DNA of 33,974 nt. It comes from an uncultured Endomicrobiia bacterium. Its GTDB lineage: Bacteria > Elusimicrobiota > Endomicrobiia > DTEH01. Under the pieces are notes generated by a model, which was not told the DNA's origin, did no database searches, and saw nothing but the letters and a program-made list of their open reading frames with translations. The position numbers were made by a program, and so were the translations under genes. The DNA lies in NCBI GenBank assembly GCA_937928765.1, contig CALFVX010000025.1, positions 1-33,974 on the forward strand, in the 5' to 3' direction. Below are positions 1 through 33,974 of the stretch, in pieces. How positions within the stretch are numbered: the first letter of the stretch is position 1; every line of letters starts with the position of its first letter.

Positions 1-2
1 AA

Positions 3-3000
3 TTTTTTAAAAAAGATAAAGAAAATTTAACTATAGAAAGTAATTTTTATTTTTCTTCTAAAGAATATCAAATTATTTTAAAGTTATATAATACCATTTT
101 TAATTCTGAATTTTTTTTTAAAGATGATAAAGGATATTTAAAAATTATACCTACAAAATATAATATTTTTAAAAGGAGTATTTTAAGTAAAGTTGAATAT
201 GATAAAAATAAAAAATTGTTAAAAATTTATAACAGAGATGAAGTTATGCCATTTAATTTTGTTTTGAGTTTAAACCAAGCTAAAGATTTGAAAATAAGTG
301 GTAATTTTTTGGGGAATGAGATCTCAGGATATTTTTTCAGAAATAAAAACAAAACAGAAGTTAGTATAGATCTTAAAAGTATCTTAAAAACTCTTAATTT
401 TAAATTCTTAAAAGATAATTCAAATATCTATTCAAATATAAATTTTAACGATAAGAATAAAAAGAGTTATATTTATGGAAAACTTACAAACAGCGAAGAT
501 AATAAAAGGTTTAATTTTGATGTAGAAGTTAAAAATTTGTTTATCAATAAAAAGAAAATTGGCTTAAAAGCTTATGGTTATATCAACAGATATAAAAATA
601 TAGATAATCTAATAGGTGAAATATTTTTAAAAGATTTGTTTTTCGAAGGACAGAAAATTTTTTACTCTGTTAATGGCAAAATTTATTTAGAAAATGATAT
701 TATAAATTTAAAGATTGAAGATATTGATAAAATATTATTTGGAGAGCTAAGGTATAGTTGGCAGAAAGGTTTTTGCGAAGGTAATATAGAATTTATAAAA
801 TCAAAGTTAAAGATAGGAAAATTTTTATTTGATTGTTTTGTAAATTTAAAATTTACAAGAAGAGATAAGATAAAACTTTTGGGAAGTTACAAACTTCAAA
901 ATATATTTTTTGAAAACAATATAGTAGATAACATAATTCAAGGTAATATTCACAACGATAATAAAGGCAATATTATTTTAGAAGGTAAAGTGTTGGATAA
1001 TAAATTTGAAAATTTATGTAAATACAAAAGCATCTTTAATATTAAAAAAGATATTCTAAATATAAATTTATCTGAACTAAAACTATCTAAAGAACTTTTT
1101 AATTTAGAACTAAATTTTTCAAATTTATTTAGTGAGACAAAAAACAAAGATATAATAAAAAAAATGTATTTTAGCGGAAGAATTTATAATGAAGACAGTG
1201 AAGTCATAATTTTACCTTCTTATATTTTAAATAATTTTAATAATTTAAATATAAATTTAAAAATAAAAAATTTAACTTTGGACAAAAAAAGTTTTGTAGG
1301 CAATTTAGTTTTAGACATAGATAACATAAATAAAAATTTTGTTAACTCTAAATTAGAAATAAATAATTTTTGGATAAATAATTATTTTGTTGGTAAATCA
1401 ATAATTAAGATGCTATATAATAGTAAACAAAAGGTTTTAGATTTTATTGTAGATGACAAGCTAACAGGGAAATCTGATTTGTTGAAGCTAAATGGTAGCG
1501 TTATTTTTTCTAAAAATAATATTAAGTTTAAAAATTTGAAATTGTATATTAATGAACCTAATTATATATTTTTAAATGGAGATTTAGGTGGTAATGAAGA
1601 TATTTTAAGTGTTAAATTTTATAATTTACCTGTTGAAATCATAAAAAACATTTTAGGATTTAGTCAATTAGATATAGAAGGTTTTGTTTATGGTGATCTA
1701 AATATTAAAACAATTTTCTCATCTAAAAAAAACTATAAAATAGATGCAAATTTTATAGTAAAAGATGTAAATTTTAAAATGATAGAAGTTCCAGAGATTA
1801 TATTGAATTTAGTTTATGAAAAAGAAAAAGTTATAATAGAAAAATTAATTTTTAATTTTTTAGATAAAGGTAAAATTGAGGCTAAAGGTATTTATAATTT
1901 TAATTTAAAAAATTGTGATTTTGTGGTAAGGTCTATAAAATGTAATTTATCTATATTAAACAATTTTTATGATATTATAAAATTTGCAGAAGGAAGTTTT
2001 GTTGCAGAGTTAAGTATTAAAGGGAAGATAAATAATCCACAAATTAAAGGATATTTCTATTTGCCAAAAGGAAATTTGAAGTTTAAAAAATACATCAGCT
2101 ATCTAAACAATACAACTATTAAATTAAATTTTTTAGATGACAAAATTGAGGTTGAAAAATTTTACGGATATTGTAAAGATACAAAATTAATTGTTTCAGG
2201 TGTATGGAATTTTTCAGATGATACTAAATTAAAGATTTTCACTCAAGGAGGTAAAGGTGTTGAAGTTTCTGTTTATGAACTTTCTTTTCCTAAAAGTGAA
2301 TTTTTAAAATTTGTTAAAGATACATCTTTATATCCTTCACAAAGTGATATGCAGTTAAATTTATATATAATAAAACAAAAGAATGGTATTCCTAAATTAG
2401 AAGGTAAAATTATACTAAATAATGCTCACTTTACATATCCAGGTGTTGAAAAATCTCTGACTAATTTAGAACCTGGGGATTTTTATTATGACATCACAAT
2501 AGTAGCAAAAGATAATGTTTGGTATGAAAATGAATTGATTTCAGCTAATATAGTTGGTAGTGTTAATTTAAACTATATAAAGTCAAATGAAAAAACAGAT
2601 GTTAATGGAGAAGCTATTGCATTAGGTGGAAATATGAAATTTTTAAATACAAATTTTAAAATAAAATCTGGACGGATACAAATTATTAAAAGAATACCTT
2701 ATTTAGAATTAATTGGCGAGACAGAAGTAATTTTTTCAAACAGGGAAAAAATGAAAGTCCAGTTAATAGTTGATAGATCACAAATAGAATCCATTAAACC
2801 TAGATTAATTTCTCCTTCACATACTACATTAAAAAGTGAAGATATTGTATCTATTTTGTTGAATATAGGAGAGCTACAAAATACACAAAAAGAAGATTAT
2901 GTTGTTGCAAAACAGCAACTAGATTTTAATTCTTTATTAAGAACACAATTTATAAGATTGATAGATTCTAATTTAGCCACACCTATAGCTAGAAACATAT

Positions 3001-3404
3001 TACAAAAATGGGGTATTGCAGATAATATTACGATTTCGCAGTTGCCATTAAGTATCATAGATGAAAAACAAACCATTTATGAATCTTCTAGTGGATTAGA
3101 AAGAGATAGTATTTCTTTTATTAATATAATAAAGAATACAAAATATGGTATAGAAAAATATATAACAAGTGACATGATTATAGGATACAGTGTTGCTTTG
3201 GCTGAATATCAAAAAAGATTGAATTTAAGACACGAATTAGAGATATCCTATAGATTAAAAGGTAACATTTTTATAAAAAGTATTTATGGTTATGGGATTA
3301 AAGATTATAATATGGGTGTTTATGGTGGAGATATGAAAATTCAATTTGAGCCAACCTTTAAATTAAAAAGTTGGCAAGAAGAAGAACAAGAAGAAAATAA
3401 GTAA
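3..3404 (+). CDS. tamB: TamB-like translocation/assembly module protein (5' partial)
   Basis: The reading frame is open from the first complete codon at position 3, so the gene begins upstream of the window and only its last 1134 codons are present. The inferred role is an inner-membrane-anchored periplasmic protein that bridges to a BamA/TamA-family outer-membrane protein and helps move lipids or barrel proteins. The visible part is almost entirely beta-rich, repetitive, Asn/Lys/Ile-rich sequence, as in AsmA/TamB proteins. The C-terminal few hundred residues have the DUF490/TamB signature order: a 'GNMKFLNTNFKIKSGRIQI' stretch, a 'PYLELIGETEV' strand, a 'SEDIVSILLNIGEL' helix-like segment, and a final amphipathic strand block ending near 'GGDMKIQFEP'. 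A TTG at 216 is in frame but is not a credible start because coding continues upstream. The gene leads a tight cluster, with the next start 45 nt downstream. Family assignment is confident. Its partner is outside the window. Confidence 0.85.
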   Translation, partial: FFKKDKENLTIESNFYFSSKEYQIILKLYNTIFNSEFFFKDDKGYLKIIPTKYNIFKRSILSKVEYDKNKKLLKIYNRDEVMPFNFVLSLNQAKDLKISGNFLGNEISGYFFRNKNKTEVSIDLKSILKTLNFKFLKDNSNIYSNINFNDKNKKSYIYGKLTNSEDNKRFNFDVEVKNLFINKKKIGLKAYGYINRYKNIDNLIGEIFLKDLFFEGQKIFYSVNGKIYLENDIINLKIEDIDKILFGELRYSWQKGFCEGNIEFIKSKLKIGKFLFDCFVNLKFTRRDKIKLLGSYKLQNIFFENNIVDNIIQGNIHNDNKGNIILEGKVLDNKFENLCKYKSIFNIKKDILNINLSELKLSKELFNLELNFSNLFSETKNKDIIKKMYFSGRIYNEDSEVIILPSYILNNFNNLNINLKIKNLTLDKKSFVGNLVLDIDNINKNFVNSKLEINNFWINNYFVGKSIIKMLYNSKQKVLDFIVDDKLTGKSDLLKLNGSVIFSKNNIKFKNLKLYINEPNYIFLNGDLGGNEDILSVKFYNLPVEIIKNILGFSQLDIEGFVYGDLNIKTIFSSKKNYKIDANFIVKDVNFKMIEVPEIILNLVYEKEKVIIEKLIFNFLDKGKIEAKGIYNFNLKNCDFVVRSIKCNLSILNNFYDIIKFAEGSFVAELSIKGKINNPQIKGYFYLPKGNLKFKKYISYLNNTTIKLNFLDDKIEVEKFYGYCKDTKLIVSGVWNFSDDTKLKIFTQGGKGVEVSVYELSFPKSEFLKFVKDTSLYPSQSDMQLNLYIIKQKNGIPKLEGKIILNNAHFTYPGVEKSLTNLEPGDFYYDITIVAKDNVWYENELISANIVGSVNLNYIKSNEKTDVNGEAIALGGNMKFLNTNFKIKSGRIQIIKRIPYLELIGETEVIFSNREKMKVQLIVDRSQIESIKPRLISPSHTTLKSEDIVSILLNIGELQNTQKEDYVVAKQQLDFNSLLRTQFIRLIDSNLATPIARNILQKWGIADNITISQLPLSIIDEKQTIYESSSGLERDSISFINIIKNTKYGIEKYITSDMIIGYSVALAEYQKRLNLRHELEISYRLKGNIFIKSIYGYGIKDYNMGVYGGDMKIQFEPTFKLKSWQEEEQEENK

Positions 3405-3449
3405 ATCAATTGGTTGAAAGAATAATTTGTATTTTATAATAAAAATAAA

Positions 3450-3920
3450 ATGAAAATTTTTTTGTTAAAAAATTACAAGAAAATCTCAGCGATATTTATA
3501 ATAATATTATTAGTATACTTTGCAATATATATAGATTTGATGCTTCGTGCAAGAAATGCTTATTTAGAAGCTGAGAAATATGTTAAGTGGTATTATAATC
3601 CGAATGAAAAAGTTGAATTCTTTGAAAAAGAATTTAATAATAAAAAGAAAGAGCTTGATAAATTATTATCAAAAAATAAATTGTCAAAAGATGAATACGA
3701 TGTTAAATTAGAAATTTTAGAATTTGAAAAAGAAAGAAAAATTAAAGAAAGTTCTTTAAAATATGCTTATATATGGTATAAAACTGCTATAGAATTATTT
3801 TCTTTACCAGAATCTAAATGGGTGAAATTAGCAAAACAAAAAATTGTCAATATAAAAGATATGTGGAGAAAAGAATTAGAACAAAAAGGATATAAAATAG
3901 AAGATTATATGTTGGAATGA
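3450..3920 (+). CDS. Small single-span membrane protein with coiled-coil domain, unknown function
   Basis: I do not recognise this 156-residue protein. Residues about 10-28 form one hydrophobic segment after a Lys-rich N-terminus, so it is probably inner-membrane anchored with the rest outside the cytoplasm. A highly charged Lys/Glu helix follows, about residues 50-95 (FEKEFNNKKKELDKLLSKNK), then an aromatic-rich helical part (YAYIWYKTAIELFSLPESKW) that looks like one TPR-type hairpin. The start is ATG 45 nt after tamB, without a clear Shine-Dalgarno; panD starts 15 nt after its stop, so the three are probably cotranscribed. A link to TamB or envelope assembly is only suggested by position. 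The ordinary AT-rich codon use and intact frame argue that it is a real gene. Confidence 0.7.
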   Translation: MKIFLLKNYKKISAIFIIILLVYFAIYIDLMLRARNAYLEAEKYVKWYYNPNEKVEFFEKEFNNKKKELDKLLSKNKLSKDEYDVKLEILEFEKERKIKESSLKYAYIWYKTAIELFSLPESKWVKLAKQKIVNIKDMWRKELEQKGYKIEDYMLE

Positions 3921-3935
3921 AAGGATAAAGAAAAA

Positions 3936-4289
3936 ATGTATATTAAATATTTAAAATCAAAATTACAAGGTTTAATTGTAACAGAAAAAAATCTTCATTA
4001 TTCAGGTAGTATAAAACTTGATTCAGAGTTTTTAGAGAAAGCAAACATTAAACCTTATGAAGTAGTTTTAGTGATTAATCTTAACAATGCAGAAAGGTTT
4101 GAAACCTATGTAATTCCTGCTAAAAAAGGTTCAAAAACTGTGAGTTTACAAGGAGGTGCTGCAAGATTAGGAGAAATTGGAGATGAACTTATAATAATGT
4201 CTTTTTGTTATTTAGAAGAAAATCAAGAAGTTTCTCCTATAAATATAATTTTTGAAAACAATAAAATTAAAAAAATTTTTGTTAAATAA
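3936..4289 (+). CDS. panD: Aspartate 1-decarboxylase (pantothenate pathway)
   Basis: This is the pyruvoyl-dependent enzyme that decarboxylates L-aspartate to beta-alanine for pantothenate and CoA synthesis, in the cytoplasm. At 117 residues it has the usual length (E. coli PanD is 126). The self-cleavage site is exactly in place: Gly24-Ser25 within HYSGSI, where Ser25 becomes the pyruvoyl group. Tyr58 (ETYVIPA) and Arg54 of the active site are also present. The motif LQGGAARLGEIGDELIIMSF matches the conserved NGAAAHLVxxGDxVII block. The ATG follows an AAAGGA ribosome-binding site by about 10 nt, and the gene lies 15 nt after the small membrane protein. panB and panC are not in the window. The conserved cleavage site makes this assignment very secure. 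Confidence 0.96.
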   Translation: MYIKYLKSKLQGLIVTEKNLHYSGSIKLDSEFLEKANIKPYEVVLVINLNNAERFETYVIPAKKGSKTVSLQGGAARLGEIGDELIIMSFCYLEENQEVSPINIIFENNKIKKIFVK

Positions 4290-4350
4290 ATTTTTATTAT
4301 GAATCTTACCTTTTTGTTTTTAATCTTTCCTAAGAATTAAGGAAGTTTTT

Positions 4351-5097
4351 ATGATAAAATTTTTTTTAAACAATAAAATTTTTAAATTTTTTTATGGTAT
4401 AATACTTTTGCCTTTATGTTATGTTTTTTTTCAAACTTTTATTTTTGTCATAAAAAATATAGAATTTTCGAACAATATTGTAAAATCATTTTTTTTAGGC
4501 AGTATAAGTTATTTAGTTATTCATATTATTTTATATAAACCATTGAAGCTTTATATAATAGGTCACGAACTTGTCCATGCAATAAGTGCATATTTATGTG
4601 GTGCGAATGTAAAAAATGTAAAGTTTGCTAAATCATACGGGTCAGTAAATGTGGATAAGATTAATACTTTTATTGCGTTATCACCTTATTTTGTACCTTT
4701 TTATTCTTTGATAATTATTACTTTATGGATTATCCTAAAACATTTTATAAAAATTAATATCCCAATAAAATATTTTATGTTTTTTTTAGGTTTGAGTATA
4801 ACTTTTCATTTAGTGTTAACAATTTATGCAATATATTTAGGACAACAAGATTTTAAAATTTCAGGATGGTTGTTTTCTGTTGTAATAATTTTTATAATTA
4901 ATTGTTTGATTTTAATCTTACTTTTTATCTTTTTATTTCCTTCTAAAGTGAAATTTTTAGATATCAAAAATTATTTTTTAGACACTTTTTTTATAACTTA
5001 TAAAATCTGTTATACTGAATTATCGAATTTTATAAAATTATTGATAGATAAAATAAAACTTTGGTTATTAAAAAATTATGGAAATATTGCAATATAA
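4351..5097 (+). CDS. Multi-spanning membrane protein with HELVH zinc-protease motif (M50-like)
   Basis: A 248-residue integral membrane protein with about five to six hydrophobic segments (roughly residues 12-34, 43-62, 105-130, 140-160, 170-195). Residues 71-76 read GHELVH, an HExxH zinc-binding motif placed at the start of a membrane helix, as in intramembrane or membrane-embedded metalloproteases (M50-like). It is followed by a Gly-Ser-Val strand and an ALSPYFVPFYS segment. The classical S2P third-ligand motif NPDG/NxxPxxxDG is absent, so catalysis is plausible but not shown. The start is ATG with AAGGAAG about 8 nt upstream. The 3' end overlaps the lipid-kinase gene by 20 nt, implying translational coupling. 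A substrate cannot be named; the surrounding lipid kinase, exporter and deacetylase point to an envelope role. Confidence 0.6.
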   Translation: MIKFFLNNKIFKFFYGIILLPLCYVFFQTFIFVIKNIEFSNNIVKSFFLGSISYLVIHIILYKPLKLYIIGHELVHAISAYLCGANVKNVKFAKSYGSVNVDKINTFIALSPYFVPFYSLIIITLWIILKHFIKINIPIKYFMFFLGLSITFHLVLTIYAIYLGQQDFKISGWLFSVVIIFIINCLILILLFIFLFPSKVKFLDIKNYFLDTFFITYKICYTELSNFIKLLIDKIKLWLLKNYGNIAI

Positions 5098-5680
5098 TTA
5101 TTTATCTGACCGAACTATTAAAGAGATTAGAAGAAAAAGCTTTCATATTTTAACAATTTTATATCCGATATTTTATAATTTAATTTCTTATAATACTGCA
5201 TTAATGATATCTGCATCTTTAGTTATTATAGATCTAATTTTTGAAACAATAAGATTATTATATCCTTCTGTTAATAAAATTTTGTTAAAAATTTTTGAAG
5301 GAACTTATAGAGAAAAAGAAAAAGAAAATTTTTCAACTTTAATTTGGACATTATCAGGTGCATTTATAACAATATTTTTATTTCCAGAAGAAAAAAAAAT
5401 AGTAACATTGAGTTTATTATATTTAGCATTAGGTGACAGTGTTGCTGCTATAATAGGAGTTATGTTTGGTAGATTAAAGTTGGGTTCCCGAGGTAAAAGT
5501 TTGGAAGGATCATTAGCATTTTTTATAATAGCTTTTGTGTGTGGGATATTTTTTATATCACCATTGTATGCATTTATTGCAGCTTTTATTGGTGCAGCAA
5601 TAGAATTTTTGCCATTACCTTTGGATGATAATTTTATTTTGCCGATATTTATTTCTTTATTACTATCTGCTTTAATATGA
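5078..5680 (+). CDS. CTP-dependent diacylglycerol/polyprenol kinase family membrane protein
   Basis: A 200-residue polytopic membrane protein of the SEC59/DGK1-like family, known to phosphorylate lipid alcohols (dolichol, diacylglycerol, phytol) using CTP. The family landmarks appear in order: EIRRKSFH near the N-terminus (residues about 16-23), the cytidylyltransferase-like ALGDSVAAIIGVMFGR, then GKSLEGSLAFF, and the C-terminal EFLPLPLDDNFILPI. The likely substrate in a bacterium is diacylglycerol or undecaprenol, the latter being the carrier used by the glycan enzymes downstream; the substrate is inferred, not shown. Its ATG lies inside the preceding metalloprotease-like gene (20-nt overlap), and its TGA overlaps the ATG of the ABC ATPase (ATGA), so it sits mid-operon. 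Confidence 0.85.
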   Translation: MEILQYNYLSDRTIKEIRRKSFHILTILYPIFYNLISYNTALMISASLVIIDLIFETIRLLYPSVNKILLKIFEGTYREKEKENFSTLIWTLSGAFITIFLFPEEKKIVTLSLLYLALGDSVAAIIGVMFGRLKLGSRGKSLEGSLAFFIIAFVCGIFFISPLYAFIAAFIGAAIEFLPLPLDDNFILPIFISLLLSALI

Positions 5681-6423
5681 ATAATATTGTTGAAATAGTT
5701 AAAGTTAGAAATTTATATAAAAGTTATAATAATAAAGATGTTCTAAAAAATATAAGTTTTGATGTTTATAGAGGAGAAATTTTTGTTCTTTTAGGACCCA
5801 ACGGTGCTGGTAAGACAACCACTGTGAAAATTGTTGCAGGTGTAATACAGGCAGATTCTGGAGATGTTTTTGTTATGTCAGATAAAATCTCAGTGTTTAA
5901 ACATGAAGTTAAAAAACATATAGGATATCTTCCAGATGAACCGTATATTTATAGCAAGCTTACAGGAAAAGAATTTTTAGAATTTATATTTTCTGTTTAT
6001 AATATAAAAATAGATTATAAAGAATATGAGTTTCTACTTAACGAATTTGAATTAAATAATTACATAAATTTGCCAATAGAATTTTATTCTAAAGGGATGA
6101 AACAAAAATTACTGCTGATGAGTATATTTCTAAGAAATCCAGACTTGTTAATATTAGATGAACCACTAATAGGATTAGATCCAAAGAGTATGAGTTTTTT
6201 AAAACAATATATTAAAAAATTATCGAACGAAGGGAAAACAATAATTTTATCTACACATTTGTTAAATCTTGCAGAACAAGTGGCTAGCAAAATTAGTATA
6301 ATATATAACGGAATAATTTTAACTTCTGGCACATTAGAAGATTTAGCGAAAAATTTTTGTGTTTCATCTTTATCTCTTGAAGATGTATATCTTAATGCAA
6401 TAAAAAAAATGTCTAATGTCTAG
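5677..6423 (+). CDS. ABC transporter ATP-binding protein
   Basis: A cytoplasmic nucleotide-binding subunit of 248 residues, normal for an ABC-2-type exporter ATPase. Walker A is GPNGAGKTT at residues 40-48 (Lys46), the signature motif is YSKGMKQ around residue 137, Walker B is LLILDEP with Asp161-Glu162, and the switch histidine is His194 in STH. The signature reads SKGMKQ rather than the textbook LSGGQ, which is common in the ABC-2/CcmA subfamily. The start ATG overlaps the upstream TGA (ATGA), and the permease starts 9 nt after its stop, so these two surely form one transporter. The substrate is unknown; its placement between a lipid kinase and a cell-wall deacetylase suggests an envelope component, which is inference only. 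Confidence 0.93.
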   Translation: MNNIVEIVKVRNLYKSYNNKDVLKNISFDVYRGEIFVLLGPNGAGKTTTVKIVAGVIQADSGDVFVMSDKISVFKHEVKKHIGYLPDEPYIYSKLTGKEFLEFIFSVYNIKIDYKEYEFLLNEFELNNYINLPIEFYSKGMKQKLLLMSIFLRNPDLLILDEPLIGLDPKSMSFLKQYIKKLSNEGKTIILSTHLLNLAEQVASKISIIYNGIILTSGTLEDLAKNFCVSSLSLEDVYLNAIKKMSNV

Positions 6424-6432
6424 TATATTTTT

Positions 6433-8064
6433 ATGAACGATTTTATAAAACTTGTTAAATTAAACCTTAAAATTTTTATTAATAGTATAAAATTTTCTGA
6501 TAAAAAAGAAAAAATAAGATGGATTTTTTTAAGCTTTATTAGTTTATTATTTTTTACAGTAGTATATATTATTTCTTATCAAGTGATTTTATATGTTTCA
6601 ACTTTGCCTGTTGTAGGAAGTTTATTTGTAATAAGAATTCTAGCGTTAGCATTTATTTCAAGTTTCATAATGTTAATTTTTTCTTCTTTAACAGTTTCTT
6701 TATCTACTATGTATAATAATGAAGATTTAGAATTTTTAGTTTCATTAGCAATTAAATTTAATAGTATATACATAATAAAATTTTTACTGACATTTTTTAG
6801 GTCAAGTTGGATGATTATTATTATAGTTTTTTCATTTTCTTATGCATTTGTTTATGTAAAAAATTTTGTTTTTTGGCAATATATAATTTTAATATTAGCA
6901 ATTTTGATGAAAATTTTTATTTCTGTAGTGATAGGAAGTTTTTTAGCAGTAAGTTTGTCATATTTTTTTCCTTATAGAAAATTAAAAAATATTGTATTAG
7001 TTTTTATAATTTTATTTACTGCGTTTTTTTATTCTTTGTTTAGAGTGTCACAACCTGAGAAATTACTTTCTTTTGAAAAATTTCCTGAACTTTTAGGATA
7101 TTTAGATTTTTTATCAAAACCTGTTGCTAAAAACTTACCTTCTTGGTGGGCAAGTGAAATTTTTCGTGGATTTATGATTAGCAGCAGTAAATTGGTATAT
7201 ATAAATTTATTAAAACTTCTTGTTGTGTCAATTATAACATTTTTAATTTTTTATTTTTTAGGAAGAAAGATGTATTTTAGAGGAATATTTACCAATTTTG
7301 TTAATTATAAAAGAAAACAATTTTTAAATAATAAAATTATTTTAAAATCGCAATGGTTTTCGTTGGTAAAAAAAGAATTTAAACTATTTTTTAGAGAACC
7401 CTTTCTATGGGTACAGCTTGTAGTTGTTATATCTTTAATAGTAATATATATTTTTAGTATTGCAAAAATTCCAATTGAACTAAAATATATTAAGATAAGC
7501 ATATCATTTTTTAATTTAGGCAGTATAATTTTTATATTAACTGCTTTAGTTTTAAGATTTATTTTTGTTCAGCCAAGTATAGAATATAGAAATTTCTGGT
7601 TGATAAAATCTTTACCTATAAAATTTTGGAAATTCTTTATTATAAAACTTTTAGTATATTTTCCTTTAATTCTAATTCCAGCGTTAATTATGTGTGTAAT
7701 TTCTAATTATATCTTAAAAACAGAAATACCATTGATAATATTGTCTTTAATTATAACTTTAATTTCATGTTTTGTCCTTACAATAGCAGGTTATTCTTTT
7801 GGGATATTATTTCCTAAAGAAGAATATCAGGATATTGCACAAATAGAGACATCATTTGGTGGATTAATATTTATGATTTTATCTTTATGTTATATTGTAT
7901 TAATCTTGTCATCATTAGCTGGATTAACTAAGAAATATATACTTTCACAACCTATATTTATGAAAGAGATTATTTATTCTTTAGGTATATTTATAAGTAT
8001 AAACTTTTTATACAGTTTTACTACTTTATATTATGCAATAAAAAAATTTTTAGATGAATATTAG
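6433..8064 (+). CDS. ABC transporter permease (ABC-2/ABC exporter type, about 12 membrane spans)
   Basis: A 543-residue, strongly hydrophobic protein with about twelve predicted membrane segments in two halves, split by a hydrophilic stretch around residues 285-320 that ends in WFSLVKKEFKLFFREP. This 'KKExxxxxREP' element is the coupling-helix-like signature seen before the second half of such double-length permeases. It begins 9 nt after its ATPase partner and ends 6 nt before the deacetylase. At this size it may work as a single-chain permease with two ATPase copies. I cannot name the substrate; neither half contains FtsX-, LolC- or MacB-type periplasmic domains. Confidence 0.85.
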   Translation: MNDFIKLVKLNLKIFINSIKFSDKKEKIRWIFLSFISLLFFTVVYIISYQVILYVSTLPVVGSLFVIRILALAFISSFIMLIFSSLTVSLSTMYNNEDLEFLVSLAIKFNSIYIIKFLLTFFRSSWMIIIIVFSFSYAFVYVKNFVFWQYIILILAILMKIFISVVIGSFLAVSLSYFFPYRKLKNIVLVFIILFTAFFYSLFRVSQPEKLLSFEKFPELLGYLDFLSKPVAKNLPSWWASEIFRGFMISSSKLVYINLLKLLVVSIITFLIFYFLGRKMYFRGIFTNFVNYKRKQFLNNKIILKSQWFSLVKKEFKLFFREPFLWVQLVVVISLIVIYIFSIAKIPIELKYIKISISFFNLGSIIFILTALVLRFIFVQPSIEYRNFWLIKSLPIKFWKFFIIKLLVYFPLILIPALIMCVISNYILKTEIPLIILSLIITLISCFVLTIAGYSFGILFPKEEYQDIAQIETSFGGLIFMILSLCYIVLILSSLAGLTKKYILSQPIFMKEIIYSLGIFISINFLYSFTTLYYAIKKFLDEY

Positions 8065-8070
8065 TTTTAT

Positions 8071-8769
8071 ATGAAAAAAGTTTTTTATTATTTACTTTCT
8101 ATATTTTTTTTATTTTCTATTATTTTTGCAGAAGAATTTGATGAAGAAAAAATATTTTTTTGGAAAATTAATACAAAAGAAAAAATAATTTTCTTAACTT
8201 TTGACGATGGCCCAGGTGAATATACTAAAGAAGTTTTAAAAATATTAGATAAATACAATATAAAAGCAACATTTTTTGTTTTAGGTGAATTAGTAAAATA
8301 CAAAAAACAAATAATTTTAGAAATTTTTAGAAAAGGACATACTATTGGTTCACATACTTTTTCACATAAAAATTTTTATGATTTAAGCAAAAAATTTACA
8401 CTACAGGAATGTAAAAATATTTTAGAAGAAGAATTAATAAAAACAAAGAAAGAGATAGATTCTATTTTGGATAAAGTAGAAATAAAATATGTTCGTTTAC
8501 CAAACGGATTTTATCGGAAATGGGTAGATGAGGTTGTAAAAAAATATGGTTATAAAATTATAAACTGGAGTTATGGTTGTGATTGGTTAAATATTTCTGA
8601 AGGAGAGATGTTAAATAGATATATATCTTCTTTACAACCAGGTGGTATATATCTTTTTCACGACGGTGGAAAAGATAGAAAAAAGACTATAAAAGTTTTA
8701 GAGAAATTTATTGAATATGTCATTTCCAAAGGATACAAATTTGATATATTGAATAACTGGATAAAATAA
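8071..8769 (+). CDS. Exported NodB-type polysaccharide (peptidoglycan) deacetylase
   Basis: A 232-residue secreted carbohydrate esterase family 4 enzyme, expected to remove acetyl groups from GlcNAc or MurNAc of peptidoglycan or another surface glycan. Residues 1-20 form a signal peptide (Lys-rich start, hydrophobic core, cleavage near FA-E). The NodB motifs are in order: TFDDGPG with Asp45 (catalytic base) and Asp46 (metal), SHTFSH giving metal ligands His95 and His99, RLPNGFYR (motif 3, normally RxPxG/Y), the NWSYGCDW motif-4 segment, and LFHDGG with the catalytic His. It is the last gene of the 4351-8769 cluster, 6 nt after the permease, without its own clear ribosome-binding site. Enzyme class is secure; the exact glycan is not. 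Confidence 0.92.
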   Translation: MKKVFYYLLSIFFLFSIIFAEEFDEEKIFFWKINTKEKIIFLTFDDGPGEYTKEVLKILDKYNIKATFFVLGELVKYKKQIILEIFRKGHTIGSHTFSHKNFYDLSKKFTLQECKNILEEELIKTKKEIDSILDKVEIKYVRLPNGFYRKWVDEVVKKYGYKIINWSYGCDWLNISEGEMLNRYISSLQPGGIYLFHDGGKDRKKTIKVLEKFIEYVISKGYKFDILNNWIK

Positions 8770-9092
8770 TTTTTTTGTAATTTATTGATTTTGTCATATC
8801 GTATTTTATAAAAAAACAAAAATTATTTTTGATTATCATAAAAATTTTAAAAAATGAATTTTTTTGTAAGCCTTTTATTTTTTATAAGTTTGAATTATAT
8901 TTATAATTAATTTAATCTTGATAAAAGTATAATTAATCTGATTTATACAAATTATAATAAGCACCAATTAGTATGTTTTTAAGATACATTCGCTTGTTAT
9001 TCCTAAACAAAAAAGAATATAATTTATTGCAGATTTAAAGAAATATATAAATAAAAAAACTTAACGTAACTTAAAAATTAAGGAGAGATATT
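8770..9092. other. Intergenic region upstream of the membrane pyrophosphatase
   Basis: These 323 nt hold no credible gene. The first part is A/T tracts, with a short A/T-only hairpin (CAAAAA-TTA-TTTTTG, 8817-8831) too weak to call a terminator. A perfect -10 hexamer TATAAT lies at 8953-8958 but has no good -35 at 16-18 nt; TTGATA at 8918-8923 is a -35-like sequence with only TTTATA at 18 nt. Short pairing elements AAGC/GCTT enclosing GTAT/ATAC occur at about 8958-8995. The hppA ribosome-binding site AGGAGAG starts at 9081. This is probably the operon boundary and promoter region of hppA. Confidence 0.5.
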
Positions 9093-11162
9093 ATGAAACA
9101 AATAATAGAACAACTTACAAGTATCCCAGTAGCAATAATATCAGGAATAATAAGTATGTTGTTTGTTTTTTATTTAAGCATTAAGGTCACAAAATCTGAT
9201 TATGGAGATGAAAAAATGCAAACAATATCATCTCTTATTCGTAAAGGTTCAATAGCGTTTCTTACTCGGGAGTATAAAACTATATCATATTTTTTAGTTG
9301 TATTATTTGTTATACTTTTTTTTGGGGTTGCTAAAAAGACAGCAATAGCATTTGTAATAGGAGCATTGTGTTCTATGTTAGCAGGAGTAATAGGAATGAA
9401 TATTTCAACTTTATCTTCTAGCCGCACTGCAAAAAAATGTGAAAGTTCTTTTAATGATGCATTAGGTATAGCATTTCCTGGTGGTGCTGTTATGGGACTT
9501 TCAGTTGTAGGATTAGGATTGTTAGGATTAGGATTGGTATATTTTGGTTTTATCTTATTTTTAACAAATTATGGTTCTTCTGTTTTTGAAGCAGTAAAAG
9601 AAGCGACTTCTATGATAGTAGGTTTTTCAATGGGAGCAAGTTCAATAGCGTTATTTGCCCGTGTAGGTGGTGGAATTTATACAAAAGCAGCAGATGTAGG
9701 TGCTGATTTAGTAGGTAAAGTAGAGAAAGGTATACCAGAAGATGATCCTCGTAATCCAGCTGTTATTGCAGACAATGTTGGTGATATGGTAGGTGATTGT
9801 GCAGGTATGGGTGCTGATCTTTATGAATCATATATTGGAGCAATTGTTTCAGGATTAGTAATTGCTGTTTTTAATCTCAATGATGTAAAATCAGCTATGT
9901 TGTGTTTATTAATAGCTTCAGTTGGAATTTTTAGTTCAATTATAGGAGTATTTTTTGTAAAAACAAACAAAGAAGAAGACCCACAGATTACATTAAATAA
10001 AGGTCTAACTGCTTCAATGATAATTTTTGTAATAGGAACATTTTTATTGTCAAAATTCTGGTATAATAATTTAAAAGTTTTTTGGTCAATAATTTCTGGA
10101 TTATTTGCAGGAATGGTTGTAGGTTTTGTTGCACAATATTATACTTCTGGAAGAACTGTAAAACAAATTGCAGAACAAGCAAAGACAGGTCCTGCTACAG
10201 CAATTATAGAAGGTACAGCAGTAGGAATGATTTCAACATTAATTCCTTTAATTTCTATTGCATTAGCAACAATAATTGCTTATAAACTACAAGGTGTTTT
10301 TGGTATAGCTTTGTCAGCATTAGGAATGTTAGCATTGACAGGAACAACTGTAGCAATTGATGCTTACGGACCCATAGCAGACAATGCCGCAGGTATTGCA
10401 GAAATGGCACATATGGGCCAAGAAGTAAGAAAAAGAGCAGAACGGCTTGATGCTGTAGGTAATACTACTGCAGCTGTAGGTAAAGGTTTTGCAATAGGTT
10501 CTGCTGCGTTAACAGCGTTAGCTTTATTTTCTGCTTATGGAGAAACTGTTGGATTAAGTAATATTGGAATAAACATTTTAGATGCAAGAGTTATAACAGG
10601 TATGTTTATAGGATGTGTAATGCCATTCTTTTTAATTTCTAAAACGCTACAAGCAGTAGGTAGAGCTGCATATTCTATAGTTGAAGAAGTAAGAAGACAA
10701 TTTAAAGAAATTCCTGGACTTTTAGAAGGCAAAGCTTTACCAGATTCTGCAAGATGTGTAGATATTACAACACAAGCTGCACTTAAAAAAATGATAATTC
10801 CTGGAGTTTCAGCAATAATACTGCCTGCTTTGGTTGGAATAGTATTAGGCAAAGAATCGCTCGGTGGATTTTTAGCAGGTTCTTTGATTACAGGTGTTCC
10901 TTTAGCAATATATCTTGCAAATTCTGGTGGTGCATGGGATAACGCAAAAAAATATATTGAAGAAGGTAATTTAGGTGGCAAAGGTTCTGATACTCATAAA
11001 GCATCAGTTGTAGGTGATACGGTTGGAGATCCATTTAAAGATACTTCAGGTCCTTCTTTGAATATTTTGTTAAAACTAATGTCAGTAGTAGCATTAGTTT
11101 TTGGCGGATTAATAATTTCTATTAACCAATGGTTGATAAAAATTTTACCTTTTTTAGGATAA
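9093..11162 (+). CDS. hppA: Membrane-bound pyrophosphatase, K+-dependent, probably Na+-translocating
   Basis: A 689-residue, roughly 16-span integral membrane pump that couples pyrophosphate hydrolysis to Na+ or H+ export. Canonical motifs: [20 protein letters not shown] and the PPi/Mg site [15 protein letters not shown], then [15 protein letters not shown], and the C-terminal [17 protein letters not shown]. Potassium dependence is read from Ala460 in [10 protein letters not shown] (K+-independent enzymes carry Lys there). The gate Glu245 in LYESY is at the place typical of Na+-pumping enzymes (T. maritima Glu246) rather than one turn later as in plant H+ pumps; the ion is therefore inferred Na+, though some H+-pumping clades share this Glu. 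The usual DNVGDNVGD is DNVGDMVGD here. ATG is 6 nt after AGGAGAG. It leads the next gene cluster. Confidence 0.96.
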
Positions 11163-11175
11163 TTTTTTAGGATAA
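11150..11175 (+). repeat. 13-bp perfect tandem duplication at the hppA/epimerase junction
   Basis: TTTTTTAGGATAA occurs twice back to back (11150-11162 and 11163-11175). The first copy encodes the last residues and TAA stop of the pyrophosphatase. The second copy is non-coding and its AGGA lies 8 nt before the epimerase ATG, acting as that gene's ribosome-binding site. Confidence 0.85.
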
Positions 11176-11180
11176 TCTAT

Positions 11181-12107
11181 ATGAAAATATTAATAACTGG
11201 TGCAGCAGGATTTATTGCTTCTCATATTGTAGATGAATGTATTAACCGAGGATGGGAAGTTGTTGTAGTAGATAATCTTTTTTCTGGAAGAAAAGAAAAT
11301 TTGAATAATAAAGCAAAGTTTTATAAAGTGGATATTATAGACTATTCTTCATTGCAAGAAATTTTTAACAAAGAAAAACCACAAATTGTTAACCATCATG
11401 CTGCTCAAATTGATGTAAGAAAATCTGTTTTAGATCCACAATATGATGCAAATGTTAATATAATAGGTTCCTTAAATTTGTTAGAGCTATCTGTAAAATT
11501 TAAGGTTGAGAAATTTATTTTTGCATCTTCAGGTGGAACCATATATGGTGAATGTAAAAACAAAAAACCACCAAAAGAAACTGCTTTTGCATCACCAGAA
11601 TCTCCTTATGGTTGTGCAAAACTTGCTGTTGAATATTATATGAGTTATTATAATAAAGTTTATGGTTTAAAAACAATTTCTTTAAGATATTCAAATGTTT
11701 ATGGACCGAGGCAAAATCCGTTTGGTGAAGCAGGAGTTGTTGCAATTTTTGGTTATCTTATGTTAGAAAATAAAGAGGTGAATATTTTTGGTGATGGCAA
11801 ACAGATGCGCGATTTTGTTTATGTTTCAGATGTTGTTGATGCAAATATAAAGTGTATTTTAAAAGATATAAACTTTGGAATTTACAATGTAGGCACACAG
11901 AAAGCTACTTCTGTAAACGAATTGTTTAGAATCTTGTGCAAAATTATTAAGTATGATAAAAAACCTAAATATCAGCCTGCAAGAAAAGGAGAACTGTTTA
12001 AAAGTTATCTTGATATATCTAAAATAAAAAAAGAACTGAAGTGGAGTCCAAAAGTTTCTCTTAACGACGGGTTAAAAAAAGTTGTAGAATATTTTAAATC
12101 TTGCTAA
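11181..12107 (+). CDS. NAD-dependent NDP-sugar epimerase (GalE-like extended SDR)
   Basis: A 308-residue cytoplasmic Rossmann enzyme of the extended short-chain dehydrogenase family, most like UDP-glucose/UDP-GlcNAc 4-epimerases. It has the nucleotide-binding GAAGFIA (residues 7-13), Asp31 that should bind the NAD ribose, the SSGGTIYGE segment (116-124) typical of the short bacterial/archaeal GalE-like group, and the catalytic Tyr143-xxx-Lys147 in SPYGCAK. Later motifs RYSNVYGPRQNP and GDGKQMRDFVYVSDVV are characteristic. It would supply a nucleotide sugar for the surface glycan polymerised or attached by the two ligase-like proteins downstream. Exact sugar specificity cannot be read from sequence. 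It sits 18 nt after hppA and 16 nt before recR. Confidence 0.88.
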   Translation: MKILITGAAGFIASHIVDECINRGWEVVVVDNLFSGRKENLNNKAKFYKVDIIDYSSLQEIFNKEKPQIVNHHAAQIDVRKSVLDPQYDANVNIIGSLNLLELSVKFKVEKFIFASSGGTIYGECKNKKPPKETAFASPESPYGCAKLAVEYYMSYYNKVYGLKTISLRYSNVYGPRQNPFGEAGVVAIFGYLMLENKEVNIFGDGKQMRDFVYVSDVVDANIKCILKDINFGIYNVGTQKATSVNELFRILCKIIKYDKKPKYQPARKGELFKSYLDISKIKKELKWSPKVSLNDGLKKVVEYFKSC

Positions 12108-12123
12108 ATTATAAATTTTTATA

Positions 12124-12732
12124 ATGGAAAAATCTAGGCTTATCCAGGAATTTATAGATTTGTTTAAAACTTTTCCTTCAGTAGGACCAAAGACAGCTGA
12201 ACGGTTTGTATATCATTTGTTAAACAACCCACAAATTTTAGAATATTTTACAGAAATACTTAAACAGATAAAAGAAAAAATTGTTAAATGTCAATACTGC
12301 AACGATTTTTCAGATACCAATCCTTGTAAAATTTGTTCTGATAAAACAAGAGATACAAAAATTTTATGTATTGTGGAAAAACATCAAGATATTTATGCAA
12401 TAGAGACAACAGGATATAAAGGTTTATATTATATCCTCTATAAAATAATAAATCCTTTGGAAGGTAAAACATTAAAAGATATCGATTTAGAGAGTTTAAT
12501 AAAAAGATTAACTGATGTCTCTAAAGATATCCAACCACAAGAAGTTATAATTGCAACAAATTTTACTACTGAAGGAGAACTTACAGCAAATTATATTGCA
12601 GAGTTTATTAAATTTAAAAATATTAATATAAAAATTTCTCGTATAGCAAAAGGTTTACCTACAGGTGCAGAAATTGAATATTCTGATCCTAAAACACTTT
12701 CTTTTGCTTTAAAAAATAGAATAAGTTTTTAA
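12124..12732 (+). CDS. recR: Recombination mediator protein RecR
   Basis: A 202-residue cytoplasmic protein of the RecFOR pathway that helps load RecA on gapped DNA; length matches the family (about 200). Domains in order: helix-hairpin-helix FPSVGPKTAERFVYHLL (residues 17-33), a C4 zinc finger with Cys56, Cys59, Cys68 and Cys71, a Toprim domain starting LCIVEKHQDIYAIE (acidic Glu85), and the C-terminal ATNFTTEGELTANYIAEF and RIAKGLPTGAEIEY blocks. The usual YHVLGGxxSPLDG loop is YYILYKIINPLEG here, a noticeable but family-compatible change. dnaX and ybaB, frequent recR neighbours, are absent. Instead the gene lies between an epimerase and the ligases, with only 5 nt to the next ATG. Confidence 0.95.
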   Translation: MEKSRLIQEFIDLFKTFPSVGPKTAERFVYHLLNNPQILEYFTEILKQIKEKIVKCQYCNDFSDTNPCKICSDKTRDTKILCIVEKHQDIYAIETTGYKGLYYILYKIINPLEGKTLKDIDLESLIKRLTDVSKDIQPQEVIIATNFTTEGELTANYIAEFIKFKNINIKISRIAKGLPTGAEIEYSDPKTLSFALKNRISF

Positions 12733-12737
12733 AATTT

Positions 12738-15362
12738 ATGAAAAATTTACAAGAAAAACAAACTAATAATTCTGGTTATTATTTATATTTTTTGTTTGAT
12801 AATATTATAAAATATAGTATCTCAATACTTTATCTTTTAATTGCTGTGATGTTTTATTTGCGCACATACGATTCTTGTCAGATAAAGATTACTCTTACAC
12901 AAATTGGTGGTAGTGTAATTATTTTGTTTTGGTTATTGAAATTTTTAGAAGATCCTAAAGATACAACTAAATTTTATTTATATAATTGGCAAATACTTTT
13001 ACCTTTTGTTTTGTTTTTGCTATCTGGAATACAATCTCATTTTCTAATCTCTCCTTTGAAAAAAGCTTCTGGTATGGAATTATATCGTAGAGTTATATAT
13101 ATGCTTACAGCAATAGTTGTAATTCGTGAGATTAATAGTTTAGAAAAATTTAATAGAATATTAAGATGGTTATTTTTAGCACTTTTTATTTCTACTTTTT
13201 ACGGAATAATACAATATATAGATGGTAAGTTTTTTTTGCCTAATCCAGAACCTGGAATAGATCCGTTTATTTGGAGACAAGCGTTTGGTTCAAGGATATT
13301 TTCAACTTTTGGTAATCCAAATTTTTATGGTGATTTTTTAGTAGCTATGGGTCCGGTTGTTTTAGCAATGTTTGTTTATAAAAAAAATCCATTTTATTTA
13401 ATTTTGTGGTTAATGACATCTTTCAATGCTTTTTTTACTTATTCTAAAGGTACTTGGATAGGTTTTGCAGCTGGATTTGTATATTTTTGTTTTTTTTATG
13501 TAATATTTTTTTCTCATACAAAAGTTCAAAATATTAAAAAATATGTTTTTATAGGTATAATATTAACAATTTTAATAACAGGAGTTGGAGTTTATAAACA
13601 ATGGACTTCTAACACAAGTTCTGCAAAGTTTAGAATTTACACCTGGCTTTCCTGTTGGGAAATGATAAATACTTCACCAATATTGGGTAGAGGAATTGGA
13701 ACTTTTTATGTTACGTATCCTGCATACAGAAGACCACAAATATTTTATATTGAAGGAAAACATAATACAGAATCTGATCATCCAGAAAACGAATATTTAG
13801 AGGTGTGGTATGATGAAGGTATTATTGGTTTTGGCATATTTTTATGGTTGATAATTACATTAATAATTACTGCTGTTAAAACATTAAAAGTTTTTTCTAC
13901 TCCAACTGTTATTGTAGATAAAAAAGGTAGGCAAAAACAAATATCAGAAGATATTCGTGCTTATTATATGTTAGGATTACTTTCTGGATGGATGGGTTCT
14001 TTAACACATAATTGGGTTTGTGTATCTATGAGATTTGTTTCTTCTGGTAGTGTTGTGTGGTTGTTAGCAGGATTAGTTTCTTCGCTTATTGTAAATCATC
14101 CTTTATTAGAGAAATCTAAAGAAAAAAATGTTATATCTTGCTCACTTGCATTATTTTTGATATCCATTTTTTGGCTATTAAATTTTTTGTGGTGGAAAAT
14201 GACAGAAAATGTAGCTTTTACAGTTTCTTTTATACTATTAATAATTGGGTTATTGATGGAGTCTGGAAAAACTAAAATTGGTGATGAAGAAGAAAAGTTA
14301 AAGTTTAATTTTAAAATAATTTTAAAAAATCCTATCAAAAGAATTATACAAATTGTTTTAATAATTTTTACATTTTATATCGCAAAAGTTTTTAGAGGGT
14401 ATTTTGTAGGAGATATACATCATAATATTGCAATATTTTATTCTAAACAAGCAAAATGGCAAGAAGCGTTGACGAATTATAACATTGTTGCAAAAAATAA
14501 TCCTGGGTTTATAATGTGTCATTATTTTATGGGAAATGTTTTTAACGACAGATGGTTGCTTCAAAGAGAATTTCATCCAGAATATGGTGACAACGAAAAT
14601 GATAAAGCATGGAGTGAGATTGATTCTAATAAAAAAGGAAGGGTTGATCCAGAAAGAGCTATTGCGAAATATCAGGATGTATGGAGATTAGCACCTAATT
14701 ATGTACAATCACATCATCAAGCAGGTGTAGTATATTTGAAATTAGCTGATTATTTTAAAAGTTTAAACAACCAACAAAAAGCACTTTTTTATTACAACAA
14801 AGCATTAGAATATTTTTGGAAATATCATAAAATAGACCCTATCTTTCCTGTAAATTATCAAAGGATGGCTTATGTATATTCTCATCTTGGAGATATTGAT
14901 ATGGTTGAAAAAATGTATAAAGGCCATTTATTTACACAGTGGCTATGTCAAACAGTAGAAGATGTAATAAATCCTAAAAAAATTAAAACAGAACAAGAAA
15001 GAAAGGAATATGAAATGCTAAAAAAACAATTTGAAGAAGAAACTAAATGGTATTGTTGTGATTATCATAAAAGACAACATTATTTATTGTCTACAGAAGA
15101 TTGGGCAAAAAAAAGAGCGAATGAATATTCTGACTCATATCTACAATTAGCAGTTATAGAGTTATATTCTAAAAATAATCCTTCAGAAGCAGAAAAGTTT
15201 GCTTTAAGATCAATAAATAGATATAAACAAAATTTTAATGCTTGGAAATTTTTAGTAAAATTTTATCAAGATAAAAACCAAAAAGAAAAACTTAGCAGTT
15301 TATTAAATTATTATAGAACACAATTTCCTGAAGATCCACAATTTTTGAATCTTACAAAATGA
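12738..15362 (+). CDS. O-antigen ligase/polymerase (Wzy_C) family protein with C-terminal TPR domain, copy 1
   Basis: An 874-residue protein. About residues 25-560 carry roughly 12-14 membrane spans with the O-antigen ligase family pattern; the rest is a soluble helical TPR-like region. Family marks are the FSTFGNPNFYGDFL motif in an early periplasmic loop and the large catalytic loop ending HPENEYLEVWYDEGIIGFG, with the conserved His348 and Glu352. The enzyme class transfers undecaprenyl-linked glycan to an acceptor (lipid A, protein or a growing chain). After residue 560 come TPR-like helices (WQEALTNYNIVAKNNPGFIM; KALFYYNKALEYFWKYHKIDP), with a non-TPR insertion around residues 720-790 containing a CC pair. 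It starts 5 nt after recR and ends 7 nt before its paralogue. Whether it is ligase, polymerase or protein O-glycosyltransferase is open. Confidence 0.85.
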   Translation: MKNLQEKQTNNSGYYLYFLFDNIIKYSISILYLLIAVMFYLRTYDSCQIKITLTQIGGSVIILFWLLKFLEDPKDTTKFYLYNWQILLPFVLFLLSGIQSHFLISPLKKASGMELYRRVIYMLTAIVVIREINSLEKFNRILRWLFLALFISTFYGIIQYIDGKFFLPNPEPGIDPFIWRQAFGSRIFSTFGNPNFYGDFLVAMGPVVLAMFVYKKNPFYLILWLMTSFNAFFTYSKGTWIGFAAGFVYFCFFYVIFFSHTKVQNIKKYVFIGIILTILITGVGVYKQWTSNTSSAKFRIYTWLSCWEMINTSPILGRGIGTFYVTYPAYRRPQIFYIEGKHNTESDHPENEYLEVWYDEGIIGFGIFLWLIITLIITAVKTLKVFSTPTVIVDKKGRQKQISEDIRAYYMLGLLSGWMGSLTHNWVCVSMRFVSSGSVVWLLAGLVSSLIVNHPLLEKSKEKNVISCSLALFLISIFWLLNFLWWKMTENVAFTVSFILLIIGLLMESGKTKIGDEEEKLKFNFKIILKNPIKRIIQIVLIIFTFYIAKVFRGYFVGDIHHNIAIFYSKQAKWQEALTNYNIVAKNNPGFIMCHYFMGNVFNDRWLLQREFHPEYGDNENDKAWSEIDSNKKGRVDPERAIAKYQDVWRLAPNYVQSHHQAGVVYLKLADYFKSLNNQQKALFYYNKALEYFWKYHKIDPIFPVNYQRMAYVYSHLGDIDMVEKMYKGHLFTQWLCQTVEDVINPKKIKTEQERKEYEMLKKQFEEETKWYCCDYHKRQHYLLSTEDWAKKRANEYSDSYLQLAVIELYSKNNPSEAEKFALRSINRYKQNFNAWKFLVKFYQDKNQKEKLSSLLNYYRTQFPEDPQFLNLTK

Positions 15363-15369
15363 ATTTTTT

Positions 15370-17757
15370 ATGAATAGTAGAACAGTTAAATTTTTATTTT
15401 ATTTGCTAATAACAATCTCACCATTAATATTTTTTACAGATTTAACCAGAAATCCTTATTACTTTCAGATTTTTTTTGCTCAATCAGGAATGGTTCTTCT
15501 GTGGATTTTAATATTACTAAAACAAAAAGGAAAATTATTACATAAAACAAATCCTTTTGAATTACCAATGTTTATGTTTTATTTTTTTGCAGTAATAACT
15601 TGGTTAGTTTCAATGTTTCTTCTTAAACACAACTATCACATACCTGAACTTATAGAAAACGGAGTTAAAGTTTATGGAAAAAATTATTTTTTTATGAGTA
15701 TGTTTAATGAAGGATTTAAAAAATTTATTTTTACAATTACTAATGTTATTTTAGTTTATCTTTTTGCAACAGATTATGTTAATAAAGGAAATTTTTACAA
15801 AATTTATTTTACTTTTTTCTTTATAGGATTTTTAGCAAGTATATATGGAATATTACAATATTTTGGTATAGAACTTATATGGCCAAAAGTTTTAAATCCT
15901 TTTGGAGGTAGATGTGTTTCAACTTTTGGAAATCCAAATTTTTTATCTTCGTTTTTGATTCTGTTGTTTCCCATAATGTTTGTTAATTATTTATATGGAA
16001 AAAAAACATTTGTAATGTTTGTTTTTATAATAACATATTTTTCTGCTTTGTTATCAACATTGACAAGATCTTCATGGTTAGGATTATTTTTTGGGTTAGT
16101 ATTTTTGTGTATTTTAATTTTTATGTTTAACAAAGAATTAATATTAGAAAAAAAAGGAAGATTAATATTTTTGTCAATGTTTTTATTAGCATTATTTATT
16201 TTTTGGCCACAAACTCCAGTAGGAGGTAATCCTGCACCTTTTGGAAGATTATATGAAATACAACAAGCGAAAGAGGTTTATTCTCCTTTACACCAAAGAT
16301 TTCTTATATGGTTAAGTGGTTGGGATATGCTAAAAGAAAAATTTTTTTTAGGTAAAGGATGGGGATTATTTGAGCTGTTTTATCCTTTTTATCAAAATAA
16401 ATATTTGTTTATTAAAAAACTTTCTTTTAGGACCCATGCAAATAATGCTCATAACGAGATTATAGAAGTATGGTCTCAAACAGGTACTATTGGTTTAGGA
16501 CTTTATATTTTGTTTTTTGTTTGTCTTTTTGTTTATTCGTATAAACTTATAAAATATTTAAAAGATGATTATGAAAGAGTTATAGTAATTTCTTTAATTT
16601 CTTCTGTTTTGGCAATGCTAGTAGATAACATGCTTAATGTTACGATACATTTTTGTATTCCAGCATTTTTGTATTTTTTTATTATTGGAAGTATACCTGT
16701 TTTTGATTCCACAAGGAAAAAGAAAGATATAATCTTACCTTTAGGTTTAAATTTTTTATTGATTTTTTTTGGTATCTTTATAATATTTAGGTTAACCTTT
16801 AATTTCTTAGGTGAGATAAATTATTTTAAAGGGTTTAAATATTCAAAACGCAATGACTTAGATAAAGCATTACATTTTTTATCCAAAGCTAATAAATTTC
16901 AAAAGTATGAAGTTAACAACAATTATGAGTTAGCAAATACTTATGCTCGACTTAAAAAGAACAAAGATGCGATAAATTATTATTATGAAGCGTTAGCAAG
17001 TAATTTTGGTTATGATGAGATACATTTTAATTTAGCAACAGTTTTTGTTCAACAAAAAGAGTTAGATATAGCAAAAAAACACTATTCACAAGCATTGTTT
17101 ATTAATCCTTTATCTAAAGAAGCGTATTTAGCTTTAGGTAGTTTGATGTTGATGATTTCAGAAAACAATCTTAATGAGGCAATAATATTTTTTACAAGGG
17201 CAGTTGAGTTGTTTAAAGAAGACAAAGATTTATACAATAATTTAGGATATCTTTATGTAAAAAATAATGAGGAGGAAAAAGCGTTGGAATTTTATAAAAA
17301 AGCTTTGCATATAGATGCAAATTTTGAGTTAGCAAGAAAAAATTATATTTTTTTAGCAGAAAAATTAAAAATTAAACAAGAAGATAATATAATACTACAA
17401 TATAATAAACTTTTAAAACAACTTGAAAAAAATGTTAAAGAAGGCAAATTAGATGAAGTCGAAGAAATTAGTGAAAAAATATTAGAAATTTTTCCAAACG
17501 ATGTCATTGCGAAATTTTATTTAGCAAATATATATTATACACATAATAAAAATGAAGATGCAGTAAGATTGTATCAGGAGATTATCTTATCTCAACCAGA
17601 TAATCTCAATGCGAGGTATAACCTTGCGTTGGCTTTAATAAAGTTAAAACAATATTCTCAAGCAGAAAAACAGCTTGAATATATTTTGTTGAAAGAGCCT
17701 AATAATCAAATTATCAAACAGCAAATACAACAACTAAAAGAATTTAATAATTTTTAG
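15370..17757 (+). CDS. O-antigen ligase/polymerase (Wzy_C) family protein with C-terminal TPR domain, copy 2
   Basis: A 795-residue paralogue of the preceding protein with the same architecture. About 12 membrane spans lie in residues 1-490, with VSTFGNPNFLSSFL as the early-loop motif and the catalytic-loop end NAHNEIIEVWSQTGTIGLG (His361, Glu363). From about residue 495 there is a cleaner TPR array than in copy 1: ALHFLSKANKFQKY, AINYYYEALASNFGY, AKKHYSQALFINPLSKEAY, AIIFFTRAVELF, ALEFYKKALHIDANFELA, then further units to the end. The two proteins diverge outside the motifs, so this is an old duplication. Only 7 nt separate the genes. The TPR part is probably periplasmic or cytoplasmic scaffold for an acceptor protein; topology would settle which. 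Confidence 0.86.
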   Translation: MNSRTVKFLFYLLITISPLIFFTDLTRNPYYFQIFFAQSGMVLLWILILLKQKGKLLHKTNPFELPMFMFYFFAVITWLVSMFLLKHNYHIPELIENGVKVYGKNYFFMSMFNEGFKKFIFTITNVILVYLFATDYVNKGNFYKIYFTFFFIGFLASIYGILQYFGIELIWPKVLNPFGGRCVSTFGNPNFLSSFLILLFPIMFVNYLYGKKTFVMFVFIITYFSALLSTLTRSSWLGLFFGLVFLCILIFMFNKELILEKKGRLIFLSMFLLALFIFWPQTPVGGNPAPFGRLYEIQQAKEVYSPLHQRFLIWLSGWDMLKEKFFLGKGWGLFELFYPFYQNKYLFIKKLSFRTHANNAHNEIIEVWSQTGTIGLGLYILFFVCLFVYSYKLIKYLKDDYERVIVISLISSVLAMLVDNMLNVTIHFCIPAFLYFFIIGSIPVFDSTRKKKDIILPLGLNFLLIFFGIFIIFRLTFNFLGEINYFKGFKYSKRNDLDKALHFLSKANKFQKYEVNNNYELANTYARLKKNKDAINYYYEALASNFGYDEIHFNLATVFVQQKELDIAKKHYSQALFINPLSKEAYLALGSLMLMISENNLNEAIIFFTRAVELFKEDKDLYNNLGYLYVKNNEEEKALEFYKKALHIDANFELARKNYIFLAEKLKIKQEDNIILQYNKLLKQLEKNVKEGKLDEVEEISEKILEIFPNDVIAKFYLANIYYTHNKNEDAVRLYQEIILSQPDNLNARYNLALALIKLKQYSQAEKQLEYILLKEPNNQIIKQQIQQLKEFNNF

Positions 17758-17803
17758 TTAAATATTGAAATGTTGTTTTTTAATTAATACTAAACTAAAA
17801 TTA

Positions 17804-17842
17804 GTGGTGAAAATTAAGTTGTTGGCTTAATTTTAACACTAC
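17804..17842 (+). promoter_or_regulatory. Strong hairpin in the cold-shock gene leader
   Basis: AAAATTAAG (17810-17818) pairs perfectly with CTTAATTTT (17826-17834) around a 7-nt loop. The outer arms GTGGTG (17804-17809) and CACTAC (17837-17842) continue the stem with one G-U pair and a two-A bulge, giving about 15 base pairs. No T-tract follows, so it is not a standard intrinsic terminator. It lies 31 nt before the csp start, so a leader-RNA control element or mRNA-stability structure is the better reading. Confidence 0.6.
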
Positions 17843-17856
17843 TGCATCTTAAAAAA

Positions 17857-17866
17857 AGGAGGTGAA
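17857..17866 (+). promoter_or_regulatory. Near-perfect Shine-Dalgarno deciding the GTG start of csp
   Basis: AAGGAGGTGA matches the full anti-Shine-Dalgarno over ten bases and sits 6 nt before the GTG at 17873. It is by far the strongest ribosome-binding site in the window and fixes the non-ATG start. Confidence 0.85.
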
Positions 17867-17872
17867 GTTATT

Positions 17873-18085
17873 GTGGCAAAAGGTAAGGTAAAATGGTTCA
17901 ATGAGAGAAAAGGTTTTGGGTTTATAAGCTGTGATGACGGTTCTGGCGATGTATTTGTGCATTTTTCTGGTATACAACAGAAAGGGTTTAAAACTTTAAG
18001 AGAAGGTGATGAAGTAGAATTTGAAGTAACAAATACAGACAAAGGGCCCAAAGCAGTTAATGTAAAACGTTTAGGGAGAATGTAA
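17873..18085 (+). CDS. Cold-shock domain protein (CspA family)
   Basis: A 70-residue single OB-fold RNA/DNA chaperone, the normal length of the Csp family. RNP1 is KGFGFI (residues 14-19) and RNP2 is DVFVHFSGI (about residues 26-34); the opening [11 protein letters not shown] and final VNVKRL are typical. The start is GTG with an exceptionally strong ribosome-binding site. It stands alone between the glycan genes and secA, with a hairpin upstream and a structured intergenic region downstream, so it is probably its own transcription unit and highly expressed. Whether it is cold-induced or constitutive cannot be told. Confidence 0.96.
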
Positions 18086-18427
18086 AATTTTAAACTTTGT
18101 GTTGCAATTAGTTATGAAAACCATATTAGTTGTATCTTAAATTAAAATTTTTTTAAGAATACAACTAATTTATTCACACAAAGTTGTATAAATTTTCCCA
18201 CATAGTAAGATTTGTTGATAGTTAGTTGATAAATCTTACTTAAAGATTTCTATTATAATCTTATTTAAAATTTCTTCTTTTCATAGATTAAAGTTTGAAA
18301 ATTTATTTTTCTATTGTAATTTGTATAACTATTTTTGTACTATTCAATAAATTTTACTAAAAATTTTTAAGTTTTATTTAATAAGAAGAGATAGTTATAT
18401 TTTTCTTAAAATTATAGACAAAAAATT
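18086..18427. other. csp-secA intergenic region with nested inverted repeats
   Basis: These 342 nt contain no gene but three perfect inverted-repeat stems. (1) AACTTTGTGT at 18093-18102 pairs with ACACAAAGTT at 18176-18185. (2) Nested inside it, ATTAGTTGTAT at 18125-18135 pairs with ATACAACTAAT at 18159-18169, and the stem continues CTTAAA/TTTAAG with one bulged A (loop 18142-18151). (3) AGTAAGATTT at 18204-18213 pairs with AAATCTTACT at 18231-18240. None is followed by a clean T-run. The last 180 nt are featureless A/T and should contain the secA promoter. The structures could be the csp 3' end, a secA leader, or an independent small RNA. Confidence 0.65.
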
Positions 18428-21151
18428 ATGTTAAAATTTATACTATCAAAAATTTTTGGTTCACAGAACCAAAGATATTTAAACTCATTAAAACCCATAG
18501 TAGAAGAAATTAATTCTTATGAAGAAAGTTTCTCTAAACTTACCAATGAGCAGCTAAAAAGTAAAACAGAAGAATTTAAATCTCGTCTTAGAAATGGTGA
18601 AACACTTAACGATATTTTACCTGAAGCATTTGCTTTAGTAAGAGAAGCATCTAAAAGAACTGTAAAATTAAGACATTTTGATGTTCAGCTTATCGGCGGA
18701 ATTGTTCTACATCAAGGTAAAATTGCCGAGATGAAAACAGGCGAAGGCAAAACACTTGTTGCAACAGTTGCTGCTTATTTAAACGCTTTAGAAGCTAAAG
18801 GTGTACATATTGTTACTGTTAACGATTATCTTGCAAAAAGAGACAGATTTTGGATGGGACCAATATATGAACTTTTAGGTTTAACTGTTGGATACATAGA
18901 TCATGATATGGAACCTCAGCAAAGAAAAAAAATGTATAGTTGTGATATTACTTATGTTACAAATAACGAGTTAGGATTTGATTATCTACGAGATAATATG
19001 GTTTTAACAAAAGATGATAAAGTTTTACGAGGTTTAAACTATGCTATTGTTGACGAAGTAGATTCTATATTAATAGACGAAGCTAGAACTCCGCTTATTA
19101 TTTCTGGCCCTTCAGAAGAATCTACTGAAAAATACTATGTTGCAAACCGTCTTGTTCCGAGATTGAACATTAAAGTTGTTACAGAAGATGAAGAAATTGA
19201 TGCAAAGTATAAAGGTATTGATATTTACAAAGGATACGATGCTGTTGTAGATGAAAAAAATCATACAGTTGTTTTAACAGATTCAGGAATACAAAAATGT
19301 GAAAGATTATTAAACATATCTAATCTTTATGACGATATTGCAGGTGATTGGGTTCATATTATAACACAATCCATCCGTGCTCATAAATTGTTTCATAGAG
19401 ACACCCATTATGTTGTAAAAGATGCTGAGATAGTTATTGTTGACGAATTTACAGGAAGACTTATGCCTGGTAGAAGATGGTCAGATGGTCTTCATCAAGC
19501 AGTTGAAGCCAAAGAAAATCTGCCTATAAGAGAAGAAAATCAAACTTTAGCAACAATTACTTTTCAGAATTTATTTAGGATGTATAAAAAACTTGCCGGT
19601 ATGACAGGTACCGCAATAACTTCAGCTGAAGAATTCTGGGGTGTTTACAAACTTGAAGTTGTATGTATTCCTACAAACAAACCAATGATACGTGTTGACC
19701 ATTCTGATGTTGTATTTAGAACTGAGAAAGAAAAATGGGCTGCTATAGTAAATGATATTGAAGATAAATATCGTAAAGGACAGCCAGTGCTTGTAGGAAC
19801 AAGATCTATTGAAAAAAATGAATTTCTGTCTTCACTACTGCGTAGGCGAGGTATACCTCATCAAGTATTAAACGCAAAACAGCATGAACGAGAAGCACAG
19901 ATTATTGCTCAAGCAGGAAAACTTAAAACAGTAACTGTTGCAACAAATATGGCAGGTCGTGGTGTAGATATCATTTTAGGTGGTAAACCTGATTTAGAAC
20001 ATCAACCTAATTTGTTATGTAAAGATTCTAACTGTAAGGTAGAATTTATACATAATAGAGAGTATCACGAGGTTATAAAACTTGGCGGACTTTATGTTTT
20101 AGGTACAGAACGGCACGAAGCGCGCAGAATAGATGACCAACTTCGTGGAAGAAGTGGTCGTCAAGGTGATCCAGGAGAGTCAAGATTTTATGTTTCTTTA
20201 GAAGACGAGCTTATGCGTCTTTTTGGCGGATTAAGAATGTCTAATATTATGCAGAGATTAGGTATGAAAGAAGGCGAAAATATTCAACATCCATGGATTA
20301 CAAAATCTATTGAACGTGCACAAAAACGTGTTGAAAGTATGAATTATGATATAAGAAAACAACTTCTTGAATACGATGATGTGATGAATAAACAGCGGGA
20401 AGCTGTATATTCTTTAAGAGACAAAATTCTTGAAGGCGAAGATTTGACAGAAAGAATTATAGCAATGATTGAAGAATCAGTAGAAGAAAAATTTGAGCTT
20501 TATTGTAATAAAAAATATCCAGAAGAATGGAGCTGGACAGGGATAAATTTGTGGTTAAGTCGTGTTTTTAATATACAACTTAATTTCAAAGAAGAAGAGA
20601 TACAACAACTTACCAAAGATGAATTTAAAAAACAACTTTTAAACTTAGTTTTAGAAAGATATCGTCAACGAGAACAAGAACTTACAAAAGAAATTTTTTC
20701 TGATATTCAAAGAATTGTTCTTTTACATATGATAGATTCTGCCTGGAGAGAACATCTTTACGAACTTGACCATCTAAAAAGGTCAGTAGGACTTCGTGCA
20801 TATGGACAGAAAGATCCGCTTGTAGAATATAAAAAAGAAAGTTTCATTTTATTTTCTAATATGCAAAACAGAATAAGAGAGCAAACTATTGAATATATAT
20901 TTAAATTACAACCTTTGATATCTAAAATACCACAACAAAAAACACAAAGTTCCTCTTATGAAAGAAATGTTGTAATTTCTGATGTTTCTAAGCAACAAAA
21001 TGTTTCTTATGAAAAAGTTTTTGATCAAAAAAAAATATCAACATCTACTATTGATACAAAACAAAAGATTAAAACAAAAATAGGTCGTAACGATCCTTGT
21101 CCTTGTGGTAGCGGAAAAAAATATAAAAAATGTTGTGGAAAAAATTTTTAA
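18428..21151 (+). CDS. secA: Preprotein translocase ATPase SecA
   Basis: A 907-residue cytoplasmic/peripheral motor that drives unfolded preproteins through SecYEG, full length for the family. Walker A is TGEGKT with Lys108 (same number as E. coli), Walker B/DEAD-type motif is VDEVDSILIDEARTPLIISG with Asp209-Glu210, and the second helicase half has GTRSIEKNE, VATNMAGRGVDIILGG and LRGRSGRQGDPG. The extreme C-terminus is a SecB/phospholipid zinc finger, CPCGSGKKYKKCC (CxCx8CC). A moderate insertion around residues 255-290 is within normal variation. ATG follows an A/T-rich leader without a recognisable Shine-Dalgarno. lnt starts 27 nt downstream. It supplies export for the many signal-peptide proteins in this window. 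Confidence 0.98.
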   Translation: MLKFILSKIFGSQNQRYLNSLKPIVEEINSYEESFSKLTNEQLKSKTEEFKSRLRNGETLNDILPEAFALVREASKRTVKLRHFDVQLIGGIVLHQGKIAEMKTGEGKTLVATVAAYLNALEAKGVHIVTVNDYLAKRDRFWMGPIYELLGLTVGYIDHDMEPQQRKKMYSCDITYVTNNELGFDYLRDNMVLTKDDKVLRGLNYAIVDEVDSILIDEARTPLIISGPSEESTEKYYVANRLVPRLNIKVVTEDEEIDAKYKGIDIYKGYDAVVDEKNHTVVLTDSGIQKCERLLNISNLYDDIAGDWVHIITQSIRAHKLFHRDTHYVVKDAEIVIVDEFTGRLMPGRRWSDGLHQAVEAKENLPIREENQTLATITFQNLFRMYKKLAGMTGTAITSAEEFWGVYKLEVVCIPTNKPMIRVDHSDVVFRTEKEKWAAIVNDIEDKYRKGQPVLVGTRSIEKNEFLSSLLRRRGIPHQVLNAKQHEREAQIIAQAGKLKTVTVATNMAGRGVDIILGGKPDLEHQPNLLCKDSNCKVEFIHNREYHEVIKLGGLYVLGTERHEARRIDDQLRGRSGRQGDPGESRFYVSLEDELMRLFGGLRMSNIMQRLGMKEGENIQHPWITKSIERAQKRVESMNYDIRKQLLEYDDVMNKQREAVYSLRDKILEGEDLTERIIAMIEESVEEKFELYCNKKYPEEWSWTGINLWLSRVFNIQLNFKEEEIQQLTKDEFKKQLLNLVLERYRQREQELTKEIFSDIQRIVLLHMIDSAWREHLYELDHLKRSVGLRAYGQKDPLVEYKKESFILFSNMQNRIREQTIEYIFKLQPLISKIPQQKTQSSSYERNVVISDVSKQQNVSYEKVFDQKKISTSTIDTKQKIKTKIGRNDPCPCGSGKKYKKCCGKNF

Positions 21152-21178
21152 ACTTCATTTTTGTTATTGATTAGGTTT

Positions 21179-22771
21179 ATGCCTTACATTTTTTGTATCT
21201 TTTCTGGGATTTTATATTTCTTATCTTTTCCAAAATTTGATTTTTCTTTTTTTGCATGGATTTGTTTTTCTTTTTTGTTTTACTTTTTTCTTAATATAAA
21301 ATTTAATTCTTACAAATTAAGCCCAAAATTAAAACTTAAAAAGATTATAATATGTTCTTTAATTACCTCTTTTATAGGCAATGTTGGCATTTTGTACTGG
21401 ATAGTTCCGACTTTTAAATTTGCTGAAGAGAATATTTTTTTTGGGATTATTTCATGTTTTCTTCTTTCTTTATACTGCAGTTTATACTTTATAATTTTTA
21501 GTTTATATTTTTATATTTTTTATAAAGAAAAAAACAAATTTATTTTTCTAGTTTCTTCATCTATTTTTTGGGTAATACTTGAATATATTCGTAGCAATTT
21601 TTTAAGTGGTTTTCCGTGGATGTTGTTAGGATATTCACAATATAAAAATTTAAAGATCATACAAACTGCAGAAATTTTTGGTGTATACGGCATAAGTTTT
21701 TTAATAATTTTTTTTAATCTATGTATAGCAATAACAACTTTTGAACTTTTGAAATTAAAAAAATATGATAGTTTAAAATATTTTTATTTATCAATTTTAG
21801 TTTTGTTATTTTTTGTTATATTTGGTAGTTTTAGAATAAAAGAAATAAATAATTTAATAAATAATAGCGATAATAAAATTACTGTAGTTATCTTACAAGG
21901 TAATATTGATCAATATAAAAAATGGGACCAAAAATATGTCCAAGAAATTATAGACAAATACACACAGCTAGTTGTTAATTCTTATAAAGAAATATTAAAC
22001 AACCGTAAAAATTTTTCTGATTTAGTTTTATATATTTGGCCTGAAAGTTCGCTACCAGGATATTTTTTTGAGGAAGAGGAGATTTTTAGGTGGATTAAAG
22101 ATTTGGTTAGTTTAACAAATAAAGATTTAGTTTCTTATCATCTTTTAGGTACACCAAGGTTAGGAATAAAAAATGAATATTATAACTCTGCTGTTTTGGT
22201 ATCTTTTAAAGAACAAGAATTTAAAGTAGAAAATATTTATAACAAGATACATTTAGTACCTTTTGGAGAATTTGTCCCTTTTAGAAACATCTTAGGAAGA
22301 TTTATAAATGTAATAAATGAACTTGGTGAATTTACTAATGGAGAAAATTATACTATATTTGAGATAAATCCTTTAGTTAAATTTTCAGTTGTAGTTTGTT
22401 ATGAAAGTATTTTTTCAGAACTTCCAAGTAAATTTGTAAAAAGAACAGCAAATTTTCTAATAAACATCACCAACGATGCATGGTTTTTAAATACAGCTGC
22501 GCCATACCAACATTTTAGTTTCAATATTTTGCGTGCTATAGAAAACAGAGTTTATTTATTTCGTAGCGCTAACACTGGAATTTCTGCAATAATATCTCCT
22601 ACTGGAGAAATTTTAAAAAAAACAAAATTGTTTAACGATGAAACAATAATTTTTAAAACAAGTTTGTGGCATAGAAAAACTTTTTATACAAAATATAATG
22701 ATTATCTGAAGTTGATATCTGTTATAATTTTTGTTATATTAAATATAATTTTATTAACAAAAAAATCATAG
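21179..22771 (+). CDS. lnt: Apolipoprotein N-acyltransferase
   Basis: An inner-membrane enzyme of about 530 residues that N-acylates the lipid-modified cysteine of lipoproteins, the last maturation step in diderms. The N-terminal third has about six membrane spans and the rest is a periplasmic nitrilase-fold domain. The catalytic triad is clear: Glu in WPESSLPG (22043), Lys in NKIHLVPFGEF (22244) and Cys in VVCYESIF (22397), spaced 67 and 51 residues, as in E. coli (68 and 52). NITNDAWF and RAIENRVYLFRSANTG follow. I prefer ATG at 21179 (weak AGG before it); an in-frame TTG at 21161 would add six residues but lacks any ribosome-binding site. It is probably cotranscribed with secA. Confidence 0.94.
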   Translation: MPYIFCIFSGILYFLSFPKFDFSFFAWICFSFLFYFFLNIKFNSYKLSPKLKLKKIIICSLITSFIGNVGILYWIVPTFKFAEENIFFGIISCFLLSLYCSLYFIIFSLYFYIFYKEKNKFIFLVSSSIFWVILEYIRSNFLSGFPWMLLGYSQYKNLKIIQTAEIFGVYGISFLIIFFNLCIAITTFELLKLKKYDSLKYFYLSILVLLFFVIFGSFRIKEINNLINNSDNKITVVILQGNIDQYKKWDQKYVQEIIDKYTQLVVNSYKEILNNRKNFSDLVLYIWPESSLPGYFFEEEEIFRWIKDLVSLTNKDLVSYHLLGTPRLGIKNEYYNSAVLVSFKEQEFKVENIYNKIHLVPFGEFVPFRNILGRFINVINELGEFTNGENYTIFEINPLVKFSVVVCYESIFSELPSKFVKRTANFLINITNDAWFLNTAAPYQHFSFNILRAIENRVYLFRSANTGISAIISPTGEILKKTKLFNDETIIFKTSLWHRKTFYTKYNDYLKLISVIIFVILNIILLTKKS

Positions 22772-22775
22772 ATTA

Positions 22776-22791
22776 GCTTTTTTAAGAAAGC
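22776..22791 (+). terminator. Possible weak terminator after lnt
   Basis: GCTTT (22776-22780) pairs with AAAGC (22787-22791) around TTTAAG, 4 nt after the lnt stop, with a TTTAATTTTTT run about 20 nt further on. The stem is short and the T-run is not adjacent, so this is a tentative call. Confidence 0.2.
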
Positions 22792-22855
22792 AAAAATTAT
22801 TCTTTAATTTTTTGTAAAAAACAAAATAATAAATAAAAAATAAGGAGATAAAAAG

Positions 22856-23047
22856 ATGCCTATAATAAAAATAGAGATGTGGGAAGGAAGAGATAAAGAT
22901 ATAAAAAAGAAAATTGTCCAAAAAATTACACAGACAATTTGTGAAGTTTTAAACTGTCCCAAAGATGCAGTTACAGTTGTAATTTATGATGTTCCAAAAC
23001 ATAATTGGGGTGTTGAAGGTGAACTTGCATCTGAAAAGTTTAAATAA
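22856..23047 (+). CDS. 4-oxalocrotonate tautomerase family protein
   Basis: A 63-codon protein of the smallest tautomerase-superfamily type. After Met removal the catalytic Pro1 leads PIIKIEMWEGRD, with Arg11 conserved (EGR). The second active-site arginine (Arg39) is Thr here, and the Phe50 position is Trp50 (HNWGVEGELAS). It therefore keeps the Pro1 base but not the full substrate-binding set of canonical 4-oxalocrotonate tautomerase, and the true substrate is unknown. AAGGAGAT is 8 nt before the ATG, a strong site. The ribD GTG is 23 nt downstream, so the two may share a transcript, although no metabolic link is obvious. Confidence 0.88.
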   Translation: MPIIKIEMWEGRDKDIKKKIVQKITQTICEVLNCPKDAVTVVIYDVPKHNWGVEGELASEKFK

Positions 23048-23070
23048 TTTCAATAATATTTAACAAACTA

Positions 23071-24168
23071 GTGAATGACGAAAAATATATAAGATATTGT
23101 TTTGAACTTGCAAAAAAATCTTTAGGTAAAACTTCACCTAATCCTATTGTTGGTGCTGTAATAGTTTATAAAAACAAAATTATTGCTGAAGGATACCATA
23201 CTGAATATGGTAAACCTCATGCTGAAGTTGAAGCAATAAATAATGCTATAAAAAAAGGATACAAAGATTTACTTTATAAATCTACATTATATGTTAATTT
23301 AGAACCATGTTGTCATTGGGGCAAAACACCTCCTTGTGTTAACAAAATCATAGATGTTGGAATTAAAAGAGTTGTTTGTTCTATGTATGATCCTAACCCA
23401 AAAGTTAACAGCAAAGGAATAAAAATTTTACAAAATAAAGGTATAAAATGTAAAGTTGGCATACTTAAAGATGAAGCTAAACAATTAAATAAGTTTTATA
23501 TAAAATGGATTACTAAGAAATTGCCATACATAACTATAAAATCAGCAATAACTCTTGATGGTAAAATTGCAACTGTTTTAGGAGAGTCAAAATGGATAAG
23601 TTCTAAAGAGTCAAGAAATTATGTTTATAAACTAAGAAGTATTTATGATGCTGTCTTAGTAGGAATAAACACTGTTTTAAAAGATAATCCAAAATTAACC
23701 TCACATAATTTTGGTAGGAATCCTTTAAGAGTTGTAGTCGGAGATATTACAAAATTTTTTAACATATATGATAAATATAATGTTTTCAAAGATGAAAATA
23801 AAACATTTTTTTTTACTCCAGAAAGTAAACTAACTGAAATAATAATTAAAAAATTTAATAATGTAGAAATTTTCGAATTTAAAGAAAAAAAAATTTTGTT
23901 AAAAAAAGTTTTGTATTATCTTGCAGAAAAAGGTATAAGTTCTGTTTTAGTTGAAGGTGGTGGTGAAACAAACTGGAATTTTATTAGCGAAAATCTTGTT
24001 GATGAATTTATATTAATTGTTGCAGGAAAAATTTTTGGTGGAAGAAACGCTAAAACTTGGGTTGAAGGTGATGGTGTGAAATTCCCCAAAAAAGCCTATA
24101 AGATAAAATTTTTAAGTATTGAACAGATAAATAAAGATTTTATAATTAATGCAAAAATGGTTAAATAA
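23071..24168 (+). CDS. ribD: Bifunctional riboflavin biosynthesis deaminase/reductase RibD
   Basis: A 365-residue cytoplasmic enzyme that carries out the second and third riboflavin steps: deamination of the pyrimidine, then reduction of the ribosyl side chain. The N-terminal CMP-deaminase-like domain (1-145) has the zinc site His50-Ala-Glu52, Cys80 and Cys89 (LEPCCHWGKTPPC). The C-terminal reductase domain (about 150-365) begins ITIKSAITLDGKIAT and contains DAVLVGINTVLKDNPKL and the NADPH-binding VEGGGETNWNFI. The start is GTG at 23071; an ATG four bases later is out of frame. It leads ribD-ribE-ribBA, with 10 nt to ribE. No FMN riboswitch fits in the short upstream gap. Confidence 0.96.
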   Translation: MNDEKYIRYCFELAKKSLGKTSPNPIVGAVIVYKNKIIAEGYHTEYGKPHAEVEAINNAIKKGYKDLLYKSTLYVNLEPCCHWGKTPPCVNKIIDVGIKRVVCSMYDPNPKVNSKGIKILQNKGIKCKVGILKDEAKQLNKFYIKWITKKLPYITIKSAITLDGKIATVLGESKWISSKESRNYVYKLRSIYDAVLVGINTVLKDNPKLTSHNFGRNPLRVVVGDITKFFNIYDKYNVFKDENKTFFFTPESKLTEIIIKKFNNVEIFEFKEKKILLKKVLYYLAEKGISSVLVEGGGETNWNFISENLVDEFILIVAGKIFGGRNAKTWVEGDGVKFPKKAYKIKFLSIEQINKDFIINAKMVK

Positions 24169-24178
24169 AGGTTAGATT

Positions 24179-24796
24179 ATGTTTACAGGAATAATAGAAG
24201 ATAAAGGCAAAATTGTAGAAATTAAAAATAATTTTATATTTTTTGAGTCAAAACTTAATGATTTGAATATAAAAGATAGTATTGCAGTAAACGGTGTTTG
24301 CCTGACAATTATAGATGTTAAAAAATATAAAGAAAAATATATCTACAAAGTAGAAGTTTCTAAAGAAACTTTCAAAAGAACAAATTTAAAATTTTTGAAA
24401 TTAGACTCTTTAGTAAACCTTGAACGAGCATTAAGATTAAACAGTCGTCTTTCAGGACATATATTGACTGGCCACATAGATACAACAATCAATATAATAA
24501 AAATTTTAGATAAAGAATTTGTTTTTTCTTTACCATCTGAATATGAAAAATACATCGTAGAAAAAGGTTCTGTAGCAGTTGATGGTATAAGTTTGACGGT
24601 AGCAAAAAAATTTCAAAATAAATTTTCTGTGATAATTTTGCCATATACTTTAGAAAATACGAATTTGAAAACAAAGAAAGTTGGTGATTATCTAAATCTT
24701 GAAGTTGATATTTTAGCCAAATATTTAGAATCAATTTTTAATAAAAAAAATATCAGATTAGACTTAGATTTCTTAAAAAAACACGGATTTGCATAA
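24179..24796 (+). CDS. ribE: Riboflavin synthase alpha chain
   Basis: A 205-residue enzyme that dismutates two 6,7-dimethyl-8-ribityllumazine molecules to riboflavin. It opens with the invariant [10 protein letters not shown] and contains two lumazine-binding barrels: the first (about 1-88) with [11 protein letters not shown], the second (about 89-190) with [12 protein letters not shown] and [12 protein letters not shown]. The internal duplication is plain from VNGVCLT versus VDGISLT. ATG follows a weak AGG. The ribBA ATG comes one base after its TAA, so the two are translationally linked. Confidence 0.96.
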
Positions 24797-24797
24797 A

Positions 24798-26009
24798 ATG
24801 AAAGAAAAAATTTTTGCTACAATAGCACAAGCTATAAAAGATCTCAAAAAAGGAAGACCATTGATAGTAGTTGATGATCCTGCTAGAGAAAATGAAGGCG
24901 ATGTTGTGATTCCAGCACAAAAAGCGACTGCTTATTGGATAAACTTTATGGCAAAATATGCAAGAGGGCTTATCTGCGTAGCCTTGTCTGAAGAAAGATT
25001 AAATAAGTTAAAAATTCATCCTATGGTTGAAGAGCAAGATCTACCCAATGAGGCAAGATTTACAATTTCAGTAGATGCCAAAGAAGGTATTTCAACTGGT
25101 ATTTCTGCATATGACCGTGCAACAACAATAAGAAAACTTATAGATCCCAAAGCTAAACCACAAGATTTTGTTCGTCCAGGACATGTGTTTCCTTTAATTT
25201 ATAGAGAGGGCGGAGTATTAGTTCGTGCTGGACACACTGAGGCATCAGTAGATTTAGCAAAACTTGCTGGTTTTTATCCTGCAGGAGTAATTTGTGAAAT
25301 AATGCATGAAGATGGGACAATGGCACGATTACCCGAACTTATAAATTTTGCTAAAAAACATAAATTAAAAATTGTAACAATTACGGATTTAATTAAATAT
25401 CGTAGGTTGACAGAAAAATTTGTTAAAAGAATTCTTACAACAAAATTGCCTACGAAATATGGTAATTTTAAGTTAGTACTCTATCAAGATAAAATAACAA
25501 AAGAACATCATATAGTTTTACTAAATGGTATGATTGATTCTAAAAAACCGGTTCTTGTAAGAGTACATTCTGCTTGTCTTACAGGAGATATTTTAGGATC
25601 ATTAAGGTGCGATTGTGGACTACAACTTGAGAGATCTCTTCAGATTATAGGTAAAGAAGGTGGTATGTTGTTATATCTTCATCAAGAAGGTAGAGGTATA
25701 GGATTAATAAATAAACTTAAAGCTTATAAACTACAAGATAAAGGTTATGACACCGTTGATGCAAATTTGAAATTAGGATTTCCTGCAGATTTACGAGATT
25801 ACGGTATAGGAGCACAAATTCTTGCAGATTTAGGTATAAAAAAAATTAAATTGTTGACTAACAATCCTAAAAAGATAATAGGTCTTCAAGGGTATGGAAT
25901 AAAAATTGTTGAACGTATTCCTTTTGAAGTTTTTCCTAAAAGTAAATATATGCAAAAATATTTGTTTACCAAAAAATATAGATTAGGCCATTGGTTAAAA
26001 CATATTTAA
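24798..26009 (+). CDS. ribBA: Bifunctional 3,4-dihydroxy-2-butanone-4-phosphate synthase / GTP cyclohydrolase II
   Basis: A 403-residue fusion supplying both riboflavin precursors. The N-terminal RibB domain (about 1-205) has [10 protein letters not shown], the [11 protein letters not shown] segment and [13 protein letters not shown]. The C-terminal RibA domain (about 206-403) has [20 protein letters not shown], which provides the zinc cysteines, and [12 protein letters not shown] with the catalytic Arg. I place the start at ATG 24798, one base after the ribE stop; an in-frame TTG at 24789 would overlap ribE and add three residues. ribH (lumazine synthase), which usually follows, is absent and must be elsewhere. 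Confidence 0.96.
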
Positions 26010-26093
26010 TTTATAAATTTCAAAGTTGAACTTGAAAATAAAATTTTAATTTTATAAGAAGTTTAAACTTAATAAATAAAGTTTTACTGTTAT

Positions 26094-26182
26094 GCCCGGA
26101 TGGCGGAACTGGCAGACGCACGGGACTTAAAATCCCGGGATCCTTTTAAGAGGTCGTGAGGGTTCAACTCCCTCTCCGGGCA
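26094..26182 (+). tRNA. tRNA-Leu (anticodon UAA)
   Basis: A complete class II tRNA cloverleaf. The acceptor stem GCCCGGA (26094-26100) pairs with TCCGGGC (26175-26181), with A as discriminator at 26182. The anticodon stem CGGGA/TCCCG encloses loop CTTAAAA with TAA at 26128-26130. There is a long variable arm (about 26138-26157), and the T-arm is GAGGG-TTCAACT-CCCTC. No CCA is encoded. It reads UUA, by far the commonest leucine codon in these genes. Confidence 0.97.
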
Positions 26183-26762
26183 TAATTAAATGTTTTTACT
26201 AAACTAAAAAATTTATAAATGAAAAACTTATAAGTTTAGTGGAATTAGTTTTTCGTATCTTTATAGTTTGTCTATTTTTAATAAAATAAAAAACAAATTT
26301 CTTTTAAAACAATTTTTTAAGTAAATTTTTTACAAATTTTATTAATTTTATAACATTAAGACTTTTTACAGTAAGATTAATTTTTAAATTTTTTCCAATT
26401 TTAAATTTTTTGAAGATAAAAAAATTTCTTCTGTTTCTTTTTTGTAAACTTATCCAATTATATCTACTAAATCTTAAAAATTCCTTTAAGAATTATTTTT
26501 TAAAAGCTGCTAAAATTAATTTTTTTATATTTTTAAATAATTAAAAATATAAAGGTAGAATTACTACTTATTTTTTATTTTATGTATACTTTTTATACAC
26601 AAGTGTATATAAAATATATAATTTTCATAAAATTTCTTTAATTTTTTTATTTTTATTTGGCAAAAAAGTTGCTTATACAAAGCATTGTAGAGATTATGAA
26701 AAATTTTTTAGATCTTAAAAAAGTTTAAAAACAATTTTATTTAAAAATAAGGAGAATTAATT
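26183..26762. other. 580-nt intergenic region between tRNA-Leu and the PorV-TPR gene
   Basis: I see no gene here. It is dominated by A and T runs. After the tRNA, ACTAAACT (26198-26205) and AGTTTAGT (26233-26240) form an 8-bp inverted repeat around 27 nt and could mark the tRNA transcript end. A palindrome with a promoter-like arrangement lies at 26594-26622 (listed separately). The last bases before the ATG hold the ribosome-binding site AAGGAG. The length and lack of frames suggest a true transcription-unit boundary. Confidence 0.5.
26594..26622 (+). promoter_or_regulatory. Candidate promoter overlapping a TATACAC-AA-GTGTATA palindrome
   Basis: TATACAC (26594-26600) and GTGTATA (26603-26609) form a perfect 7-bp dyad with a 2-nt centre, a size usual for a dimeric repressor site. 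The first arm doubles as a -35-like TATACA (26594-26599), exactly 17 nt before a perfect TATAAT (26617-26622). A bound regulator would block this promoter. Transcription would run about 140 nt into the PorV-TPR gene. In such AT-rich DNA a TATAAT alone means little, so the dyad and the spacing are the real evidence. Confidence 0.35.
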
Positions 26763-28934
26763 ATGTTCAAAAAAACTAAAACAATTTTTTTAATTTTTTT
26801 AATTTTTATTTTTTACTCTTATCTTTTTTCAACTTATTCAGGCAAAGATACAGCATTATTTTTAAAGTTCAATCCTGAAGCTAGTTCTGCATCAATGGGT
26901 GATACTTACCTTTTTTCAGCAAGTGGGATAAACAATCCAGCAACAGTTGGTTTAGTTTATCAACCGAGATTAACACTAAGTCATATAGAATGGGTGGAAG
27001 ATATTAAATATAGTTATTTATCTTTTGAAAGTCCATTTAGTTTTGGTAATTTAGGATTTTCATTGAGTTATCTTGGATATGGAGATATAAAGGGTATAGA
27101 TATGAATCTTGAGGAGTATAGTATTGCCCAGAGTTATGATATGTTATTTTCAATTTCTTATGGCAAGCAGATAGGTGTAGAGATTCCGGTTTATCGTGAA
27201 TATGGTTTAGTAGGTACAAACTTAAAATTTATAAAGAGTCAGTTAGCGCAATATTCAGCAGAATCAATAGCAATTGATTTAGGCACAATTGTTAATATAG
27301 GATTGATAACAGGGTTAGAGAAAATAGATAGATTAAGAGCATCATTAACATATAAAAATTTAGGTTCAAAGATGAAGTTTGTAAAGAAAGAAAATAGTTT
27401 ACCTAGTGGATTAAATTTTGGCATAGGCATAGATTATCCCCAATTAAAGAAGTTAGAGTTTGGTTTAGCAGTAGATATACCAGATAATAGCAATCCAGTA
27501 TATTCTTTAGGGTTTAGTATAACGCCGGTATATTTTTTAGTATTAAGGTGTGGATACAAACACACACATAATTCAGTTTCAGATGGGTTAACAGGCGGTT
27601 TTGGTGTTAATTTAGGTTCAGTGAGGTTTGACTATGCTGTTAAGCGATTTAGTGAATTTAAGACACTTGGAGGTTTAGGTTTGATACATCAAGTATCAAT
27701 AGGGATTGCTTTAGGAAGTTTTATAAATCAAGAGATTGCTTCAGAATATTATATTAAACAACATTTGAATAAGGCGTATGAGTTTTATTATCAGAAGGAA
27801 TACCAGTTGGCAAAAGAACGAATAAACGAGATTTTAAATATCTATTCAGATTATAAAGCAGCGATAGTATTACTTCAAAAGATAGAAAATACGATAAAAA
27901 AAGAAAACGAGGATAAAGAAAAACAAATTAATAATTGGTTGAAAAAAGCAGAAATTTTTTTAGAAAAGAAAGATTACATAAATTCAAAACGATATTATAC
28001 ACAAGTGTTGCGATTAGATAAAGAAAATACACAAGCACAACAAGGAATGCAAACTCTTCAAAAAGAAATTGAAAGTTTACAACAAGAAAGGATAAAACAA
28101 AAAAATGCAAAGAAAATAGAAAAAATCTGGCAGGAAGCTGTAAAAATTTACAAAGAAGGGAACTTCATAAAATCAAAGGAAAAATTTAAAGAAATACTTT
28201 TAATTGATCCTAATCACGAACCTACAAAAAATTATATAACAGAAATAGAAACACAGATTGCACTACTTAATGCAGAACAAATAAATAGTTTGTATTTACA
28301 AGGTGTAGAATTGTTTAATAATAAGAAATATCTAGAAGCATCAAAATATTTTGAAGCAGTAGTTTTAGCCTCACCAGATCGTATTGATGCAGGAGAGTAT
28401 TTAAAAAAGTGTAAACAAGCAATAGAAGAAGAAGAAGAAAGAAAGCGGCAAGAAGAAATAGCAAAACTTCAGAATGAAAATAGAAAAGAGATGGAGAGAA
28501 TTTTTATCACTTCGTTAAAGTTTTACGAAAAATCAGATTATATAAAAGCATTAGATATGTTTAATGAAGCTGTAAAGGTTGCAGAAAAGTATCAGTTTAA
28601 TGAATATCTTGAGAAGTCAAAGAATTACATAAATAACATAAAATTAGAACTTTCAGAACAATATTATAAAAAAGGCTATCAATTATACCAACAAAATAAA
28701 TTTGAACAAGCATATGAAGAATATTCAAAATCTCTACAATACAATCCCAACAATATTACAGTACAGAATGAAATAGGCAGGTTAAAAGAAAAACTAGCAC
28801 AGAAGTATTATGATATAGGAATTTCTTATTACACGAAAGGAGAAACAGAAAAAGCAAGAGAATTTTTCAATAGGTCGTTATATTATATGCCGAAAAAAGA
28901 AGAAACATTAAGAGCTCTTGAAAGGATAAAATAA
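26763..28934 (+). CDS. PorV/PorQ-family outer-membrane barrel with C-terminal TPR/coiled-coil domain
   Basis: A 723-residue exported protein. Residues 1-23 are a signal peptide. The barrel part (about 25-320) begins DTALFLKFNPEASSASMGDTYLFSA and INNPATVGLVYQPRLTLSHIEWVEDIKYSYLSF, the family signature of PorV/PorQ (UPF0164-type) proteins, and continues with alternating strands to LGLIHQVSIGIALGSF. From about 330 to the end it is helical: several TPR units (AYEFYYQKEYQLAKERINEIL; NSKRYYTQVLRLDKENTQAQ; ASKYFEAVVLASPDRIDAGEYL; AYEEYSKSLQYNPNN; AREFFNRSLYYMPKKEETL) with charged coiled-coil linkers. PorV proteins are known in type IX secretion and related surface display; that role here is inference, since no other secretion component is present. 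ATG follows AAGGAG. Confidence 0.86.
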   Translation: MFKKTKTIFLIFLIFIFYSYLFSTYSGKDTALFLKFNPEASSASMGDTYLFSASGINNPATVGLVYQPRLTLSHIEWVEDIKYSYLSFESPFSFGNLGFSLSYLGYGDIKGIDMNLEEYSIAQSYDMLFSISYGKQIGVEIPVYREYGLVGTNLKFIKSQLAQYSAESIAIDLGTIVNIGLITGLEKIDRLRASLTYKNLGSKMKFVKKENSLPSGLNFGIGIDYPQLKKLEFGLAVDIPDNSNPVYSLGFSITPVYFLVLRCGYKHTHNSVSDGLTGGFGVNLGSVRFDYAVKRFSEFKTLGGLGLIHQVSIGIALGSFINQEIASEYYIKQHLNKAYEFYYQKEYQLAKERINEILNIYSDYKAAIVLLQKIENTIKKENEDKEKQINNWLKKAEIFLEKKDYINSKRYYTQVLRLDKENTQAQQGMQTLQKEIESLQQERIKQKNAKKIEKIWQEAVKIYKEGNFIKSKEKFKEILLIDPNHEPTKNYITEIETQIALLNAEQINSLYLQGVELFNNKKYLEASKYFEAVVLASPDRIDAGEYLKKCKQAIEEEEERKRQEEIAKLQNENRKEMERIFITSLKFYEKSDYIKALDMFNEAVKVAEKYQFNEYLEKSKNYINNIKLELSEQYYKKGYQLYQQNKFEQAYEEYSKSLQYNPNNITVQNEIGRLKEKLAQKYYDIGISYYTKGETEKAREFFNRSLYYMPKKEETLRALERIK

Positions 28935-29021
28935 ATTTTATATAAGTTTTTATAATAACTAAAAATTAAGGATTTAATATATCAGCACTAAAAAAATCAC
29001 ACATAAAAGGAGGATTTAAAG

Positions 29022-31850
29022 ATGGAAAAAATATTTAAAAAAACGATATTATTTTTTGTTTACATATTATTTTTAAGTATTTTTGAATTATATTCAGAAG
29101 CACCGAATTTGATAAACTATCAGGGTAGGCTAAGAGAGAATGGACAGCCAGCACAAGGGACAAAGAATATGGAATTCAGGATATATAATGCACAGACAGG
29201 AGGAACACCTATTTGGAGTTCAGGCCAGGTCCAAGTTTTAGTATCAACGGGAATATTTAGTTACCAATTAAATCCCACAGGGATAGATTGGTCAAAAGGG
29301 ACATATTATTTAGAACTTGCTATAGAAGGTGTCACATTAACTCCCAGAGAGAGGTTTGTATCAGTTCCGTATGCATTTGAAGCAAACACATTGTCAGGAA
29401 GGACATACGAAGCGTTTGTATCAACCTGGGGTGTTAATCAGACAATAGGTGGCATAAAAACATTCACAAGCAGTGTCACGATAACAGGATCTGGTGGTTT
29501 GGGTGTAAGTTATGGTATTGTTGCAGGGACAATAACTTTGACAGGGATACCTCCTTCAATTAAACGAAATGTAGCTAATGAATCATTAGATTTATATGGT
29601 GGAAATACAGCAGATGGTGCCCGGCTTAGGTTGTTTGGTCATCAGGAAGGGTATGGCAATGCAGGCTGTGCTGAATTATGGTTAGCCAATCAGCCAATTT
29701 CAAGATTTAGAGTTAGAGGATACTGGCAAAATCCTGATACCCGACTTACAGTTTGGTCACAGGGTGGTGTAAGAGTTGGCTCAACAGACGCAGACCCTGG
29801 GATAAACAATCTTGCAGTTGATGGTCAACTTATAGTAGTTGGCACAACAACAATTCAAGGAAACGCCTTTTCCGTAGGCGGTTCAACATTTGTAGTTACC
29901 GCAGGCAACATCGGCATCGGGACGACGGGACCTACTCAAAGGTTAACTGTTGCCGGGAATATCGGAATTCAATTTGGAGCTAATGCGTTTATTGGAACTT
30001 TGGATAATTATGCTTTGAGGTTGAGAACAAATAATGCAGACAGGGTGTATATAACAAATACAGGCAACATCGGCATTGGGACGACGGCACCATCACATAG
30101 ATTGAGGGTAGAAGGTGGTATAATTGCAACATCAAGTATAACAGCGAATGGCGGTTTTTACGGTGATGGTTCTGGGCTTACGAATATAGTAGCAAGTCAA
30201 GTGCCGGCAAGCGGAGTTCAAGCGGGAGCACTTGGTAGTGGAGTAATAGCGAGTTCGATAGCTGTGAATGCAGTGCATACAGCTGCGATACAAGACAATG
30301 CAGTGACAAATGCAAAGGTATCAAGTATAGATGCGTCAAAGATAACTAGTGGTAATTTGGCAATAGCGCGGATGCCTACAGGTGGTAATTGGGCGATAAG
30401 TAGCAATTTAAGCATAGCAGGTTCAACATTTGTAGTAACAACCTCAGGCAATGTCGGCATCGGGACGACGAATCCTACGGCGAGATTGGAAGTTGCAGGG
30501 CAGATAAAAATTACAGGTGGTTCACCAGGAGCAGGTAAGGTTTTAACTTCTGATGCAAGCGGTTTAGCAAGTTGGCAGACGCCGACAGGAGGTTTGCCTT
30601 CTGGAACTTCTGGTCAGACACTCCGGCATGATGGCACAAATTGGGTAGCCAATAGCGTTTTATTCAACAACGGCACCAACGTCGGCATTGGGACGACGGC
30701 ACCAGCTCAAAAATTGCATGTAGCAGGAAAAATTCAGGTTGGAAATGATGCCGCAACAGCTACAGCAGGCACTATTCGCTGGACTGGTACAAACTTTGAG
30801 GGTTTTGACGGAAGTGTTTGGAAGACGTTAGATGTTCAATCTACAAGTGGTGGTGGTTGGACCGAGGATGTGGGAGGTAATAGGGTTTATGTTACAAATA
30901 CCGCTCGCAATGTCGGCATCGGGACGACGACACCGGGGGCAAAGTTGGAAGTTAACAATACGATTTCAGGAAACTCAAGAGGAGGAATTATAATAAACAG
31001 AGTAGACAACACGAATTATGAGGCTGCTTTAATGTTTAAGACAGGCAATACTTTAGATTGGTGGTTTGGAACTGATAACGATGCCACAAATAAGTTATAT
31101 ATTTGGCGAAGTGTTCCGGGATTTGTCCAAACGTGGGATACAAGCGGCAACGTCGGCATCGGGACGACGGATCCAAGTCAAAGGTTGCATGTGGTAGGGA
31201 ATGCGACAATATCAGACAACGTCGGCATCGGGACGACGGGGCCGGTATGGAGAACAGATATCCGTAGTACTTTAGGAGTCGCAAGCGCCGTGGCTTCTCC
31301 CGCAAACTTTTTAGCAATATGGGCTGATAGCGACACAGACCATCCGGTGATCGTCTATCCTTCAACAAAACGTTTGAGAATTGGGACATGGACGAGTTAT
31401 ACCGGTACAGGTTGGGCTGAGAGAGTTAGTATTGATTCAGCAGGCAACGTCGGCATCGGAACGACGAGTCCAACACAAAAATTATACGTAGTAGGAAACA
31501 TATATGCTACTGGAAGTTGCAGTGGTGGTTCAGATATAAGGTGGAAGAAAGACATAAAGCCATTGGGTAAAGTTTTAGACAAGCTGGTACACATTAATGG
31601 TGTAATTTACAGGTGGAATAAAGAAGAATATCCAGATTTAAATTTTGATGACAAAGAGCATATAGGTTTAATAGCGCAGGAAGTAGAGAAATATTTTCCA
31701 GAGGTTGTAGATACAAATTCAGATGGATACAAATCTCTTGATTATAGTAGGATTACAGTGATATTATTAGAAGCAATCAAAGAGCAACAAAAACAGATAG
31801 AAGAACTTACACTACAAATAAACAAATTAAAGGAGTATATAAAACAATGA
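29022..31850 (+). CDS. Exported fibre-like repeat protein with C-terminal S74 self-cleaving chaperone domain
   Basis: A 942-residue surface protein. Residues 1-27 form a signal peptide. Residues 28-126 are a conserved N-terminal domain (NLINYQGRLRENGQPAQG to SVPYAFEANTLSG) common in exported proteins of uncultured diderms. Residues about 260-830 are beta-rich with eight GN(V/I)GIGTT repeats at residues 296, 349, 477, 553, 630, 710, 733 and 809. Residues 835-942 are an Intramolecular Chaperone Auto-processing domain (Peptidase S74): GSDIRWKKDI matches SDxRxKxxI with catalytic Ser837 and Lys842 five residues apart, as in phage endosialidase. It ends in a trimeric-looking coiled coil (EAIKEQQKQIEELTLQINKLK). 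The protein probably trimerises and cleaves itself before Ser837. ATG is 7 nt after AAAGGAGG. The gene is noticeably richer in G and C than its neighbours. Confidence 0.9.
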   Translation: MEKIFKKTILFFVYILFLSIFELYSEAPNLINYQGRLRENGQPAQGTKNMEFRIYNAQTGGTPIWSSGQVQVLVSTGIFSYQLNPTGIDWSKGTYYLELAIEGVTLTPRERFVSVPYAFEANTLSGRTYEAFVSTWGVNQTIGGIKTFTSSVTITGSGGLGVSYGIVAGTITLTGIPPSIKRNVANESLDLYGGNTADGARLRLFGHQEGYGNAGCAELWLANQPISRFRVRGYWQNPDTRLTVWSQGGVRVGSTDADPGINNLAVDGQLIVVGTTTIQGNAFSVGGSTFVVTAGNIGIGTTGPTQRLTVAGNIGIQFGANAFIGTLDNYALRLRTNNADRVYITNTGNIGIGTTAPSHRLRVEGGIIATSSITANGGFYGDGSGLTNIVASQVPASGVQAGALGSGVIASSIAVNAVHTAAIQDNAVTNAKVSSIDASKITSGNLAIARMPTGGNWAISSNLSIAGSTFVVTTSGNVGIGTTNPTARLEVAGQIKITGGSPGAGKVLTSDASGLASWQTPTGGLPSGTSGQTLRHDGTNWVANSVLFNNGTNVGIGTTAPAQKLHVAGKIQVGNDAATATAGTIRWTGTNFEGFDGSVWKTLDVQSTSGGGWTEDVGGNRVYVTNTARNVGIGTTTPGAKLEVNNTISGNSRGGIIINRVDNTNYEAALMFKTGNTLDWWFGTDNDATNKLYIWRSVPGFVQTWDTSGNVGIGTTDPSQRLHVVGNATISDNVGIGTTGPVWRTDIRSTLGVASAVASPANFLAIWADSDTDHPVIVYPSTKRLRIGTWTSYTGTGWAERVSIDSAGNVGIGTTSPTQKLYVVGNIYATGSCSGGSDIRWKKDIKPLGKVLDKLVHINGVIYRWNKEEYPDLNFDDKEHIGLIAQEVEKYFPEVVDTNSDGYKSLDYSRITVILLEAIKEQQKQIEELTLQINKLKEYIKQ
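29907..31466 (+). repeat. Eight copies of a GC-rich 21-bp in-frame repeat (N-V/I-G-I-G-T-T)
   Basis: The copies are at 29907-29927, 30066-30086, 30450-30470, 30678-30698, 30909-30929, 31149-31169, 31218-31238 and 31446-31466. The core GTCGGCATCGGGACGACG, preceded by AAC or AAT, varies at only a few bases: ATC for GTC in the first two copies, ATT for ATC in copies 2 and 4, GGA for GGG in the last. It is about two-thirds G+C, using GGC, GGG, ATC, GTC and ACG codons that are scarce in the surrounding AT-rich genes. Distances are all multiples of three (69 to 384 nt). A second, AT-rich repeat, GTTCAACATTTGTAGT, precedes copies 1 and 3. Confidence 0.92.
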
Positions 31851-31960
31851 AGATTTTAAAATCAATTATTAAATATTTAGAAACAATATTAGAAGACAAA
31901 CCAAAACCAAAAATTAAAAAAAATCATAAAAATATTTATTTACTAGACACAAAATATTAA
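31847..31960 (+). CDS. Possible 37-residue micro-protein overlapping the S74 gene stop
   Basis: An ATG at 31847 overlaps the upstream TGA (ATGA), the arrangement used by translationally coupled genes. AAAGGAG lies at 31829-31834, inside the S74 gene end and 12 nt before the start. The 37-residue product is basic and Lys-rich, with an N-terminal amphipathic helix (MKILKSIIKYLETILED), then KPKPKIKKNHKN. I recognise no family. It ends at TAA 31958-31960. It could be a real small gene or a chance short frame; the overlapping start and Shine-Dalgarno favour the former modestly. Confidence 0.4.
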   Translation: MKILKSIIKYLETILEDKPKPKIKKNHKNIYLLDTKY

Positions 31961-31999
31961 AAAGCATGGAAAAATTTTGAAAAATAAATGATATTAGTA

Positions 32000-32060
32000 A
32001 ATAAACCACATGAGTAATTTAACTTCTAATAAAACAAAAATTTGCCATATGTGGGTTTAT
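32000..32060 (+). repeat. Imperfect inverted repeat covering the upstream ATG of the FN3 gene
   Basis: ATAAACCACAT (32000-32010) and ATGTGGGTTTAT (32049-32060) are complementary apart from one unpaired G, with a 38-nt loop. The right arm contains the ATG at 32049. If formed in RNA it would hide that start, either regulating translation or showing that the gene really starts downstream. Confidence 0.5.
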
Positions 32061-33974
32061 AAAAATTTAAGTTTAATAATTGTTGGTTGGTTTAATCTTG
32101 TTAGAATTTGGTTAAATTTGTTAAAATTTTCAAAGTATGAATTTTTTGTTTTATTTTTTTGTTTTATTTCAAATTTTTTGTTTGCTGGATACAAATCGGC
32201 TGGAAGTTATGAGATAATTACAGATGTATTTTCTACTGCTGGAAATACAACTTCATCACAGCAATATTTAAATGATTCCTCATTAATAAGTTTTTCAACT
32301 TTTTATGATGTTATTGGTTCAACAGAAGTAATAAGTGGATATTTGCAGAACATAAACAACCTGCCTTTGGTTTTTCTTACAACGCCGTATAATGAAACCT
32401 GGGCAGAAGATGATACAGTTTTGTTTAAGTGGGAATATTTTGACTATGATAACAACAGTCAAGCAAAATTTCAAGTGGTTTTATCAACCACAGCAGATTT
32501 TAGCGGTACTGACTATGGTTCAGGTATAGTTAGTTCAAGTTCAACCCAGTGGGAAAGTTTTCCTCTTGACAGTGCGACATATTACTGGTATGTTAAAGTT
32601 TGGGATAGCGATTGGTATGAGTATAGTTTTTCTACATATAGTTTGAAATTTTTCTGTGTTGATAAGACAAGTCCAACATTACAAATAGTTAATTGGGATA
32701 TAAATATGAGTTCAATAACAGTTTATGTAGAAGCAACTGATACAGGTTCAGGACTACATTCTTTGCCATACAGGTTTCATATATCTACATCATCAAATTT
32801 TGAAACAAACATAACAACAACGACTTCCTGGGTGGCTCAGTCATCATGGACATTTACAGGTCTTACATATAATACAACTTACTATTTTAAAGTTCAAGCG
32901 AGAGATAAGTTTTATAATACGACAACAGTTGTCCAGCCTAAGGTAACTTTGGCTACACCACCAAAACTTTCAGCAAACCCATGGCAAACTATAACAAATA
33001 CTTCAATTCAGGTAAGTTGGGCCCTTGATGAGACACCACCAAATCCTGACAATACAATTTATGCGGTAGAAATTTCAAGTGATATAAATTTTTCTTTTAT
33101 TTTTAGTTCTTCTGGTATAAAGACAGACCAACAATTGACAGTTTCAGGTCTTACACCAAACACCACATATTATGCCCGTGTTGTTGCATATAATTGGGAA
33201 GGAACGCCTGCTTCAACATATTTATCTGGCTGGCATGCAACTTTGTGTAGCACACCTTCAGCTAATTGGTCAAGTATATGGGTTACTAGTATGGTGGTAA
33301 GTTGGACAAATCCTTTTCCGAGTAATCCTTTGAATACAAAATATATAGTAGAACTCTCAAGCACAAACTTTGTTTCAGGTCAGGTGTATTCAAGTTCAAC
33401 AGTTTGTGGAGTATATAGTTCAACTATAACAGGTTTATCAGCAAACACAACATATTATGCAAGGGTAAAAGCAGTAAACTGGGAAGGCGAAATTCAGATG
33501 CAGAATTTAGCAATACCAAAGTCAACTTTAGCAAATCTACCTTTGATGGATAGGTTTTCCAACATTACAAATACATCTATAACAATAAACTGGCAGGCGA
33601 ATGGTAATCCAGAATGGACAAAGTATTATGTTCAGGTATCAAGTTATGGCAGTTTTAGCCCTCCAAGTAGTGATGGTTATACATATAATTTATATTTTAC
33701 AACAAGTGGTTTAATTCCAAATACAACATATTGGTTTAGGGTTCAATCAATAAATAATGAAGGTGTTGGTAGTGGATGGATGGGTCCTGTTTCAACTCAT
33801 ACATTGTGTAGTGAACCGTCTAACTTGAGTTGGTCAACTATAACATCAACAACGATACAGGTTAGTTGGGGTTCATCTGAACCTGACAATCCTTTGGATA
33901 CAATATATATAGTAGAAATTTCTACTATGGACAATTTCACAGGTGTAATATATAGTAGTCAAACAACGAGGGGT
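32049..33974 (+). CDS. Large exported fibronectin type III repeat protein (3' partial)
   Basis: An uninterrupted frame of 642 codons that runs off the right edge. The N-terminus has a hydrophobic export signal ending near FLFA-GYKSAG. A TTG at 32118 would give a compact 23-residue signal peptide, whereas ATG at 32049 adds a second hydrophobic stretch; neither has a good ribosome-binding site. Residues about 47-105 form a short domain (SAGSYEIITDVFSTAGNTTSS) of a type seen in other exported proteins of uncultured bacteria. FN3-like modules then follow at about 108-205, 206-300, 300-400, 400-495, 495-587 and 587 to the edge, each with a TxTSIxVSW strand and a GLTPNTTYYxRVxAxNxEG ending. It is probably a surface adhesin or stalk, displayed together with the S74 and PorV proteins. 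The C-terminal anchoring or sorting signal lies beyond the window. Confidence 0.85.
   Translation, partial: MWVYKNLSLIIVGWFNLVRIWLNLLKFSKYEFFVLFFCFISNFLFAGYKSAGSYEIITDVFSTAGNTTSSQQYLNDSSLISFSTFYDVIGSTEVISGYLQNINNLPLVFLTTPYNETWAEDDTVLFKWEYFDYDNNSQAKFQVVLSTTADFSGTDYGSGIVSSSSTQWESFPLDSATYYWYVKVWDSDWYEYSFSTYSLKFFCVDKTSPTLQIVNWDINMSSITVYVEATDTGSGLHSLPYRFHISTSSNFETNITTTTSWVAQSSWTFTGLTYNTTYYFKVQARDKFYNTTTVVQPKVTLATPPKLSANPWQTITNTSIQVSWALDETPPNPDNTIYAVEISSDINFSFIFSSSGIKTDQQLTVSGLTPNTTYYARVVAYNWEGTPASTYLSGWHATLCSTPSANWSSIWVTSMVVSWTNPFPSNPLNTKYIVELSSTNFVSGQVYSSSTVCGVYSSTITGLSANTTYYARVKAVNWEGEIQMQNLAIPKSTLANLPLMDRFSNITNTSITINWQANGNPEWTKYYVQVSSYGSFSPPSSDGYTYNLYFTTSGLIPNTTYWFRVQSINNEGVGSGWMGPVSTHTLCSEPSNLSWSTITSTTIQVSWGSSEPDNPLDTIYIVEISTMDNFTGVIYSSQTTRG

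Follow-up and report, generated by a model that had tools for sequence, protein, structure and literature searches.

How do ultrasmall symbionts, archaea and phages alter their attachment fibres? The question is raised here by a stretch of 33,974 nucleotides (the window), which is one entire contig of a 1.54 Mb Elusimicrobiota MAG and carries an AT-rich surface-fibre gene in which a short motif recurs almost unchanged, including at its third codon positions. Why should synonymous sites be conserved in so short a segment? An earlier note on this DNA had listed as candidate explanations recombination or gene conversion, import from a GC-richer donor, and a function of the DNA or RNA itself, such as a translation pause. 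Recombination is the candidate that held up, while GC-rich import and a universal DNA or RNA function or translation pause did not. A seam that can be searched for at the DNA level permits direct mapping of cassette exchange across domains and of the fibre parts that were interchanged, and also allows the minimum common sequence for module swapping to be tested.

The fibre gene and its anchor copies

The gene encodes a 942-residue protein whose C-terminus matches Peptidase_S74 (62.4 bits against a 22-bit cut-off, 4.8e-17) and whose N-terminus, judged by eye, is signal-like. Its PHROG relatives are phage tail-fibre families, and its PDB relatives are 6f45, 8ond and 8ojn, among them a phage long tail fibre and two Bdellovibrio MAT fibres. 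PDB entry 8ond is Bd2133; 8ojn carries the label 'cell wall surface anchor family protein' and is taken by us to be Bd3182. Since these relatives are trimeric fibres, a trimeric beta-helix fold is putative for the window protein. The features of the gene are as follows.

29022..31850, + strand: 942-aa surface-fibre gene (S74/MAT-like), from the ORF, Peptidase_S74 match, PHROG and PDB relatives
29904..29927, + strand: anchor 1, GGCAACATCGGCATCGGGACGACG
29928..30062, + strand: cassette 1, common to a phage fibre gene from anchor to anchor
30063..30086, + strand: anchor 2, GGCAACATCGGCATTGGGACGACG
30447..30470, + strand: anchor 3, GGCAATGTCGGCATCGGGACGACG
30675..30698, + strand: anchor 4, preceding codon ACC rather than GGC
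30906..30929, + strand: anchor 5, preceding codon CGC
31146..31169, + strand: anchor 6, GGCAACGTCGGCATCGGGACGACG, exact consensus
31215..31238, + strand: anchor 7, preceding codon GAC
31443..31466, + strand: anchor 8, GGCAACGTCGGCATCGGAACGACG
31530..31709, + strand: Peptidase_S74 intramolecular chaperone domain, residues 837-896, C-terminal

A search for GTCGGCATCGGGACGACG with 0-2 mismatches returned eight copies, at 29910, 30069, 30453, 30681, 30912, 31152, 31221 and 31449, all on the + strand and in frame, and 0 copies in 100 shuffles. No other site in the 1.54 Mb genome encodes GIGTT. The three nearest sampled genomes, which belong to the same genus or family (G088, G039 and G052), have no NxGIGTT site, and the fibre gene is therefore probably accessory in its lineage.

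The S74/MAT fibre protein family is already known. As described in PMC10769870, the S74 subgroup of Bdellovibrio MAT proteins (8ond Bd2133, 8ojn) consists of surface-exported trimeric beta-helix fibres with an S74 end and mosaic composition, and their repeated capping loop, V-G-G/N-pi-x-x-P-x-x-x-L, is the peptide corresponding to the window motif. The window fibre resembles them in its S74 end, its mosaic composition and its repeated loop: eight N-V/I-G-I-G-T-T-x-P loops, most of them followed by x-x-x-L, align to Bd2133. The difference is one of level: PMC10769870 treats a protein mosaic, its text gave no match to the word 'nucleotide', and the passages considered here mention no DNA anchor.

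Two neighbouring genes were also observed, a TPR protein at 26763-28934 with a PorV-like N-terminus that falls below threshold, and a fibronectin-III repeat protein at 32010-33974 that is interrupted by the contig end. Together with the fibre gene they possibly form a surface gene cluster.

Synonymous-site conservation ends at the anchor edge

The eight near-identical copies with GC-ending codons lie where the earlier note had placed them. Third-position GC content drops from 0.91 in the motif to 0.29 in the remainder of the fibre gene and 0.15 in neighbouring genes, so the gene as a whole is not GC-rich; nor do GIGTT sites across the genome have random codons. Codon identity among the copies reaches 0.83, where the remainder of the gene would predict 0.42. 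Because the residue before the motif, where it is Gly, is always encoded by GGC (10/10 pairs), the conserved unit is 24 bp, slightly longer than first noted, and reads GGC-AAY-RTC-GGC-ATC-GGG-ACG-ACG. Conservation stops at the last ACG: an invariant Pro one residue later is at background (0.29 vs 0.28), and the codons adjoining each motif show host-like, AT-rich usage, which speaks against a GC-richer donor of the gene.

The same boundary was found in unselected samples, for which loci were retrieved by peptide with any codon permitted; exact 18-mer scans are sequence-selected and were excluded from the codon statistics, but their loci were included in the breakpoint tests below. In the unselected samples the same anchor columns have more consensus codons than the usage of each gene itself would give. 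In the phage and Patescibacteria samples, the two larger ones, the codons of conserved P, K, L, V and G residues further out are at background or close to it; the Elusimicrobiota sample is small, with loci that overlap. A preference for particular codon pairs was considered and rejected, since GGG-ACG makes up 14% of Gly-Thr pairs in the motif and 2% of those elsewhere in the same phage genes (33% and 6% in Patescibacteria). The anchor sequence is not frozen: third positions account for 733 of the 959 mismatches in near matches of genomic loci. Its reading frame is held in 522/531 genomic and 340/340 viral matches.

Taxonomic spread and local dialects

The 24-mer is kept nearly unchanged in many unrelated bacteria, tiny archaea and phages, and two collections together hold substantially more than 100 stretches that contain it. 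Relative to own-gene expectation, the enrichment of consensus codons has a z of 15.9 in Nanoarchaeota, 13.2 in phages, 10.0 in Patescibacteria and 6.1 in Elusimicrobiota, though these z-values take copies as independent and hence overstate certainty. Bacteroidota (z -0.2) and Planctomycetota (0.4) show no such enrichment for an identical peptide. Some phage genes use other, locally uniform dialects, for example GTA-GGT-ATT-GGT-ACT-ACT, and in them the excess codon identity falls on the motif and the next residue. One Bacteroidia genome has genes in the perfect dialect as well as genes that encode the identical peptide with ordinary codons. These three observations argue against a general constraint at the level of protein, translation or RNA, and the combination of lineage-limited codons with local dialects favours homogenisation inside a gene pool.

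One variant in phages extends a codon further. In genes L256, L262, L280 and L360, which have another dialect, ACT-AGT follows the second Thr, and AGT after the second Thr occurs at 57% in phages where 25% is expected.

The window gene as a mosaic

The cassettes between the window anchors are mutually unrelated and AT-rich right to the anchor edge. Cassette 1 is shared with a fibre gene on phage contig IMGVR_UViG_3300031463_000044, which also has a match to a major head protein family. The two copies have the same 159-bp anchor spacing and are 77% identical in DNA and 83% in protein from anchor to anchor; outside the anchors identity drops to 0.18-0.28 on the left and to 0.40 and then 0.18 on the right. 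Among the loci fetched, most of them fetched as anchor carriers, the nearest relatives of cassette 3 are in Parcubacteria, Flavobacteriales, Omnitrophota and other Elusimicrobiota, that of cassette 4 in Poribacteria and that of cassette 5, weakly, a Nanoarchaeota gene; the N-terminus is nearest to Elusimicrobiota and the C-terminus to a Bacteroidia gene. The viral search gave no relatives of cassette 5, and relatives of the L189 phage fibre lack the motif within the stretches fetched. The anchor marks the seams at which parts of fibre genes were exchanged from gene to gene and, it appears, from phylum to phylum.

Homology breakpoints and individual exchange events

Breakpoints of homology fall at the motif 3-4 times as often as at control positions. 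When the motifs were masked to keep them from aiding detection, the one-sided homologies that abut the motif numbered 70, and those at five control offsets 11-24; the 70 represent 47 gene pairs, and 16 of them come from a single phage gene, L152. Longer regions of ten genomes gave 32 breakpoints at the motif and 6-11 at six offsets. Within genes, anchors at breakpoints have fewer mismatches than other anchors (2.42 vs 3.25, p about 0.05), but at older cross-contig breakpoints they are no more alike than the remaining anchors of those genes (3.93 vs 3.73). Flanking anchors are identical in the events of L152 and of the archaeon GW2011_AR5, whereas those bounding a recent cassette copy in the Patescibacteria genome G241 (98% over 435 bp) differ at several bases. 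The imperfect anchors of G241, together with the lack of excess similarity at older cross-contig breakpoints, indicate that protein-level selection of joins may contribute.

The AR5 genome provides the sharpest junctions. Gene B (about 191 kb) and gene A (about 105 kb), which are 86 kb apart, share a 162-bp cassette and both of its anchors at 100% identity, while the 90 bp outside the shared cassette are 0.28-0.29 identical. At the second anchor, gene B turns to gene C (about 113 kb), with 95% identity over 231 bp and 0.26 on the other side. In these alignments gene B is a mosaic with crossovers inside the anchor. In Bacteroidia, a KatS3mg027 gene whose S74 end is the closest found to that of the window is 78.5% identical to a native paralogue over 377 bp and divergent from about 9 bp before the first anchor. 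The KatS3mg prefix points to a PacBio HiFi project on the Katase hot spring (PMC9671151), and the record is probably long-read in origin, although the text of PMC9671151 does not carry its name. The breakpoints, the AR5 junctions, the phage cassette and the Bacteroidia gene lend strong support to a proposal of the earlier note, in-frame swapping of modules by recombination or gene conversion among the copies and with related genes.

A proposed mechanism and its alternatives

We consider it likely that this DNA has two roles, coding for a beta-helix capping loop and acting as a short homology anchor for in-frame shuffling of cassettes. The 24-bp unit would encode the capping loop (N-V-G-I-G-T-T-x-P) of each trimeric beta-helix module of an S74/MAT-type fibre, and the gene pool that carries it would comprise Patescibacteria, DPANN archaea, Elusimicrobiota, phages and scattered other phyla. 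General homologous recombination, by RecA/RadA or phage annealases, would cross over inside the anchor. The cassette between two anchors could then be duplicated, deleted or exchanged for another without loss of frame, whether inside one gene or from one gene to another and, once DNA has been transferred, from one organism to another. Successive crossovers would keep the anchor uniform and leave the cassettes of separate origin to its left and right free to diverge, and anchors that no longer exchange would drift towards local codon usage. Joins at the anchor can yield working proteins because the matching MAT peptide is a capping loop. The placement of the breakpoints is observed, and RecA/RadA is the presumed enzyme; RecA-type exchange has a minimum near 20-25 bp, and a RecA/RadA-family protein is present in 6/6 genomes checked. 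Homogenisation by crossover would be what keeps the codons, and diversity of adhesion would be the benefit.

On a bolder reading, which we offer tentatively and regard as somewhat doubtful, the 24-bp anchor would define a common pool of interchangeable fibre cassettes, one that moves among phages, ultrasmall bacteria, DPANN archaea and other phyla. Adhesin parts of different domains could then be spliced at one DNA seam, possibly with the help of a candidate anchor-recognising factor.

The most serious competitor, though in our judgement an unlikely one, is modularity of the protein only, with shared codons as remnants of recent spread by non-homologous joining and only joins at capping loops able to fold. 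The structural identity of the peptide agrees with it, as do the chance-level anchor similarity at older breakpoints and the imperfect anchors of the G241 copy, but it does not account for anchor codons being conserved when conserved residues just outside are at background, nor for AR5 identity that begins and ends at the edges of identical anchors. Still less probable is selection on the DNA or RNA sequence itself, as a translation signal or as a binding site for a candidate anchor-specific recombination factor. That lineages of different domains share the codons, and that all other synonymous versions are less widespread, would fit such selection; the differing phage dialects, the ordinary codons of Bacteroidota and Planctomycetota and the drift of third positions do not. 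The motif is also almost never out of frame, and no hairpin was supported, as mRNA stability is not unusual and covariation at hairpin pairs is no better than at control pairs. A site-specific recombinase was rejected because no tyrosine or serine recombinase is consistently present among the genomes checked: neither PF00589 nor PF00239 has a match in AR5, the two PF00589 genes of the window genome lie on contigs other than that of the fibre gene, and a serine recombinase was not found in 5/6 genomes.

We give very little weight to an assembly or binning artefact, in which metagenome chimeras were joined at a short repeat. Most sequences analysed are indeed MAGs and the repeat is short, but the anchor recurs throughout two collections, an anchor junction is also found in the probably long-read Bacteroidia record, and the phage-shared cassette, being only 77% identical, is not a copied read. 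Least credible of all is the simple recent arrival of a GC-rich gene, or a recent tandem duplication of entire repeat units. It would explain GC-rich copies within an AT-rich genome, but the unrelated cassettes with AT-rich flanks contradict a GC-rich donor, and phyla have the anchor in common but not what flanks it. Divergence after duplication fails to explain anchor conservation, as the synonymous sites of the anchor have a history different from that of the adjacent codons; crossover inside the anchor can produce this difference.

Relation to known systems

Literature searches on fibre shuffling, with subscription journals mostly outside their scope, found neither a report of the DNA anchor nor the string VGIGTT. 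One precedent is in phage tail fibres such as T-even gp37, which exchange modules through conserved motifs. Domain mosaicism is also described for phage receptor-binding proteins (PMC10684548). In both settings short common sequences in fibre genes are module-exchange sites, and the breakpoints are here likewise concentrated at a common short sequence. The known cases, however, are among related phages, whereas here one 24-bp version is common to phages, DPANN archaea and several phyla of bacteria, and sits in cellular genes with eight or more copies each.

Shufflons and tail-fibre invertases (R64 pilV/Rci, Gin/Cin) depend on a recombinase of their own, and inversion is their main mode of action. 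They are similar in that short DNA-conserved repeats of an adhesin gene alternate with variable segments, but here all sites within a gene are direct repeats, as are the eight + strand copies of the window, and no recombinase is consistently present among the genomes checked. Diversity-generating retroelements likewise diversify surface proteins of phages and symbionts, including Patescibacteria and DPANN; they mutate adenines of one variable region, whereas here whole cassettes are swapped, and this candidate was rejected, the window genome having no PF00078 match (reverse transcriptase). Reverse transcriptases were observed in three anchor-bearing genomes (G105:C2:54108, G241:C19:20663 and G103:C10:40729).

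A second fibre repeat, SNTTGxxNTANGxxAL, was seen in phage and Patescibacteria fibre genes (L133, L155, L183 and L419). Its identity at four-fold sites between contigs is about 0.55-0.94, where about 0.25-0.30 is expected, and it may be a second DNA-homogenised repeat.
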